Source: an uncultured Acetobacteraceae bacterium (GTDB lineage: Bacteria; Pseudomonadota; Alphaproteobacteria; Acetobacterales; Acetobacteraceae). Taken from it: a stretch of DNA of 64,000 nucleotides. The notes beneath the pieces are model-generated. The model saw nothing but the letters and a program-made list of their open reading frames with translations, was not told the origin of the DNA and did not search any database. Position numbers and translations under genes: made by a program. The DNA lies in NCBI GenBank assembly GCA_903895595.1, contig CAITUP010000104.1, positions 1 through 64,000 of the forward strand. The letters run 5' to 3'. Of the stretch, positions 1 to 64,000 are shown piece after piece. Positions within the stretch are counted from its first letter, which is position 1. Each line of letters opens with the position of its first letter.

Positions 1-60
1 GGGCTTGACCCGACCATCTCAGGCCAATGGGATAAAGATGGTCGGGTCAAGCCCGACCAT
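1..60. repeat. REP-like interspersed palindrome, copy 1 (cut by window edge)
   Basis: Positions 1-19 (GGGCTTGACCCGACCATCT) are the exact reverse complement of 36-54, giving a 19-bp stem around a 16-base loop containing CTCAGGCCAA. A second, diverged copy with the same loop core lies at 32316-32380. The element sits upstream of a CobW-type GTPase and is non-coding; peptides read through it are artefacts. The outer part of the left arm is probably lost beyond base 1. Confidence 0.8.
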
Positions 61-96
61 GACGCGTTTGTGGCGGCTACCGCGCGGGGTTGCCCC

Positions 97-1080
97 ATGC
101 TGACCCCCGTCACCGTCCTCACCGGCTTTCTCGGCGCGGGGAAAACCACGCTCCTGAACCACCTGTTGCGCCAGCCGGAACTCGCCCGCACCGCCGTCCT
201 GGTGAACGAGTACGGCGAAATCGGCCTCGATCATCTGCTGGTCGAAAAGATCGACGACAACACCATCCTGCTGAACGCCGGTTGCCTCTGCTGCACCGTG
301 CGCGGCGACCTGACGCGGGTCCTGCGCGAAATGCTCCCCCGCGCCCGCCGAGGCGACATCGCCCGCATCGTGATCGAGACCACCGGTCTGGCCGATCCCG
401 CCCCGGTCCTGGCAACGCTGATGACCGATCCGGTCCTGGCCTCGGTCTACCAGTTGGACGGCATCGTCACAGTGATCGACGCCGTAAACGGTGCCGCGCA
501 TCTCGATGTCCACCAGGAAGCATTGCGCCAAGTCGCCGTGGCCGACCGGATCGTTCTCACCAAGACCGATCTTGCCGACGCCACCGACTTGAAACAGCGC
601 CTCCATGCCCTGAACCCCGGCGCCCCTATCGTGGAAGCCCATAACGGCGCCGTCGATCCCGCGAAGCTGCTGCACGCCGGTCTGTTCGATGCATCCGGAA
701 AGATCCCCGACGTCGCCCGCTGGCTGGAAGCCGAAGCCTTCGCCGGCTCGGACCACCACCACCATCACGACGAACACGTCCACGCCTTCTGCGTTACCCT
801 CGACCGCCCGGTGCACTGGCAAGGACTGGGGATGTGGCTGGAGATGCTGATCGCCACGCGCGGAGCCGATCTGCTGCGGATCAAGGGCATCCTCAACCTG
901 CAAGGTCAGGACCGCCCGGTCGCGATCCACGCGATCCGCCATCTGCTGCATCCGCCGACTCTGCTGCCCGCCTGGCCCGAGGGCGATCCGCGTACCAGCC
1001 GCCTGGTCTTCATCACCAACGGCGTCAGTCGCAAGACGATTGAGGACGGTGTCCGCGCCTTCGAATCAGCGGCGAATTAA
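97..1080 (+). CDS. CobW/YjiA-type G3E GTPase, putative metal chaperone
   Basis: This is a G3E-family P-loop GTPase of the CobW/YjiA/ZNG1 type, thought to deliver metal ions to client enzymes. Visible are Walker A GFLGAGKT (residues 10-17), the metal-binding CLCC motif (63-66), an IETTGLADP switch region (93-101) and TKTD (155-158) for guanine recognition. A histidine-rich loop near 220-229 should bind metal, and a CobW C-terminal domain follows. An in-frame GTG at 70 exists, but ATG 97 gives the canonical N terminus [13 protein letters not shown]. The metal (Zn or Co) and the client cannot be deduced. A paralogue begins at 63719. Confidence 0.9.
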
Positions 1081-1243
1081 AAGCTGGTGTTTCCCTGGGG
1101 AAGCGCGCATAGACGCGCCTCGGCACTTTGTTGGGGGCCAACCGCGGCTCGCTGTCGATGCCTGTGCATCCGGTTCACCCACTCAATCCAAAAGTGATAC
1201 GGCCCGCATCTCGTGGGTTGCCGGAAGATACAGGAGTAACACG
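1081..1243 (+). promoter_or_regulatory. Leader region of the cold-shock gene
   Basis: A 163-base non-coding stretch precedes the cold-shock gene. It ends in a good ribosome site (CAGGAG, 1231-1236) and contains a short GC hairpin candidate near 1103-1120 (GCGCG...CGCGC). Long structured leaders are typical of csp mRNAs and control their cold induction. I infer a similar role here by position only. Confidence 0.4.
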
Positions 1244-1447
1244 ATGTCCACTGGCACCGTGAAATGGTTCAACGCGCAAAAAGGCTATGGCTTCATTCAG
1301 CCCGACGACGGCTCCAAGGATGTGTTCGTGCACATTTCCGCCGTGGAACGGGCCGGCATGTCGCTGACCGAAGGCCAGAAGATCGGCTACGATATCGAGA
1401 AGGGCCAGCAGGGCAAAAGCTCCGCGGTCAATCTCCAGAAGGCCTGA
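1244..1447 (+). CDS. Cold-shock protein, CspA family
   Basis: The 67-residue product is one cold-shock domain, a five-stranded OB fold that binds single-stranded RNA or DNA and melts mRNA structure. The RNP1 motif KGYGFIQ and RNP2 motif VFVHIS are both intact. Length matches the family (about 66-70). ATG 1244 is chosen because CAGGAG lies 8 bases upstream and the protein starts canonically ([10 protein letters not shown]). The open frame reaches back to 1040 without coding character. A strong hairpin follows at once, so it is probably monocistronic. Confidence 0.95.
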
Positions 1448-1459
1448 TCGCTCACGTCC

Positions 1460-1484
1460 CCCGGCTGGCGTTACGCCAGCCGGG
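1460..1484 (+). terminator. Hairpin after the cold-shock gene
   Basis: CCCGGCTGGCG (1460-1470), loop TTA, CGCCAGCCGGG (1474-1484) form a perfect 11-bp GC-rich stem directly after the csp stop codon and before lpxB. There is no clear T tract, so it may act as an mRNA-stabilising hairpin as well as a terminator. Confidence 0.65.
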
Positions 1485-1504
1485 ATCGCGGTTATAAGAA
1501 CCGC

Positions 1505-2656
1505 ATGACTCTCATCTACCTCATTGCTGGCGAGCAAAGCGGCGACATCCTCGGCGCCCGGCTTATGCGCGCCATTTCGGCTGTTAAGCCGGACACGAAT
1601 TTCGCCGGAATCGGCGGCACCGCGATGGCGGCCCAAGGCCTGACATCGCTGTTTCCCATGCGCGATCTCGCTTTGATGGGCCTGCTGGAAGTCCTCCCAC
1701 GCCTGCGCCAACTGCGCGGCCGCATCCGCCAAACCATCGTCGATATCGAAACGCGCCGCCCCGACGTGGTGGTGACGATCGACTCCCCCGGTTTCTCGCT
1801 CCGCATCCTCCGCGCCATTGCCCCGCTCGGGTTGAAACGCGTGCATTACGTCGCACCCCAGGTTTGGGCCTGGCGCGAAGGGCGCGTAAAGCACTTTCCC
1901 GGCCTGTGGGACAAACTCCTCTGCCTGCTGCCGTTTGAGCCTGCGTTCTTCGCCCGCCACAACCTGCCCGCCGTTTTCACCGGTCATCCGGTCCTGGAGA
2001 GTGGCGCGGGATCAGGCGACGGCGCCCGTTTCCGAGCCCGTCACGACATTCCGCCGAATGCGTTGGTGTTGACCGTCATGCCCGGCAGCCGCCGTGCCGA
2101 GGTATCCCGCCTTTTGCCCATCCTGGGCGCCACCCTGGCGCGCCTGCCGGCCGGCGTGGTGCCGGTGGTTCCGATCGCCCCGACCGTCGCCGAGGCAGTA
2201 CGAGCCGGCACAGCCGGATGGACGGTCAAACCCATCCTGGTCACGGACGAGGCCGAAAAATTCGACGCCTTCGCCGCCTCCAACGCCGCGCTGACGAAAT
2301 CCGGCACTTCCACGCTGGAACTCGCGGTGGCCGGCGTGCCGATGGTTGTCACCTATAGGGGCAATCCGGTCACGATCTGGCTGGTCCGCCGCATGGCCAA
2401 AGTGAAATACGCCTGCCTGCTGAACCTGCTGGCGGATGCTCCGATCGTGCCGGAACTACTGCAAGATGACGCGACGCCCGAGAAACTGGCGCGGGCGCTC
2501 AACGCATTACTGACAGATCCGGCCGCCGCCGCGGCACAGGTCGCGGCCTTTCGCCCGGTTTTGGACTCCCTCCACCCCGCCCACGGCATCCCGTCGGAGG
2601 CCGCGGCCGCGGCGGTTCTGGCATTGCTATCCTCTATTCCAGAGCGATCGCCTTGA
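1505..2656 (+). CDS. lpxB: Lipid-A-disaccharide synthase
   Basis: LpxB condenses UDP-2,3-diacylglucosamine with lipid X to form the lipid A disaccharide at the inner face of the cytoplasmic membrane. The 383-residue length is typical. The N terminus LIAGEQSGDILGA is the family signature, MPGSRRAEV (about 196-204) is the conserved nucleotide-sugar region and TKSGTSTLELA (about 264-274) is the acceptor-site motif. lpxA and lpxD are not adjacent, so the gene stands alone here. Its 3' end overlaps the convergent downstream gene by 23 bp. Confidence 0.95.
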   Translation: MTLIYLIAGEQSGDILGARLMRAISAVKPDTNFAGIGGTAMAAQGLTSLFPMRDLALMGLLEVLPRLRQLRGRIRQTIVDIETRRPDVVVTIDSPGFSLRILRAIAPLGLKRVHYVAPQVWAWREGRVKHFPGLWDKLLCLLPFEPAFFARHNLPAVFTGHPVLESGAGSGDGARFRARHDIPPNALVLTVMPGSRRAEVSRLLPILGATLARLPAGVVPVVPIAPTVAEAVRAGTAGWTVKPILVTDEAEKFDAFAASNAALTKSGTSTLELAVAGVPMVVTYRGNPVTIWLVRRMAKVKYACLLNLLADAPIVPELLQDDATPEKLARALNALLTDPAAAAAQVAAFRPVLDSLHPAHGIPSEAAAAAVLALLSSIPERSP

Positions 2657-4292
2657 AATGCCCGGCGTCGTCGATTTGGGTGCCCCAAACCTTATGCAGG
2701 GCCTGATGCTGCTCGCTGCTGAATTTCGCGTGCGGGCCGACGCCCAGGTCGTAGTCCTGCATCGTCTCCAACGCCGCCACCAACCGTTCCGTATCGAGCT
2801 GCGCGCCGGTGCGGCGTAGCCCCTCGATCAGCAGATTGGCATCTAAATACGCCTCGAACGACACGTAATCGGGGGCCTCCCCCGGGAAATATTTCGCCAG
2901 AGCGGTTTTGTAGTTCAGCACCACGCTGGCATAGCTGTCCACCGACGGCACGACCTGCGTGACGATCACGCCGCTCGCGTATTTCGGGCCCAGCGCCATG
3001 AGCGAGCGGGCGAGGGCGGAGCTGCCGACGAAAGAAACGTTGGTATAGACCAGCCCCGGTAGCCGGTCGTGCGTCTTGCCGATGAAGGCGGTGGCGGCTT
3101 TCGCGGTCGCGATCATGACCACGGCCTTGATCGGCGATGCCGCGTGCAGGCGCTGGTATTGCTGCAATTGCGCGATTGCGGCTTCGACGTCGTCGGTGTT
3201 GCGCTGATAGCCGAAGCGCTGAATATTACTGCTATCGCCGGTCGGGCTGAGCGTACGGATCGCTGTCGCCACCCCCTCGAACCCGGCGTCTCCGTAACCG
3301 TCCTGCTGCGCGAACACCGCGATTTGTTCCGGTCGAAGGCGGCGCACCTTCACCAGATAATGCACAACACTGTAGGTTTCTTCGCCATAGCTGGCGCGGT
3401 AGTTGAAGACGTAACGATCCGGCGGATCGTTACGCAACAGGGGTGCCCCGGTGAAGGCGCCGAAGAACAGCGCGCGATGGGACATCGCATAGGGCAGGGC
3501 GACCGACGCCGTCGGGGTCCCGACATTGCCGATGAAACCGAACACGCGATCCTGATCGAAGAGCTGCTTCATGGCGTCCGGTGTGCGCGCCGGTTCGTAG
3601 CCGTCGTCGGCCGCGACGAGCTTCAACTGACGCCCGTTGACACCCCCTGTATCGTTGGTGGCCGAAAACGCCGTCTCGATCCCGATCCGCATCTGCTTCC
3701 CCAGCTCGGCCGCCGGGCCGGAGAAGGGGGCAACGATCCCGAAGCGGATTTCTCGATCCGTCACGCCATGATCCCCAGTTTCGGTGGCATTCGCGGCTGG
3801 CGCGGGCACTGCGGGAGGCGCTGCTGGTGCGGGAGCGGGTGGCGAAGGAGGCGCGACAACGGCGACCTGCGGTGCCGGTTTCGGCGCGGCCGCCGGTGCT
3901 GGCGTCGCCGTGCCGCCCGCGGGCTGCAGCAGCGGCGTCGTCAGGTTTTCCCAATCCGCGATATCTCTGGCCGCGTTTCGACAGTTGGTTTGCCGTCCCG
4001 TCACCGCCAAACCGCCGAAAAACACTCCCTGCTCGAATGTGCCGGTCACGGCGCCGGTTTCGTCGGCTTTCGTGGCGAATTTCTTGGCCGCTTCAACGAA
4101 GCGATCCGTCAAAGCCTTGATGCGCGGTCGCGGGATATCCGGACAAGCCGATGCGGCGCCGATCGCCTTCCCCACAGCGAGTGCGGTATTGGTGGCCGTA
4201 TCCATTCTCACGTCGGCCCTGACCGGGCCGATGCCGATCAGCGCACCCGCCACCGCCGCGAACGCGGCCACCCCCAGAAATTTAGTTCTCAT
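2634..4292 (-). CDS. Two-domain periplasmic binding protein, Leu/Ile/Val (Peripla_BP_6) type
   Basis: After a signal peptide (about 1-26, cutting near VRA-DV) comes an unusual helical N-terminal domain (about 27-118) with two cysteines (C50, C104). A proline/alanine-rich linker (about 125-172) follows, then a complete type I periplasmic binding fold starting VTDREIRFGIVAPFSGPA. The C-terminal part resembles branched-chain amino acid or amide binding proteins of ABC importers. No permease or ATPase gene is nearby, so it either serves a distant transporter or acts as a sensor. At 552 residues it is well above the usual 370-420. I do not recognise the N-terminal domain. Confidence 0.8.
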   Translation of the reverse strand: MRTKFLGVAAFAAVAGALIGIGPVRADVRMDTATNTALAVGKAIGAASACPDIPRPRIKALTDRFVEAAKKFATKADETGAVTGTFEQGVFFGGLAVTGRQTNCRNAARDIADWENLTTPLLQPAGGTATPAPAAAPKPAPQVAVVAPPSPPAPAPAAPPAVPAPAANATETGDHGVTDREIRFGIVAPFSGPAAELGKQMRIGIETAFSATNDTGGVNGRQLKLVAADDGYEPARTPDAMKQLFDQDRVFGFIGNVGTPTASVALPYAMSHRALFFGAFTGAPLLRNDPPDRYVFNYRASYGEETYSVVHYLVKVRRLRPEQIAVFAQQDGYGDAGFEGVATAIRTLSPTGDSSNIQRFGYQRNTDDVEAAIAQLQQYQRLHAASPIKAVVMIATAKAATAFIGKTHDRLPGLVYTNVSFVGSSALARSLMALGPKYASGVIVTQVVPSVDSYASVVLNYKTALAKYFPGEAPDYVSFEAYLDANLLIEGLRRTGAQLDTERLVAALETMQDYDLGVGPHAKFSSEQHQALHKVWGTQIDDAGHFKAIALE

Positions 4293-4486
4293 TTTATCCG
4301 CCCCCTGCCCGGGAGACGCGCGCTATCCTGTAACCGGCTGATTTTAACGCTGAACCGCCCCGAGCCTGTTTCGAACCTCCGAAAAGCCCAATCGAAAGTC
4401 AAGGGTTGTTTTTTGCAACCAAAGGTAGATTTGGGCGTTTGAATAACACCGCGGCTGCCCCCGGCCGAGGCGGGTCGTTGGCGCGG

Positions 4487-5309
4487 CTATCCGGGAAACA
4501 ATGCCCGCAATCGGGGCGCGACATCGCGCGCGAAACGCTCCAGGCTGGGGGCTATCTGGTCCGGCCGCATCCCCGGCGGCACCGCCCAAGTGACGATATC
4601 CTTCAGCCCGTATTCCCGGATGAAGGCCGCGAGTTCCGCGACGCAATGCTCGGCACTGCCAACAAACCCATGTCTGCGCAATGCGTGCTTCCTCCGTAAT
4701 CCCCGACACGCCGCCATGCCCGCCCGAAACGGCGCGGAGCTGGTTGTAGACCGCCATGCGCCGGCGCTCGCCCTCGCGCACGGCCGGCCAATCGCGTTCG
4801 GGATCGTCGGTCACGAGGCAGGACTTGATGATACCGACGCGGTAATCGGCTGGATCGCGTCCGCTGTCGGTCGGCGCCTTGCGCCAGGGATCGAGCGCTT
4901 GGCTGCGCGGCCCTTGCGGCAGCAAATTGGTATTGAACCGAGCGGCTCGTGCCGCCCTGGGTTGGGCCAGAGTCGCAACCCAAAGGGGAGGGCCGCCGGG
5001 TTGCACATAGCCAGGCGTTATTTTTACGTCCTGGAATTGGGACCGTTTTCCTGTGAAACTGAATTTTTCGCCGGTAAATGCGCGCGTCAGTACTTCCAGA
5101 CCCTCGTCGGTCAAAGACAGGCGGCGGGATTGCGGGAAGCCGAAGCCACGGAACTCATGCGCCGCGTAGCCCATGCCGACGCCCATCTCGACCCGCCCGC
5201 CAGACAGATTGTCCAGCACCGCCAAGTCCTCGGCCAGCCGGATCGGGTAGTTGAACGGCAACAGGCAAACGTCGCAGGAAAACCGCATCTGCTTGGTCCG
5301 ACTTGACCA
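4487..5309 (-). pseudogene. Luciferase-like (LLM) flavin monooxygenase remnant
   Basis: Homology starts abruptly around TKQMRFSCDVCLLPFNYP (about 5300), which is roughly residue 75-80 of a full LLM oxidoreductase. The first FMN-barrel strands are missing. The frame continues through RLAEDLAVLDNLSGGR and GVGMGY to SGITEEARIA, then leaves the family. The expected continuation (RHGFVGSAEHCVAELAAF, ending RLRALFPG at 4487) lies in the next frame, consistent with a one-base insertion near 4680. With an N-terminal deletion and a frameshift it cannot make a working enzyme. Confidence 0.85.
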
Positions 5310-5383
5310 TGGTTTCCCCCTTATTTGTGCGTTCCCGGCGACTGTGGCACTGGATTTTCCTACCGGCAACCGAGGAGCGCCCC

Positions 5384-6163
5384 ATGTCCGAATCATCCAC
5401 CGTCCTGCTGCGTCGCGATGCGCGCGGCGTCGCCACGGTTTCCATCGACAACCCTCGTAAGCTCAACAGCCTGAGCATGGCGACGATGGGCGAGTTCATC
5501 GATATCGTGTCCGGCCTCGCCGCCGATCCCACATTGCGCGTGCTGGTGATCACGGGGGAAGGCGATCGCGCCTTCATGGGGGGCGCCAACATCTTCGAAT
5601 TGGGCGAGCTGAACCCGGTCACGGCGCGCGCCTTCATCACGCGCGTCCATCAAATGAGCAAAGTGCTGCGCGATCTACCCGTTCCCGTCATCGCTCGGGT
5701 TAACGGCTGGAGCCTGGGCGCCGGCCTGGAAGTCATGGCAGCCGCCGATATGCGCGTGGCGTCCGACAATGCCATGTTCGGCATGCCGGAAGTGAAGATC
5801 GGCGTGCCCTCGGTCGTGGAGGCGGCGCTGCTGCCGCAACTGATCGGCTGGGGCCGCACCAAGGTGTTGCTCTACACAGGCGATAATATCGACGCCCGCA
5901 CGGCTTTCGAATGGGGCTTGGTCGAAAAGCTGGTGACCCCCGCCGATCTGGATGCGGCCGTGGAGCAATGGGTCGATTCGATCGTCGAGTCCGGCCCGCG
6001 CGCCATTCGTGCCCAAAAAGAGCTGATCCGCGAATGGGAAGCCATGCCGGTCAACGACGCGATCCAGGCCGGGATCCGGTCGTTGGCCCGGGCCTACGAG
6101 CATGAGGAACCCACCCGCATGATCGGTGCCGAAATCGCGCGTCTGCGGGCGCGGAAGGGCTAA
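5384..6163 (+). CDS. Enoyl-CoA hydratase/isomerase family protein
   Basis: This 259-residue crotonase-fold protein hydrates or isomerises enoyl-CoA thioesters. The oxyanion-hole segments are recognisable: FMGGANIFEL and NGWSLGAGLEV. A glutamate follows in FGMPEVKIGVPS, near a usual catalytic position. ATG 5384 follows GAGGAG and gives the normal length; the upstream frame (from 5303) has no crotonase character. It faces the SDR gene across a GC hairpin. The true substrate is unknown; the family also includes non-hydratases. Confidence 0.88.
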   Translation: MSESSTVLLRRDARGVATVSIDNPRKLNSLSMATMGEFIDIVSGLAADPTLRVLVITGEGDRAFMGGANIFELGELNPVTARAFITRVHQMSKVLRDLPVPVIARVNGWSLGAGLEVMAAADMRVASDNAMFGMPEVKIGVPSVVEAALLPQLIGWGRTKVLLYTGDNIDARTAFEWGLVEKLVTPADLDAAVEQWVDSIVESGPRAIRAQKELIREWEAMPVNDAIQAGIRSLARAYEHEEPTRMIGAEIARLRARKG

Positions 6164-6169
6164 CCGGCA

Positions 6170-6195
6170 GGGGGGCGCGCGCCCTATCGCCCCCC
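6170..6195. terminator. Hairpin between convergent genes
   Basis: GGGGGGCG (6170-6177) pairs with CGCCCCCC (6188-6195) across a 10-base loop, between the hydratase stop and the SDR gene's last codons. It could end transcription from both sides. No T tract is visible on either strand. Confidence 0.45.
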
Positions 6196-6930
6196 GGAAA
6201 TCGGCACGATGATCCCCGTGATGTAGGACGCCTCCTCCGACGCCAACCACAGCACCGCGGTCGCGACCTCATCCGCGCTGCCCGTCCGCCCCATCGGCAC
6301 CCCGCCGACCAACCGCACAAGCCGGTCCGGTAACCCGGCGCGCGCATGAAGCTCGGTCTCGATCAGGCCGGGCGAAACGGCGTTGACGCGAATCCCACGC
6401 GGCGCAAGCTCCCGCGCCGAACCGATGGTCAAGCTGTCGACGGCGCCCTTCGAGGCGGCGTAGTGAATCCACTCGTTCGCCCCGCCGATCTCTGCCGCGC
6501 GCGACGAAATATTCACGATCACCCCGCCTCTACCACCGTTATCGGTCGCCATCCGCTTCACTGCTTCCCGCGTCGTCAGGAATGGCGCACGGACATTGAC
6601 GGTCAGCACATTGTCCAAAGCCTCGGCGGTAATGCCGTCGATCTTGCAGACCGGCCCAGGCCCGCCGGCGTTGTTCACCAGCACTGCGACCGGTCCGAAC
6701 GCGCGGTCCACGGTGTCGAACAGCGACAGAATCGACGCTTCGTCCGCCATTTCCGCCTGGATCGCCATGGCCTTACCGCCAGCGGCCTCGATCTCCTTCA
6801 CCACGGCGTCGGCGCGATCGCGGGCCGACTGATAGGTCAGTGCCACCGCATAGCCGCGCGCGCCGGCCATGCGGGCGACGGCCGCGCCGATTCCCTGGCT
6901 GCCGCCGGTTACAATCATGACGGGTTGCAT
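6184..6930 (-). CDS. SDR-family oxidoreductase (FabG-like)
   Basis: This 248-residue classical short-chain dehydrogenase is probably NAD(P)-dependent. It has the Rossmann motif TGGSQGIG (near residues 8-15), NNAGG, a conserved Ser-Tyr-Lys region (SSRAAE...YAASKGAV) and the C-terminal ITGIIVPISGGR. The chosen start has AGGAGG just upstream and begins directly before the first strand; an upstream in-frame ATG (6978) would add 16 unlikely residues. The substrate is unknown. It is divergent from the acyl-CoA ligase at 7014. Confidence 0.9.
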   Translation of the reverse strand: MQPVMIVTGGSQGIGAAVARMAGARGYAVALTYQSARDRADAVVKEIEAAGGKAMAIQAEMADEASILSLFDTVDRAFGPVAVLVNNAGGPGPVCKIDGITAEALDNVLTVNVRAPFLTTREAVKRMATDNGGRGGVIVNISSRAAEIGGANEWIHYAASKGAVDSLTIGSARELAPRGIRVNAVSPGLIETELHARAGLPDRLVRLVGGVPMGRTGSADEVATAVLWLASEEASYITGIIVPISGGR

Positions 6931-7013
6931 GCGGTGTTCCTCCTGTTCCAGCACCGCGCTATCATCCCCCCGGAACAACGCGGCGACAACGCCCAGCCAA
7001 GGAAGCCCCGCCC

Positions 7014-8651
7014 ATGCTCGGCCTTATGCAGTCCCAGAATCTGTTGATTTCAGGAATCCTGAAGCACGGCGCGCGCCATCATGCCGGCGGAGAGGTCGTG
7101 TCGCGCACCCATGACGGCACCGTCCACCGCTACACCTGGGCCGACGTGGAACGCCGTTCCCGCCGCTTGGTAAGGGTGCTGCAGACGCTCGGGGTCGGAC
7201 AGGGGGACCGCGTCGGCACGCTGGCCTGGAACGGCTATCGCCACCTGGAGGTCTACTACGCTGCCCCCGGCATGGGCGCGATCTGCCACACCATCAATCC
7301 ACGCCTGCACGCCGACGATATTTCCTACATCGCTGGCCATGCGGCGGACAAAGTCCTGTTCGTGGACCTGAGCTTCGCTCCGGTGATCGAGGCCATCGCC
7401 GACCGGGTCAAAGACTGTGTCCGCGACGTCGTCATGCTGTGCGAGGCCGCTGCCATGCCGGAGGTGAAGCTGGCCCCCGGCATGCACCTGCACTGCTACG
7501 ACACGCTCATGGACGCGGCGAATGAGGACTACGTCTGGCCCGATTTCGACGAAAACACCGCCAGCGCCCTGTGTTACACCTCCGGCACGACAGGGCGTCC
7601 GAAAGGCGTTCTGTACAGCCACCGCTCCACCTATTTGCACGCCTACGCCGCCGCGCTGCCGGATGTGCTGTGCGCTCGGGCCGTGGATCGCATTCTGCCG
7701 GTGGTGCCGATGTTTCATGTGAATGCCTGGGGCATTCCCTATGCGTGCGCCATGACCGGCGCCGGACTGATCCTGCCCGGCCGATTCATGGACGGCGCCA
7801 GCCTCGCTTGGCTGTTGAACGAGGAACGCGTCTCGTTGACCTGCGGCGTTCCCACGATCTGGATGGGGTTGTTGCAGCATCTGCGCACATCGGGCGAACG
7901 CCTGACCACGGTCAAACGCATCATGACCGGCGGTTCCGCCACCCCGCCGCTATTAGTGGAAGCCTTCGGCGGCGAATACGGCATCGCGGTGGAGCAGGGC
8001 TGGGGCATGACCGAAATGAGCCCGGTCGGTACCTACAACTCCCCCAAGCAAGCGCAGCAAGGCCTGACCGGGGCCGACGCGCTGCGTCACGCCTTGAAGC
8101 AAGGCCGAATCTTGCCGGGAATCGATATGAAAATCGTCGATGGAGACGGCAATGATTTGCCGTGGGACGGTTCGGCGTTCGGCGACCTGCTGGTAAAAGG
8201 CCCCTGGATCGCCAGCGCCTATTTTGGCGACGAACCCGGCTCGGCGCTGGAAAAGGACGGCTGGTTCGCGACCGGCGACGTGGCGACCATCTCGCCCGAC
8301 GGGTTCATGGAAATCACCGACCGGTCGAAGGACGTGATCAAATCGGGAGGCGAATGGATCAGCTCCATCGCGTTGGAAAATATCGCAGTGTCGCACCCGG
8401 ATGTCATCGAGGCCGCGGTCATCGCCTCGCGCCATCCCAAGTGGGACGAGCGTCCGCTGCTGCTGGTCGTGCCGAAACCGGGGGCGACGATCGATCCGGC
8501 CTCGGTTCTGAAAATCTACGAGGGGCAGATCGCCAAATGGTGGTTACCGGATGAGGTGCTTGTGGTGGACGAACTGCCGCACACCGCGACCGGCAAGCTG
8601 CAAAAAACGACGCTCCGGGCGCGGTATAAGGATCACTACATGGGGCCGTGA
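7014..8651 (+). CDS. Acyl-CoA ligase (AMP-forming), AlkK/DmdB-like
   Basis: This 545-residue ANL-superfamily enzyme activates a carboxylic acid to acyl-AMP and then acyl-CoA. Motifs: P-loop [31 protein letters not shown] (A5), WFATGDVA (A7), [15 protein letters not shown] (A8) and the catalytic lysine in TATGKLQKT (A10). The PMFHVNAWG signature points to the medium/long-chain fatty acid or methylthiopropionate ligase branch. Exact substrate not deducible. All catalytic motifs are intact. Confidence 0.92.
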
Positions 8652-8675
8652 GCCCAGTCGTCGGAAACGCGCGGA

Positions 8676-9149
8676 TCAGAGCTTGATAAGAGCTGCGAGT
8701 ATCCCTGTCGCGACGACGATCATGCTACCGAGGCGGATCGTCATGCGTGCTTCCGCATGTTCGATCCTGGCAATCATTTCCATGCGGAGGGTTCTGATCT
8801 CCTCCCGCACGCTGGCGATGTTGGCTTCCATGTCCTTCCGGAGGCTTTGGATACTGGCTTCCAGTTCGTGCTTGACGCTTTGAATGCTGGCTTCCAAGTC
8901 CTTCCTTACGCTTTGGATGCTGGCCTCCAGGTCCTTCCTCACGCTTTGGATGCTGGCTTCCAGGTCCTTCCTCACGGTTTGGATACTGGTGTCCAATTCC
9001 CGTCGGACAACCTCCAGATCGCTCTTCGTCGCCAGTTCGGCCATGATAAACTCCCGAGCGGCTTCCGCGTGGACGTCGGCTTGTGTATCCGGGATGCCGC
9101 CGCCCCGCAGGCGTTTGGCAAACGCGAGTGTGTCGAATGCGAACGCCAT
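8676..9149 (-). CDS. Coiled-coil protein with 11-residue repeats and C-terminal membrane anchor
   Basis: The 157-residue product resembles DUF1640/CCDC90-type proteins: N-terminal FDTLAFAKRLRGGGIPDTQAD, a long coiled coil, then one C-terminal membrane helix (about 141-157). Residues 47-123 are seven units of an 11-residue repeat, best conserved as SVRKDLEASIQ at 69-79 and 80-90. Hendecad periodicity gives a slightly right-handed or straight coiled coil, likely trimeric or tetrameric. Function is unknown in bacteria; eukaryotic relatives regulate mitochondrial calcium uptake, which should not be transferred here. Confidence 0.82.
   Translation of the reverse strand: MAFAFDTLAFAKRLRGGGIPDTQADVHAEAAREFIMAELATKSDLEVVRRELDTSIQTVRKDLEASIQSVRKDLEASIQSVRKDLEASIQSVKHELEASIQSLRKDMEANIASVREEIRTLRMEMIARIEHAEARMTIRLGSMIVVATGILAALIKL
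8814..9011 (-). repeat. Six in-frame 33-bp tandem repeats inside the coiled-coil gene
   Basis: Each 33-bp unit encodes one 11-residue hendecad (VVRRELDTSIQ to SLRKDMEANIA); a degenerate seventh unit extends to 8781. Central copies are almost identical in DNA, so unit number can change by slippage without breaking the frame. Confidence 0.85.
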
Positions 9150-9270
9150 CCGGTCTCTCTCCTATCGCTCGGTCAGGCCCCATTCAACACAAAAAGGTTA
9201 ACAAAAGATTGACGACCGAAGAAAAAACAGCCGCGACGCCGAAATTCCCGCCCGTTACAGACAACTGTAT

Positions 9271-9780
9271 TCAATCCAGCTCCAACCCCATCATCGTCGC
9301 ATCGTGGTAAATGCCGTCGATCAGCGCCATGCGCCGGTCGACACCGTACGAACGGAAGCCCAACGACCGGTAAAATTGTTCGGCCCGCACGTTCCGCGTA
9401 TTCACGGTCAGCCGTAACGACACCACCCCGGCGTCCCGCGCCGCCGCGATCGCCGCTTCCACCATCGGCCGAGCAACGCCGGAACGACGGTGTTCGGGGG
9501 CGACGTAGATGCCCGCCAGTTCTGCGCGGTGGCGCATTTTCAGCTTGTCCGGCACGTTCAAACTGGTGATTCCCGCCAATATACCATCGATAAATCCGCC
9601 GAACGTTCCGCTGGGCGCCGTACCGATCCGCCGCGCGAAGAAATCCAGCGGCTCAACCCCCTCGTCCTCATAGGCACTGGAAAACGCGTCGGGATGGTCC
9701 CGCAGCGCGCGCAGACGCATGTCTCGGTATGCTGGCAGATCGGCCGGCGTCAGCCGCCGAGCGGTGACGGGGCCGGTCAG
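9271..9780 (-). CDS. GNAT-family N-acetyltransferase
   Basis: The protein has a full GNAT fold: ARRLTPADLPAYRDMRL (strand 1, helix 1), the acetyl-CoA loop region ELAGIYVAPEHRRSGVARPM, and NVRAEQFYRSLGF near the C terminus. The first ATG in the domain (9720) would remove the first strand. The likeliest start is therefore CTG 9780, which overlaps the coaBC stop as CTGA, or ATT 9786. The gene is therefore probably translationally coupled to coaBC. Substrate unknown; the start is uncertain. Confidence 0.72.
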   Translation of the reverse strand: MTGPVTARRLTPADLPAYRDMRLRALRDHPDAFSSAYEDEGVEPLDFFARRIGTAPSGTFGGFIDGILAGITSLNVPDKLKMRHRAELAGIYVAPEHRRSGVARPMVEAAIAAARDAGVVSLRLTVNTRNVRAEQFYRSLGFRSYGVDRRMALIDGIYHDATMMGLELD

Positions 9781-10970
9781 CGCAATGCCTCGGCGATGCG
9801 CTGCGCCAGGCGGCGAGCAACGGCGTCTTTTGCCAGACGCGGCCATGTTTCGACGCCGGCGGCGGAGATCAACTGCACCGCGTTCTCCGTCCCACCCATG
9901 ATCCCGGTTTCCGGCGAGACATCGTTGGCCACGATGAAATCGGCGTTTTTGCGCACGAGTTTCTCGCTGGCGTTGGCCATCAGATCGTCGGTCTCGGCCG
10001 CGAACCCCACCACCACGCGCGGCCGTCGCGGCCCGGCGGCGGCGATGGTCGCCAGAATGTCGGGGTTCGGCACCAGATCGAGCCCCGGCGCCGCCGCACC
10101 CGGCTTCTTCTTGATCTTGCCATCGGACGCGTTCGCGACCCGCCAATCCGCGACGGCGGCGGCGAACACCGCGGCATCGGCCGGCAGCGCGGTCTGACAG
10201 GCGTCCAGCATCTCGCGCGCCGTTTCCACGCGCACGATCGACACGCCCGCCGGATCCGGCACCGTCACCGGCCCGCTGATCAAGGTCACTCGCGCCCCCA
10301 GCTCGGCCAGCGCCGCCGCAATCGCATGCCCCTGTCGGCCCGAGGACCGGTTGGCGATGTAGCGGACCGGATCGATCGGCTCATGCGTGGGACCGCTGGT
10401 CACCATGATGTGGCACCCGGCCAGGGGTTGCTCGCGCGGCGTCAAAACAGCCTCGATCGCGGCCAGAATCTCCGCCGGTTCGGACATCCGCCCCGGCCCG
10501 AACTCATTGCACGCCATCGCACCTTCGTTGGGTCCGATCACGTGCACGCCACGAGCCTGCAACGTCTTCATGTTGGCCTGCGTCGCCGCGTGCAGCCACA
10601 TCCGCACGTTCATCGCCGGCGCCACCAGCACCGGCTTGTCGGTCGCCAGCAGCACGGTGGAGGCGAGATCGTCCGCGATTCCCGCCGCCATCTTGGCCAG
10701 AATATTCGCCGTCGCCGGCACCACGACCAGCAGATCGGCCGAACGGGACAGCTGAATGTGCCCCATTTCGTTTTCGTCGGTCAGCGAAAACAGATTCGAA
10801 AATACCTTGTTCTCGCTCAATGCCTGCAACGACAGCGGCGTTACGAACTGCTCGGCGTTTTCCGTGGTGACGCAAGCGACCCCATAGCCGGATTTCCGCA
10901 ACAGCCGGATCAGCTCCAGCGTCTTGAAGGCGGCGATGCCACCGGACACAATCAGCAAAACGCGTTTCAT
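9777..10970 (-). CDS. coaBC: Bifunctional phosphopantothenoylcysteine decarboxylase/phosphopantothenate-cysteine ligase
   Basis: CoaBC makes 4'-phosphopantetheine from phosphopantothenate in two steps of CoA synthesis. The N-terminal flavoprotein decarboxylase (CoaC) starts MKRVLLIVSGGIAAFKT and holds the PAMNVRMW motif and a catalytic histidine in MGHIQLSRSAD. The C-terminal ligase (CoaB) starts at MVTSGPTHEPIDPVRYIANRSSG and includes KIKKKP. The 397-residue length is normal. ATG 10970 overlaps the ubiE stop as ATGA, so the open frame further upstream is spurious. Confidence 0.95.
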   Translation of the reverse strand: MKRVLLIVSGGIAAFKTLELIRLLRKSGYGVACVTTENAEQFVTPLSLQALSENKVFSNLFSLTDENEMGHIQLSRSADLLVVVPATANILAKMAAGIADDLASTVLLATDKPVLVAPAMNVRMWLHAATQANMKTLQARGVHVIGPNEGAMACNEFGPGRMSEPAEILAAIEAVLTPREQPLAGCHIMVTSGPTHEPIDPVRYIANRSSGRQGHAIAAALAELGARVTLISGPVTVPDPAGVSIVRVETAREMLDACQTALPADAAVFAAAVADWRVANASDGKIKKKPGAAAPGLDLVPNPDILATIAAAGPRRPRVVVGFAAETDDLMANASEKLVRKNADFIVANDVSPETGIMGGTENAVQLISAAGVETWPRLAKDAVARRLAQRIAEALR

Positions 10971-11716
10971 AACCGCCACCCCGCGTGTATCGCCGCGATG
11001 CCGCCCGACAGGTTCCGCACGGTTACCCGGGACAATCCCGCCGACCGCATCATCGCGGCGAGGCGTTCCTGGTCGGGGAAAGTACGAATGCTCTCGGCGA
11101 GATATTGGTAACTGTCGGCGTCCCCGGCAACCATCTGCCCGATCCGCGGCAAGGCCTGGAAGGACCACGCGTCGTAGATCGGCCGCAACGCCGCCACCTG
11201 CACCTTGGAGAATTCCAGACACAGAAACCGCCCGCCCGGCTTCAGCACCCGCCGAGCCTCGGACAGCACCGCGTCCTTGTCGGTGCAGTTGCGGAGGCCG
11301 AAAGCCATGGACACCCGGTCGACGCAGCGATCCGGCAGCGGCAGCTTCTCCGCGTCCGCCACCAGGAACGACACGTCGCCGACAAGCCCCTTGTTCAAGG
11401 CGCGGTCGCGGCCGACCCCCAGCATCGCGGCATTGATGTCCGACAGTACCGCCTTGCCGCCGCCGTGCCCGAGCCAGCCGAACGCGATGTCTCCTGTTCC
11501 GCCCGCGAGGTCCAGCAGTGTCCGGTGCGGCCTCGGGTCCAGATCGCCGACAAAAATCCGCTTCCAGACGCGATGCAAGCCCAATGACATGATATCGTTC
11601 ATCAAATCGTATTTCGGCGCGACGCTTTCGAACACCGCGCGCACCATCCCGGCCTTCTCGGCGCGAGGCACGCGGCGGAAGCCGAAATCGGTTTCGGGGG
11701 CTGGGTTGTCGCTCAT
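10967..11716 (-). CDS. ubiE: Ubiquinone/menaquinone C-methyltransferase
   Basis: UbiE is the SAM-dependent C-methyltransferase of quinone synthesis. The N terminus FGFRRVPRAEKAGMVRAVFESVAPKYDLMNDIMSLGLHRVWK is the family signature (in parts). The SAM motif LDLAGGTGDIAF and SMAFGLRNCTD are intact. Length 249 is typical. It overlaps coaBC by 4 bp and faces mutM across 27 bp. ubiB, which often lies between ubiE and coaBC in Alphaproteobacteria, is absent here. Confidence 0.95.
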   Translation of the reverse strand: MSDNPAPETDFGFRRVPRAEKAGMVRAVFESVAPKYDLMNDIMSLGLHRVWKRIFVGDLDPRPHRTLLDLAGGTGDIAFGWLGHGGGKAVLSDINAAMLGVGRDRALNKGLVGDVSFLVADAEKLPLPDRCVDRVSMAFGLRNCTDKDAVLSEARRVLKPGGRFLCLEFSKVQVAALRPIYDAWSFQALPRIGQMVAGDADSYQYLAESIRTFPDQERLAAMMRSAGLSRVTVRNLSGGIAAIHAGWRL

Positions 11717-11743
11717 GGCGCCACTCTATAGCGTGAAGCCGTC

Positions 11744-12583
11744 ATGCCGGAACTCCCCGAAGTCGAAACCGTGATGCGCGGCCTCGCTGCCCGCCTGGAA
11801 GGGCGGACGATCGTGCGCGCCCGCGTCAACCGCCCCGACCTGCGCTGGCCCATGCCCGCCGGCCTCGCCGAGCGCCTGACCGGCGCCCAGGTGCTAAGTT
11901 TCCGCCGCCGCGCCAAATACATCCTGATGCGCCTCAGCGGCGGCGATTCGGTGCTGCTGCACCTCGGTATGTCCGGCCGCATGCTGATCGGCCCCAACCG
12001 GCCGAACCAGGAAACCCTGCACGAGCATGTCGTGCTGGAAACCGACGAAGGCTGGCGAGTCGGATTCGTCGATCCCCGCCGCTTCGGGTCCATCGATCTC
12101 GTGCGATCGGATGCCGAGGACGACCATCGCCTGCTGTCCGGTCTTGGCCCCGAACCTTTGGGGGAGGCGTTCAGCGTGAAATCCCTGTCGGCGGCGCTGG
12201 AAGGCAAGAAAACACCCATTAAAAGCGCCCTGTTGGACCAAAAAAACGTTGCCGGCCTGGGCAATATCTACGTCTGCGAGGCGCTGTTTCGTGCCAAAAT
12301 CTCCCCCCGACGCTCCGCCCACACCGTCGTCGGCGCCCGCGCGGCTCGGTTGGTGCCGGAGATCAAAGCAACGCTGGAGGAAGCGATTGCTGCCGGCGGT
12401 TCCAGCTTGCGGGATTACGTGCAGCCGGACGGGGAACTGGGGTATTTCCAGCACGCTTGGCAGGTCTACGGGCGGGAGAACGAGCCCTGCCCGGGGTGTC
12501 CCGGCGGGGAGGCCTGCGCCGGGGTGCAACGCATCGTGCAGTCCGGCCGCAGCACGTTCTATTGTCCCAAGGTGCAGCGCTAG
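11744..12583 (+). CDS. mutM: Formamidopyrimidine-DNA glycosylase
   Basis: MutM removes 8-oxoguanine and Fapy lesions and cuts the resulting AP site. The catalytic N terminus [10 protein letters not shown] supplies Pro2 and Glu3. The H2TH region runs about 150-210, with [16 protein letters not shown]. The C-terminal zinc finger is atypical: cysteines lie at 249, 252, 258 and 274, and the usual fourth ligand in the CPxC ending is Val277 (CPKVQR). The extra Cys258 may substitute. The conserved SGRSTFYCP arginine finger is intact, so I expect activity. Confidence 0.93.
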
Positions 12584-12618
12584 CTAGAACCGCCCCGACC
12601 AACCCGGGAGCATCAGCG

Positions 12619-13398
12619 ATGGCCACCTACGAAAACATCCTCGTCGAAACCAAGGGCCGCGTCGGCATCGTCCGCCTCAACCGCCCCGCCGCACTGAACG
12701 CGCTCTGCGACGCGCTGGTGCGCGAACTTGGTGAGCAACTGATGGCGTTCGACGCGGACAAAGGCATCGGCGCCATCGTCCTGACCGGCAGCGACCGTGC
12801 CTTCGCCGCTGGCGCCGACATCAAGGAAATGCGTGACCGCACCAACCCCGACGCGATGATGGAGGATTTCATTGGCTCCGGCTGGGAAGCGGTGCTGAAG
12901 GTCAAGAAGCCCGTCATCGCCGCGGTGGCAGGCTTCGCCCTCGGCGGCGGCTGCGAACTGGCGATGATGTGCGATATGATTATCGCCGCTGACACTGCCA
13001 AGTTCGGCCAGCCCGAGATCAACCTCGGCGTCATACCCGGTGCCGGCGGCACCCAGCGGCTGACCCGCGCGGTCGGCAAGTCCAAGGCGATGGACATGAT
13101 CCTCACGGCGCGCATGATGGATGCAGCCGAGGCCGAACGCGCCAACCTCGTCTCCCGCGTCTTCCCCGCCGATACCATGCTGGACGAGGCGATCAAGATC
13201 GCCGAACGTATCGCGTCCATGTCCCCGGTCGCGGTGCAGTTCGCCAAACAGGCCGTCAACCGGTCCTACGAGATGACCCTGGTCGAAGGCGTCCGGCACG
13301 AGCGCGCCTTGTTCCTGTCGCTGTTCGGCACGCCCGACCAGAAGGAAGGCATGGCCGCCTTTGTCGAAAAGCGGAAACCGGCCTTCAAACACGGGTAA
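12619..13398 (+). CDS. Enoyl-CoA hydratase, short-chain (EchA/PaaF type)
   Basis: This 259-residue crotonase has both catalytic glutamates of mitochondrial-type enoyl-CoA hydratase: one in [10 protein letters not shown] and one in [19 protein letters not shown]. The oxyanion segments AAGADIKEM and GFALGGGCE are also intact. It ends [10 protein letters not shown], as classic short-chain hydratases do. It should hydrate short trans-2-enoyl-CoA in beta-oxidation. It lies 35 bp after mutM and may be co-transcribed. Confidence 0.93.
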
Positions 13399-13474
13399 CA
13401 GTCCCTCACGCGACGCAATGCCTCAAATACGGGATTCCTCTCGCATATGAGGGGGCGCTCGGCTAAGAGGGCGC

Positions 13475-14665
13475 ATGCTTGAAGCTCAACCATGCCCCAG
13501 CAGCGATCCAAGGTCAGGCAACGGCTTGAATGTGCTGTTGGTTTCACGCGACATCCGGTGGTCCGACGCGGTTTCGGACGCTGCGTCGAGCCTTGGAATC
13601 GAGGCCGGGGGCGTTTCCTCCTGCGACGCAAGCGGTGCGCTGGCCCGGCTGAGTGGCTCCGGTTGCCGATACTCCCATTTACTGATCGACCCCCGGAGTG
13701 CCGACGGCTTGATCGGCGCACTTGCGGATGTCACATCTCAGCCGGCTGGATCAGCAACCGCGATGCTGGTTCTTGGCGCCGTGTCCGATGCCCCGCGCGG
13801 CACCGGCCGGATCGAACACCGTAATCCCCAAGCGATCCGAGCGGCACTCGCTGCTCGGCCAATCCTTCACCCCGACCAGGAGGGAGCCGTGCTCCCAGGC
13901 GAACTGCGCGAGGCGTTGGCCGGCGCGATGATCGAAACCCGCTACCAGCCGATCGTGGGGATGTCGGACCGTCGGCTGTATGCCGTCGAGGCACTGGCCC
14001 GCCTGAACCATCCCACCTTGGGCACCCTGGCACCCGACCGGTTCGTCCCGCAAATGGAAGATGCCGGTCTCGCGGCGCATCTGACCGAAATCGTCTCCCG
14101 CCATGCTTTCGCGGACATCATGGGGCCGGTGCTCCGCGACCTGAATCTGCGGGTGACGGTCAATTTTCCGCTGGATGTCATCCTCGCGCGCCCGGCCCTG
14201 GATCGGTTGGAGGAGCAACGCGCCGCCGCCGGGATTCCAGCCGAACAGGTCATCGTGGAATTGACCGAAAGCCGCCCGGCCGAGGATATGCACACTCTCG
14301 CGGTGTCCCTGGAATGGTTGCGGGCGCGGGGTTACAAGGTGGCCATCGACGATGTCGGTCCGGCCGTCCCACGCTTGACGCCGCTGCTGGAGTTGCCGTT
14401 TACCGCGATCAAGCTGGATATGGGTTTGGTGCGCCGCACCGAGGAAAATCCGGCGGTCAAGACCTTCGTTCGTGCCACGATCGATGCGGCACATGCCCGT
14501 GGCATGGCTGTGATCGCCGAGGGTGTGGAAACCGTGGCACTCTGGAAGGCGATGCGGGCAATCGGGGTGGATGCCGTGCAGGGCTTCCTTGTCGCCCGTC
14601 CTTTGCCGGTCGAGGCGGTGCCGATCTGGCTCAACGCCTGGAACGACACGCCGGCATTCGGCTGA
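13475..14665 (+). CDS. EAL-domain cyclic-di-GMP phosphodiesterase with degenerate receiver-like N terminus
   Basis: Residues 18-130 look like a worn receiver domain (LNVLLVSRDIRWSDAV..., HLLIDP) without a clear phospho-site. Residues 150-390 form an EAL domain. Key residues of the active class are present: EAL at 172-174, N230, E262, D292-D293, K313, E349 and Q369. Loop 6 reads DDVGPA instead of DDFGTG, which may weaken dimer-linked activation. The likely reaction is c-di-GMP to pGpG, which would favour motility. Its position a few kb from the flagellar genes fits, but no operon link is visible. Confidence 0.88.
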   Translation: MLEAQPCPSSDPRSGNGLNVLLVSRDIRWSDAVSDAASSLGIEAGGVSSCDASGALARLSGSGCRYSHLLIDPRSADGLIGALADVTSQPAGSATAMLVLGAVSDAPRGTGRIEHRNPQAIRAALAARPILHPDQEGAVLPGELREALAGAMIETRYQPIVGMSDRRLYAVEALARLNHPTLGTLAPDRFVPQMEDAGLAAHLTEIVSRHAFADIMGPVLRDLNLRVTVNFPLDVILARPALDRLEEQRAAAGIPAEQVIVELTESRPAEDMHTLAVSLEWLRARGYKVAIDDVGPAVPRLTPLLELPFTAIKLDMGLVRRTEENPAVKTFVRATIDAAHARGMAVIAEGVETVALWKAMRAIGVDAVQGFLVARPLPVEAVPIWLNAWNDTPAFG

Positions 14666-14668
14666 TCC

Positions 14669-15640
14669 TCAGAAATACGCGCGCAAGTTCCGCCGGATGC
14701 GGTACAGAACAGGTTCGGATGCGTCGGGGTAGTCAAACGTCCGTCCTGTGATCCGCTCGAACGCCGCCACATACACCTGGGCGGTTTCCAGCACGATCTC
14801 CGCCGGAATCTCCGGGATCGGGTCTTTGTACGGATCGCATCGCGACGCCACCCAATTGCGGATGACATCCTTGTCGAAGCTCTCGGGCCGTTCCCCTGCC
14901 TCGAACCGAGCAGGATAGGAATCGGCGAACCAGTAGCGGCTGCTGTCGGGGGTATGGATTTCGTCCGCCAGCACGATCTTGCCCGACGCGTCGGTGCCGA
15001 ATTCGTATTTCGTGTCCACCAGGATCAGGCCGCGCTCCGCCGCCATCGCTTGGCCGCGGGCAAACAGCGCCAGCGCGTATTCCGTCACCGCCTGCCACTG
15101 TGCCGCCTGCAGTATGCCGTCGGAGACGATTTCTTCGGACGTCAGTGGCATGTCGTGTCCGCCATCCGCCGCTTTCGTCGTTGGCGTGATGATGGGATGT
15201 GGCAGCACCTGATTGTCGCGCATGCCATCCGGCATCTTCACGCCGTACAGGGTCCGCTCGCCTCGCTTGTACATCGGAAGGATCGATGTCCCCGTCGTGC
15301 CCGCGAGGTAGCCGCGCACGACAATTTCCACCGGCAGAATTTCAAGCCGGCGGCCGATGACGACGTTGGGGTCGGGGTATTCGAGCACGTGGTTCGGGCA
15401 GATGTCGCCCGTCGTCTCGAACCAATGGCGTGCCGTTTGCGTCAGCACCTGCCCCTTGCAGGGGATCGACGCCAAGTTGATGTCGAAGGCGCTGATGCGG
15501 TCGGAGGTGATCAGTATGCGCCGCCCGTCCGGCAGGTCGTAGTTGTCCCGCACCTTACCCCGGTAATGGTTCGGCAATTCCGGGATTGTCGCCTCGGTCA
15601 GGGTCAGATGGGCGCGGGCGCGCAATGCGTCGGCGATCAT
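14669..15640 (-). CDS. purC: SAICAR synthetase
   Basis: PurC joins CAIR and aspartate with ATP to make SAICAR, step 8 of purine synthesis. The sequence shows [36 protein letters not shown] and [12 protein letters not shown], all diagnostic. At 323 residues it belongs to the longer (yeast-like) class. It overlaps the upstream iron alcohol dehydrogenase by 4 bp (ATGA), an unusual partnership. It converges on the EAL gene with a 3-base gap. Confidence 0.95.
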
Positions 15641-16833
15641 CGCGCCGGCCTGTTGCTGGCGGCGCCAATCCAGATTTCCCGGTATAGCGCTACGATTTCC
15701 GCCGCGTCGGGGATGACAGGGTTGTTATTCGGGCTGCCTGACGCCAGTGCCTGCTGCGCCATCAGTTCCATCTTGCCGGTCCAATCGGCTTCCTTGATGC
15801 CGAAATCGGCGGGCGTCGGCACTTTCAGCTCCTTATTCCAGGCTTCCAGCCCGGCGATCAGCTTCGCACCGGCCACCGCGTCGGAATCGCTGTGTTCGGC
15901 GAACCCCACACGGCGTGCGGCCTCCGCATACCGCGCTGGGGCGCCGGACAACGAAAACCGGGTGATCGCCGGCATCAGCATGGCGTTCGACAGCCCGTGC
16001 GGGACATGGAAATGCGCCCCGATCGGCCGCGACATCCCGTGCACCAGCGCCACCGAACTGTTGGAGAATGCGAGGCCTGCCTGCGTAGCGCCGATCATCA
16101 TCCCCTCCCGCGCGGCGGCGTTGCGCGGTTCGGCGTAGGCGGTGCGCAGATTGCGCCCGATCAGCTCCATCGCCGCGAGTGCGTACGCGTCTGAGAACGG
16201 GTTGGAGCGCTTGGAGACATAGGCTTCCAGCGCATGGGTAAAACTATCGATCCCGGTATCGGCGGTGGTGCGCGGCGGAACCGAGAACGTCAGCTCGTAA
16301 TCGACGATCGCCGCCAGCGGCAAACAGCCGAATCCGGCGATCAGCATTTTCTCGTCGCGTTCGTGGTCGGTGATAACGGTGAAGCGCGTGCACTCGCTGC
16401 CAGTGCCGGCCGTGGTCGGAATGGCGATCACCGGCATGACGGCGCTGTCGGCGGCGAAGGGCACCTTGTAGTCCCGCATTTTGCCGCCGCCCTGACCCAG
16501 AACCGCCATCGCCTTGGCGGTGTCGATGGGGGAGCCGCCGCCGAACCCGATCAGGCAGTCGTAGGACCCCTGGTTCATCGCCGCGACCCCGCGCTCGATC
16601 ACCGTATCGTCAGGTTCCGGCACCGTGTCGGAGAACACTGCGGGCTTCAGGCCTGCGGCTTCCAGCGGGTCCAGGCACGCCCTGACCAGCCCGAGTTTCA
16701 CCATCATCGGATCGGTCACGACCAGCGGCCGCGACAGGCCGAACTTGGCCAGCACCTCGGAGACCTGTTTCACCGCCCCCCCGGCGACGAGCAGCATGCG
16801 GGGCGAGGCGATGTTGGCATTGACGGCGGTCAT
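15637..16833 (-). CDS. Iron-containing alcohol dehydrogenase
   Basis: This group III dehydrogenase of 398 residues has the NAD-binding [13 protein letters not shown] motif and [10 protein letters not shown]. Metal ligands are visible as Asp in IVDYELTFS and histidines in [10 protein letters not shown] and in [19 protein letters not shown] 16833 is chosen; a TTG at 16866 would add 11 residues. It probably oxidises or reduces a short alcohol, hydroxyacid or aldehyde, but the substrate is not deducible. Its stop codon overlaps the purC start, so the two are translationally coupled. Confidence 0.9.
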
Positions 16834-16917
16834 GGGCAGATCACTTCGAACGAATGGTTGGCGCAAATCGGGACGGGTCAGGACGTCAGGGCGCCTCGTA
16901 GGAACGCCCGCGCGGCG

Positions 16918-17256
16918 TCATTCCTGGGCGAACAAGTTGTCCTTGGCCGCATATTGCACAACGACATCTGCCGGGTCGGCCAAGCCGATCATGGCGCGCG
17001 CCCGCTCATCCAGGGTGTCGGGGTCGAGGTGGTTCGCACGCAAGCCGGCGACCCTGCGTGCCCATCCATCGCGTTCGGTTCGGGCCGAGAGGTTGTCCTG
17101 ACGCACTTGGCGCAGCATCTCCTGGCGTTCCGCGTTAGCGCGCAGACCATGGTTTCCCTGCGTCACGTTCCACCCGAAATAGGCGGCGACGCTCAGGAAC
17201 AAGGCCGGTGCCAAGGCCGCCCTCGCGCGCTTTCTGACGTCCAGCCGAAAACTCAT
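16918..17256 (-). CDS. ftsB: Septum formation initiator FtsB/DivIC
   Basis: This small bitopic division protein (112 residues) has a short cytoplasmic N terminus, one membrane helix (about 15-32), a coiled coil (about 37-70) and a C-terminal beta element (DERARAMIGLADPADVVVQ). FtsB links FtsL and FtsQ in the divisome. In many Alphaproteobacteria it follows eno; here it is flanked by the alcohol dehydrogenase and the pterin-like trio. Identification rests on topology and the ARAMIGLAxPxD motif. Confidence 0.85.
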   Translation of the reverse strand: MSFRLDVRKRARAALAPALFLSVAAYFGWNVTQGNHGLRANAERQEMLRQVRQDNLSARTERDGWARRVAGLRANHLDPDTLDERARAMIGLADPADVVVQYAAKDNLFAQE

Positions 17257-17344
17257 ATCCCGGTCCTTTTACCAGAGACCCTTTTGTAGACCGAACTGAA
17301 CCCGATTGGAAAGCAAACTTGTCGCGATTTCCGAGGCTTGGCCG

Positions 17345-17743
17345 TTAGATCTCAGCCTCGTAAGCAGCCCAGGCGCTCGGCGCCTCCCGCAGGAGGATTT
17401 TAAGGCCGGTCACCGAGCGGCCGCCGTCGCCCAAGCGCCCGTCCTTGCAGGCCGCGGCCAGCAAACCGTGGATGTGAAACGCCACGTATTCCGTCGTGGT
17501 ATTCTTGCCCGCGAACGCGGGGAGTTCGTCCAGGTTGCGATAGTCGATCGGCTCCAGCAGCGCCCGCAGCACGGTTTTCGCCAATCCGATGTCGACCAGC
17601 AACTGATGTGCATCCAGTGCGGGCGCGCGAAATTCCGCTTCGATGGCATAGGTCGCGCCATGCATTCTTTGGGCGGGGCCGAATTCTTCGCCCTGGAAGC
17701 TGTGGGCGATCATGATGTGGTCGCAGACGGTCAGGCTGAACAT
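17345..17743 (-). CDS. Divergent 6-pyruvoyl/6-carboxy-tetrahydropterin synthase family protein
   Basis: The 132-residue protein aligns with the T-fold PTPS/QueD family: MIAHSFQG (first zinc histidine H14), QRMHGATY (H28) and NTTTEYVAFHIH with the substrate-binding Glu85. The usual CxxxHGHxY motif is altered: the catalytic cysteine position is Ala24 and the third zinc histidine is Ala30. Normal PTPS or QueD chemistry is therefore doubtful. It overlaps the MDR gene by 13 bp and ends the RibD-like/MDR/PTPS trio. ATG 17743 is chosen because upstream residues have no family match. Confidence 0.78.
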   Translation of the reverse strand: MFSLTVCDHIMIAHSFQGEEFGPAQRMHGATYAIEAEFRAPALDAHQLLVDIGLAKTVLRALLEPIDYRNLDELPAFAGKNTTTEYVAFHIHGLLAAACKDGRLGDGGRSVTGLKILLREAPSAWAAYEAEI

Positions 17744-18690
17744 GGGTCCGATCCATAGGTGATGACATGGCAAAGGCCACCGGGTGCGACGATGGCTGGC
17801 ATGGCGGCCGGTAATGCCTCGAAGGCGGTGGGGCCTTCCAGCAAGGCGTCATACGCGGAATCGGCCAGTAAATCGAGCGCCATGGCTAGCCGTTCGGAGT
17901 GGCTCCGCCGTCCGCGCATCGGTAGTGCCACCGATCCGACCTGCGACGATATCAAGCGCAGTCGCTTCGCATGAAAGGCCTCGCCCAGCGGAACGGACGG
18001 TTCCCGGTCGCCATACCAGCTTGCTTCGATGATGCGTCCCTCGAACGCCGCATGGGACAGGGCCAGCCGAAGTCCAGCTTCGCTGGCGGACGCATGGACA
18101 ATCAATTCCTGCTCCAAAGGGGCATCGGGCGGCAGCGCGAAGCGACAGCCGAACCGCGTTGCCAAACCAGCGCGCGAGGGATCGATATCGACGATGGTGA
18201 CACATGTTCCGGGTATCCGCACCAGCAACGATGAGACGAGCAGTCCGACCACGCCAGCACCGATCACCAGGATGCGCTCGCCCGCGAGCGGGGCAGCGTC
18301 CCATACAATGTTCAGCGCCGTTTCCATATTGGCGGCCAGGACCGCTCGGTTGCTGGGCACCGCGTCCGGCACCGGCACGCACATGGATGCGGGCGCGTGA
18401 AACACGTCCTGATGCGGATTCAGGACGAACACCCGGCCTCCATCCGGAAGGTGGCCGACCGCACTGTAGCCGTATTTTACCGGAAACGGGAATGTCCCGG
18501 CCATCAGCGGGGCGCGCATCGCGTCGTACTGGTTGGGCGGCACCCGGCCGGCGAACACCAGCGATTCCGTGCCGCGGGATACGCCGGTCGCGATGGTTCG
18601 CACCAGCAACCCGTCGGATGCCGGAAGCGTTTCGGTCCGGATTGCGCCGGCGCCCGGGCCAGTCGTCCAAAACGCACGCGCCTGGGTCAT
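17731..18690 (-). CDS. MDR-family dehydrogenase of the pterin-like cluster
   Basis: This 319-residue medium-chain dehydrogenase has a GroES-like N half with SRGTESLVFAGRVPPNQYDAM and PFPVKYGYSAVG. A Rossmann NAD(P) motif follows (ILVIGAGVVGLLVSSLL), then a nucleotide-binding acidic residue in IVDID. The catalytic zinc cysteine expected near residue 40 is replaced by the SRGTES segment, so it is probably zinc-independent. It is coupled to the RibD-like gene (ATGA) and overlaps the PTPS gene by 13 bp. It probably reduces an intermediate of the same pathway; substrate unknown. Confidence 0.82.
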   Translation of the reverse strand: MTQARAFWTTGPGAGAIRTETLPASDGLLVRTIATGVSRGTESLVFAGRVPPNQYDAMRAPLMAGTFPFPVKYGYSAVGHLPDGGRVFVLNPHQDVFHAPASMCVPVPDAVPSNRAVLAANMETALNIVWDAAPLAGERILVIGAGVVGLLVSSLLVRIPGTCVTIVDIDPSRAGLATRFGCRFALPPDAPLEQELIVHASASEAGLRLALSHAAFEGRIIEASWYGDREPSVPLGEAFHAKRLRLISSQVGSVALPMRGRRSHSERLAMALDLLADSAYDALLEGPTAFEALPAAMPAIVAPGGLCHVITYGSDPCSA

Positions 18691-19430
18691 ATCCGCCGCG
18701 TCAGCGGGATATCGAGCAAGATGTCCGCCCCCATGTTGTGCGCCGTCCAGGAAAAACGCGCCCCCTCGGATAAGCGATTGACAGGGGGCAACGCGAAGGC
18801 TGGAACGCCTCCGCCCATTAGCAGGGGTGCCACGGTCACATGCATCCGGTCCAACGCACCGGCCTTTAGAAACCGGGCGACGGTGATGCCACCGCCCTCG
18901 ACCAGAATACGCCGAAGGCCCAGCATACCCAGCGTCTCGATGATGGCTTCGATGTCGAGTCCGGTCGTGCCACGGCGAACCGGGACGGCTTCGGCGGCCC
19001 CGACACGCGCGCCGCCAGGGGCATCGGGCGCACAGAATACCAATGTCTTTGGTCCGGCCTCGAACACGCGGTAGTGCGCGGACAGGCGCCGGTCCGTATC
19101 CAGGACGACGCGGACGGGGTTTGCCCCGGTTACCATCCGCGTGGTCAGTTGCGGATCGTCGGCTCGTACGGTCGCCGAACCCACGACCACTGCATCGCAC
19201 AGCGCGCGTAAGCGGTGTGTATGGGTCCGGTCCTCCGGCCCGCTGATCCAACACGATTCGCCATCCCGCGTCGCGATATACCCGTCCAGCGACTGGGCCG
19301 CTCGGCCGATCAGAAAGCAGCCGTCCGGCGCGGTGGGGGCAGCGCGCAGCGGTCCATAAAGCAGCCCATCCGCATCCGCTGAGGAGCGGCTGCCTAGCTT
19401 AGGGGAGAGATCCGAGTGCCGCCGATCCAT
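18687..19430 (-). CDS. RibD C-terminal-type reductase (dihydrofolate reductase fold)
   Basis: The 247-residue protein matches the reductase half of RibD: AAQSLDGYIAT, CWISGPEDRTHTHRLRALCDAVVVGSATVRADDPQLT (in parts), PVRVVLDTDRR, and ILVEGGG near the C terminus. The deaminase half of RibD is absent, so it reduces a pyrimidine- or pterin-like ribosyl compound with NADPH. An N-terminal extension of about 45 residues precedes the fold. It lies 48 bp downstream of flgN on the same strand and starts the coupled trio. It is unlikely to be the housekeeping riboflavin enzyme. Confidence 0.83.
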   Translation of the reverse strand: MDRRHSDLSPKLGSRSSADADGLLYGPLRAAPTAPDGCFLIGRAAQSLDGYIATRDGESCWISGPEDRTHTHRLRALCDAVVVGSATVRADDPQLTTRMVTGANPVRVVLDTDRRLSAHYRVFEAGPKTLVFCAPDAPGGARVGAAEAVPVRRGTTGLDIEAIIETLGMLGLRRILVEGGGITVARFLKAGALDRMHVTVAPLLMGGGVPAFALPPVNRLSEGARFSWTAHNMGADILLDIPLTRRI

Positions 19431-19478
19431 GAGAGGCCACTAACATGGCGCGCCCCTGCCTGGAAGCGCGGTGCACCA

Positions 19479-19862
19479 TCACGCCCGCGCGACGAGCGAC
19501 CAGGCGGCCCGCCGAGCCGCCACGGAACGTTGGTTCGCACGCGGGTAGCGCGTGTTGGCTTCGCGTTGCGGCAGGGCGCTGGCGATGATCGCGATGACGC
19601 GGCCTTGCGCACTGAGCGCGCGTTCCAGCAGGCGACGGTTTTCACCTGCCAGGGTGCGGAGTCTGCTCAATGCCGCTTCCATGGCCGGACGCTGGTCGCC
19701 GCCCACTCCGGTGGCATCGGCGTTTCGGAGAAATTCCAGCGCCGAACGTTTGGCGGGCAGCAGGGCAATGGCCCCCGGCAGGTCCATGGCATCCAGCGCG
19801 GCATTTTCTCGTGCCAGGATGTCGGCGAGTTGCATCGTGGCGGCAAGTGGGGCGTGTGTCAT
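19479..19862 (-). CDS. flgN: FlgN-like flagellar chaperone
   Basis: The 127-residue, mostly helical protein (MQLADILARENAALDAMDLPGAIALLPAKRSALEFL, in parts; then LRTLAGENRRLLERAL) resembles FlgN, the cytoplasmic chaperone for hook-filament junction proteins FlgK and FlgL. FlgN is weakly conserved, so the call leans on context: ATG 19862 overlaps the flgJ-like stop as ATGA, in an operon with flgI. The arginine-rich tail (about 100-127) is unusual. Confidence 0.7.
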   Translation of the reverse strand: MTHAPLAATMQLADILARENAALDAMDLPGAIALLPAKRSALEFLRNADATGVGGDQRPAMEAALSRLRTLAGENRRLLERALSAQGRVIAIIASALPQREANTRYPRANQRSVAARRAAWSLVARA

Positions 19863-20164
19863 CTCGTGGGCCTCATGGTTCGCGGTGGTTGCGTTTCCTG
19901 GATGCGCAGCATGGCGCTGGTCACCTGTTCGGTCAGACCGAAGCCGCCTTGGGCGGCGATATGTTTGCCGAACTCGGCGATCAGCATCGGTTTCCATGTT
20001 TCCTCTCCTGCGCCGCCGCCGAACATGCCCTTGGCGCTGTCGACGGTTTCGAACATGGGCGCGAGCAAGGCCCCGATAGTGGTCGCGACGAACGCCTGTG
20101 CGGCCTCGCGGACCTTGGTTGCGTCGGCAGAGGGCGGAACGGCGCCAGCCGGAGAAATACGCAT
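19859..20164 (-). CDS. flgJ: Rod-binding protein (FlgJ N-domain/CheL type)
   Basis: This 101-residue protein carries only the rod-binding domain of FlgJ (KVREAAQAFVATTIGALLAPMFETV...FGGGAGEETWKPMLIAEFGKHIAAQGGFGL, in parts). The muramidase domain of enterobacterial FlgJ is absent, as in other Alphaproteobacteria, where the gene is sometimes called chel. It scaffolds rod assembly in the periplasm. Its start overlaps the flgI stop as TGATG; a TTG 3 bases upstream is less likely. Confidence 0.83.
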   Translation of the reverse strand: MRISPAGAVPPSADATKVREAAQAFVATTIGALLAPMFETVDSAKGMFGGGAGEETWKPMLIAEFGKHIAAQGGFGLTEQVTSAMLRIQETQPPRTMRPTR

Positions 20165-21276
20165 CAACGGATCTCCAAATCGGCGTGCAGCGCGCCTTGT
20201 GCCTTGATGGCCTGCAGAATGCTGATCAGATCGCGGGGGCCCACGCCCAACGCGTTCAGGCCCGCCACCAGTTCGCGCAGCGTCGTGCCCGATTCCAGGA
20301 TGCCCAGTTTGCGGTCGTGCTGATCGTCGATCTGAATTTGTGTGCGCGGCACCGTCGTGGTGGTGCCGTTTGAGAATGGACCGGGTTGGCTCACCTCCGG
20401 CGTTTCGGTCACGCGGATTGTCAGGTTACCCTGAGCGATCGCCACTGTGCTGATGCGGACATTGGCGCCCATGACGATGGTGCCGCTGGCCTCATCGACG
20501 ATGACGCGAGCTTCGTTGTCGGGGACGACCGGAAGGTTCTCGATCGCGGCCAGCGTGTCGATAAAGTCGCGGGGACCCAGGGCGATGCTGACGGTGCGGG
20601 GGTCCGTCGCGCGTGCGATCGGCGACCCGAGTGTCCCGTTGATGGCGGCGGCGATTCGCCGGGCAGTGGTAAGATCGGGGTTCCGCAGACCGAGGCGCAG
20701 CGTATTGCCCTTGTCGAGCTGGTAGGCGACCTCCTTTTCCACCGTCGCGCCATTTGCGATACGGGCTGAGGTCGGCACGCCCCGGGTGACCGAACTCGCG
20801 GCACCGCGGGCCGAGACCGCGCTGCTGGAAAGCGGCCCCTGACCGACGGCGTAGACCTCGCCGTCCGCGCCTAGCAGGGGTGTCACGAGCAAGGTGCCGC
20901 CCGTCAGGTTGGTCGCATCGCCCAGCGCGGAGACCGCGATATCGATATGACTGCCACTGCGGGCGAAGGCCGGCAGTTGCGCGGTGACCATGACCGCTGC
21001 GACGTTCTTGGTGGACAGGTTGGTCACCTGATCGCGGGTGTTGACGCCCAGGCGTTCCAACATGCCGATCAGCGATTCGCGGGTGAACACGTTGTTGTTG
21101 AGCTTGTCGCCGGTGCCGTTCAACCCGACCACGAGGCCGTAGCCGATCAGTTGGTTTTGCCGCACGCCCTCGACGTCGGTGATGTCCTTGATACGGACCT
21201 GCGCTTCCGCCGGCGACACGCAGGCGCCGAGAAGGGCGAGCAGGGCAATAAATAGCGATCCGGGACATGATTTCAT
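20164..21276 (-). CDS. flgI: Flagellar P-ring protein FlgI
   Basis: FlgI (370 residues) forms the periplasmic P ring around the rod. A signal peptide (about 1-25, ending SPAEA) is followed by VRIKDITDVEGVRQNQLIGYGLVVGLNGTGD (in parts), the family hallmark, and the C-terminal LVAGLNALGVGPRDLISILQAIKAQGAL. The gene is first in a minus-strand operon with the flgJ-like and flgN genes. A consensus sigma-54 promoter lies 53-67 bp upstream, so expression should depend on RpoN and an FlbD-like activator. Confidence 0.97.
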   Translation of the reverse strand: MKSCPGSLFIALLALLGACVSPAEAQVRIKDITDVEGVRQNQLIGYGLVVGLNGTGDKLNNNVFTRESLIGMLERLGVNTRDQVTNLSTKNVAAVMVTAQLPAFARSGSHIDIAVSALGDATNLTGGTLLVTPLLGADGEVYAVGQGPLSSSAVSARGAASSVTRGVPTSARIANGATVEKEVAYQLDKGNTLRLGLRNPDLTTARRIAAAINGTLGSPIARATDPRTVSIALGPRDFIDTLAAIENLPVVPDNEARVIVDEASGTIVMGANVRISTVAIAQGNLTIRVTETPEVSQPGPFSNGTTTTVPRTQIQIDDQHDRKLGILESGTTLRELVAGLNALGVGPRDLISILQAIKAQGALHADLEIR

Positions 21277-21328
21277 CGGAGCGTTAACGCTTTTTTAAGG
21301 GTTTCGTGGCATTCTCGGCTCTAGCACA

Positions 21329-21343
21329 GCAAGTGCCGTGCCA
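21329..21343 (-). promoter_or_regulatory. Sigma-54 promoter of the flgI operon
   Basis: On the minus strand the sequence reads TGGCACG-GCAC-TTGC, an exact match to the -24/-12 consensus with the required 10 bases between GG and GC. Transcription should start around 21315-21317, leaving a leader of about 40 bases to the flgI ATG. The palindrome at 21385-21401 lies about 50 bp upstream of the -24 element, a suitable enhancer position. Confidence 0.85.
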
Positions 21344-21384
21344 CGCACAGCGCGAGAAAAAGCGCCTGTTTCGTGCCGGAGAGG

Positions 21385-21401
21385 CCGGCAAAATCTGCCG
21401 G
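21385..21401. promoter_or_regulatory. Putative FlbD-like enhancer palindrome (flgI/fliX)
   Basis: CCGGCA-AAATC-TGCCGG is a perfect 6-bp inverted repeat. The core CGGCA-N5-TGCCG recurs at 39942-39956, in the other flagellar divergent region that has a sigma-54 promoter. It lies upstream of the flgI -24 element and only 22 bp before the fliX start, so one bound activator could serve both directions. FlbD as the binder is inference. Confidence 0.6.
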
Positions 21402-21422
21402 TCGGAACGAAGGAGACATCGC

Positions 21423-21818
21423 GTGACGGATGTGGAACCCGTTCGAACAACCCGTCTGGCTGGCCCCGCGATACGGAAACTGTCCCAGGCAGGGTCTGGA
21501 TTCGTGTTGCATGAGGAGGATACGCGTGCCGACCGCGCGCCGTTTCTCGGAGGTCTGACGACCGTTGGCGATGTACCGCCCATGCCCGATGTCGCGATTG
21601 AGACGCCGGGTGACGAACCGATCCAGCGTCAGGTTGGGGCGATGCTCTCAGAGCTGACGGCCTTGCAACGGGCGATGTTGGGTCTTGGCGACCCGGCCTC
21701 CGTGCTGCGCCGGCTGGAGGAAATGGCGGATGTCATGCCCCATGGCGGCTCGCCCAGGCTCGTCTCGTTGCTGGCCGCCATCCGCCTGCGGGCGCGCGTC
21801 GAACTGGTTCGGCGATAA
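21423..21818 (+). CDS. fliX: Flagellar assembly regulator FliX
   Basis: The 131-residue protein matches FliX: TTRLAGPAIRK at the N terminus, FLGGLTTVGDVPPM, then helical DEPIQRQVGAMLSELTALQRAMLG (in parts). In Caulobacter FliX couples basal-body assembly to the activity of the sigma-54 activator FlbD. GTG 21423 is the start: AAGGAG lies just upstream and the earlier frame (from 21306) is non-coding. Divergent from flgI across the shared control region. Confidence 0.85.
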   Translation: MTDVEPVRTTRLAGPAIRKLSQAGSGFVLHEEDTRADRAPFLGGLTTVGDVPPMPDVAIETPGDEPIQRQVGAMLSELTALQRAMLGLGDPASVLRRLEEMADVMPHGGSPRLVSLLAAIRLRARVELVRR

Positions 21819-21962
21819 TCGTTTTATTGCAGGCGGTTGAAACCGCGCCTTGTCCCCTTGGCCTGGGCGAAGCACGCCGCTATAAGCCCGCCCGTTCAAG
21901 GCACGAGCGTCGACTCCGAAGTGCGATGCCGGGAACATCAGTGCGATAAGTGACCAACGAAC

Positions 21963-22397
21963 ATGGCGGGATCAGCAAGCATGATGGTGAGTCTGCCCCC
22001 AGATTATCGGCCCATGAACGACGAAGAGTTCATGAATCCCCTCCAGGTGGAATATTTCCGCCAGAAATTGCTGCATTGGCGCATGGATTTGATCCGGGAA
22101 GCCGACGGGACGCTGGCGAGCCTGTCCGAAGGCGGCATCCTCGAGCCCGACATCACGGACCGAGCGAGCGTGGAGACCGACCGGGCGCTGGAATTGCGGA
22201 CTCGGGATCGGGCTCGGAAGCTGGTTTCGAAGATCGATCAGGCGCTACAGCGGATCGAGAATGGCAGCTACGGCTATTGCGAGGAAACCGGTGAACCCAT
22301 CGGTCTGCGCCGTCTAGAGGCTCGACCGATCGCGACGATGTCAATCGAGGCACAGGAACGCCACGAGCGGATGGAGCGGGTTCACCGCGACGACTGA
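21963..22397 (+). CDS. dksA: RNA polymerase-binding transcription factor DksA
   Basis: DksA (144 residues) binds the polymerase secondary channel and, with ppGpp, retunes initiation at stable RNA and biosynthetic promoters. The coiled coil (about 30-100) carries EPDITDRASVETDRALELRTRDR (in parts). The globular end has a reduced zinc site: only C106 (YCEETGEPIG) remains and the second pair is replaced (RPIATMSIEAQERHE). Single-cysteine DksA is common in Alphaproteobacteria. An internal ATG at 21984 is an alternative start. Confidence 0.92.
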   Translation: MAGSASMMVSLPPDYRPMNDEEFMNPLQVEYFRQKLLHWRMDLIREADGTLASLSEGGILEPDITDRASVETDRALELRTRDRARKLVSKIDQALQRIENGSYGYCEETGEPIGLRRLEARPIATMSIEAQERHERMERVHRDD

Positions 22398-23638
22398 TCG
22401 ATCGGTTCCTGTCGCGGCCAAAGCATCCACGCGGCGCATAGGGTCTGCGCGACGACCGATAGTCCCAGGGCCCAGCCATAGGCCGGTGCGCTCCAACCAC
22501 CCGACGCGGTGCGGGGCCAAAGGTCCAGTAAGCATCCGATAGCGTTTTGCAGCACGAATACCAGTAGCAGCATGCTAAAATTCATCAGCGTGCCGACCCG
22601 CCCCGCGATTTCCGTCGGGAATCGCTGCGCAAGTGCCGCATAGGCCGAAGGGCCGGACGAACTGACGAAAGCGAATACGCACCAGAGCGCGCCGATCGCC
22701 GTGACGCCATGCCAGGGCAACAGGATCAGCAGGCATTGGACGATCCAAAGCCCGGCCATGCCGATGCTGGGAATCAGCATGGGTTCGTGGCCGCGGCGGT
22801 TGAACCAGGACGCGGCTTGGCCGGTCACCAGGCTGCCGGATGTCATGCCAACGGCAAAGCACATCAGAAGCCACGCCCGCGATGTGGCATCGAAATGCCC
22901 GACATCGCGCAGCCAGGGGCCGGCCCAGAGGCTGCCGTAGGTGAAGTTAAGGCCGGACAACAGCATGATCGAGGGGGCGTAGCGCACGAAGGCCGGATGG
23001 CCGACGATGCGGGCATATTCCGCGATCTCGGCCCTCAGGGCACGCTTGGGGACCGTGGAGGTGAGGCGGTTGGGGACGCTGACAGAGATCCATACGGACA
23101 CCAGGACCGAGATGGCGGCGAGAATCCAGAATAGCCCGCGCCAGCCAATAAAGGGCAGCAGCTGTTGCGCTGGCAGGGTCGCCGCTATCCCGCCGAAGGA
23201 CGCGACGAAAACGCCCAGCCCGGTCATGCCGGCGACCTTGTGGCGGGGCAGCCATTGGGTGTGCGCGGTGAGCATCGCGATCATGCCGACACTGACACCG
23301 AAGCCGGTGACGAAGCGCCCGAGGGCCAGACCAAGGATAGAAGAAGACATCGCGCTCAGCGCGAAGCCGAGGCCGGCGACGAGGACCAGCGTCATCTGTA
23401 CGCGGCGGACGCCGAACAGGTCCATCCCCAGTCCCGCTGGCAACTGCGCCATGGCGTAGGACGCGAAGAATGTCGCGGAGAGGAGACCGAGTTCGGCGGC
23501 GCTGAGCCCGAATTCAAGGGCCAGAACAGGGCCGATGGTGGCCATTAAGGCTCGCGATGCCTGGTTTACGACGTTGACCCAGGACAGCGGTAAGGTGAGC
23601 CGGAAAAATAGCGGCACGGTGTGGACGGGGGCTTGCAT
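22382..23638 (-). CDS. Major facilitator superfamily transporter
   Basis: The 418-residue protein has twelve hydrophobic segments. The N half shows the MFS motif-A-like GLGMDLFGVRRVQM after helix 2 and GRFVTGFGVSVGM in helix 4. It probably exports or imports a small organic molecule by proton coupling; the substrate cannot be read from the sequence. It converges on dksA with a 16-bp overlap. Confidence 0.85.
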   Translation of the reverse strand: MQAPVHTVPLFFRLTLPLSWVNVVNQASRALMATIGPVLALEFGLSAAELGLLSATFFASYAMAQLPAGLGMDLFGVRRVQMTLVLVAGLGFALSAMSSSILGLALGRFVTGFGVSVGMIAMLTAHTQWLPRHKVAGMTGLGVFVASFGGIAATLPAQQLLPFIGWRGLFWILAAISVLVSVWISVSVPNRLTSTVPKRALRAEIAEYARIVGHPAFVRYAPSIMLLSGLNFTYGSLWAGPWLRDVGHFDATSRAWLLMCFAVGMTSGSLVTGQAASWFNRRGHEPMLIPSIGMAGLWIVQCLLILLPWHGVTAIGALWCVFAFVSSSGPSAYAALAQRFPTEIAGRVGTLMNFSMLLLVFVLQNAIGCLLDLWPRTASGGWSAPAYGWALGLSVVAQTLCAAWMLWPRQEPIDQSSR

Positions 23639-23693
23639 CCGGGGTTCTTAGGCGCCTCCCGGGGGTGTGTCACCCGAACCCCGGTGCTGGCGG

Positions 23694-24071
23694 TTATTCC
23701 CCTTCGGCGCGGGTAACCTGGTTCTTCTGGTCCCAAAACAGGGTGATGGCCTCGTACTGGCAGAGGTCGACGTTGCCCCACTCGGCTTTGTCGCCGTCTT
23801 CGTACTTCACCTTAATGTCGAAATGGCAGGCGCCATTGCCATGCGGGAAGGTGATCTTCACGTTGCGCCCGTTTTCGAGCGAACCCGAGCCCATGATGTC
23901 CTTGCCCCAGCTGTCGCTGGAATGACGGCTGACATAGACCTCATCGATTTGGTAACCGGTGCGGTTTTTCAGGATGAAATCGGCGTCGTTGGCGAACGCC
24001 GCACTCGGTGCGGCAAAGCTGGCGGCAGCGACCCCCACGGCGGCGAGGAACGTGAATTTGAGGCTATGCAT
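23694..24071 (-). CDS. Small secreted protein of unknown function
   Basis: The 125-residue protein has a clear signal peptide (MHSLKFTFLAAVGVAAASFAA, about 1-27, cutting after AFA). The mature part (NDADFILKNRTGYQIDEVYVSRHSSDSWG) resembles small periplasmic proteins with a C2-like or beta-sandwich pattern and two cysteines (in NGACHFDIK and VDLCQYE) that could form a disulfide. ATG 24071 has GGAG upstream, unlike the ATG at 24083. No specific function is assigned. Confidence 0.7.
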   Translation of the reverse strand: MHSLKFTFLAAVGVAAASFAAPSAAFANDADFILKNRTGYQIDEVYVSRHSSDSWGKDIMGSGSLENGRNVKITFPHGNGACHFDIKVKYEDGDKAEWGNVDLCQYEAITLFWDQKNQVTRAEGE

Positions 24072-24134
24072 GAGAGGCTCCATCGGAAAAAACCGCCAAT
24101 CCTCTAACGAACCGACGGAATAATGTCAAATCTT

Positions 24135-24146
24135 ATACGAACGTAT
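24135..24146. promoter_or_regulatory. Possible operator upstream of the dehydratase
   Basis: ATACG-AA-CGTAT is a short inverted repeat in an A/T-rich patch about 85 bp before the dehydratase start. Similar spaced palindromes serve GntR- or LacI-type repressors of sugar-acid genes. The match is short and could be chance. Confidence 0.25.
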
Positions 24147-24229
24147 GCGTGGGAAGCGCGACCGCGGATGGAAGTTGACTCGCCGCGAGCCGGCGTTCAA
24201 CTCTCGGTCACCCCATCGGGAGAAAACGC

Positions 24230-26023
24230 ATGAGCACGCACGACAGCAAGCCAGACAAACGCCTTCGTTCCCGCCGGTGGTTCGACGATCCCGCCGACCC
24301 GGCGATGACGGCGTTGTACCTGGAACGCTATATGAATTACGGCATCACGCCGGACGAACTGCGGGGCGGCAAGCCGATCATTGGCATCGCTCAGACGGGG
24401 TCGGATCTGTCACCGTGCAACCGGCACCATATCGAGCTTGCGTCGCGCATCCGCGATGGCATCCGCGACGCGGGCGGGGTGCCGCTGGAATTCCCCGTCC
24501 ACCCGATCCAGGAAACCGGCAAGCGACCGACGGCGGCGTTGGACCGCAATCTGGCGTATCTGTCGTTGGTGGAAATTCTGCACGGCTATCCGCTGGATGG
24601 CGTGGTGCTGACCACGGGATGCGACAAGACCACGCCCGCCATGCTGATGGGCGCGGCCACGGTGAACATCCCCGCCATCGTGCTGTCGGGCGGGCCGATG
24701 CTGGATGGCTGGTGGCAGGGGCGCCTGTCCGGTTCCGGCACGATCGTTTGGGAAGGACGGAAACTCTTCGCCGAGGGCAAGATCGGCTACGACGAGTTCA
24801 TGCAGATGGTGTCGTCCTCCGCACCGTCGGTCGGTCACTGCAACACGATGGGCACCGCGTCCTCGATGAACGGTCTGGCCGAGGCCTTAGGTATGTCCTT
24901 GCCAGGTTGTTCCGCCATTCCGGCGCCCTACCGCGAACGCGGCTGGATGGCGTTCGAAACCGGGCGGCGGATCGTCGGGATGGTAAAAGAAAACCTCCGC
25001 CCGTCCGACATCATGACCAAGGCCGCGTTCGAAAACGCCGTGGTTGCGGCCGCGGCGCTTGGTGCCTCATCCAACTGCCCAATCCATATGGTCGCCATTG
25101 CGCGGCACATGGGTGTGGACCACGCGCTCGACGACTGGCAGCGGCTCGGGCCGTCGGTGCCTTTGCTGTGCGACGTGCAGCCGGCCGGACGCTTCCTGGG
25201 CGAGAAATTCCATCGCGCCGGCGGCGTGCCCGCGGTGATGAAGGAACTGCTGGGCGCCGGGAAATTGAACGCGACGGCGATGACCGTGACCGGCAAGACC
25301 ATCGCCGAAAATTTGGTCGGCGTGCCCGACGGTGACCGCGAAGTGATCCGGTCCTATGCCAACCCGATGAAGGAAGCGGCCGGTTACGTCGTCATGTCAG
25401 GCAACATCTTCGACAACGCGGTAATGAAAATCAGTGTCATCGATCAGGATTTCCGGTCGCGCTTCCTGTCGAACCCGGATCGTCCCAACATCTTCGAAGG
25501 CCGCGCCGTCGTGTTCGAGGGGCCGGAAGATTATCACGAACGGATCGAGGACCCGTCGCTGAATATTCAGGAACAATCGGTCCTGATCATCCGCAACTGC
25601 GGCCCGGTCGGCTACCCCGGCAGCGCCGAGGTCGTGAATATGCAGCCGCCTGCGTACCTCATGAAAAAGGGCGTGATGACGCTGCCGACGATGGGCGACG
25701 GGCGGCAATCCGGCACGTCGGGTTCGCCATCGATCCTGAATATCTCGCCGGAGGCCGCGATCGGCGGCAACCTCGCGCTCCTGAAAACCGGCGACACGAT
25801 CCGAATCGATCTGAACACCCGCAAGGTCGATGTGGTGCTGCCAGAGGGCGAACTGGCGGCTCGGCGCGCGGCCTACAAGGCGCTGGAACTGCTGAGCAAG
25901 ACGCCGTGGGAGGAGATTTATCGGTCGATGGTCGGGCAGATGGGCACCGGCGCCTGTCTGGAACCGGCGACCCTGTATCTGAACGTGATCGAGACCCGCG
26001 GGGAGAGCCGGAACAACCACTGA
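24230..26023 (+). CDS. IlvD/Edd-family dehydratase, probably sugar-acid dehydratase
   Basis: This 597-residue iron-sulfur dehydratase removes water from a 2,3-dihydroxy acid. Cluster cysteines are C63 (SPCNRHH), C131 (TTGCDKTTPA, with the Mg-binding lysine) and C204 or C227 (GHCNTMGTASSM, LPGCSAIP). The C-terminal half has the usual NCGPVGYPG and SDGRQSGTSGS-like region (GDGRQSGTSGSPS). The length and lead sequence RSRRWFDDPADPAMTALYLER favour the arabonate/xylonate dehydratase branch over valine/isoleucine synthesis, but the substrate is inferred. The adjacent transporter might supply a different compound. Confidence 0.9.
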   Translation: MSTHDSKPDKRLRSRRWFDDPADPAMTALYLERYMNYGITPDELRGGKPIIGIAQTGSDLSPCNRHHIELASRIRDGIRDAGGVPLEFPVHPIQETGKRPTAALDRNLAYLSLVEILHGYPLDGVVLTTGCDKTTPAMLMGAATVNIPAIVLSGGPMLDGWWQGRLSGSGTIVWEGRKLFAEGKIGYDEFMQMVSSSAPSVGHCNTMGTASSMNGLAEALGMSLPGCSAIPAPYRERGWMAFETGRRIVGMVKENLRPSDIMTKAAFENAVVAAAALGASSNCPIHMVAIARHMGVDHALDDWQRLGPSVPLLCDVQPAGRFLGEKFHRAGGVPAVMKELLGAGKLNATAMTVTGKTIAENLVGVPDGDREVIRSYANPMKEAAGYVVMSGNIFDNAVMKISVIDQDFRSRFLSNPDRPNIFEGRAVVFEGPEDYHERIEDPSLNIQEQSVLIIRNCGPVGYPGSAEVVNMQPPAYLMKKGVMTLPTMGDGRQSGTSGSPSILNISPEAAIGGNLALLKTGDTIRIDLNTRKVDVVLPEGELAARRAAYKALELLSKTPWEEIYRSMVGQMGTGACLEPATLYLNVIETRGESRNNH

Positions 26024-26070
26024 CCGATTGTCACCGTACGGTAATTGAACTGACACATCAGGTGCTTCGT

Positions 26071-26090
26071 CCCCCGGTATCAGCCGGGGG
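26071..26090 (+). promoter_or_regulatory. Hairpin covering the ribosome site of the permease gene
   Basis: CCCCCGG-TATCAG-CCGGGGG is a perfect 7-bp stem ending 2 bases before ATG 26093. The G run is the only Shine-Dalgarno-like sequence for that start, so folding would hide it. This could limit translation or respond to a ligand or to upstream translation. Confidence 0.5.
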
Positions 26091-26092
26091 GC

Positions 26093-27025
26093 ATGAGCGC
26101 GGCAAGCACCACTCCACATTCGGTTTCCCTGGCGCCGTCCGTCATCGCGGCTCGCCGCCGTATTCCGGTGGCCTGGGCGGCGTATGGCCTGCTGGCGCCA
26201 TCGGCTGTTTTCCTGCTGGCTTTCACCTATTGGCCCGTCGTTCAGGTCCTGTTCGGTTCGCTGACCGTGAAGGGTTTCCGGGGCGAGGCCCATTGGGGTT
26301 TCGGTAATTTCGCGCGTTTGTTCGCCGACCCGCATTTCGCGCACGCCGTTCGGAACAATCTTGTTTATGCTGCCGGGACGATTGTGCCGAGCCTGGTGTT
26401 GGCGCTGGGGTTCGCGGTGGGCTTGAGCGAGACGACGCGGCTGTCCAGCGCGTTGCGTGCCGCGATTGCGATGCCGATGCTGATTCCGTTGGTCGCGGCG
26501 GCGTCGTTGTTCGTTTTTATCTTTCTGCCGAACGCGGGTCTGTTGGACCATTATCTCGCGTATGTGGGACTCGCTGAAACAAACTGGCTGGGCGATCCCT
26601 CTATGGCGCTCGGGTCGATTGTCGCTATTACGGTATGGAAAAACACTGGCTACTACATGTTGTTTTTCCTGGCTGGCTTGGCGGGCATTCCTGGGGACCT
26701 GCTGGATGCCGCGAAAATCGACGGCGCCAACGCCATTCAGCGCTTCGTGCGCATTACCCTGCCGTTGCTGGGGCCCACGTTCAGCTTCGTGCTGATTATC
26801 GCGCTGCTGAACGTGCTGACTCAGGTGGACCACGTCATCGTCATGACCCAGGGCGGCCCGTCGGACGCGACGTCGATGCTGCTGTTCTACATTTATCAGC
26901 AGGCGCATCAGAATTACGACGTGGGCTTGGCCTCGGCGGCGACTGTGGTCAGCGTGGGGTTTCTGTTCGCGCTGTCGGTCGTGTCGCTGCGCAGCCTCGA
27001 ACGCGGCATTCATCATGAGGTCTAG
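26093..27025 (+). CDS. ABC transporter permease, UgpA/MalF-like
   Basis: The 310-residue protein has six membrane helices. The EAA loop (DLLDAAKIDGANAIQRFVRITLPLLGPTF, in parts) before the fifth helix contacts the ATPase. YGLLAPSAVFLLAFTYWPVVQ is typical of carbohydrate uptake family 1 permeases such as UgpA. It overlaps the next permease by 11 bp. With the linked binding protein and GpdQ-like esterase, glycerol-3-phosphate or a glycerophosphodiester is a plausible cargo. Confidence 0.88.
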   Translation: MSAASTTPHSVSLAPSVIAARRRIPVAWAAYGLLAPSAVFLLAFTYWPVVQVLFGSLTVKGFRGEAHWGFGNFARLFADPHFAHAVRNNLVYAAGTIVPSLVLALGFAVGLSETTRLSSALRAAIAMPMLIPLVAAASLFVFIFLPNAGLLDHYLAYVGLAETNWLGDPSMALGSIVAITVWKNTGYYMLFFLAGLAGIPGDLLDAAKIDGANAIQRFVRITLPLLGPTFSFVLIIALLNVLTQVDHVIVMTQGGPSDATSMLLFYIYQQAHQNYDVGLASAATVVSVGFLFALSVVSLRSLERGIHHEV

Positions 27026-27833
27026 CCGAGTCTGGCCGCTGCTGCTGACCGCTACGGCGCTGCTGTGGGCGATTCCGTTCGCATGGATGGCGGTCGCCAG
27101 TATGCGGCCGGGCGGGGCAGGGGCGGCGGATATCGCGTCGCTGCTGCCCGCCGGTCCGTTCGGTCTGGACAATTTCCGGGACGCCTGGACCTCCGGTCGC
27201 TTCCCGCTCTGGTATTTCAACACCGTACTGCTTTGCGGCGGGTTGCTGGCGGTGCAGTGCGTCACTGTTAGCTTGGCGGGCTATGCGTTCGCCCGCATGC
27301 GGTTTCCCGGAAGGAACACGCTGTTTTACGCCTTCCTGCTGCAACTTATGCTGGTGCCGCCAATCCTGATCGTGCCGAACCTGACCACTCTGGTCGCGTT
27401 GCATCTTTACGACACGTTGGCCGGAGTCGCCGCGCCGTACTGCGCATCAGCCTTCGGGGTGTTCCTGATGCGCCAGACATTCCGGACTCTGCCTGCGGCG
27501 TACGAGGAAGCGGCCCTGGTCGATGGAGCCTCCCGCCTGCAAATTATCGTCCACGTGCTGCTGCCTTTGGCGCGGCCGGGTCTGACTGCCTTTGCGATCG
27601 TCTCGGTCACGTCGCATTGGAACGAATTTCTGTGGCCGCTGATGGCCACATCTTCGCCATCGACCCAGGTGCTGACCGTCGGCCTCGCCAGTTTCACCGC
27701 CGGAGCGGAGGCAGGGTCCGAATGGGGCGTCATTGCCGCAGGCACCTTCTTCGTCGCCGCGCCGCTGCTGATCGCGTTCGTTGCGTTCCAGCGGCAGTTC
27801 GTTTCGTCGTTCACCTTCTCCGGCATCAAATAA
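27015..27833 (+). CDS. ABC transporter permease, UgpE/MalG-like
   Basis: This 272-residue six-helix partner of the preceding permease has its own EAA loop (AYEEAALVDGASRLQIIVHVLLPLARPGL, in parts) and the MalG-type start LLLTATALLWAIPFAWMAVASMRP. The start overlaps the upstream gene. A heterodimer with the first permease would form the membrane channel. The ATPase gene is not in the cluster. Confidence 0.88.
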   Translation: MRSSRVWPLLLTATALLWAIPFAWMAVASMRPGGAGAADIASLLPAGPFGLDNFRDAWTSGRFPLWYFNTVLLCGGLLAVQCVTVSLAGYAFARMRFPGRNTLFYAFLLQLMLVPPILIVPNLTTLVALHLYDTLAGVAAPYCASAFGVFLMRQTFRTLPAAYEEAALVDGASRLQIIVHVLLPLARPGLTAFAIVSVTSHWNEFLWPLMATSSPSTQVLTVGLASFTAGAEAGSEWGVIAAGTFFVAAPLLIAFVAFQRQFVSSFTFSGIK

Positions 27834-27846
27834 CCAGGAGTTTCCC

Positions 27847-29151
27847 ATGCGTTTGCTGCACGCCGCCACACTGGCAATGACGTTGATAACCGGAAGCGCT
27901 CAGGCGGCGACGGAACTGGATCTGTTCTTCCCGGTGCCCGTGCAGGGCAAACTGGCAAATGAGATGCAGCGGCTGATCGAGCAGTTCGATGCCACCCATC
28001 CTGATATCCATGTCACCGCCGTCTATACCGGCAGCTATGACGACACCAACCTGAAGACGCGCGCCGCGATCCAGGCCGGCAGGCCGCCCGGCGCGGTGAT
28101 CATGAGCGCCAATTTCGTGCGCGAATATGCGATCAACGGAGACGCGATCCCGCTCGATTCCATCATCGCCAACGGCGCCGAAACCAAGGGGCAAACGCCG
28201 GCGCAGTTCATGGACAGGTTCTGGCCTGCGCTGCGGATCAATGCGATGGAGCAGGGGCATGTCTACGGCGTGCCGTTTCATAACTCGACGCCGCTGATGT
28301 ACTACAGCGTGGACGCGTTCAAGGACGCCGGCCTCGACCCCGAACATCCGCCCGCAACGTGGCAGGAATGGGTGGATGCGCTGCGCAAGCTGAACAGGCC
28401 GGGCCGTTGGGGTGTGATGTTCCCCGGCACCTACGACTACCTCGGCTGGATCGTCAGCGGTCTGGCTATGGCCAATGGCGGCGAGTACTACAACCCCGGC
28501 TATGGCGGCGAAGTCTATTATACGGCACCGTCCACCGTCGGCGCGGTGACGCTGATCGATAAAATGATCCACACCTGGAAGGTGATGCCGGAAGGCGTGA
28601 GCGACGCCAATGCCGTCACGACCGCGTTCTTCCAGGGTCGGACGGCGACGATGCTGCTGTCCACGGGATCGCTGTCCTTCGTCCGCGACAACATGAAAAC
28701 GCCCTACAAGGTGGCGTTCCTGCCGCGCCAGTTGGTCAACGCCGCTCCGATCGGCGGTGCCAGCCTGATCATTCCGCGCGGCAACTCCCCGGAACGGCAG
28801 GCGGCCGCATGGACGCTGGTTAACTGGCTCACCAGCCCGGAAATCGCCGGCGGCTGGAGCCGGTTCACCGGCTACTTTGCCCCGCGTATCGCGGCCTACG
28901 ACATGCCGGAGATGAAAACCTACCTGGCCGAACACCCGGATGCGAAAGTGGCGCTGGATCAGCTCGCCTACGCACGCGGCTGGTTCGCCACCTACAATGT
29001 CGTCGGTGTGCGTAAAGCAATGGAAGACGGCGTGCAGGCGGTGTTGTCGGGCAAAGCCACGCCGGAAGCCGCGATGGCCCAGGCCCAGAAGGAAGCCGAG
29101 GCGCTGCTGCGTCCCTATGTCGAACAAACCGCGCTGAAATTGCCGAACTGA
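27847..29151 (+). CDS. ABC transporter substrate-binding protein, UgpB-like
   Basis: The 434-residue protein has a signal peptide (MRLLHAATLAMTLITGSAQAA) and a cluster D/type I binding fold. ELDLFFPVPVQGKLANEMQRLIEQFDATHPDI (in parts), GVPFHNSTPLMYYSVDAFKDAGLDP and NWLTSPEIAGGWSRFTGYFAPR resemble glycerol-3-phosphate binding UgpB; the last segment corresponds to the UgpB ligand-pocket region. ATG 27847 follows CCAGGAG. It should deliver substrate to the two permeases upstream. Confidence 0.88.
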   Translation: MRLLHAATLAMTLITGSAQAATELDLFFPVPVQGKLANEMQRLIEQFDATHPDIHVTAVYTGSYDDTNLKTRAAIQAGRPPGAVIMSANFVREYAINGDAIPLDSIIANGAETKGQTPAQFMDRFWPALRINAMEQGHVYGVPFHNSTPLMYYSVDAFKDAGLDPEHPPATWQEWVDALRKLNRPGRWGVMFPGTYDYLGWIVSGLAMANGGEYYNPGYGGEVYYTAPSTVGAVTLIDKMIHTWKVMPEGVSDANAVTTAFFQGRTATMLLSTGSLSFVRDNMKTPYKVAFLPRQLVNAAPIGGASLIIPRGNSPERQAAAWTLVNWLTSPEIAGGWSRFTGYFAPRIAAYDMPEMKTYLAEHPDAKVALDQLAYARGWFATYNVVGVRKAMEDGVQAVLSGKATPEAAMAQAQKEAEALLRPYVEQTALKLPN

Positions 29152-29161
29152 GGAACGCGCC

Positions 29162-29980
29162 ATGCTCATCTGCCAATTGACCGATTTGCACGTCCGCGCA
29201 CCGGGTGTCGCCGCGTCGCGGGTGTCGGAAACGAACATGATGACGGAGCGGGCCTTCCGCCGGGTCGCTGCACTACGTCCGGCGCCGGACGTGGTCATCA
29301 TGACCGGGGATCTAACGGAAGTCGGGGGCGAGGCGGAGTATGCCAACCTTGCTCGCATGATCCGCACGCATCTGACGATCCCGGTTTTCCAGGTTCCCGG
29401 CAACCACGACCGGCGGGAGAATCTACGGGCGGCGTTGTCGGTCCCGTCCACCGATCCGCTGTATCTGCAATACGCGGTGGACGACTTTCCGGTCCGGTTG
29501 GTCATGCTGGACACGGTCGTGCCCGGAGCAAGCTACGGCGAGTTGCGCCCCGAACAACTCGAATGGCTGGACCGGACGCTGGCCGCGGTGCCGGGCAAGC
29601 CGACTCTGATCGGGATGCACCATCCGTCCTTCGGCTGCGGCATCGCCCACATGGACAAGATCGGTCTGCGCGATCCCGAGGCTTTCGCCGCCGTGATCGC
29701 GCGTCACAAGCAGGTCGAACGCATCGTCTGTGGCCACCATCATCGCCCCATCTTCGGTCGGGTCGCGCATGCGATCGCCTCCGTTGGGCCGTCGGTTTCG
29801 CATCAGGTGGAGTTCACCCTCGATCCCGACGACCCCGGCGCCTTCCTGTTCGAGCCACCGGCGTTCCATCTGCATCGGTGGACCGAGGCGGACGGGCTCG
29901 TATCCCATATGGTCTATGTCGAGGCATTTCCCGGCCCTTATCCGTTTTTGACGGATTTCGATTATCCTGGAAAAACCTGA
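29162..29980 (+). CDS. GpdQ-like metallophosphodiesterase
   Basis: This 272-residue calcineurin-type phosphoesterase has a complete dimetal site: LTDLHV (Asp8, His10), TGDLTEVGG, PGNHD, GMHHPS and CGHHH. The order, length and the segments YAVDDFPVRLVMLDT and CGIAHMDKIGL closely match GpdQ, a glycerophosphodiesterase, and class III cyclic-nucleotide phosphodiesterases. It lies 10 bp after the UgpB-like gene, so hydrolysis of imported glycerophosphodiesters is the simplest reading. No signal peptide, so it is cytoplasmic. Confidence 0.87.
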   Translation: MLICQLTDLHVRAPGVAASRVSETNMMTERAFRRVAALRPAPDVVIMTGDLTEVGGEAEYANLARMIRTHLTIPVFQVPGNHDRRENLRAALSVPSTDPLYLQYAVDDFPVRLVMLDTVVPGASYGELRPEQLEWLDRTLAAVPGKPTLIGMHHPSFGCGIAHMDKIGLRDPEAFAAVIARHKQVERIVCGHHHRPIFGRVAHAIASVGPSVSHQVEFTLDPDDPGAFLFEPPAFHLHRWTEADGLVSHMVYVEAFPGPYPFLTDFDYPGKT

Positions 29981-30060
29981 ACACCATAGTCTGTGGCGTT
30001 CATATTTCGTTAACCTTTCCGCTGTACGACCAGGGCTTCGCAACGCGGAGTGCCCTGCCA

Positions 30061-30657
30061 TTGTATGTTACCGGAACGATTCTCCTTTCCCTGTTCGCCG
30101 CTGTCGGCGCCAATGGGCTGGTTCTCGCTGTCGGCCGGTCGCGACAACGGGCGCAGCGATATGTGGAGTCTCCCCAGCCTTTGGACGGCCTGGATGACGG
30201 CCCGGACGTCGCGCTGGATCGGGAACTGCGCACCGCGGCCGCACAGGCCCTGGGAGAGGCGGCGCCGTGTGTCGCGCGCATGGAATTCGCCGTACGGGAA
30301 GGGTTGATGCTGCGCACCAATCGAGCGGCGTTACGGGCCGCGCTGACCGAGGTGGTTGCCTGTGCCTTGCGCGATCCCTCCTGTGGGCGGGTTCTGTTGG
30401 TGGCCACGCGGCAGATCGGGCGCGTGAGGATTGCGGTGACCGACGATTGTGTCGCGACCGCTAAAACTGCGCGAGAAGCCGCACTCCGCAGCGTCAGCGA
30501 AACGGTCGCAATGCAGGGCGGGTCGCTCCATGTGGAAGTTCGCCCAGGAGAGGGCACCACCATCGCGCTGCATTTCCCGATCCCGCTGGCCGCCATCGCG
30601 CATCGAATCAACCGGCGACGGGACGTGGCGGAGGAGGCTGAACTGGTGGATTCCTAA
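30061..30657 (+). CDS. Membrane-anchored degenerate HATPase-like protein
   Basis: One N-terminal membrane helix (about 3-25) is followed by a linker and a region resembling a GHKL ATPase domain: RTNRAALRAALTEVVACAL at the N-box position, RIAVTDDCVATA at the G1 position and VSETVAMQGGSLHVEVRPGEGTTIALHFP at the C-terminal end. The DxGxG ATP motif is lost (DDCVA) and there is no DHp histidine domain. It may bind ligand or protein without ATP hydrolysis, or be decaying. No ATG is available; TTG 30061 follows GGAG at a long spacing, so the start is uncertain. Confidence 0.55.
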   Translation: MYVTGTILLSLFAAVGANGLVLAVGRSRQRAQRYVESPQPLDGLDDGPDVALDRELRTAAAQALGEAAPCVARMEFAVREGLMLRTNRAALRAALTEVVACALRDPSCGRVLLVATRQIGRVRIAVTDDCVATAKTAREAALRSVSETVAMQGGSLHVEVRPGEGTTIALHFPIPLAAIAHRINRRRDVAEEAELVDS

Positions 30658-30661
30658 GCGC

Positions 30662-31429
30662 CTATTCGAACCGGGAGAAGTCCGGCTTCCGCTTTTCCAC
30701 GAACGCCGCGAAGGCTTCCCCTGCCTCGGGCGAGGACAGGCGTTCGCGGAACAGCACCAGTTCTTCCGCGATTCGTGCCGTGACGTCCGGTGCGCCATGG
30801 CGGATCAGCTGTTTGGTCTGGCGCACGGCCTGCGGTGGCAGTACCGCCATCCGCCGAGCGAAACCACGCGCTGTGTCCATGAGGGCTTCTGGCTCGACGA
30901 CCTGATTGACGAAACCCCACTCCAGCGCGGTTTCCGCTGTTAGCGGTTCGCCCAGCAGCAGCAGGGCGCTGGCCCGCTGATTGCCCAGCAGGCGGGGAAA
31001 AAGCAACGAACTGCCGGCTTCCGGCACTAGGCCCAGGCTGGTGAACGGCATGACGAAGCGGGCCGAACGCGACGCCACGATCAGATCGCAATGCGCCAGC
31101 ATGGTGGTGCCGACGCCGATGGCCGCGCCGTTGACCGCCCCGATCAAGGGCGTTTGCATCGTGGAGAGGGCCGTCAGAAACGGGGACGCAGGGCTGTCGT
31201 TCCCCGCCACCGCGCGAATCTGAAAATCCTTGATGTCGTTGCCCGAGGTGAAAATATCCCCGGAGCCCGTCAGGATCGCCACCCGGACGGCCGGATCGGC
31301 ATCCGCCGAGCGCAGCGCGTCCACCACTTCCGCGTACATCGCTCGGGTTAAAGCGTTCTTCTTCTCAGGCCGGTTGAACGTGATTTCCATCACCCCGGCG
31401 TCGCGGGTCACAAGCACGTTCTCGGTCAT
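30662..31429 (-). CDS. Enoyl-CoA hydratase/isomerase family protein
   Basis: This 255-residue crotonase has oxyanion motifs TSGNDIKDF and NGAAIGVGTTM. The first catalytic-glutamate position is not acidic (GTTMLAHCD), while PEAGSSLLFPRLLG retains an acidic residue. This pattern matches enoyl-CoA isomerase (PaaG/ECI-like) rather than classical hydratase. It lies 5 bp downstream of speE on the same strand, probably a chance neighbour, and converges with the HATPase-like gene. Confidence 0.85.
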   Translation of the reverse strand: MTENVLVTRDAGVMEITFNRPEKKNALTRAMYAEVVDALRSADADPAVRVAILTGSGDIFTSGNDIKDFQIRAVAGNDSPASPFLTALSTMQTPLIGAVNGAAIGVGTTMLAHCDLIVASRSARFVMPFTSLGLVPEAGSSLLFPRLLGNQRASALLLLGEPLTAETALEWGFVNQVVEPEALMDTARGFARRMAVLPPQAVRQTKQLIRHGAPDVTARIAEELVLFRERLSSPEAGEAFAAFVEKRKPDFSRFE

Positions 31430-31434
31430 GGAGA

Positions 31435-32301
31435 TTACCCCGGCAGATGCTGTCCGATATACGGTGGCAGGTTGAACGAGCCCACGTGAATCTCAGGCGT
31501 CCAATACCGCGTGGTGCCCAGAATTCCCGCCGCCGCTGCTCGTGCACGAATGTCGGCAACGGAAACCGAGGTCAAGCCGGTGGCTTTCGCCGCCCAGCCC
31601 AAAGTCATGAAGCCGCCGACATAGGTCGGGACCGCCGCGACATAGGCCGTGACATGCGGGAAGAACTGCTTACGCCGAGCGCTGGTTTCCCGCAGTTCGT
31701 CGGCCTGCATGAACGGCACACCGCATTGGTTCACGATCAAGCCGCTGGGCGTCAGGATTCGCGCGCAATTGCTGTAGAATTCGTCGGTAAACAGGACCTC
31801 GCCCACGCCGATGGGATCGGTGGAGTCAACGATGATCGCGTCGAACGACGCATCCGGCGCGCGCTTCACGTAATCGATGCCGTCGCCGACAATTACATCC
31901 GCACGCGGATCGTTCCAAGCGTCGCCTGCGATCCCCGGCAGGTATTCCTTGCACAGGCGGATCACTTCGCCATCGATCTCGACCATGACGGCGCGATTGA
32001 CGTTGTTGTGTTGCAGCACTCGCCGCAGCACGCCGCCATCGCCCGCACCGATGATCAGCACGTTCGCCGCGGCGCCGTGCGCCAGCAGCGGCACGTGCGT
32101 CAGCATTTCCTGGTAAACGAATTCATCCCGTTCGGTGATCTGAATGACCCCGTCCAGCACCATGACGCGCCCGTGCGAGGAGCTTTCGAAAATCACGATG
32201 TCCTGGAAATCGCTTTTCACCCGCGCGAGCTCGCGCGTCACCATGAAGCGCTGGCCCCAATCGGGGTAGAGGCATTCGTTGATCCAGCTGTCGGTAGTCA
32301 T
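31435..32301 (-). CDS. speE: Polyamine aminopropyltransferase (spermidine synthase)
   Basis: SpeE transfers aminopropyl from decarboxylated SAM to putrescine. Diagnostic motifs are intact: VMVLDGVIQITERDEFVYQEMLTHVPL (in parts), VLIIGAGDGGVLREVL-like IGAGDGGVLRRVL, and the catalytic aspartate in IIVDSTDPIGVGE. The 288-residue length is standard. It follows speD on the same strand, separated by a REP-like palindrome. Confidence 0.96.
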   Translation of the reverse strand: MTTDSWINECLYPDWGQRFMVTRELARVKSDFQDIVIFESSSHGRVMVLDGVIQITERDEFVYQEMLTHVPLLAHGAAANVLIIGAGDGGVLRRVLQHNNVNRAVMVEIDGEVIRLCKEYLPGIAGDAWNDPRADVIVGDGIDYVKRAPDASFDAIIVDSTDPIGVGEVLFTDEFYSNCARILTPSGLIVNQCGVPFMQADELRETSARRKQFFPHVTAYVAAVPTYVGGFMTLGWAAKATGLTSVSVADIRARAAAAGILGTTRYWTPEIHVGSFNLPPYIGQHLPG

Positions 32302-32315
32302 GCGTTCCCCCGTCG

Positions 32316-32380
32316 TGGCCGGGCGTGACCCGGCCCTCTCAGGCCAAAGTGAAAAATATGGCCGGGTCGCGCCCGGCCAT
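32316..32380. repeat. REP-like interspersed palindrome, copy 2
   Basis: GGCCGGGCGTGACCCGGCC pairs with GGCCGGGTCGCGCCCGGCC around a loop containing CTCTCAGGCCAA, the same loop core as copy 1 at base 1-60. Several stem differences between the copies are matched on both arms, showing that structure rather than sequence is kept. It occupies the speD-speE spacer and could reduce speE expression or stabilise the upstream transcript. Confidence 0.8.
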
Positions 32381-32395
32381 ACCGATTGGGTTAGG

Positions 32396-32872
32396 CTAGA
32401 CCACCAACCCGCGCCGTTGTTCGCCCAGATTGATCGACGCCGGCTTGAAAGCGTCTTTCAGTGCTGGAATGCCTTTGTACGGATTGCACTCGCCGCACAT
32501 GAACACATCGATCGCGGCGAAATCCCGTTCCGGCCACGTATGGATGGAGATGTGGCTTTCCGCCAGCACCAGCACACCGCTGACGCCGCCGTTCGGCGAG
32601 AAATGATGAAAATGCCCGTGCAGAATGGTCGCACCGGCAGCCTCGGCGGCTTCTCGCAGCGCGCGATCGATATGCGCGGGATCGCCCAGATTGGTGGCGC
32701 CCCAAAGATCGATCAACAGATGCGTACCCGCGAACTTCACCCCGTCCTTTTCGACGAAGTAGTCCTTCTGAGCTTCCGTACTCTCTTCCACATTTGCCCG
32801 AGCAAGATCGGACGACGACTGGTTGCTGCTCGGGAAATCCGAGACCATCCCCAGTGGGCTGAGTGCGTTCAT
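32396..32872 (-). CDS. speD: S-adenosylmethionine decarboxylase proenzyme
   Basis: SpeD makes decarboxylated SAM for SpeE. It is translated as a proenzyme that cleaves itself before the serine in LAESHISIHTWPE, creating the pyruvoyl cofactor. Conserved KFAGTHLLIDLWGA and FMCGECNP (with the catalytic cysteine) are present. The 158-residue length and N-terminal extension fit the bacterial class 1B enzyme. ATG 32872 is chosen over upstream in-frame starts that add a non-conserved leader. Confidence 0.95.
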   Translation of the reverse strand: MNALSPLGMVSDFPSSNQSSSDLARANVEESTEAQKDYFVEKDGVKFAGTHLLIDLWGATNLGDPAHIDRALREAAEAAGATILHGHFHHFSPNGGVSGVLVLAESHISIHTWPERDFAAIDVFMCGECNPYKGIPALKDAFKPASINLGEQRRGLVV

Positions 32873-33049
32873 AGCGTACCCCTTCCTACCAGTAGACAGC
32901 CTGTTGGACCGCATCGGCTGAGCCGGCACGGTCCCCTGGGGCCAAGGCGGCGGAAAGTGGTGAAAAGGCGCGGGGAGCGCAAGTGCTATTATGCCCCTGA
33001 AGGGTAAAAAATCGCATAACCGAGGCGCGAAAATATATGGAGGCGACCG

Positions 33050-36007
33050 CTACGGGGCCCTGAAGGACGATGCAACCGCTGGAACGGCATGCGCCAGCCC
33101 GAGTTCGCGGTCCGATCGCGGAAGATCGGATGTGTTGTGCACCGGTTCGGCAGTCAAAAGACGAACCGTGTCTGCCAGCGTGCCCGATCCCAAACGCGTA
33201 ACCAGAGTCGCCCGTAGCGCGTCCAGGGTGTTGCGGTCACCCGCCCGTTCAGCCGCAGTGGCCAGCCGCAAAACCAGTTGAAGTTGTGGCTCCGTCAGCG
33301 TACCTGAGTCAGGCAATGCCGTTCCGACGGCATTCATCAACGCCTCCGTGGCTGCTATCCAATCCCCGGCTTGCTCGTAAACTGCCGCGCGCGCGGTTTC
33401 GGCGTGCGGGCCGGTCAGCCCTTCCAAGGCCTTGATCGCACCACTTGTATCGTGGAGCCGAACCTTCGCGGCGGATAACACGGTTGCGCGCCGCTCCGTC
33501 AGTGCAGGATCAAGGTCTGCGGCGGCCGATGCCGAGAGGGCGGCGATGGCGCCTTGTGCGTCCTCCTCCCCAAGCCGCAACTCTGCCAGCCTCGCGCCGA
33601 AGACGGCCCGATCGACCGGAGATGGTGCGTTGGCGGCTAGCTTTTCCAGCAGCGGCGCCGCCCGGGATGGCAGGTCCAGCGCCAACAGACGGTCGGCCAA
33701 CCGAGATGTCAGTTCCGGATTGTCGGGTATGGTTTTGAACAAATCGGCATTCTCATCCGCCAACGCCACCAGATCTAATGGTTTGAGCGCATCCGTGGCA
33801 TCGCTGTATAACATCGTGATGAACATACCCATCAAGTGTGCGTGCACCGCTGCGGCATGATCGGGAAATTCCTTCTCCGCCGATCGGAGCTCGTCCAGGG
33901 CGGCGCGCCAGTTTCCCGCACGCTGCCTGAGATCGGCCACGCGCTCACGCAACGTCAGTTCCCGTCGGTCGCCCCGCCATGCGACCCGTAACTGGTCCAT
34001 GACATCGGCTGCCTGTCCCGCATCCAACTGTCGGCCCGCTAATCGTAGCTCCACCGCGCGTGTCGCAGATCGGATACGGTCCTGTTGGTCATGGCCGGCG
34101 GCGAGGGCGTCGAGCATTGCCAACGCACCTTGGACGTCACCGTCGGTCTGTTTCAGGAGCGCTTTCGCGAATCCCAGACCGGGCGCGTCGGCAGCGAGGG
34201 CTATCATCCGCTTGGCCGCGGCCGCGGAGCCGCCCAGCACCATGGTTTCCGCCGCCAGAGGTAGGATTCGGTCCCGAATGCCGCGCGGGTATAACAAAAT
34301 CAGTGGCGCCGTCGCACTGAAGACAGCTGCGGCGGATGGCGATCCTTCCTCGGCGGAGGCATCGCGGACCGCACGCCACAGTGCCACATCGTCGGTGCCG
34401 GTCAGACGGTCATCGTCGATTCCCGCGGCATCTGCGAACCGGTTGGCCAGCATGGCCCCGATTGCCGTCAGGCCGATCGTATCGGGAGCTGCCGCTTCTT
34501 TGGGGTCCTGGGCGGCCGTGGTGAGCAGCAGCGACTGTGCTTCGGCGCCCATTCCTAATGCCAGCATCGTGCTGGCGACCGCCCGTCGTCGTGGCCCGCG
34601 GGCGCGGGCCGGCGTTGCGGCGGCATCGGCGATGCCCTGGGACAGACGCCGAGCCAAGGCCTCGGTCGGCAGGTTTGGGATCTTGAAACGACGGGTCAGT
34701 TGTGCGGCTGCCGCCGACGCATTGGTCTGCGCCGTTGGAGCGGTGAGTGCCAAGCCGGCCGGACCGCCGCTGAGAAGGAATCCGGTGGGAACGGTTCGGA
34801 GCGTTACGGTATCCGCAATCGGTTCCACAACGACGCCTAGAACAGCCGACAATAATAAAAATTCGGTTGCTTTCCTGCCCGACAATACGGCCTGCCCCGG
34901 CGCCCGCATTGTCCCGATCAGCAATGTCGCACCCGTCGTGGGGTTGGCCATACTCACGACCGTACCGGGCGCATCCGCCGGTAATTCCAAACGTCCATCC
35001 TTTGGTAAGAAGGGGATCGGGCGTGCAGCTTTGACTCCTGGTTGAATTGCGATCTTCCACCCTGTGGCGAGCTTTGAGAGCACGACACCTGCTTCGGGCG
35101 GAGGTCTGATTACGACCAGCGTCCCGGTTTGCAACTCCTGCACCGCAGCGTCTTTGAACAGTGCACTGTCTCGCAGAGCGGCGATATCGATGCTGCGACG
35201 TTCGTCGAACACAACGTAAATGGTTCCAGCCTGCCGGAATACCGCCGCCCCAGCGTGCGGCCCAAATGGCACAGTGAATGCGGCGCCGTCAGGGGAAAGA
35301 GGGGAGGGGGCGTAGGCTAGATCCGCGATGGCTGTTCGCTCCGCCGCTGACACGTGTTGCTCTGGTGCGTGGGATACGGATTCTCCTGTGTCCCCCTGCG
35401 GCGCTGCGGCCGCGGCTGCGGGGTGTTCTGGCGATTCATGCCGGTCTGTTGGTGCCGGGGGACCGAGGGCCTCGGTCTTGTGCGCCGGTTCGGTCGGTTT
35501 GCTGGGATCGGCTGGCTCTCGTTCCCTAGAACGTTGGGCGCCGCCAGAAACCGCGCCGATCGAGGCGACAGGAAGGCCAAATTTTTGCCTCCTACCTTGC
35601 ATACTGCTGGACGGAGCGTAAGCGTTAGAGGGCGGTACGGACTTGGCTGGCGGCGATGGGTTGTCCGGGTCGAGTACATCGATGACGACATGCCCGTTGA
35701 GCCTTGCTTCCCGCAGGTTCGCAGCCGCCGTGAGAACCAACGCCGCCTGTGCACCGGCGGTCCTTAGCGACAGCATGTTGCGGGGCGCCGAAGGCGCTGT
35801 TCCGAGGACTGTCGGTGCCGAGAATTCGATGGTCACCCGCTCGCCATCCCGTTTCAGTTGGTAACGGGTTTCCGGCGGCGTATCGAATACCACCCGTCCG
35901 AAATTCGGATGACTGCCGGATCGCACGGTTACGGCTGGCGGGCCGTCGCCTGCCGAGGCGGGGCCCGCCAGTAATGCCGCGAACGCGATGTATATTGCGT
36001 GTTTCAA
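33050..36007 (-). CDS. Large exported TPR-like protein of the flagellar operon
   Basis: The 985-residue product has a signal peptide (KHAIYIAFAALLAGPASAGD). An AMIN-like beta region follows (SGSHPNFGRVVFDTPPETRYQLKRDG, in parts), then a long proline/alanine-rich linker and a helical C half of TPR-like pairs (for example NWRAALDELRSAEKEFPDHAAAVHAHL, in parts). The start is TTG 36007, overlapping the cheZ stop as TTGA; no ATG gives the signal peptide. It closes the fliL-fliM-DUF6468-motE-cheY-cheZ operon. I infer a periplasmic scaffold for the motor; the exact job is unknown. Confidence 0.75.
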   Translation of the reverse strand: MKHAIYIAFAALLAGPASAGDGPPAVTVRSGSHPNFGRVVFDTPPETRYQLKRDGERVTIEFSAPTVLGTAPSAPRNMLSLRTAGAQAALVLTAAANLREARLNGHVVIDVLDPDNPSPPAKSVPPSNAYAPSSSMQGRRQKFGLPVASIGAVSGGAQRSREREPADPSKPTEPAHKTEALGPPAPTDRHESPEHPAAAAAAPQGDTGESVSHAPEQHVSAAERTAIADLAYAPSPLSPDGAAFTVPFGPHAGAAVFRQAGTIYVVFDERRSIDIAALRDSALFKDAAVQELQTGTLVVIRPPPEAGVVLSKLATGWKIAIQPGVKAARPIPFLPKDGRLELPADAPGTVVSMANPTTGATLLIGTMRAPGQAVLSGRKATEFLLLSAVLGVVVEPIADTVTLRTVPTGFLLSGGPAGLALTAPTAQTNASAAAAQLTRRFKIPNLPTEALARRLSQGIADAAATPARARGPRRRAVASTMLALGMGAEAQSLLLTTAAQDPKEAAAPDTIGLTAIGAMLANRFADAAGIDDDRLTGTDDVALWRAVRDASAEEGSPSAAAVFSATAPLILLYPRGIRDRILPLAAETMVLGGSAAAAKRMIALAADAPGLGFAKALLKQTDGDVQGALAMLDALAAGHDQQDRIRSATRAVELRLAGRQLDAGQAADVMDQLRVAWRGDRRELTLRERVADLRQRAGNWRAALDELRSAEKEFPDHAAAVHAHLMGMFITMLYSDATDALKPLDLVALADENADLFKTIPDNPELTSRLADRLLALDLPSRAAPLLEKLAANAPSPVDRAVFGARLAELRLGEEDAQGAIAALSASAAADLDPALTERRATVLSAAKVRLHDTSGAIKALEGLTGPHAETARAAVYEQAGDWIAATEALMNAVGTALPDSGTLTEPQLQLVLRLATAAERAGDRNTLDALRATLVTRLGSGTLADTVRLLTAEPVHNTSDLPRSDRELGLAHAVPAVASSFRAP

Positions 36008-36648
36008 TCGAAACTGGCCATCAGTTTGTCGATGTCCGACTGGTCCATGGCCTCGCGCGGTAACTGCGGGCCGTTCAGAAGTTCCTCCTCTGGGGTGAGT
36101 TCCGGCTTTGGCACCGCCGGAAGATCGGCAACCTTTGGACCGAACGTCGCGATGATGCGCGCGACCTTGTCCTCGATGGTTTTGAGCGTGGCGACGATCT
36201 TGGTGATGCGTTGCCCAGTGATGTCCTGGAAGCTGCACGCTTCGTAGATACGGGTGGTCGCATTTTGAAGATTTGTCGCCATTTCTCCCGTCGCGGTAGT
36301 GGCTACGTTGTCCAGAGTCTCGCAACTTTCCAGGATGGCGTTCGTGGCGGCTGCCGTATGCGATACGATCGCATCCAACTCGTCGGTCGCGAACGGAATG
36401 TGGCTGCCGGTGATGTCGTCCACCTTGAGCGCCGCGATTTCGATCTTGGCGTTGGCAATGGTACGTCCCAATTCTTCCACTTCCAGTAGCAGGGCAGTGT
36501 CATGGACGGTCAGGTCCTCACTCATGGTTGTCAGCACCGCACGTATGACCTCCGATACGATATGGGGTTCCACATTCGGCCGGTTGGCTCGGATTTCCGC
36601 GAGCCGGTGGGCCAAAAGAAATTCGTTCTGCCGCGCCGGTTCAGGCAT
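36004..36648 (-). CDS. cheZ: Chemotaxis protein phosphatase CheZ
   Basis: The 214-residue helical protein shows the CheZ active-site helix as YEACSFQDITGQRITKIV, with the glutamine that attacks CheY-phosphate. The C-terminal peptide QSDIDKLMASFD is the CheY-tethering tail. CheZ is best known from gamma- and betaproteobacteria, but this form sits in flagellar clusters of several Alphaproteobacteria. It overlaps cheY by 8 bp and the TPR gene by 4 bp. Confidence 0.92.
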   Translation of the reverse strand: MPEPARQNEFLLAHRLAEIRANRPNVEPHIVSEVIRAVLTTMSEDLTVHDTALLLEVEELGRTIANAKIEIAALKVDDITGSHIPFATDELDAIVSHTAAATNAILESCETLDNVATTATGEMATNLQNATTRIYEACSFQDITGQRITKIVATLKTIEDKVARIIATFGPKVADLPAVPKPELTPEEELLNGPQLPREAMDQSDIDKLMASFD

Positions 36649-37027
36649 GCCCCAGCACCTTTTCGATTTTTTCCTTGAGGGTTTCGGCGTTGAATGGCTT
36701 CACAATGTAGTTCGATACGCCGGCTTGCTTGGCAGCGACCACGTTTTCTGTCTTGCTTTCGGCGGTGATCATGATGAACGGCGTTTGTTTCAAGCGGTTG
36801 TCTGCCCGTACTTCCTGTAACAATTGCAGGCCGGTCATCGGCGCCATGTTCCAGTCGCTGATGACCAACCCGAAATTGCCGCCACGCAGCTTGGCCAGGG
36901 CTTCCGCGCCGTCGGAAGCTTCCTCGACATTGTTGAATTCGATTTGTTTCAGTAGGTTTCGGATGATGCGCAGCATCGTTTTGTAATCATCAACGATGAG
37001 AACGTTCATCGACTTGTCGATCGGCAT
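36641..37027 (-). CDS. cheY: Chemotaxis response regulator CheY
   Basis: This 128-residue single receiver domain carries the acidic pair in LIVDDYKTM, the phospho-accepting aspartate in VISDWNMAPMTG, the switch threonine in MITAES and the lysine in YIVKPF. DWNMP-like and KPF motifs are those of motor-binding CheY. It lies between motE and cheZ, so its CheY-phosphate is presumably turned off by the overlapping cheZ product. Confidence 0.95.
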   Translation of the reverse strand: MPIDKSMNVLIVDDYKTMLRIIRNLLKQIEFNNVEEASDGAEALAKLRGGNFGLVISDWNMAPMTGLQLLQEVRADNRLKQTPFIMITAESKTENVVAAKQAGVSNYIVKPFNAETLKEKIEKVLGHA

Positions 37028-37041
37028 AGGCTGCTTCCTTT

Positions 37042-37824
37042 TCAGCTTTTCGTGGGAGGGAGCCGCGAGGGATTCGCGGTTTCGGGATTGGGCTCCGCTG
37101 GCGCATCCCGCGGTCCGCGGGATTTTGCCAATTGCGTGGTCACTTCGCGGGCCCGGTCGGGCAACATCGCGGCGAGGATGGCTGCGGCCTTATTCTCCTT
37201 CATACGGCCTATCAGGGGCAGAAGTACTGACATCGATAGGTCGTTGAAAATCGCTGCGGCCTCACGGGGCTTCATCGTTTCGTACATCTTGACCAAGCCC
37301 TGCCAGTCGGCGTCCTCGCGCTTTTTTCGTTCGGCATCCAAAGATGCGAGTTGCGCCTGGAGCGTCTTGAGTTCGGCCACCCGCGCCGCGATTTTCTGTT
37401 CGGCGGCTATCAGCACGGACTCTCGAGCCGAGACTGACATACCGCGCTTTTCCAGCTCGAGGCGGCGCTGTCGCAACTCCAACAATACCGCGCGCTCGCT
37501 GCCTGTGATCGGTTGCGGTTCGGGCGGTGCGGCGGGCTCCTGCGGCGGTGCCGCCAGTGAGGCCGGTGCTGGTGAGGCAGGGTCCTTGCCATGGGCATCA
37601 CCAGCGGCAGGTTTCGCCCCGTGGCCGGATGGTTCGCGATGCGCGGACTCCGCCGGTTTGTGAGTGGCCGACGAGGGCTCTCCGGCCATCGCGGAGGCCA
37701 CCACCATGAGTCTTGCCCCCCCTTGCCATCCATGAAGCAGCCATTGCGCTTTCGCGATCAGCAGCAGACTCAGCACGCCAACTGTGACCGGCAGAAGCCG
37801 AAGCCCAGGCAGAAGTAGCGTCAT
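37042..37824 (-). CDS. motE: MotE-like flagellar motility protein (MgtE-N domain)
   Basis: The 260-residue protein has one N-terminal membrane helix (about 8-30), a proline/alanine-rich periplasmic linker (about 50-105), a coiled coil (about 115-165) and a C-terminal MgtE-N-like domain (LVKMYETMKPREAAAIFNDLSMSVLLPLIGRMKENKAAAILAAM, in parts). This is the layout of MotE, a MotC chaperone in rhizobia. It overlaps the DUF6468 gene as ATGA and precedes cheY by 14 bp. Motor-force genes motA/motB are not in the window. Confidence 0.82.
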   Translation of the reverse strand: MTLLLPGLRLLPVTVGVLSLLLIAKAQWLLHGWQGGARLMVVASAMAGEPSSATHKPAESAHREPSGHGAKPAAGDAHGKDPASPAPASLAAPPQEPAAPPEPQPITGSERAVLLELRQRRLELEKRGMSVSARESVLIAAEQKIAARVAELKTLQAQLASLDAERKKREDADWQGLVKMYETMKPREAAAIFNDLSMSVLLPLIGRMKENKAAAILAAMLPDRAREVTTQLAKSRGPRDAPAEPNPETANPSRLPPTKS

Positions 37825-38270
37825 CGTGCCATCCTCAAGGCTCTGAGTAGATCGCGTTCAGCCTGACTTTTAAGTTTCGGTTCGGGGGGAGGGGGGCTGG
37901 GGTCGGGATCGTTGGCGGTGACAACCGGGACAGCTTCGGTGAGCAGGCGCGCGCCGCGGATCAGGACCTCCAGCCGATCAGCCAAGCGGTTCCCGCGTTC
38001 GGTTAGCAGCGCGAGATCGTCCTTTAGCGCCGTCCCGGCATCGACCAGTTGCGTGATGTCGCGACCGGCGCTTATGGCTGCCTGCCTCAAACGAACTAGA
38101 CTCGCCTCGGCTTGTGTCGTGCTGACGTTGAAGCCAGCAACCAAAGCCTCCAGAGTCGTACGGTCCCGCCGCAGCCCGCTAAGCGCCCGTTCCAGCCGTA
38201 AGACGTGAAACAGGGTGGCGATCAGGAGACCGGTCAGTGTGAATTGCAGGATCCATTCCATACCGGGCAT
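37821..38270 (-). CDS. DUF6468-like flagellar-operon protein
   Basis: The 149-residue protein has one N-terminal membrane helix (EWILQFTLTGLLIATLFHVLRLERAL) and a long coiled coil, then a proline-rich stretch and a basic tail. I recognise the pattern as the DUF6468 family found beside fliM and motE in Rhodospirillales. Function is unknown; membrane anchoring suggests a basal-body or stator role. ATG 38270 is preferred; GTG 38279 and ATG 38261 are alternatives. Confidence 0.72.
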   Translation of the reverse strand: MPGMEWILQFTLTGLLIATLFHVLRLERALSGLRRDRTTLEALVAGFNVSTTQAEASLVRLRQAAISAGRDITQLVDAGTALKDDLALLTERGNRLADRLEVLIRGARLLTEAVPVVTANDPDPSPPPPEPKLKSQAERDLLRALRMAR

Positions 38271-38306
38271 TCTGCGCACGCCTTCGTTAAGAAAAGGTTA
38301 ACGGGG

Positions 38307-39377
38307 TCAATTTCTTTCGTTGTGTTGAGAGCGCGGGATTTCACGCTCGATCCGCACGGCGATTCGGTTCTTCCGCCGGCCGACCCTGCCTTCGAACAGG
38401 CGGACTGAGCCGCAACTGATCTGTACCGTCGATCCGGGTGGCGAGTTCAGGGCGATCTTCGACCCGGGGACCAGATTAACGACCTCGGACAGGCGGACGG
38501 TCTGCTCGTCCAACACCACCTCCAGTTCGACATCCGTCAGCCAAAGTTCCTCGGCCAGATGGGTTTCCCAGATCGAGTCGCGTCCGAATTTCTCTCCCAT
38601 GAATTGCTGGAGCAGCAGTTCCCGCACGGGTTCGAGGGTCGCGTAAGGGAGTAACAGCGCCATGTTTCCACCGCGATCCTCCATATCGATTCGTAACCTG
38701 GCCAGTATGGCAGCGTTGGAGAGACGACTGATCGTGGCGAAGCGGGGATTCACCTCCAGACGTTCGAACCGGAAGGTCACCGGGCAAATCGGGTCGAAGC
38801 TGGCGGAAAGATCGGCCAGCACCACCGTGATCAAACGTTCGACCAAGGTCCGTTCGATCGTGGTGTAAGGACGTCCCTCAATGCGCATCGCGGCGGTACC
38901 GCGCCTGCCGCCCAGCAACACGTCCACGATGGAGTAGATCAACGCTGAATCCACCACCATCAGGCCGTAATTGTCCCACTCATCGGCCTTGAAAACCGCC
39001 AACATTGCAGGCAAAGGAATGGAGTTTAAATAGTCTCCAAACCGTAAGCTCACGATATTGTCGATGCCGACCTCTACGTTGTCGGACGTGAAATTCCGTA
39101 ACGATGTGGACATGATTCGAACCAGCCGGTCATACACGATTTCCAGCATCGGCAGTCGTTCGTACGACACTAACCCGGAACTGATGATCCGCTGCATACC
39201 GCTGCGGGAGTCTCCGCCGGCCGGACCGTCGTCGAAGCCCAGGAGGCTGTCGATCTCCGCCTGATTTAGGACTCTGGCCGGCTGTGCCGTCTCCATCGGA
39301 AGGGCGGCATCGGTATCGGTCTCCGCGCCCCAGGCGGCGGCGAGATCTTCGTCCGATTGTGGGTTGGAATCGCTCAT
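38307..39377 (-). CDS. fliM: Flagellar motor switch protein FliM
   Basis: FliM (356 residues) joins FliG and FliN in the C ring and binds CheY-phosphate. The N-terminal LNQAEIDSLLGF is the CheY-binding peptide. The CheC-like middle domain contains YERLPMLEIVYDRLVRIMSTSLRNF (in parts), and the C-terminal SpoA domain contains VNLVPGSKIALN. The start overlaps the fliL stop as ATGA. Confidence 0.96.
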   Translation of the reverse strand: MSDSNPQSDEDLAAAWGAETDTDAALPMETAQPARVLNQAEIDSLLGFDDGPAGGDSRSGMQRIISSGLVSYERLPMLEIVYDRLVRIMSTSLRNFTSDNVEVGIDNIVSLRFGDYLNSIPLPAMLAVFKADEWDNYGLMVVDSALIYSIVDVLLGGRRGTAAMRIEGRPYTTIERTLVERLITVVLADLSASFDPICPVTFRFERLEVNPRFATISRLSNAAILARLRIDMEDRGGNMALLLPYATLEPVRELLLQQFMGEKFGRDSIWETHLAEELWLTDVELEVVLDEQTVRLSEVVNLVPGSKIALNSPPGSTVQISCGSVRLFEGRVGRRKNRIAVRIEREIPRSQHNERN

Positions 39378-39886
39378 TGGATCAAGATCTGTGTAAACAG
39401 CACATCTAACACCCGAGCGGGCATGACTGCGACGTTGGCACGGGCAATGAGCTCTTCACGCAGGCGATAGGTGCCGGCGGACCCACGCAACTCTTCGGGA
39501 CGCATCTCGCGCAGATAGGTCTGGAACAGGTCCAGTACCCGCGGCATGGCTTGTTTGACCTTTTCGACGTCTTCCGTCGTCGCAACCTCCAGTCTCGATT
39601 GCAGCTTCAGATAGCTGGGGCGTCTTGGGTCGCCATTCAGATTGGCGACCATATCGGGCATTTCGACATAAACCGGTGCAGCCGGCTTCGCGGCTTCTTC
39701 ATGGTGTTGCTCTCCATGTTTCATACCCAGCAGGTTCGGCAGAATCCCAGTGAACCAAAGACCAGCGGCAGCGCCCAGCAGCAGGAGCACCGAGGCAACA
39801 AGCAGGATCAACTTCTTCTTGCCGGACTTCGGCGGCGCTTCCGCGGCACCGTCGGGCGTGGGGGAAGGGGGAGGGGGCTTGCTCAT
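39374..39886 (-). CDS. fliL: Flagellar basal body-associated protein FliL
   Basis: FliL is a single-pass membrane protein that surrounds the stator. The 170-residue product has a proline-rich cytoplasmic start, one membrane helix (KKLILLVASVLLLLGAAAGLW) and a periplasmic SPFH-like domain with YVEMPDMVANLNGD and LREELIARAN. ATG 39886 is chosen over TTG 39907. It is the first gene of the seven-gene minus-strand motor operon, divergent from flgF. Confidence 0.93.
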   Translation of the reverse strand: MSKPPPPSPTPDGAAEAPPKSGKKKLILLVASVLLLLGAAAGLWFTGILPNLLGMKHGEQHHEEAAKPAAPVYVEMPDMVANLNGDPRRPSYLKLQSRLEVATTEDVEKVKQAMPRVLDLFQTYLREMRPEELRGSAGTYRLREELIARANVAVMPARVLDVLFTQILIQ

Positions 39887-39941
39887 GCGGCGTACCCTGA
39901 CAGCCAAAGGTTAACAAAAAGTGAAGAAAACTGCCTTCGGA

Positions 39942-39956
39942 CGGCATTTTTTGCCG
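39942..39956. promoter_or_regulatory. Putative FlbD-like enhancer palindrome (fliL/flgF)
   Basis: CGGCA-TTTTT-TGCCG is a perfect palindrome with the same arms and 5-base spacing as the one at 21386-21400. Its centre is about 112 bp upstream of the flgF -24 element and about 63 bp upstream of the fliL ATG, so it could act on either operon. Confidence 0.6.
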
Positions 39957-40059
39957 GGAAAGCGATTTTGCCGACCTTGTCGGGGCCTACTCGGTCGATA
40001 GAGGCCCCTTTTCTGGGGGAAATCTCGGCCAACGGCCGGTATCCGCATGGCTGTAGGAT

Positions 40060-40074
40060 TGGCACGTCCTTTGC
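40060..40074 (+). promoter_or_regulatory. Sigma-54 promoter of the flgF operon
   Basis: TGGCACG-TCCT-TTGC matches the -24/-12 consensus exactly, with GG and GC separated by 10 bases. The start of transcription should be near 40086, about 20 bases before the flgF ATG at 40108. It is the same class of promoter as that of the flgI operon. Confidence 0.85.
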
Positions 40075-40107
40075 GCTTCACCTGATGAACCCCACCCGGA
40101 GCATGCA

Positions 40108-40848
40108 ATGGATATCAATAGTTCGGTCGCTGCCTCTCGCCTTGTCGCGCAACAGCGGGCGAGCGCGGTCACGGGCAACAACATCGCGAACGCAAACACG
40201 CCGGGGTTCAAGTATGAACGGGTGCAGTTCGCCGACTGGCTGAACCGCCAAACCGGTATCGACACCCCGCGAGGCGGTGCGCCGATTGTCTACGCTCAGG
40301 ACCGGGCTACGTGGCGCGACTTGCAGCCCGGCTCGCTGTCGCAGACCGGCAACACATTCGATGTGGCGTTGACGGGCGACGGGTTTTTCACCGTCTCCAC
40401 GCAGCGTGGTGTCCGCCTGACACGGGACGGGCGGTTCGGACTGACTCCCGACGGCACTTTAGCTGACAGCACCGGAAATGCGGTGCTGGATGCCAATGGG
40501 CAGCCGCTTCGTATGCCGCCGAACGCGCGGCAGATCGCCATCGCCGGCGACGGGTCGGTTTCCACCGATTCCGGACCGGTCGGCAAATTGGGGGTCGTGA
40601 GCCCGAACGACCCTGGCCGCTTACGAGCCGAGGGAGCGACGCTGCTGAACGCACCCACGGGTACGAACGCGATCACCCGGCCTCGGGTCGTACAAGGTGC
40701 GCTGGAGGAATCGAACGTGCAGCCAGTTCTGGAGCTGACGCATATGCTGGCCGACGCAAAAGAGTTCCAGTTTGTGACCCAATTCCTGCAGGCCGAGTCG
40801 GACCGTCAGCAGGGTGCCATCGACAAGCTGCTGCCGACCACGAACTAA
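40108..40848 (+). CDS. flgF: Flagellar basal-body rod protein FlgF
   Basis: FlgF (246 residues) is a proximal rod subunit, exported by the flagellar type III system without a cleaved signal. The N-terminal rod motif NNIANANTPGFKYERVQF is present, the middle has GNTFDVALTGDGFFTVST, and the C terminus VQGALEESNVQPVLELTHML (one segment) is characteristic. First gene of flgF-flgG-flgA-flgH under a sigma-54 promoter. Confidence 0.95.
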   Translation: MDINSSVAASRLVAQQRASAVTGNNIANANTPGFKYERVQFADWLNRQTGIDTPRGGAPIVYAQDRATWRDLQPGSLSQTGNTFDVALTGDGFFTVSTQRGVRLTRDGRFGLTPDGTLADSTGNAVLDANGQPLRMPPNARQIAIAGDGSVSTDSGPVGKLGVVSPNDPGRLRAEGATLLNAPTGTNAITRPRVVQGALEESNVQPVLELTHMLADAKEFQFVTQFLQAESDRQQGAIDKLLPTTN

Positions 40849-40863
40849 GATAAGAGGACGCTC

Positions 40864-41649
40864 ATGAGATCGCTCGACATCGCCGGTACGGGTATGCAGG
40901 CGCAGCAAACCAACGTCGAAGTCATTTCCAACAATATTGCGAACATGACGACCACGGGCTTCAAACGTCGGCGAGCGGAGTTTCAGGACCTGATGTACCA
41001 GAATCTTCGCCGTGTCGGGTCGTCGAGTTCGGAATCCGGCAGCGTGCTGCCATCGGGCGCTCAGGTCGGGTTGGGGGTCAAGACGGCCGCCATTTACCGC
41101 ATCAACGAGCAGGGCAATCTACAGCAGACGTCGAACTCGCTCGATCTGGCGGTACAGGGGAATGGGTACTTCCAGGTGACGCTGCCGAGCGGCGAGACGG
41201 CTTATACGCGGGATGGGACGTTCGGGTTGGCGGCCGACGGCACCATCGTCACTGCCGACGGCTACACGGTGCATCCGGGCCTGCAAATACCCCCCGCCGC
41301 GACGAGCGTGACGGTCAATACCTCGGGCCAAGTGCAGGTGGCGCTTTCCGGTCAGACCGCCCCCCAGACCATCGGACAGCTACAGCTTGCGGTGTTTCCG
41401 AACGAGGTCGGTTTGGACGCGACGGGCGACAATCTGTTCCTACAGACCGCCGCGTCTGGGGCACCCGTGACAGGCAATCCATCCTCGACAGGATTTGGAT
41501 CCGTGATGCAGGGCTTCATCGAGACGTCCAACGTCAATGTCGTAACCGAGATCACCAATCTGATCACGGCCCAGCGGGCGTACGAGATGAACAGCCGTGT
41601 CATCACAACCAGCAACGACATGTTGTCCACATTGACCAATCTGCGGTGA
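40864..41649 (+). CDS. flgG: Flagellar basal-body distal rod protein FlgG
   Basis: FlgG (261 residues) forms the distal rod. The N terminus has the motif NNIANMTTTGFKRRRAEFQD and the next segment LMYQNLRRVG is FlgG-specific. The C terminus carries QGFIETSNVNVVTEITNLI and the D0 helix RAYEMNSRVITTSNDML. It follows flgF by 15 bp with AAGAGGA as ribosome site. Length is the family norm. Confidence 0.96.
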   Translation: MRSLDIAGTGMQAQQTNVEVISNNIANMTTTGFKRRRAEFQDLMYQNLRRVGSSSSESGSVLPSGAQVGLGVKTAAIYRINEQGNLQQTSNSLDLAVQGNGYFQVTLPSGETAYTRDGTFGLAADGTIVTADGYTVHPGLQIPPAATSVTVNTSGQVQVALSGQTAPQTIGQLQLAVFPNEVGLDATGDNLFLQTAASGAPVTGNPSSTGFGSVMQGFIETSNVNVVTEITNLITAQRAYEMNSRVITTSNDMLSTLTNLR

Positions 41650-41653
41650 TACC

Positions 41654-42613
41654 ATGCGTATCTCGATCGTCCTGCTGCTGATCGGTGCGGCGTTCCCCGC
41701 GAACGCGGCCTCCCTGCGGCCCACTACTGTCCTGCATGGTCCTACGGTACTGCTGCGCGATCTGTTCGACGACCCAGGTGCGGAGGCCAATCGTGTTTTG
41801 GGGCCGGGTCCGGTCCCGGGCGGCCGCATTGTCGTCGAAGCGCCACAACTTCGGGCGATTGCTCGGCAGTTCGATGTAGATTGGCGACCGGCATCGTCCG
41901 CGGACCGGGCAGTACTGGAGCGGCCTGCGCAACCGATGAAGCGCGACGACGCTTTGTCCGCCATTCGGGCCGCACTGGTCGCTGCCGGCGCTTCGCCCGA
42001 TTGTGTTGTCGAACTGACCGGCTTCTCCGCCCCGTTGGTCCCGCTTGGCGCCAGCCCTCGCGCCGTGGTGTCGCAACTGGATTACGACGGGCGGTTGGGC
42101 CGTTTCAGCGCACTGCTCTCCGTGACCAGCGAAGGGATGGACCCTGTCAATTTGCGAGTGGCGGGACAGGTCCGCGAGTTGGTGGAATTGCCGGTCGCGG
42201 CGGCGCGGTTGCCGGCCGGCACCATCATTGGACAAGACGACGTGCACATGGCGCATGTCAGCGCCGGGAGCCTGCGCGGCGAGGTGGTGCACGTCATCGA
42301 GCAGATTGTCGGCATGCAACTCACCCACAGTGTCCAACCCGGACAGCCGCTGCTGCCCGCCGATTTGGCGCGGCCGATTATGGTGCGGCGAGGTGCCTTG
42401 GTGCGATTGCGACTGGAACGCGCTGGGTTGTCCGTAACGGGCCAAGCCGTGGCGCTGGACGCTGGCTCTGAAGGAGAACGGATCAGGGTGCAGAACCCTG
42501 GCTCCCGCACCATGCTGGAGGGGACCGTGATCGGCCCGAACCTCATTCGGGTGTCCCCGAATACCAGCCCCGAGGCTGCGGCCGCGCGTGGCGAGGACGT
42601 GTACCGGCAATGA
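41654..42613 (+). CDS. flgA: Flagellar P-ring assembly chaperone FlgA
   Basis: FlgA is the periplasmic chaperone for FlgI. The 319-residue protein has a signal peptide (MRISIVLLLIGAAFPANA), and the SAF domain carries LPAGTIIGQDDVHMAHV. The C-terminal signature is RAGLSVTGQAVALDAGSEGE and IRVQNPGSRTMLEGTVIG. The N half is longer than in enterobacterial FlgA. It overlaps flgH by 4 bp (ATGA). Confidence 0.93.
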   Translation: MRISIVLLLIGAAFPANAASLRPTTVLHGPTVLLRDLFDDPGAEANRVLGPGPVPGGRIVVEAPQLRAIARQFDVDWRPASSADRAVLERPAQPMKRDDALSAIRAALVAAGASPDCVVELTGFSAPLVPLGASPRAVVSQLDYDGRLGRFSALLSVTSEGMDPVNLRVAGQVRELVELPVAAARLPAGTIIGQDDVHMAHVSAGSLRGEVVHVIEQIVGMQLTHSVQPGQPLLPADLARPIMVRRGALVRLRLERAGLSVTGQAVALDAGSEGERIRVQNPGSRTMLEGTVIGPNLIRVSPNTSPEAAAARGEDVYRQ

Positions 42614-43335
42614 GGCGCCTGATTCCCTGCGTCGCTCTGATGCTGTTGTCGGGGTGCGGTGCCTTGACCCGGTTGTCCGAAGTCGGGCGTCCGCCGGGCA
42701 TGACGGTTTCGTCCGACCCGACGAAGGAGCCGGACTGGCGCCCGATCACCATGCCGATGCCTAGGCAGGAGAGTACGCCGAATGAGGCGAACGCGTTGTG
42801 GCGGCCGGGGTCACGGGCCTTCTTTAAGGATCAGCGGGCGGCCCAGGTTGGCGATATTGTCACTGTTTTGGTTACCATGAACGACTCCGCGAATCTTAGT
42901 AATGGCACGACCGCCACACGCACCGGTGCGGAATCCGCAGGTATGCCGAACCTGTTCGGTATGGAGGCTTTACTGCCGAAGACCATCGTCGATCCATCCA
43001 AGCTGCTTACCTCCAGCTCGTCGAACAGCAATACCGGTTCCGGTCAGATTAAGCGCGCGGAAGCCGTCGCACTACGCTTGGCCGGGGTCGTGACTCAAGT
43101 TTTGCCGAATGGCAATCTTGTAGTGTCAGCGCGGCAGGAGGTTCGGGTCAACAGCGAGTTGCGGGAGCTTCTGGTGACCGGTGTCATACGGCCGCAGGAT
43201 ATCGCGTCGGATAACACGGTGCTTCACGATCGTATGGCCGAAGCTCGGATTGCCTATGGCGGACGCGGCCAATTGATGGAAGTGCAAAGCCCGAGATGGG
43301 GGCAGCAGATCATGGATATCGTGCTGCCGTTCTGA
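42610..43335 (+). CDS. flgH: Flagellar L-ring protein FlgH
   Basis: FlgH (241 residues) is an outer-membrane lipoprotein that forms the L ring. A lipobox LLSGC (cysteine near residue 16) follows a short signal peptide. [16 protein letters not shown]-like [20 protein letters not shown] and [20 protein letters not shown] are family motifs, and it ends [12 protein letters not shown] as FlgH does. Last gene of the flgFGAH operon. Confidence 0.95.
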
Positions 43336-43433
43336 TGGCCGGTGGCCGCGAGCCTTGCAGAACCCCCCCAACCCTCCTAACTATCCCTTTCCCATCACAC
43401 TCCGACCCAACCAAACCCACCTGGGAGAAAACC

Positions 43434-44312
43434 ATGTTCAAGGGATCGCTTGTCGCTCTGATCACCCCCATGCGCGCGGATGGGTCGGTCGATGAGAAAG
43501 CCTATGCCGATTTCGTGGACTGGCAGATCAAAGAAGGCACCCACGGGCTGATCCCCGTCGGCACCACTGGCGAGAGCCCCACCCTCTCCCACGATGAACA
43601 CAAGCGCGTGGTGGAAATCGCCATCGAGGTCTCTGCTGGCCGAGTCCCCATTATCGCCGGCGCGGGATCCAACAGCACCGCGGAAGCTATCGAGCTCGCC
43701 CGCCACGCCAAGGAAGCCGGCGCCGATGCCACCCTGGTCGTGACGCCCTATTATAATAAGCCCACGCAGGAGGGCATGTTCCTGCACTTTTCCGCCATCG
43801 CCGACGCGGTGGACATTCCCATGATCATCTACAACATCCCTCCGCGCAGCGTGGTTGATATGTCGGTGGAGACTATGGCGCGTCTCGCCAAGCACAAGAA
43901 CATCGTTGGCGTGAAGGACGCGACCGCCAATCTGGTGCGCCCGCTGCACACCGCGCTCGCCTGCGGCGACGATTTCTGCATGTTGTCGGGTGAAGATCAC
44001 ACGGCCCTGTCGTTCAATGCCGCCGGTGGCGTCGGCTGCATCAGCGTCACCGCCAACGTGGCCCCGCGTTTGTGCAGCGAAATGCAGACCGCCTGGGCCG
44101 AGGGACGTTTGGCCGAGGCGATGGCGATCCAGAACCGTCTGGTGCCGCTGCACGACGCGTTGTTCTCCGAAACCTCCCCCGGTCCGGTGAAGTTCGCGGC
44201 GTCTCTGCTGGGTAAAACGTCGGAGCATTGCCGCCTGCCGCTGGCGCCGCTGATGGGGCCGACGCGAGACCGCGTCCGCGCCGCCATGACCGCCGTCGGG
44301 CTGCTGAACTGA
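43434..44312 (+). CDS. dapA: 4-hydroxy-tetrahydrodipicolinate synthase
   Basis: DapA condenses pyruvate with aspartate semialdehyde, opening the lysine/diaminopimelate branch. The 292-residue TIM barrel has [14 protein letters not shown], the catalytic tyrosine in YNIPPRS and the Schiff-base lysine in [11 protein letters not shown] 43434 follows GGGAG and starts the canonical [13 protein letters not shown]; the longer open frame overlapping flgH is spurious. Followed by smpB after 6 bp. Confidence 0.96.
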
Positions 44313-44318
44313 GGGCGT

Positions 44319-44807
44319 ATGGCTGAGGTCAAGACGAAAAAAGGCCTGATCTCGCACGGCCTCGCGGCGCAAAACCGTAAGGCCCGCTACGACTACACGA
44401 TCAAGGAAACGGTGGAAGCCGGCGTGGTGCTGAAAGGCCCCGAGGTCAAGTCGCTGCGCCTCGGCCGCGCGACCATCACCGAGGCTTGGGCCGGGGAGCG
44501 CGACGGGGAGATGTTCCTCTTCAACGTCTACATCCCAGAATACCAGGGCGGTGTCCTGTCCCGCTTCGACCCGCGGGCACCGCGCAAGCTGCTGTTGAAA
44601 AAGAAGCAGATCGACAAACTGCTTGGGGAGATTGCACGCCAAGGCAACAGCGTCGTCCCCCTCGACATCCACTTCAACGACGAAGGCCGAGCGAAAGTCC
44701 TGCTCGGCGTCGGCGTGGGGCGGAAGAAGTCCGATAAGCGCCACGCCATCGCCGAACGCGATTGGGCCCGCGACAAGGCGCGTATGATGAGCTCGCGCCG
44801 TCAGTAA
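44319..44807 (+). CDS. smpB: SsrA-binding protein SmpB
   Basis: SmpB carries tmRNA to stalled ribosomes for trans-translation. The 162-residue protein has NRKARYDYTIKETVEAGVVL, GPEVKSLRLGRATITEA and the basic C-terminal tail (RKKSDKRHAIAERDWARDKA) that enters the mRNA channel. dapA-smpB is a common pairing in Alphaproteobacteria. The tmRNA gene itself is not seen nearby. Confidence 0.96.
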   Translation: MAEVKTKKGLISHGLAAQNRKARYDYTIKETVEAGVVLKGPEVKSLRLGRATITEAWAGERDGEMFLFNVYIPEYQGGVLSRFDPRAPRKLLLKKKQIDKLLGEIARQGNSVVPLDIHFNDEGRAKVLLGVGVGRKKSDKRHAIAERDWARDKARMMSSRRQ

Positions 44808-44823
44808 CACCCAGGAGACCGAA

Positions 44824-45492
44824 ATGGCGGAAGACGACGTAACGCTAACCGGTTCCATCAAGGAAAAACTGATCGAGGCCAAGCAAGGCTGGGCCCGCGA
44901 CGGTCGCCTGATGACCGGCACGATGGCCGATCCGGAACAAGCCCGCCTGCCGCCGGGCCAACGACTGGTGCGCGACTGGCCGGTCCTGGACCTCGGCATC
45001 GAACCCGACGTCACCCCGCAAAAGTTCCGCCTGGACCTGGACGGCGCGGTCGAGCACCGCCTGAGCCTGAACTACGACGAGTATATGGCACTGCCGTTCA
45101 CCGAAAGCGTGTCGGACATGCACTGCGTGACGCAATGGTCGCGCTACGACAATCATTGGAAGGGCGTTTCCGCGCGCACCATTCTGGAGATGGTGAAGCC
45201 GCAAAAGGAAGCCAAATTCGCCATCTTCCACGCCGTCGACGGCTATACAACGAACATCCGCCTGGACCAGTTCGACCAACCGGACGTGTTCCTGGTGCAC
45301 GAATGGGAGGGCAAACCCATCAACCGCGCGCACGGCGGCCCCGTTCGCATGCTGGTGCCAAGGCTGTATCTTTGGAAATCTGCGAAATGGCTGCGTCGGA
45401 TTCAGTTCACCATCAGCGATCATCCCGGCTTTTGGGAAACGCGCGGCTACCACAACAACGGCGATCCTTGGCTGGAGGAACGCTATGGTTAA
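44824..45492 (+). CDS. Molybdopterin-dependent oxidoreductase, sulfite-oxidase fold
   Basis: This 222-residue protein carries the molybdopterin domain of the sulfite oxidase superfamily. DMHCVTQWSRYDNHWKGV contains the cysteine that should coordinate molybdenum, and HGGPVRMLVPRLYLWKSAKW is the pterin-binding segment. There is no signal peptide and no heme or dimerisation domain, so it is a short cytoplasmic type. Substrate unknown. Its stop overlaps the next gene by 8 bp. Confidence 0.88.
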   Translation: MAEDDVTLTGSIKEKLIEAKQGWARDGRLMTGTMADPEQARLPPGQRLVRDWPVLDLGIEPDVTPQKFRLDLDGAVEHRLSLNYDEYMALPFTESVSDMHCVTQWSRYDNHWKGVSARTILEMVKPQKEAKFAIFHAVDGYTTNIRLDQFDQPDVFLVHEWEGKPINRAHGGPVRMLVPRLYLWKSAKWLRRIQFTISDHPGFWETRGYHNNGDPWLEERYG

Positions 45493-46021
45493 TCCGGGAC
45501 GGCGTGCATTTTGGGGTTTGGCAGCGGGAGGATTAATCATGGCGGCAACCGAAGACACAATGGCCTGGAGCTTCGCTTTCCCCTCGATCGAAGGCGGTAA
45601 GCTGGATTTCGCGACATTGAAGGGCAGGGCACTGCTGGTGGTAAATACCGCGAGCTTCTGCGGCTACACCTATCAATACGAAGCCCTGGAAAAACTCCAC
45701 AAAGCGCGGGAGGCCGAAGGCCTGACCGTTATCGGCGTCCCCAGTCAAGATTTCAACCAGGAATCTGCGGAAAACGCGACGGTGAAAACCTTCTGCAAGA
45801 CGCGCTTCGGTATCGATTTCCCTCTGGCGGCCGTGTCTCACGTCAAAGGTCCGCAGGCGGCCCCATTCTATGCTTGGGTGAAACAGCAGCGCGGCTGGGA
45901 GCCGTCCTGGAACTTCAACAAAGTCCTGGTCGGCCGTGACGGCCGTGTCGTGGCCACATTCGGCTCGGGCGATGAACCCGACGGTGCAGCGTTGACCAAA
46001 GCCATTGCAAGTGCCCTCTGA
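45485..46021 (+). CDS. Glutathione peroxidase family protein, possibly Tat-exported
   Basis: The 178-residue protein is a cysteine-type GPx/thioredoxin peroxidase: NTASFCGYTYQYEALEKLH holds the peroxidatic cysteine, VPSQDFNQES the glutamine region and WNFNKVLV the tryptophan/asparagine. It reduces peroxides with glutathione or thioredoxin. The N terminus NPGRRAFWGLAAGGLIMAA looks like a twin-arginine signal, suggesting export. GGAGG precedes ATG 45485, which overlaps the upstream molybdoenzyme gene. Confidence 0.88.
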   Translation: MVNPGRRAFWGLAAGGLIMAATEDTMAWSFAFPSIEGGKLDFATLKGRALLVVNTASFCGYTYQYEALEKLHKAREAEGLTVIGVPSQDFNQESAENATVKTFCKTRFGIDFPLAAVSHVKGPQAAPFYAWVKQQRGWEPSWNFNKVLVGRDGRVVATFGSGDEPDGAALTKAIASAL

Positions 46022-46724
46022 CCGGCGGAATACTCCGCAGCGAGCAGACCTTTGTGCCGCAGAGCATCCGCGATTCGCCGGCCGGCCATGCCAATCCCGC
46101 GACATCGATACCCGCCAGCCCTTCGCCTCGCCCGTCGGAGGCCGGAACGAACCGAATAACCCCGCTATCCAGCGCGATCGCACCGTCCCGAGCCGGTCGT
46201 CGCAGAATGTCGGACCAACGGGATGCCACAGCAGCGGGACCGTCCGCCTGCACCGTCGCCCCAACAATCGCGGGCGACGCCGAACCACCCCGCCAGTCGG
46301 GGCCTGCGGGATGATAGGTGTCTGATGCCGACCAATTGATCTCCAGCAACGGCCCGCCTGTATCCCGGGGATGCAGCTGCAGTCCACGATATTCGCCAGG
46401 GCAATCCAAATCCGCTGCGACCCGCACTCCGACCGAAGCCGCCTGCCCGATCCAGGAGGCGATATCGTCGGTCTCCAAAATGATCATGTAACCGCCTTCG
46501 CCTGCACGGCGAATCAGATACCGTCCGGCAGCGGTGCCATCCTGGAACGGCGCGACAACCTCCAGAAATGTTTCTCCGAGCGGCATGACGGCGTTCTCCA
46601 GCCCGTATTTCGCGACGTTCGGGTCCCGGTAGAACACCGTCGTGCCCAGTGCGTTGCATAGGGTGCCCACCGCGGGTTCCAGCGTCGGGGCGACGAGGCA
46701 GATCTGGCGCAGGCGCAGGCTCAT
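45915..46724 (-). CDS. VOC-family (glyoxalase-like) protein with antisense C-terminal extension
   Basis: The start MSLRLRQICLVAPTLEPAV and GLENAVMPLGETFLEVVAPF belong to the glyoxalase/bleomycin-resistance (VOC) superfamily; two beta-alpha-beta modules are visible to about residue 220. The family would normally end around MLCGTKVCSL; here the frame runs on for some 45 residues of low-complexity basic sequence, antisense to the last 107 bases of the GPx gene. Stop loss or a late frameshift is likely. GGAGGG precedes ATG 46724. Substrate unknown. Confidence 0.75.
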   Translation of the reverse strand: MSLRLRQICLVAPTLEPAVGTLCNALGTTVFYRDPNVAKYGLENAVMPLGETFLEVVAPFQDGTAAGRYLIRRAGEGGYMIILETDDIASWIGQAASVGVRVAADLDCPGEYRGLQLHPRDTGGPLLEINWSASDTYHPAGPDWRGGSASPAIVGATVQADGPAAVASRWSDILRRPARDGAIALDSGVIRFVPASDGRGEGLAGIDVAGLAWPAGESRMLCGTKVCSLRSIPPVRGHLQWLWSTLHRRVHRPSRMWPRHGRHGRPGLC

Positions 46725-46779
46725 GGTTCCCTCCGTTTCCAACCGGTGCCAGACTGCGGCGAAACCGGAGGAAACAGCA

Positions 46780-47526
46780 ATGCCCACGCTCCCCATCCCA
46801 TCCGCCATTTCCATGCAAGGCAAACGTGTACTGGTGACCGGCGCCGCCAGCGGCATCGGCAAGGCGACTGCCATTGTCCTGGCCGAACTCGGCGCCGAGC
46901 TGGTGTTGTGCGACCTGTCGGCGATGGATGCCACGCGCGACGAAGTTCAATCCCGTGGCGCCACCTGCGCCACTGCTCAGGGCGATCTGACGGACGGCGC
47001 CTTCATGGCCAGCCTGTTCGCGGGCGAGCGTCTCCACGCGGTCGCCCACTGCGCCGGCATTCTAATGGGCCGCCCATGGAATGAGGACGCCAACTGGAAC
47101 GCCCGCTTCCACCGGATGATGGACGTGAACGTCCGCGTGCCGCTGGAACTGGCTTTTGCCGCCACGGAACACATGGCCGCGCATGGTGGCGGTCACATCG
47201 TCCTGGTCGGCTCTGTCGCCGGCAAAACCGGCGGCACGTCGCTGAGCACGCCGCCCGATTACTCGGCGTCGAAGGGCGCGGTGCACGCGCTGGTGAAATG
47301 GATGTCCCGCAACGCGGTCGGCCGTGGAGTCATGGTCAACGCCGTTGCCCCCGGTCCGGTGCAAACCGCCATGACCCGAAACTCCAACATGGGTCCCACA
47401 CTGCCGCTCGGGCGCATGGGCCAGCCGGAGGAGCTGGCGTGGCCGATCGCGTTCCTCTGTTCCTCGGCCGCCAGCTATATGTCGGGCGCGATCCTGGATG
47501 TGAATGGTGGCGCCTTCGTGGGGTGA
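46780..47526 (+). CDS. SDR-family oxidoreductase
   Basis: This 248-residue classical short-chain dehydrogenase has GAASGIGKA, HCAGIL (NAG position), SVAGKTGG and the catalytic YSASKGAVHAL. It ends SGAILDVNGGAFVG. GGAGG lies just before ATG 46780. It is divergent from the VOC gene with 55 bp between start codons. Substrate not deducible. Confidence 0.9.
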   Translation: MPTLPIPSAISMQGKRVLVTGAASGIGKATAIVLAELGAELVLCDLSAMDATRDEVQSRGATCATAQGDLTDGAFMASLFAGERLHAVAHCAGILMGRPWNEDANWNARFHRMMDVNVRVPLELAFAATEHMAAHGGGHIVLVGSVAGKTGGTSLSTPPDYSASKGAVHALVKWMSRNAVGRGVMVNAVAPGPVQTAMTRNSNMGPTLPLGRMGQPEELAWPIAFLCSSAASYMSGAILDVNGGAFVG

Positions 47527-47555
47527 TGCGTTAAAACACCGGCCAGAAGGCCGCG

Positions 47556-48143
47556 ATGGCCGATAACGTGTTGTACGAGACCGATGTCCTGGCTTGGTCG
47601 GAGCAGCAGGCCGGGGCCCTGCGCGAACTCGCATTTCGGCGGGACCTGCGGAACGCGCTCGATCTCGATCATATTTTGGAGGAGATCGAAGACGTAGGCC
47701 AGAGCCAGAAGAATGCCGTCAAGAGCTTCAGCAGGCTGATCCTGGGGCGCGCGGTTTGGTGTATTGTCGACCCGGATGCGCCCGGTTTGCGGCATTGACA
47801 CGCGGAGATCGGGAACTGGCAAAGCGAATTGGCTGACCGGCTCTCGCCCAGCACGAGACACCGGATCGATCTGGACGTGCAGTGGCGCCGGGCGGTACGT
47901 CAGGCGGAGTTGGATTTAATGGGACAGCGACACGACGGGACCACGCTGAAGGCGTTTCGCGGCGCTCCCTGCCCCGTGGCCCTCGACGATCTGTTGGGTG
48001 ACCCGTCGGATCCCGTTGGACCGGTCGCGCGCTTGGCCGAGACGATATCGGCGTGGATGCGCGACCCAGCATTTGACGTGGGCGGGCAAGTTACCTTCCA
48101 GGCGGCAGTGTCTCTGTTTGTATCTTGGCCCTTGCTGATTTGA
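47556..48143 (+). pseudogene. DUF29-family gene interrupted by an in-frame TGA
   Basis: The reading frame begins as a DUF29 protein (YETDVLAWSEQQAGALRELA, DLDHILEEIEDVGQSQKNAVKS). At 47796-47798 a TGA stands where the family usually has tryptophan: PGLRH-stop-HAEIGNWQSELADRLSPS. The same frame then continues with DUF29 sequence through RRAVRQAELDLMGQ and DLLGDPSDPVGPVARLAETI. One nonsense change is the simplest explanation. The tail to 48143 runs past the expected family end. Confidence 0.75.
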
Positions 48144-48202
48144 TCGCCTGCTCCGTTGCAGTACCAATTATACTCCTCACTGGCAGACAGCAGGTTAACG
48201 CC

Positions 48203-48505
48203 GTGCCACAGGGTAATCTGCTGGAAATTTGGTTTCATGAAAGCCTCCGGCAATCCCAGGCCAAAGGCTATAACCCTGCGGAGTTTATCGGGATGCGAGA
48301 GCGGCACCGAACGGTCGGAGCGATGGAACGGCTGATGGCAAGCGGTCAGATTCAGACCGGTTTCCGCCGGCTCCATCGCTTTGGGATGGCCGGCGAGTGG
48401 TCGATCGAGGCAGGGATTCCCAGATTCCCCACGTGCTTCACCAAAACCGCGCGAGATGCCGCTGCCTTCGGATTGGAGCACACCGACGATGAGAAGCTGT
48501 GGTAA
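48203..48505 (+). CDS. Small conserved-looking hypothetical protein
   Basis: From GTG 48203 the 100-residue product starts PQGNLLEIWFHESLRQSQAK. Then comes F-x-x-M-x-x-x-x-G-x-V-x-A-M-x-x-L, GFRRL and EWSIEAGI, a pattern I associate with a short helical module seen in DNA-related accessory proteins. No function is assigned. It follows the broken DUF29 gene, in a patch with other signs of turnover. An upstream start at 48125 would add a hydrophobic leader without clear support. Confidence 0.5.
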   Translation: MPQGNLLEIWFHESLRQSQAKGYNPAEFIGMRERHRTVGAMERLMASGQIQTGFRRLHRFGMAGEWSIEAGIPRFPTCFTKTARDAAAFGLEHTDDEKLW

Positions 48506-48519
48506 GCTGGCACCCTATG

Positions 48520-48551
48520 CAACGCGGCACCCGGCAATGCGGGGCGCGTTG
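48520..48551. terminator. Hairpin between convergent genes
   Basis: CAACGCG (48520-48526) pairs with CGCGTTG (48545-48551), with an inner CCC/GGG pairing. It lies between the hypothetical gene (ending 48505) and the DUF1244 gene (ending 48563), so it may end both transcripts. Confidence 0.45.
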
Positions 48552-48562
48552 TCTCTCAGGCG

Positions 48563-48868
48563 TTAGTGCCCCGGATTCGCCTTCGCGAACGCGGCCTTCT
48601 GTTCGGCCGTCGCTTCCTTCTGATACTTCGCCTGCCATTCCTTGTATGGCATCCCGTAGACGATCTCCCGAGCATCAGGATCGGCGAGAGGGATGCCCTT
48701 GGCCTCCGCACCTTCGCGGTACCAGCGGCTGAGGCAGTTCCGGCAGAACCCCGCCAAATTCATCATGTCGATGTTCTGTACGTCGGTCCGTTCCCGCAAA
48801 TGCGCAACCAGACGGCGGAACGCGGCGGCTTCCAACTCGGTTTGGGTAGCGGCGTCGATATCGGGCAT
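48563..48868 (-). CDS. DUF1244-family protein
   Basis: The 101-residue protein matches DUF1244: AAFRRLVAHLRERTDVQNID, MMNLAGFCRNCLSRWYREGA and VYGMPYKEWQAKYQ. The CRNC pair is a conserved feature and may bind metal. Function is unknown; the fold is small and helical. ATG 48868 with GGAGAC upstream starts exactly at the family N terminus; the open frame beyond is spurious. Confidence 0.88.
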   Translation of the reverse strand: MPDIDAATQTELEAAAFRRLVAHLRERTDVQNIDMMNLAGFCRNCLSRWYREGAEAKGIPLADPDAREIVYGMPYKEWQAKYQKEATAEQKAAFAKANPGH

Positions 48869-48960
48869 GGCTCTGTCTCCCTTGTTCATACAACCAAGAT
48901 GGCGTCTTCGGGCTGGTTTCGCCATACTCCGCGCGACGAAACATGGGAAGCAGTCCACCA

Positions 48961-50238
48961 ATGTCCTTCGACGACGCGCGGTCACGCCAAGCGCTGCGAG
49001 CTATTTTCGACTCCGCGGTCGCCGCCGCCGATCCGCGCGTGGTGCTGGCCGCGCATTTGCCGCCGAAACCCACGCAAGGTCGCGTCGTCGTGGTCGGTGG
49101 CGGCAAATCTGCCGCTGTTATGGCTGCCGCGCTGGAGGACGCTTGGCCTGACGTTCCCCTAACCGGTGTCGTCGTCACCCGCTACGGCCACGCCGTCCCT
49201 ACCAAACGGATCGAGGTCATCGAGGCGTCCCACCCCGTGCCCGACGCCAACAGCGAACGGGGCGCACACCGCCTGCTGGCGGCGGTGCAGAGCCTGACCA
49301 AGGACGATTTGGTTGTCGCTTTGATGTCAGGTGGCGCTTCAGCACTTCTGGCGGCACCTGCGCCCGGCCTGACGCTGGCCGATAAGCAAGCGATCAACCG
49401 CGGCCTGTTGGCCTGCGGTGCCAACATCACCGAGATGAATGCTGTTCGGAAGCACCTTTCCGCCCTCAAAGGCGGTCGCCTCGCCGCCGCCGCCGCGCCC
49501 GCGCGCGTGGTGACGTTGGCGATCAGCGACGTGCCGGGCGACGATCCGGCGGTAATCGGCTCCGGCCCCACCGTCCCCGACCGCACGACCTTTGCCGACG
49601 CCCGCGCGTTGATCGCCCGTTATGGCATTACCCCATCCCCCGCCGTCGCCGCCCGCCTGGCCCAGGACGAAGATGAAACCCCGAAACCCGGTAGCCTGCC
49701 GCACACCGAATTCCGTATGATCGCCACCCCGCTCATGGCCCTGAAAGCCGCCGCCCAAACCGCTATTGGCCTTGGCCTGATGCCAATGATCCTCGGCGAC
49801 GCCTTGGAAGGCGAGGCCAAGGAAATGGGCACCGTCATGGCCGGCATCGCCCGCTCCATCCGCGACCACGGGCACCCGTTCCAGGCCCCGGCGGTGCTGC
49901 TGAGCGGTGGCGAAACCACGGTCACGCTGGGCAGCGGCGCGCATGGCAAAGGCGGACGGAACACCGAATTCCTCGCCGGCCTCGCCGTCGCGCTGGACGG
50001 CGCCCCCCGCATCTGGGCGATGGCGGGCGACACCGACGGCGTCGACGGCATGGACGAAATCGCTGGCGCGATCCTGGCCCCCGACACGCTGGCCCGCTTG
50101 CGCGCCAAGGGCCTCGACGCCCGCGCCATGCTGGCCCGGCATGACAGCCACACATTCTTCGAATCGGTGGGTGACACGATCGTCACAGGCCCTACACTGA
50201 CCAATGTTAACGATATCAGAGCCGTCCTCATCGGCTAA
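48961..50238 (+). CDS. ttuD: Glycerate 2-kinase (TtuD/GckA, MOFRL family)
   Basis: The 425-residue protein phosphorylates D-glycerate to 2-phosphoglycerate; older annotation calls it hydroxypyruvate reductase. VVGGGKSAAVMAAALE, ALMSGGASALL and LSGGETTVTLG are nucleotide/substrate motifs, and the C-terminal MOFRL domain includes GGRNTEFLAGLAVAL. The pyruvate kinase gene follows after 12 bp, as in tartrate (ttu) clusters, linking glycerate to pyruvate. ATG 48961 (MSFDDAR) is preferred over 48943. Confidence 0.9.
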   Translation: MSFDDARSRQALRAIFDSAVAAADPRVVLAAHLPPKPTQGRVVVVGGGKSAAVMAAALEDAWPDVPLTGVVVTRYGHAVPTKRIEVIEASHPVPDANSERGAHRLLAAVQSLTKDDLVVALMSGGASALLAAPAPGLTLADKQAINRGLLACGANITEMNAVRKHLSALKGGRLAAAAAPARVVTLAISDVPGDDPAVIGSGPTVPDRTTFADARALIARYGITPSPAVAARLAQDEDETPKPGSLPHTEFRMIATPLMALKAAAQTAIGLGLMPMILGDALEGEAKEMGTVMAGIARSIRDHGHPFQAPAVLLSGGETTVTLGSGAHGKGGRNTEFLAGLAVALDGAPRIWAMAGDTDGVDGMDEIAGAILAPDTLARLRAKGLDARAMLARHDSHTFFESVGDTIVTGPTLTNVNDIRAVLIG

Positions 50239-50250
50239 AAGGACCCTTCC

Positions 50251-51684
50251 ATGGCCGTCCAACCCAAAATCCGCCGCCGCCGCCGCACCAAGATCATCGC
50301 CACGCTTGGGCCCGCCAGCGGCACGCTGGAAATCCTGACCCGCTTGTTTCAGGCCGGCGCCGACGTGTTTCGCCTGAACTTCTCCCACGGCAACCATGAA
50401 AGCCACGCAGAACGGTTCGCCATGATTCGCGAGTTGGAGACGAAATTCGGCCGCCCCGTCGGCATCCTCTGCGACGTCCAAGGCCCGAAGCTGCGCGTCG
50501 GCCGCTTCGCCGGCGGTCGCGTCCATCTGCAAGCCGGCCAAACGCTGCGGCTGGACCTCAACCCCACGCCCGGCAGTGCCCAGCGCGTGAACCTGCCGCA
50601 TCCCGAGATCATCGAGGCTGCGTCGATCGGCGCTACACTCCTGCTGGACGACGGCAAACTCCGTCTGCGCGTGATCCGCAAACACGCCGACGCACTGGAT
50701 TCGGAAGTCGTCGTTGGCGGTCCGCTGTCCGACAACAAAGGCGTCAACGTCCCCGACGTCGTCCTGCCGATCCCCGCGTTAACCGCGAAAGACCGGGAGG
50801 ACCTCGAATTCGCCTGCCGGCACGGCGCTAACTATATCGGCCTTTCCTTCGTCCAACGCCCCGAGGACGTCGCCGAAGCGAAAGCACTGATCGCCGGTCG
50901 CGCCTGGACCATGGTGAAGCTGGAGAAGCCGCAGGCGCTGGATAACCTGGAAGAAATCATGGCGCTGACCGACACCGTTATGGTCGCCCGCGGCGATTTG
51001 GGCGTCGAACTGCCGCCCGAGGAAGTCCCCCTCGCCCAAAAGCGCATCGTCCGCCTGGCCCGTCAGCTTGGCAAGCCGGTGGTGGTCGCCACCCAGATGC
51101 TGGAAAGCATGATCTCCGCCCCCGCGCCCACCCGCGCCGAAGCCTCCGACGTGGCCACCGCCGTGTTCGATGGCGCCGACGCGGTGATGCTGTCGGGTGA
51201 GACCGCCGCCGGCCAATACCCGTATGAGGCCGTCAACATGATGGACCGCATCGTCGCCCGCGTGGAGCAGGACAGCGGGTGGCGCGCGATGATCGATGCC
51301 TCCCGCGGCGACCCGACGGCGACAGCCGCTGGCGCGATTGCCGCCGCCGCGCGTCAGGTCGGGCATACGATCGGCGCGAAATCGATCGTGGCTTTTACGG
51401 CCTCCGGCAGCACCGCGCTGCACGTGGCGCGGGAGCGACCGGACAGCCCAATCATCGGCCTGACCCCGAACCTCGACACCGCTCGGCGTATGGCTGTCGT
51501 TTGGGGGGTGCACGCGGTGGTGACGCCCGACGTTCACTCCATGACGGAGGCAGTCAGCCGAGCGGAACGGACGGCGAAGATCGAGGGGTTTGCGGCGAAC
51601 GGCGATCAGATCGTGGTGACGGCCGGTGTCCCGTTCGGGCAGGCCGGCACGACGAACGCGTTGCGGGTGGCGGTGGTGAAGTAG
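50251..51684 (+). CDS. pyk: Pyruvate kinase
   Basis: Pyk makes pyruvate and ATP from phosphoenolpyruvate. The 477-residue protein has TKIIATLGPAS, FRLNFSHG, the catalytic lysine in MVKLEKPQALDNLEEI, MVARGDLGVELP and the SGETAAGQYP loop, with an alpha/beta C-terminal domain. The lead RRRRRTKII is unusually basic. Co-directional with glycerate kinase, so glycerate-derived 2-phosphoglycerate can pass through enolase to this enzyme. Confidence 0.96.
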   Translation: MAVQPKIRRRRRTKIIATLGPASGTLEILTRLFQAGADVFRLNFSHGNHESHAERFAMIRELETKFGRPVGILCDVQGPKLRVGRFAGGRVHLQAGQTLRLDLNPTPGSAQRVNLPHPEIIEAASIGATLLLDDGKLRLRVIRKHADALDSEVVVGGPLSDNKGVNVPDVVLPIPALTAKDREDLEFACRHGANYIGLSFVQRPEDVAEAKALIAGRAWTMVKLEKPQALDNLEEIMALTDTVMVARGDLGVELPPEEVPLAQKRIVRLARQLGKPVVVATQMLESMISAPAPTRAEASDVATAVFDGADAVMLSGETAAGQYPYEAVNMMDRIVARVEQDSGWRAMIDASRGDPTATAAGAIAAAARQVGHTIGAKSIVAFTASGSTALHVARERPDSPIIGLTPNLDTARRMAVVWGVHAVVTPDVHSMTEAVSRAERTAKIEGFAANGDQIVVTAGVPFGQAGTTNALRVAVVK

Positions 51685-51694
51685 CGGGCGCGGC

Positions 51695-52474
51695 CTATTC
51701 CGTTGGCAGCGGCCGTCCCTTGCGGGCAATGAAATCTGGAAACGCGTTCTCGGCCCGCGCCCCCGGCATCACATTCTTCGCGTAATCGACCTCTTCGGCG
51801 TATTGCCCAGCGAGGTCCTGGCCCAGCTGTTTCAACATCAGCTGCTTTATTCCCATGACGGCACCGCGATGGCTGGCTGCGATCATTTTCGCGAGCCACA
51901 TCGTCTTCGTCCGCAATTCCGTTCGCGGCACCAGATGGTTGAGCAGGCCGATGCGATAGGCTTCTGCCGCCTCAACGATGCGGGCGGAGAACAGCAGCTC
52001 CTTCGCCATCGGCCAGCCGACCTGATTGGGCAACGACCACGTGCTGTTGATGCGTCCGTAGGCGGCGGCGAGGAACCGGAATTTCGTCCCCTCGCAGCCG
52101 ACCCGCATATCAAGCGACGAGGACAGAACACCTGCGCCGCCATAGGCCAGACCGTTCATCATGCCGATTGTCGGCTTCTTGCAGGCCCCGACATCGTAAG
52201 CGGAGATACCTGCGCTCATTTTCTCCTGTTCTTCCAGGGTATAGAGCTTGTCGTCGGACCGCTGCTCATGGATATCGCCGCCGGCCGAGAATGCCTTTTC
52301 CCCAGAGCCGGTGAAGACGATGCAGCCGACGTCGGCATCGTCCTCGAACGCGTGCATGGCGTGGTGCACTTCGCGCACCAGCTGGCGGTTCATGGCGTTC
52401 AGCACGTCGGGGCGGTTCAGCGTAATGATGCCGACGCCGTCTTCGGTTTCTGTCAGGATGCACTCGTAGGGCAT
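51695..52474 (-). CDS. Enoyl-CoA hydratase family protein of the leucine cluster
   Basis: This 259-residue crotonase starts MPYECILTETEDGVGIITLN and has FSAGGDIHEQ and NGLAYGGAGVLSSSLDMRVG as oxyanion-hole segments. Its position downstream of isovaleryl-CoA dehydrogenase and a two-subunit acyl-CoA carboxylase suggests 3-methylglutaconyl-CoA hydratase (LiuC). The usual first catalytic glutamate is replaced by the small residues GAGVLS, so the reaction is less certain. It starts 16 bp after the biotin-subunit stop. Confidence 0.82.
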   Translation of the reverse strand: MPYECILTETEDGVGIITLNRPDVLNAMNRQLVREVHHAMHAFEDDADVGCIVFTGSGEKAFSAGGDIHEQRSDDKLYTLEEQEKMSAGISAYDVGACKKPTIGMMNGLAYGGAGVLSSSLDMRVGCEGTKFRFLAAAYGRINSTWSLPNQVGWPMAKELLFSARIVEAAEAYRIGLLNHLVPRTELRTKTMWLAKMIAASHRGAVMGIKQLMLKQLGQDLAGQYAEEVDYAKNVMPGARAENAFPDFIARKGRPLPTE

Positions 52475-52490
52475 GGGTTTCCTCTGTTTG

Positions 52491-54473
<1,983 letters not shown>

Positions 54474-54487
54474 TTTCGCGCGCTCCA

Positions 54488-56068
54488 TCACATCCGGAAC
54501 ACGCCGAAGCGTGTTGGCTCGATCGGGGCGTTCAATGCCGCCGATAGCGCCAGTCCCAGCACGCGCCGGCTGTCCGCCGGATCGATGATACCGTCGTCCC
54601 ACAGGCGAGCTGTGGCATAATACGGATGCCCTTGCGTTTCGTATTGGGCCTTGATCGGCGCTTTGAATTCCGCCTCGGCTTCGGCGGACGGAAACTTGCC
54701 GCGCACGGTCGCCAAGACGCCGGCAGCCTGTTCGCCGCCCATCACCGAAATACGAGCATTCGGCCACATGAACAGGAAGCGTGGATCGTAAGCACGCCCG
54801 CACATCCCGTAATTCCCGGCGCCGTAGCTGCCCCCGATAATCAGCGTTAATTTCGGCACCGCGACGGTGGATACCGCCGTCACCAGCTTGGCGCCGTCCT
54901 TGGCGATGCCGCCGGATTCGTATTTCCGCCCGACCATGAACCCCGCGATATTCTGCAGGAACAGCAGCGGAATCCCTCGCTGGCCGCACAATTCGATGAA
55001 ATGTGCGCCTTTCAGAGAGGATTCGCTGAACAGAATGCCGTTATTGGCCACGATCCCGATTGGCATGCCGTGCAGATGCGCGAATCCGCAGACCAAGGTA
55101 GTGCCGTAAAGCCGCTTGAACTCATCGAATTCGCTGCCATCGACCAGACGCGTAATCACCTCGCGCACGTCGTAGGGATTGCGGACATCGGTCGGGATGA
55201 CGCCGTATAATTCCGACGGTTCGTACGCGGGTTCGGCCGCCTGGCGCATCGGCAGCGCCGGGCGCTTGACCCGGTTCAAGCCCGACACGATCCGGCGGCA
55301 GATCGCCAGCGCGTGCTTGTCGTCGCGGGCGTAATGATCGACCACGCCGGAGGTGCGGGCATGCACGTCGGCGCCCCCCAAATCCTCGGCTGAGACGATT
55401 TCGCCGGTCGCGGCCTGCACCAAAGGCGGGCCGCCGAGGAAAATCGTGCCCTGTTTGCGCACGATGATGGATTCGTCCGACATCGCCGGCACATAGGCGC
55501 CGCCAGCGGTGCAGCTCCCCATGACGACGGCGATTTGCGGAATACCCTGGGCTGACATGTTGGCCTGATTGAAGAAGATGCGGCCGAAATGCTCCCGGTC
55601 CGGAAAAATCTCATCCTGCATTGGCAGGAAGGCACCGCCGGAATCCACCAGATAGATGCAGGGGAGCCGGTTCGCCTTGGCGATTTCCTGCGCGCGCAGG
55701 TGCTTTTTTACGGTAACAGGGAAATAGGTGCCGCCTTTGACGGTGGCGTCGTTGGCGACGATGACGCATTCCTGGCCTTGGACACGGCCGATACCGGTGA
55801 CGATACCGGCCGAGGGCACATCGCCGCCGTACAGCCCATACGCGGCCAGTTGCGAAAATTCCAGGAACGGCGAGCCCGGATCGATCAGCCCGGCGACACG
55901 GTCCCTCGGCAACAGCTTGCCGCGGGCGAGGTGCCTCTGGCGCGCGGTCTCGCCGCCGCCGCGTTCGGCGTAGGAGACTTGGCCGCGAAGATCGTCGGCC
56001 AGTGCCCGCATCGCGGCGGCGTTGGCGGCGAATTCCGGGGATCGTGTATTGAGATTGGAGCGGAGCAT
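54488..56068 (-). CDS. liuB: Methylcrotonoyl-CoA carboxylase carboxyltransferase subunit
   Basis: The 526-residue protein has the two crotonase-like halves of the carboxyltransferase. The start [20 protein letters not shown] and [23 protein letters not shown] (in parts) are typical of MccB/Liu[17 protein letters not shown] and [20 protein letters not shown] (in parts) are active-site loops. It transfers carboxyl from biotin to methylcrotonyl-CoA. It is followed directly by the biotin subunit (TGATG overlap). Confidence 0.93.
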
Positions 56069-56258
56069 GCTGTGCCTGGATGGGTTTACGCCGGAACCGT
56101 GTACAGCGGGCAGCGCGGAGAGGCAAAGCCGGCTGGGTCAGTGTGCCGTACACCGATCTGGCGCGATCCCTCGGTATGGGGGCCAAGCGGCATGATTAGT
56201 CGTGGGGGGGCCGCCTTCGCGGACCAGGACGGGGGGCGAACTTAGCGTCCAATAAATT

Positions 56259-57437
56259 CTACGCTGTTTCCCCAAACAGCTCCCGCCCTATCAACATCCG
56301 CCGGATCTCGCTTGTCCCCGCCCCGATCTCGTACAGCTTCGCATCCCGCAACAGCCGCCCCGTCGGGTAGTCGTTGATATACCCGTTCCCGCCCAACGTC
56401 TGGATCGCCTCCAGCGCCATCCAGGTGGCTTTTTCGGCGGCATACAGGATCGCCCCCGCCGCATCCTTGCGCGTCGTCTCCCCCCGGTCGATCGCCTTCG
56501 CCACCGCATACACATAAGCGCGACAGGCATTCATCGTCGTGTACATATCCGCGAGTTTTCCCTGCATCAGCTGGAATTCGCCGATCGCCTGACCGAACTG
56601 TTTCCGTTCGTGTACGTAGGGCACCACCACATCCATGCACGCCTGCATGATGCCCAACGGCCCAGCCGCCAGCACCGCGCGTTCGTAATCCAGCCCGCTC
56701 ATGAGCACGTTCACACCGCGGCCGACGGCGCCCAGCACGTTTTCCTCGGGCACTTCGCAGTCCTGGAAGATCAGTTCGGCTGTGTTCGAGCCTCGCATGC
56801 CCAGCTTGTCCAGCTTCAAGCCAGTGGAGAAACCCGGGAACCCTTGTTCCACCAGGAATGCCGTCATGCCGCGCGATCCGGCGTTCGTATCCGTCTTCGC
56901 GTAGATCACAAGCACATCGGCGTCCGGCCCGTTGGTGATCCACATTTTGCCGCCGTTCAGGATGTAGCGGTCGCCCTTCTTGTCCGCCCTGGTTCGCATG
57001 GACACGACATCCGACCCGGCCCCCGGCTCGCTCATCGCCAGCGCGCCGACATGGGCGCCCGAGATCAGGCCGGGCAGATAGCGGCGCTTCTGCGCCTCGG
57101 TTCCGTTCCTGCGGATCTGGTTCACGCACAGGTTGGAGTGCGCGCCGTACGACAGTCCCACCGACGCCGACGCCCGCGAAACTTCCTCCATCGCCACCAC
57201 ATGCTCCAGGTAGCCCATGCCGGCGCCGCCGTATTCCTCCTCGACGGTGACGCCGAGCAGACCCATGGCGCCGAGTTTGGGCCATAGGTCCATGGGGAAG
57301 GCGTTGTCCTTGTCGATGGCGGCGGCGCGCGGGGCGATTTCGGCGGCGGCGAAGGCTTCCACTTGGCCGCGCAGCATGTCGGCGGTCTCGCCGAGGTCGA
57401 AATTCAGGGAGGGCAGGCGGTTGGGGATGGCGGCCAT
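56259..57437 (-). CDS. ivd: Isovaleryl-CoA dehydrogenase
   Basis: This 392-residue FAD acyl-CoA dehydrogenase has [22 protein letters not shown] and the isovaleryl-CoA-specific catalytic base in [11 protein letters not shown], located in the middle helix rather than near the C terminus. [34 protein letters not shown] (in parts) is the family end. It oxidises isovaleryl-CoA to 3-methylcrotonyl-CoA, the substrate of the carboxylase genes that follow. First gene of the cluster. Confidence 0.94.
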
Positions 57438-57529
57438 GGCAAGGGTCCTCGGACGGTGAACTCTCCCGATTGTATCCTACCCCGCCCCGCATCAATATAG
57501 CGCCAAAACCACCGTAGGGAGCCTCGCCC

Positions 57530-59203
57530 ATGACCACCCTCAGCTATAGCCACGGCGCATCCGACGTTCCGCTGCTCGGCGAGACCATCGGGGTGAACTT
57601 CGACCGCACTGTGGTGCGGTTCCCGAACCGACCGGCACTGATCTCCTGCCAGCAGGGCATCCGCTGGACGTACCGGGAACTGGCCGAAAAGGTGGACGCG
57701 TTTGCCGCCGGCCTGCTGGCGCTGGGGCTGCGACCCGGGGAGCGGGTGGGTATATGGTCGCCGAACAACGCGGAATGGATCGTTACGCAGTTCGCCACCG
57801 CCAAGGCTGGCATCATCCTGGTCAACATCAACCCGGCCTACCGGTTGTCGGAGCTGGAATACGCCCTGAACAAGGTCGGCTGCCGGGCGCTGGTGACCGC
57901 GACGCGGTTCAAAACCAGCGACTATATGGGGATGGTGAACACGCTGGCGCCGGAGCTGGCACGCTCCCGCCCCGGTCATCTGGACTGCGCCAAGCTGCCG
58001 CATCTGCGCGCGGTCATCCAGATCGGCGGCGCCGACCCCGGCGCGATCCCGTTCGATGCCGTCTATAATAACGATACGTCGAAACTGGCGGAGATCGGGG
58101 CGAAACTGCAATTCGACGATCCCATCAACATTCAGTTCACCTCGGGCACCACGGGCCTGCCGAAAGGCGCGACGCTGACGCACCACAACATCCTGAACAA
58201 CGGGTTCTTCGACGGGGAGATCATGCGCTACACGCACGCCGACAAGGTGTGCATCCCGGTGCCGATGTATCACTGCTTCGGCATGGTGATCGGCGCGTTG
58301 GCCTGTACTACTCACGGCGCCGCCATCGTATTCCCGGGGGAGGGGTTCGATCCGTTGGCCACGCTGCAGGCCGTGGCCAACGAGCGCTGCACGTCGCTGT
58401 ACGGCGTGCCGACGATGTTCATCGCCGAACTGGATCATCCCGATTTCGCTAAATTCGACCTCAGCAGCCTGCGCACCGGCATGATGGCCGGCGCCCCATG
58501 CCCGACCGAGGTGATGAACCGCTGCGTGCGCGACATGAACCTGACCGAAATGACCATCGGTTACGGCATGACCGAAACCAGCCCGGTTTCGACGCAGACC
58601 GCCATCGGCGATCCCATCGAGAAACAAACCGGCTCGGTCGGACGCGTTCACCCCCATGCGGAAATCAAAATCGTCGATGCCGAAGGCCGGATCGTCCCGC
58701 GCGGCGAACGCGGCGAACTTTGCACTCGCGGTTACTGCGTCATGCTCGGCTACTGGGACGACCCCGAGAAAACCGCCGATGCCATCGACAAAAATGGCTG
58801 GATGCATACCGGCGATCTGGCGACGATGGACGAAGACGGATATTTCAACATCGTCGGCCGCATCAAGGACATGGTGATCCGCGGTGGCGAGAATATCTAT
58901 CCGCGGGAAATCGAGGAGTTCCTCTATCGCCACCCTGCCATCCAGGACGTGCAGGTGTTCGGCGTGCCGGACCAACGTTTCGGGGAGGAACTCTGCGCCT
59001 GGATCAAAATCCGCGCTGGGGCCGATCTGACGTCCCAGGGCGTGAAGGATTTCTGCCAAGGGCAGATCGCCCACTACAAGGTGCCGCGCTACATCAAATT
59101 CGTGGACGAATTCCCGATGACGGTCACCGGCAAAATGCAGAAATTCGTAATGCGGGAGCAGATGACGGCGGAACTCGGCGTGACGGCGGCGGTCACGGCC
59201 TGA
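57530..59203 (+). CDS. Acyl-CoA ligase (AMP-forming), ACSF2-like
   Basis: The 557-residue ANL enzyme shows [73 protein letters not shown] (one segment) and VTGKMQKF with the catalytic lysine. It resembles medium-chain ACSF2/FadD types. Divergent from ivd with 92 bp between, it may activate isovalerate or another short branched acid for the same pathway; that role is contextual. Confidence 0.92.
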
Positions 59204-59224
59204 GCCGGACCGCCGCCGGACGTC

Positions 59225-59551
59225 TTACTGCACGGCCGAATACGGCGTCGGGCCAAGTATGAAGTTCTTCACGTTGGCGACGATCGGGCCGTTCTCCTCG
59301 GTCTTCGCCCGGGCGGCATGCCATTCCGGGTCGGCCTGGAAGGCGTTCCACTTGGCTTCGCGATCGGCGAGCGAGTCGAATTTCAGCATGTAGTACAGGG
59401 TCTGGTTGGACTCGCCGATGACGGTGGTCCAGAAGCCGGCCTGCTGGATGCCATGGCGTTCCCAGATTTTCAGCGTGATGGTACTGAAGCGCTTGTTCAG
59501 GTCGGGCAGACGGCCCGGGACGCATTCGTAGATTCGCAGTTCGTAGATCAT
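59225..59551 (-). CDS. NIPSNAP-family protein
   Basis: This 108-residue dimeric alpha/beta-barrel protein starts MIYELRIYECVPGRLPDLNKRF and includes WTTVIGESNQTLYYMLKFDS, matching NIPSNAP. GGAG precedes ATG 59551; the upstream ATG at 59611 is not supported. Function in bacteria is poorly known, possibly handling reactive small carbonyls. It converges on the acyl-CoA ligase. Confidence 0.85.
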   Translation of the reverse strand: MIYELRIYECVPGRLPDLNKRFSTITLKIWERHGIQQAGFWTTVIGESNQTLYYMLKFDSLADREAKWNAFQADPEWHAARAKTEENGPIVANVKNFILGPTPYSAVQ

Positions 59552-59635
59552 GGGGTTCTCCTCCCGTTGAGCGGACCCCCCGAGTGTGCGGCGCCTGCCG
59601 CTTACAGGCAAGCCGGGGCGTGGTAAGACCCAGGT

Positions 59636-60106
59636 ATGACCCTACCCGAACTCATTGTCCGCCCAATCGGGACCATTCGCACGCCCTGGCCGACCATCGC
59701 CGATTGCCCGCGCAACGGAAGGCAGCCCAAGCCTGCACCGGCGTGTCAGGTGCGGGTTTTCGCAGGCTTTACCGACGGTCTTCAAAGTCTGGAGGGGTTT
59801 TCGCACCTGATCCTGCTCTATTGGCTGGACCGGGCGAAACCGGCGGAATTGGTGTTTACGCCGCCGTTCGATCCGACACCGCGCGGGGTGTTCGCGACAC
59901 GCGGGCCGCGGCGGCCGAACCCGATCGGCATGTCGGTGGTGGCGTTCGACGGGTTCGAGCGGGCGGATACGTTGAAGGTCCGCTATCTGGACTGCGTGGA
60001 CGGCACCCCGCTGATCGACATCAAGCCGTATCTGCCGACCACCGACAGCGAGCCGGACGCGTCGATGGGCTGGCTTGCCCCGCACGCGACAAAACGGGGC
60101 GGCTGA
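59636..60106 (+). CDS. trmO: tRNA (t6A37) N6-methyltransferase TrmO
   Basis: TrmO methylates N6-threonylcarbamoyladenosine-37 of tRNA using SAM in an unusual beta-barrel (TsaA) fold. The 156-residue protein has VRPIGTIRTPW, LEGFSHLILLYWLDR, TRGPRRPNPIGMSVV and DGTPLIDIKPYLP, all family hallmarks. It lacks the C-terminal extension of the E. coli protein. Confidence 0.92.
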   Translation: MTLPELIVRPIGTIRTPWPTIADCPRNGRQPKPAPACQVRVFAGFTDGLQSLEGFSHLILLYWLDRAKPAELVFTPPFDPTPRGVFATRGPRRPNPIGMSVVAFDGFERADTLKVRYLDCVDGTPLIDIKPYLPTTDSEPDASMGWLAPHATKRGG

Positions 60107-60197
60107 ACGGTCGGTCGCCGCAATTCGCGGATGGCCGTCCGGCCGCGGCGCGAACGATAACAGCGTCCGCTTGGCCCGAACCGACAAGGACTCCGCC

Positions 60198-61346
60198 GTG
60201 ACTGCTTTCTCCAACCCCTGGGCCATTCTAGCTGTGCTGATCCTTGGGCGCACCGCCTTCGGGACGCAGTACCAGTCCGTTGGTGCGGTAGGGCCGGCGA
60301 TGATGGCTGAGCTGAATTTGACCTTCACCGATCTTGGTACGTTGCTGGGGGCCTATTCGACGTTGGGGATGTTCATGGCGATCCCCGCCGGTTGGTTGAT
60401 CGGCCGGTTCGGGGACCGTCGTGTCATGCTGACCGGGTTGGCCCTGATGGTGGCGGGTGGCGCGATGCTGACGCTGGCGCCGGGATTCGCCATGGCGCTG
60501 GCCGGCCGCTCGGCTGCCGGTGCGGGGAGCCTGCTGATCGGCGTCGTCGGACCGAAAATGGTCATGGACCGTTTTGCCGGATCGGCGTTGCCAGCCGCGA
60601 TGGGCGCGCTGTTGGCTTCCTATCCGCTGGGGATCGGACTCGGGTTGATGGTGCTGCCGCATTTCGGATCGTGGCGGATCGCAATGGCGGCCTCGGCCGC
60701 GTTCTGCGTCGCGGGGCTGGCGGCGGGGTTTTTTGCGCCGAGAGCGGCGCCGGCGGACCAACGCGCTGCCCCGCCGCACCTTTTGGGGGCGGAGACGCTG
60801 ATGCCTCTGATGACCGTTGCTCTGATCTGGACCTTTCTCAACGCCGGCTACGCGGTGCTGCTGGGGTTCGGGGCGGCGTATTTCGTCCATGGCGGCATGG
60901 CACCCGCGCAGGCCGGGCTGTTGACCAGTGTCGGAGCCTTCGTCGCTGTGCCGGTTCTGCCGGTCGGCGGATGGGTATCCGGGCGGGTCGGTCGCAAGCT
61001 GACATCGAACGGCGTCTGCCTCTCGGTTATGGCACTCGCGTTGTTGGGTGTGTCGGCGGGATTGGCGCCGCTGCCGATGATGCTGCTGCTCGCCGTGGCG
61101 CTGGGGCTGTGCGCCGGGCCGATTATGTCGTTGCCCGGCGATTTTTTGGCACCGCACGAACGCGCGCTGGGGATGGGGCTGCTATTCGCCGTCTACTACG
61201 GCGGGATGACCGTGCTGCCGCCTTTGGCGGGCCTCGCGGGCGACTCCGTGGCCAGCGCCGCCGCCCCCATCGTGGTCGGTGCCAGTTTCTGCTTCCTGGG
61301 TGCATTGTGCGTGCCACTCTATGCCCGGCTGCGCCGACAGGGTTAA
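60198..61346 (+). CDS. MFS transporter (CynX/NimT-like)
   Basis: The 382-residue protein has about twelve hydrophobic helices. Motif A appears as GWLIGRFGDRRVMLTG after helix 2. TFTDLGTLLGAYSTLGMFMAIPAG (in parts) resembles cyanate/nitroimidazole-type carriers. GTG 60198 follows AAGGA; earlier starts overlap trmO. It precedes two deacetylase-like genes and may import their substrate. Confidence 0.85.
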   Translation: MTAFSNPWAILAVLILGRTAFGTQYQSVGAVGPAMMAELNLTFTDLGTLLGAYSTLGMFMAIPAGWLIGRFGDRRVMLTGLALMVAGGAMLTLAPGFAMALAGRSAAGAGSLLIGVVGPKMVMDRFAGSALPAAMGALLASYPLGIGLGLMVLPHFGSWRIAMAASAAFCVAGLAAGFFAPRAAPADQRAAPPHLLGAETLMPLMTVALIWTFLNAGYAVLLGFGAAYFVHGGMAPAQAGLLTSVGAFVAVPVLPVGGWVSGRVGRKLTSNGVCLSVMALALLGVSAGLAPLPMMLLLAVALGLCAGPIMSLPGDFLAPHERALGMGLLFAVYYGGMTVLPPLAGLAGDSVASAAAPIVVGASFCFLGALCVPLYARLRRQG

Positions 61347-61364
61347 GCTGCGTCATCCCCTTGG

Positions 61365-62288
61365 ATGGACCGCGCCATGGACTCCGCTTTAGTACCCTAT
61401 TCCCCCATCGTGCAGCGCCCACCCTTGCGCTGGCCCAACGGCGCCAGGGTCGCCCTGTGGATCGTGCCGAATATCGAGCATTACGAGTATCGGCCGAAAT
61501 TCATTCGCGTCCGCGATCCCTGGCCGCGCAGCCCGCACCCGGATGTGCTGGGCTATTCCATGCGCGATTACGGCAACCGCGTCGGGCTGTGGCGGTTCTT
61601 TCAGTTCACCGACGATCTGCGGCTGCCCTGCACCGTCAGCCTGTCGATGACGGTGATCCAGCATTTCCCGGAAATTCTGGAGGCAATGGAAAAGCGAAAC
61701 TGGGAGTTGATGTCGCACGGCATCTACAATACCCGCTATCACTGGAATTTCTCGCCCGACGAGGAGCGCGCGGCCATGCAGGAATCCCGCGAGATCCACC
61801 GGAAACTAACCGGGCGGGAGCAGATGGGTTGGTTCAGCCCGGCGATCACGAACACGCTGAATACGTTCGATCTGGCAGCGGAATGCGGGTTTTCTTACAC
61901 GGCCGATCTTTATCATGACGATCAGCCGTTCCCGCTGCGGGTCAAAAAGGGCAACCTGCTTTCGTTGCCGTACACGGTGGAATTGAACGACGTGCTGTCG
62001 CATCGGCGCGGCGAGGAAGCCGAGGAATTCGCCCGCCAAATCCGGGACTATTTTGATACCGTCTATGAAGAGGGCGCCGAACAAGGCCGCGTCATGTGCA
62101 TCGCGCTACATCCCTACTGGGTCGGTCAGCCGCACCGTATCCGAGCGGTTCGGGCGGCGCTGGAGTACGTGCTGTCGCACTCAGGCGTTTGGCTGGCGCG
62201 TGGGGCGGAGATCGCGGACTGGTACAACACGCATTATTTACCGCTGATCGAATCGCATTTGGCGGCGCGGGAGGCGTCCAATGGCTGA
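61365..62288 (+). CDS. Polysaccharide deacetylase family protein (PuuE-like), first of a tandem pair
   Basis: This 307-residue NodB-fold protein has a metal/histidine region MSHGIYNTRYHW and the C-terminal ALHPYWVGQPHRIRAVRAAL (one segment). The YSMRDYGNRVGLWRF stretch is typical of PuuE/allantoinase-like members rather than chitin deacetylases. A usual catalytic aspartate is Glu in PNIEHYEY. It has no signal peptide, so it should act on a small cytoplasmic amide. ATG 61377 is an alternative start. It overlaps the next gene by 8 bp. Confidence 0.83.
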   Translation: MDRAMDSALVPYSPIVQRPPLRWPNGARVALWIVPNIEHYEYRPKFIRVRDPWPRSPHPDVLGYSMRDYGNRVGLWRFFQFTDDLRLPCTVSLSMTVIQHFPEILEAMEKRNWELMSHGIYNTRYHWNFSPDEERAAMQESREIHRKLTGREQMGWFSPAITNTLNTFDLAAECGFSYTADLYHDDQPFPLRVKKGNLLSLPYTVELNDVLSHRRGEEAEEFARQIRDYFDTVYEEGAEQGRVMCIALHPYWVGQPHRIRAVRAALEYVLSHSGVWLARGAEIADWYNTHYLPLIESHLAAREASNG

Positions 62289-63192
62289 CCACAACACGCC
62301 GCCGACCGATGAGTTGCGCCTCCCCGGCATGGATCACGCCCATTACGGGTTCCGCGCGCTGAACCACGCGCCGCGGTTCGTATGGCCCGACGGCGCGCGC
62401 ATCGCGCTGACCGTGACAGTCATGGTGGACCACTGGGAACTCGCCCCGCCCGCCGACGCCTACCCTGACCCGCGGATCGTGTCCCCGCTTGGGAAATTCC
62501 ATCCGGATTGGCTGACATGGAGCCAGCGGGCCTACGGCAACCGAGTCGGTGTTTTCCGCATTCTGGACGTGCTGGACCAGTTCGGCCTGACCCCGTCGGT
62601 CGCGCTCGGCAGCGCGGCGGCGAAGCAGTGTCCGGAACTGGTGGACGAACTCAGCCGGCGTAACGCGTGCTTCATGGCGCATGGGGATTTCGCGTCGCAC
62701 CGCATCACGTCGACGATGACAGTGGACGCGGAACGCGCCTTCATCGCCGCCGCGCGCGATGCCGTGGCGGCGGCGACCGGCGACGTGCCGAAGGGCTGGT
62801 GCGGCCAGGATTTTAACGAGTCCGCCGACACCCCGGCGTATCTGATCGAAGCCGGTTTCGCCTACACCACTGATTGGGCCAACGACGACCGGCCGTATTT
62901 GTTGGACGGCGCGCTGGTCGCTCTGCCGCCGCAGCCGGAATGGAACGACCTGGAGTGCATTCGTCTGCGCGGCGTCACCGTGCCGGTCTGGTCGGACAAC
63001 CTCGCCGAGGCATTCGCCGTGCTGCACGACGAAGGGGGGGCGGTGTTCAATCTGACTCTGCACCCCTGGATTACTGGACAGCCCCACCGCATCAGATGGC
63101 TGCGGGAGGCATTGGCGCGGATGTTAGGAAAGCCTGGCGTTTGGCGGACAACCACGGACGATCTGGCGCGCGTCGCCCGGGCACAGCTTTAG
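62281..63192 (+). CDS. Polysaccharide deacetylase family protein (PuuE-like), second of a tandem pair
   Basis: This 303-residue paralogue of the preceding protein shares QRAYGNRVGVFRIL, FMAHGDFASHRI and LHPWITGQPHRIRWLREAL (one segment). Here the beta-strand acid is Asp (TVMVDHWEL). The two genes overlap by 8 bp and probably make a paired or heteromeric enzyme. Substrate unknown; ureide or amide hydrolysis is one possibility. Confidence 0.84.
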   Translation: MADHNTPPTDELRLPGMDHAHYGFRALNHAPRFVWPDGARIALTVTVMVDHWELAPPADAYPDPRIVSPLGKFHPDWLTWSQRAYGNRVGVFRILDVLDQFGLTPSVALGSAAAKQCPELVDELSRRNACFMAHGDFASHRITSTMTVDAERAFIAAARDAVAAATGDVPKGWCGQDFNESADTPAYLIEAGFAYTTDWANDDRPYLLDGALVALPPQPEWNDLECIRLRGVTVPVWSDNLAEAFAVLHDEGGAVFNLTLHPWITGQPHRIRWLREALARMLGKPGVWRTTTDDLARVARAQL

Positions 63193-63267
63193 AAGTGCTT
63201 GGGGTGGTTTGCGCATCCGCCGGATGATTGTATGCAGCGCGTGAACACAACCTAAAAGGACTCACTC

Positions 63268-63708
63268 ATGCTCGCACCAAAACCCCCAGGCTGGGTTGCC
63301 GATTTCAAAGCTTTCATCATGCGTGGCAACGTCGTGGATCTCGCAGTCGGTATTATTATCGGTGCAGCGTTCACCGGTGTCGTCGGCAGTCTGGTGAAGG
63401 ACGTCATCAACCCACTCATCGGCCTGTTCACCGGCGGTCTGGATTTCTCCAACGTTTTCATTGCATTGAATGGCAAGCACTTCGACACGCTGGCAGAGGC
63501 GCAGAAAGCCGGTGCCGCGACGGTCAATGTCGGTCTGTTCCTGAACGCGATCCTGCAGTTCCTGATCGTCAGCTTCTCGGTGTTTTGGCTGGTGCGGGTG
63601 CTGACCCATCTGAAGGTCCGGGAAGACGCCAAACCGGCGCCGGCGGCCCCGACCAAGACCGAGGTGCTGCTGGGCGAAATTCGCGATCTGCTGCAATCCA
63701 AGGGCTGA
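63268..63708 (+). CDS. mscL: Large-conductance mechanosensitive channel MscL
   Basis: MscL is a homopentameric safety valve opened by membrane tension during osmotic downshock. The 146-residue protein has the N-terminal helix and TM1 FKAFIMRGNVVDLAVGIIIGAAFTGVV (in parts), a periplasmic loop with NVFIALNGKHFDTLAEAQKAGA (in parts), TM2 FLNAILQFLIVSFSVFWLVR and the C-terminal bundle LLGEIRDLLQSKG. All parts are intact. Confidence 0.96.
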   Translation: MLAPKPPGWVADFKAFIMRGNVVDLAVGIIIGAAFTGVVGSLVKDVINPLIGLFTGGLDFSNVFIALNGKHFDTLAEAQKAGAATVNVGLFLNAILQFLIVSFSVFWLVRVLTHLKVREDAKPAPAAPTKTEVLLGEIRDLLQSKG

Positions 63709-63718
63709 TCGCGCTATT

Positions 63719-64000
63719 GTGACCCCTGTCTCGGTCGTCACCGGTTTCCTCGGCAGCGGCAAAACCACGCTGATCGGGCGTATCCTGCGGACGCCCGGTT
63801 ATGCGCGCACCGCGGTGATCGTGAATGAGTTCGGGGAGATCGGGCTGGATCATGACCTGATCGCCAGCAGCGACGAAACACTGCTGGCACTGACCACCGG
63901 CTGCCTGTGCTGCGCGGTGCGGGGCGATTTGGTGGAAACACTGATCGGTCTGCACCTGCGGCGCGAGGCCGGGGAAATCGCATACGACCGCGTGCTGATC
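63719..64000 (+). CDS. CobW-type G3E GTPase, second paralogue (cut by window end)
   Basis: From GTG 63719 the frame reads TPVSVVTGFLGSGKTTLIGR (Walker A), VIVNEFGEIGLDHDL and TTGCLCCAVRGDL, clearly the CobW/YjiA metal-chaperone family. It is open at base 64000, so only the first 94 residues are visible. It starts 10 bases after mscL. The metal motif matches that of the GTPase at 97-1080, so two paralogues lie some 63 kb apart. Confidence 0.88.
   Translation, partial: MTPVSVVTGFLGSGKTTLIGRILRTPGYARTAVIVNEFGEIGLDHDLIASSDETLLALTTGCLCCAVRGDLVETLIGLHLRREAGEIAYDRVLI

Follow-up and report, generated by a model that had tools for sequence, protein, structure and literature searches.

Within the window, by which we mean the whole 64,000-nucleotide stretch of DNA that was analysed, three overlapping genes lie on the minus strand and are transcribed in the order RibD_C, MDR, PTPS:

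18687–19430, minus strand: RibD_C-type reductase of 247 amino acids, no deaminase domain (PF01872)
17731–18687, minus strand: zinc-less medium-chain dehydrogenase (MDR) of 318 amino acids, BchC-like or polyol-dehydrogenase fold
17345–17743, minus strand: PTPS-IV-type T-fold protein, FGPAQ signature with HGA replacing HGH (PF01242)

An open reading frame check of the window placed all three genes where an earlier sequence-only reading had put them, with both of the overlaps it described: RibD_C terminates and MDR begins within a common ATGA at 18687, and the end of the MDR gene overlaps the beginning of the PTPS gene by 13 bp (17731–17743). The PTPS start is the ATG at 17743, with a TTG at 17773 as a possible alternative. 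A DivIC septum initiator gene lies 3' of the trio, and genes for a rod-binding protein and FlgI lie 5' of it on the same strand. The labels given by that reading to the outer two proteins, a RibD-type reductase and a PTPS-fold protein, are supported by Pfam (PF01872, E 2.5e-42, and PF01242, E 1.7e-20, respectively).

PF01872 is the sole Pfam family found in the 247 residues of the reductase, and the N-terminal deaminase domain that marks a bifunctional RibD is missing from it. The protein scores 119.3 bits against the archaeal diamino-pyrimidine reductase model TIGR01508, under the 186.45-bit cut-off, and its best PDB match is a diamino-pyrimidine reductase (6p8c, E 3.5e-29). Because the best match is such an enzyme, we retain a diamino-pyrimidine-reductase-like function as a claim; the trio's RibD_C resembles the 2,5-diamino-6-ribosylamino-pyrimidinone 5'-phosphate reductases.

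The MDR falls under the Pfam cut-offs (ADH_zinc_N, E 0.032). Its closest curated models, all below cut-off, are BchC, phosphonate-linked alcohol dehydrogenase and the threonine and idonate dehydrogenases, and the NCBIfam BchC model TIGR01202 gives E 9e-11 and 41.4 bits, under a cut-off of 291.25 bits. In an alignment of 20 MDR sequences (alignment A1, from which 6 of 26 prepared rows, marked as containing a stop, were omitted), all 20 carry Ser37 in place of the zinc Cys and Tyr74 in place of the zinc His, where we take the GHE-type motif to mark the zinc-ligand positions; the earlier description of the enzyme as zinc-less is thereby upheld. An AlphaFold model (mean pLDDT 90.8) has L-idonate 5-dehydrogenase as its first-ranked PDB fold match, with TarJ at ranks 11 and 17 (TMt 0.78). 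Of these relatives, BchC acts by oxidising a secondary alcohol, and polyols are the substrates of TarJ and of the idonate and sorbitol dehydrogenases. The fold matches are at 13–18% identity and also include acryloyl-CoA and quinone reductases, which, like the loss of zinc, speaks against the step proposed for the MDR below.

Sampling of 289 genomes from the class turned up the MDR in 36, a figure that is possibly low, with at most seven first-look candidates scored per genome. Among the matches listed, its relatives occur in Acetobacteraceae, Halomonas/Vreelandella, Zoogloea, Streptomyces, Actinomadura, Pseudonocardia and others, the closest named ones being from Acetobacteraceae and Rhodospirillales. 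We collected 100 loci, comprising 20 of the 35 other MDR-positive class genomes (selected for their score, the room on the contig and their spread) and the best 80 of at least 589 relatives, and the conserved neighbourhood that they reveal spans Alpha-, Beta- and Gammaproteobacteria and Actinomycetes. Gene families were counted by profile searches, with trimmed seeds and no overlapping matches, over those MDR-centred loci of other genomes, 79 in all, that have 7 kb or more on either side; all loci were found through the MDR, and its own frequency therefore means nothing. PTPS is present in 77/79 loci (75 on the strand of the MDR), a GT4 glycosyltransferase in 74/79, a SAM methyltransferase in 69/79 and RibD_C in 65/79 (44 on the strand of the MDR), followed by a CDP-alcohol phosphotransferase (36/79), GTP cyclohydrolase II (GCHII, 32/79), an LPG_synthase_TM membrane protein (25/79) and a creatininase-family gene (23/79). 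RibD_C, PTPS and GT4 stand together in 64 of the 79. With PTPS and RibD_C this frequent beside the MDR, the arrangement of the trio is not due to chance. The genes thus do travel together in other genomes, and the statement in the sequence-only reading that similar trios occur with glycosyltransferases in other bacteria proved accurate. Those PDB relatives of GT4 that bear a name are glycosyltransferases of the D-inositol 3-phosphate and phosphatidylinositol-mannoside kinds and not pterin enzymes, an observation that counts against a pterin glycosyltransferase role.

Many Acetobacteraceae relatives carry the order FlgI, rod-binding gene, RibD_C, MDR, PTPS, GT4, in some cases a methyltransferase, then 3-oxo-tetronate kinase and decarboxylase. 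The order in the window matches theirs from FlgI onwards but stops after PTPS. The missing parts lie in part elsewhere in the genome: a GT4 orthologue, 66% identical to a cluster GT4, is encoded on contig C80, where kinase and aldolase/decarboxylase genes follow it as in the relatives, and a second GCHII is encoded on contig C141. The 3-oxo-tetronate kinase and decarboxylase, though travelling with GT4, were judged to be a neighbouring catabolic module rather than pathway members. The GCHII genes of this genome lie only outside the trio's contig (on C141 and C146), such that PTPS-IV has no GCHII neighbour at the window, though its association with RibD_C is present there as an overlapping gene. 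A search for the methyltransferase with one distant query found none in this genome, which shows little. Two PF02633 genes are present, but their best matches to cluster creatininase genes reach only 33% and 40% identity (the latter over 101 residues), and we therefore claim no creatininase orthologue. Among the 17 other congeners with an MDR, we read the operon in 11; all 11 have PTPS and MDR and 10 have RibD_C, and a GT4 following PTPS was found in none of them; one (L180) is a stretch that ends 1.7 kb beyond PTPS. The operon was therefore probably split long ago within the genus. Searches of 33 genomes of the genus found no MDR in 15; among the 23 with completeness of 90% or more and contamination of 5% or less, the figure is 10. 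What the window holds is thus a shortened and scattered form of a conserved pathway.

The best PDB match of the PTPS protein is SCO6650 (3d7j, E 2.4e-39), with which it shares the FGPAQ and HGA motifs, and its own motif, FGPAQRMHGAT, is neither the CxxxHGH motif with three zinc histidines of QueD and PTPS-I nor the CxxxxxHGH of PTPS-II (biopterin). PTPS proteins were found by profile search in 94 of the 100 loci and in the window; the 78 sequences compared here, the window's included, are one open reading frame cluster and not every PTPS so found. FGPAQ is present in the window protein and in 73 of the 78 overall, Ala40 occupies the third-His position (HGA instead of HGH) in 77, a Tyr or Phe78 the catalytic-His position in 76, and not one has a Cys in the motif loop (residues 27–41), while Glu130 is invariant (78/78). 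By position we take Glu130 to be the pterin-anchoring glutamate, and the zinc-ligand, Cys and His roles are likewise assigned by position. Against the QueD model TIGR03367 the protein scores 36.8 bits, the cut-off being 89.25. Since the protein has lost one zinc ligand as well as its catalytic Cys and His but keeps the pterin-anchoring Glu, the trio's PTPS is, judged from these residues, unlikely to be QueD or its replacement. On this reading, PTPS-IV proteins labelled as 6-pyruvoyl- or 6-carboxy-tetrahydropterin synthases would be mislabelled.

The GCHII on C141 keeps a Tyr at the position of E. coli Tyr105, and it should therefore make the ordinary product, 2,5-diamino-6-ribosylamino-pyrimidinone 5'-phosphate (APy). 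Of the 34 cluster GCHIIs, 21 have Tyr at this position; in the other 13, all from actinomycetes, it is replaced by Met (8) or His (5). A creatininase-family gene accompanies 13/13 Met/His-GCHII loci versus 9/21 Tyr-GCHII loci; creatininase matches in three loci (L034, L052 and L098) were rejected as false, being antisense to GCHII. Within the 15 actinomycete loci with GCHII, the figures are 13/13 (Met/His) versus 0/2 (Tyr). Fisher p values of 0.0006 (34 loci) and 0.0095 (15 actinomycete loci) are not true probabilities, as the sequences are related, and with all Met/His cases in actinomycetes the pattern is phylogenetically confounded; the link between switch residue and creatininase is suggestive only. 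It would fit a formyl-retaining GCHII that needs a deformylase, by analogy with archaeal ArfA/ArfB, a pair made up of a formyl-retaining GCHII-type enzyme and a deformylase. SCO6655 of S. coelicolor, with Met replacing Tyr, reportedly gives a formylated product. RibD_C is present in 21/21 Tyr-GCHII loci versus 3/13 Met/His-GCHII loci; as it is missing from 10 of those 13 stretches, the reduction proposed below is not always encoded in the cluster, and this distribution of RibD_C counts against a single fixed scheme.

On the basis of the observed gene set, the active-site changes, the second GCHII and the GT4 orthologue, we infer a series of chemical steps in which the trio would be the core of a GCHII-initiated pathway to a glycosylated 2-amino-4-oxo-pyrimidine or pterin, a reading to which we give a probability of about 0.45. 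The order would be GCHII paralogue, RibD_C, zinc-less MDR, PTPS-IV, GT4 and, in some cases, methyltransferase. The second GCHII would convert GTP to APy, and RibD_C, acting as in archaea and fungi on a substrate that has not been deaminated, would then reduce the ribose of APy to a ribityl chain. The MDR could oxidise the C2' hydroxyl to give a 1'-deoxyribulosyl ketone, a step that we liken to the interconversion of ribitol-5-P and ribulose-5-P by TarJ. GTP cyclohydrolase I arrives at this very ketone through an Amadori rearrangement, such that the reductase and dehydrogenase together may mimic the Amadori step of that enzyme. The conserved Glu of PTPS-IV would bind the 2-amino-4-oxo ring and the chain would be held for closure, with the free 5-amino group closing the ring on PTPS-IV to yield a dihydroneopterin-phosphate-like pterin. 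GT4 would add a sugar, and in loci that have the methyltransferase, methylation would follow. In the actinomycete versions with a Met/His GCHII, the creatininase-family hydrolase may remove the retained formyl group. As GCHII is present in only 32 of the 79 loci, its membership of the pathway in this clade rests on the dispersed paralogue.

The more specific proposal, of a pterin route independent of GTP cyclohydrolase I that would extend from Acetobacteraceae to Streptomyces (GCHII, RibD_C and MDR in place of the Amadori step, ring closure on PTPS-IV, glycosylation and often methylation), we regard as improbable though far from negligible. If it is true, bacteria have a second way from GTP to the pterin ring, and a widespread pterin-type glycoside that has not been described is still to be isolated.

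Several known systems resemble parts of this scheme. In the known pterin glycoside routes, GTP cyclohydrolase I and biopterin are the starting point. Pterin glycoside synthesis in cyanobacteria, and the pteridine glycosyltransferase of Chlorobium, share with the scheme a glycosyltransferase that is proposed to act on a pterin; they are likened by proposed role only, as here GCHII and RibD_C would head the pathway and the glycosyltransferase is of the GT4 type. The archaeal and fungal riboflavin steps, from GTP through APy to 2,5-diamino-6-ribitylamino-pyrimidinone 5'-phosphate, have in common with the cluster a GCHII-type opening and a deaminase-free reductase, whereas the cluster adds T-fold, MDR and GT4 partners; among the cluster genes that carry a label, we came across neither a deaminase nor a lumazine synthase. 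SCO6650, an uncharacterised protein of Streptomyces coelicolor, is the closest structure to the window PTPS, with the same FGPAQ and HGA, but the actinomycete clusters mostly have a Met/His GCHII and a creatininase and often lack RibD_C in the stretch covered, whereas the genome of the window encodes, on another contig, a GCHII with Tyr. The structure study of SCO6650 is said to have found no zinc and no PTPS activity.

The FGPAQ subfamily of COG0720 is described as PTPS-IV, with PF00925 and RibD_C (PF01872) as its neighbours (PMC5445326), and is likewise named PTPS-IV elsewhere (PMC5041015). Judging from the available portions of these papers, the association of PTPS-IV with RibD_C and GCHII is thus already in print and not new. 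The likeness here consists of the FGPAQ of the window PTPS, and of RibD_C and in part GCHII in the loci of relatives; to the partners given in those portions we add MDR, GT4, methyltransferase and creatininase, with the set cut to the trio in this genus. We recognised the wider gene set in no paper in a literature search beyond which most subscription papers lay; PTPS-IV has a crystal structure, but the search found no demonstrated function for it, the only remark being one on unpublished F420 work. The accessible portion of a 2026 review of bacterial pterins makes no mention of RibD, GTP cyclohydrolase II or PTPS, and names GTP cyclohydrolase I as the entry point to most biological pterins (PMC13259868). 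PTPS-IV is now tied to a small conserved set of enzymes with a proposed order of steps.

The deazaflavin FO shares the ribitylamino-pyrimidine precursor, and the trio may instead supply or modify a precursor of cofactor F420, which we consider unlikely, but more than a formality. The involvement of PTPS-IV in F420 synthesis is stated, from unpublished work, in the available portion of Zallot et al. 2016 (PMC5041015). The genome encodes CofD and CofE, both over their cut-offs, and a CofC-like open reading frame, and on C141 the GCHII paralogue adjoins LLM-type oxidoreductases and lies 38 kb from F420 genes. Because the genome carries such genes, F420 remains a live rival for this organism. Across the wider set, relatives of CofC, CofD, CofE and LLM proteins are present in 0 of the 100 cluster loci at E<=1e-10, and the cluster also occurs in Halomonas/Vreelandella, which to our knowledge lack F420. 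We know of no requirement for a PTPS, GT4 or methyltransferase in the known FO route.

Rather than a pterin, the product could be an 8-ribityl or open-ring aminopyrimidine, a nucleoside-like glycoside, with PTPS-IV binding or modifying the ring. The loss of canonical catalytic residues from PTPS-IV and the actinomycete stretches that miss RibD_C yet hold a putatively formyl-retaining GCHII and a creatininase are in keeping with such a product. The conserved Glu130 and the T-fold favour a bicyclic or pterin ligand, although a monocycle is still compatible with them, and we rate this outcome as doubtful.

The enzymes at the head of the proposed pathway, RibD_C and GCHII, are riboflavin-type enzymes, and one congener (L183) has, next to the trio, genes that resemble ordinary ribD and ribBA (matches of 37% and 30%). 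An extra RibD reductase and PTPS might thus boost the supply of flavin, folate or biopterin. However, a bifunctional ribD (deaminase and RibD_C) and RibBA are already encoded together on contig C146 of the same genome, and the trio's reductase has no deaminase domain; a simple riboflavin duplicate is for the former reason quite improbable. MDR, GT4 and the methyltransferase are not known to take part in making riboflavin or folate.

We find the interpretation given by the sequence-only reading partly supported. Returning to its expectation that ribD and queD would exist apart from the trio, the C146 gene satisfies it for ribD. For queD it failed: no second PTPS-fold protein was found in the assembly (99.56% complete, 170 contigs), in which the trio's own is the sole PF01242 match, while QueC and QueF are present. 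The trio's PTPS could on this count be the organism's QueD in queuosine synthesis, with incidental operon partners, but on its missing CxxxHGH motif, its model score and the zinc-ligand, Cys and His replacements across the 78 PTPS-IV sequences we reject that role, keeping it only as a very improbable rival because no other PTPS was found. A queD gene may have been lost from this organism, or may be absent only from the 170-contig draft. The lack of a second copy loses most of its force through the motif and through one congener, in which a separate PTPS with CxxxHGH (L163) is encoded in addition to an orphan PTPS-IV-like gene with FAPAQ (L162).

In one congener, the trio of reductase, zinc-less MDR dehydrogenase and PTPS-IV genes lies next to genes resembling those for riboflavin synthesis, and another congener carries an isolated PTPS-IV-like gene:

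L183 8542-13514, trio beside ribD-like and ribBA-like genes, in divergent orientation
L162 9495-9986, orphan PTPS-IV-like gene with FAPAQ and HGC motifs

The neighbours of the L183 trio gave 37% and 30% matches and look like ordinary ribD and ribBA genes. No MDR gene was found in the congener carrying the orphan gene, which adjoins a D-2-hydroxyacid-dehydrogenase-like ORF and glycine-cleavage genes (neighbours labelled by sequence reading).

Queuosine genes were located in the source genome itself:

C4:47357-48010 (L149) and C81:25942-26172, QueC and QueF

Despite their presence, no QueD was found in this draft (99.56% complete), and it may have been lost, replaced or missed by the assembly; a PTPS with the CxxxHGH motif is encoded in a congener (L163, about 9300-10100).

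The second GTP cyclohydrolase II (GCHII) gene of the source genome (L063) shares contig C141 with F420 genes, about 38 kb away, and is adjoined by further LLM genes:

L191 5949-10612 (C141, about 64-69 kb), CofE, CofD and CofC-like genes with LLM-type oxidoreductases
L063 10848-11618, ORF resembling a response regulator, which overlaps the beginning of the second GCHII reading frame

A counterpart 60% identical to this response-regulator-like ORF follows the conserved cluster in L034; the L063 ORF is possibly a leftover of the ancestral arrangement.

After the GT4 glycosyltransferase gene of the source genome lie two further genes, an order also seen in many Acetobacteraceae relatives:

L062 10460-12365, 3-oxo-tetronate kinase and 3-oxo-tetronate 4-phosphate decarboxylase genes
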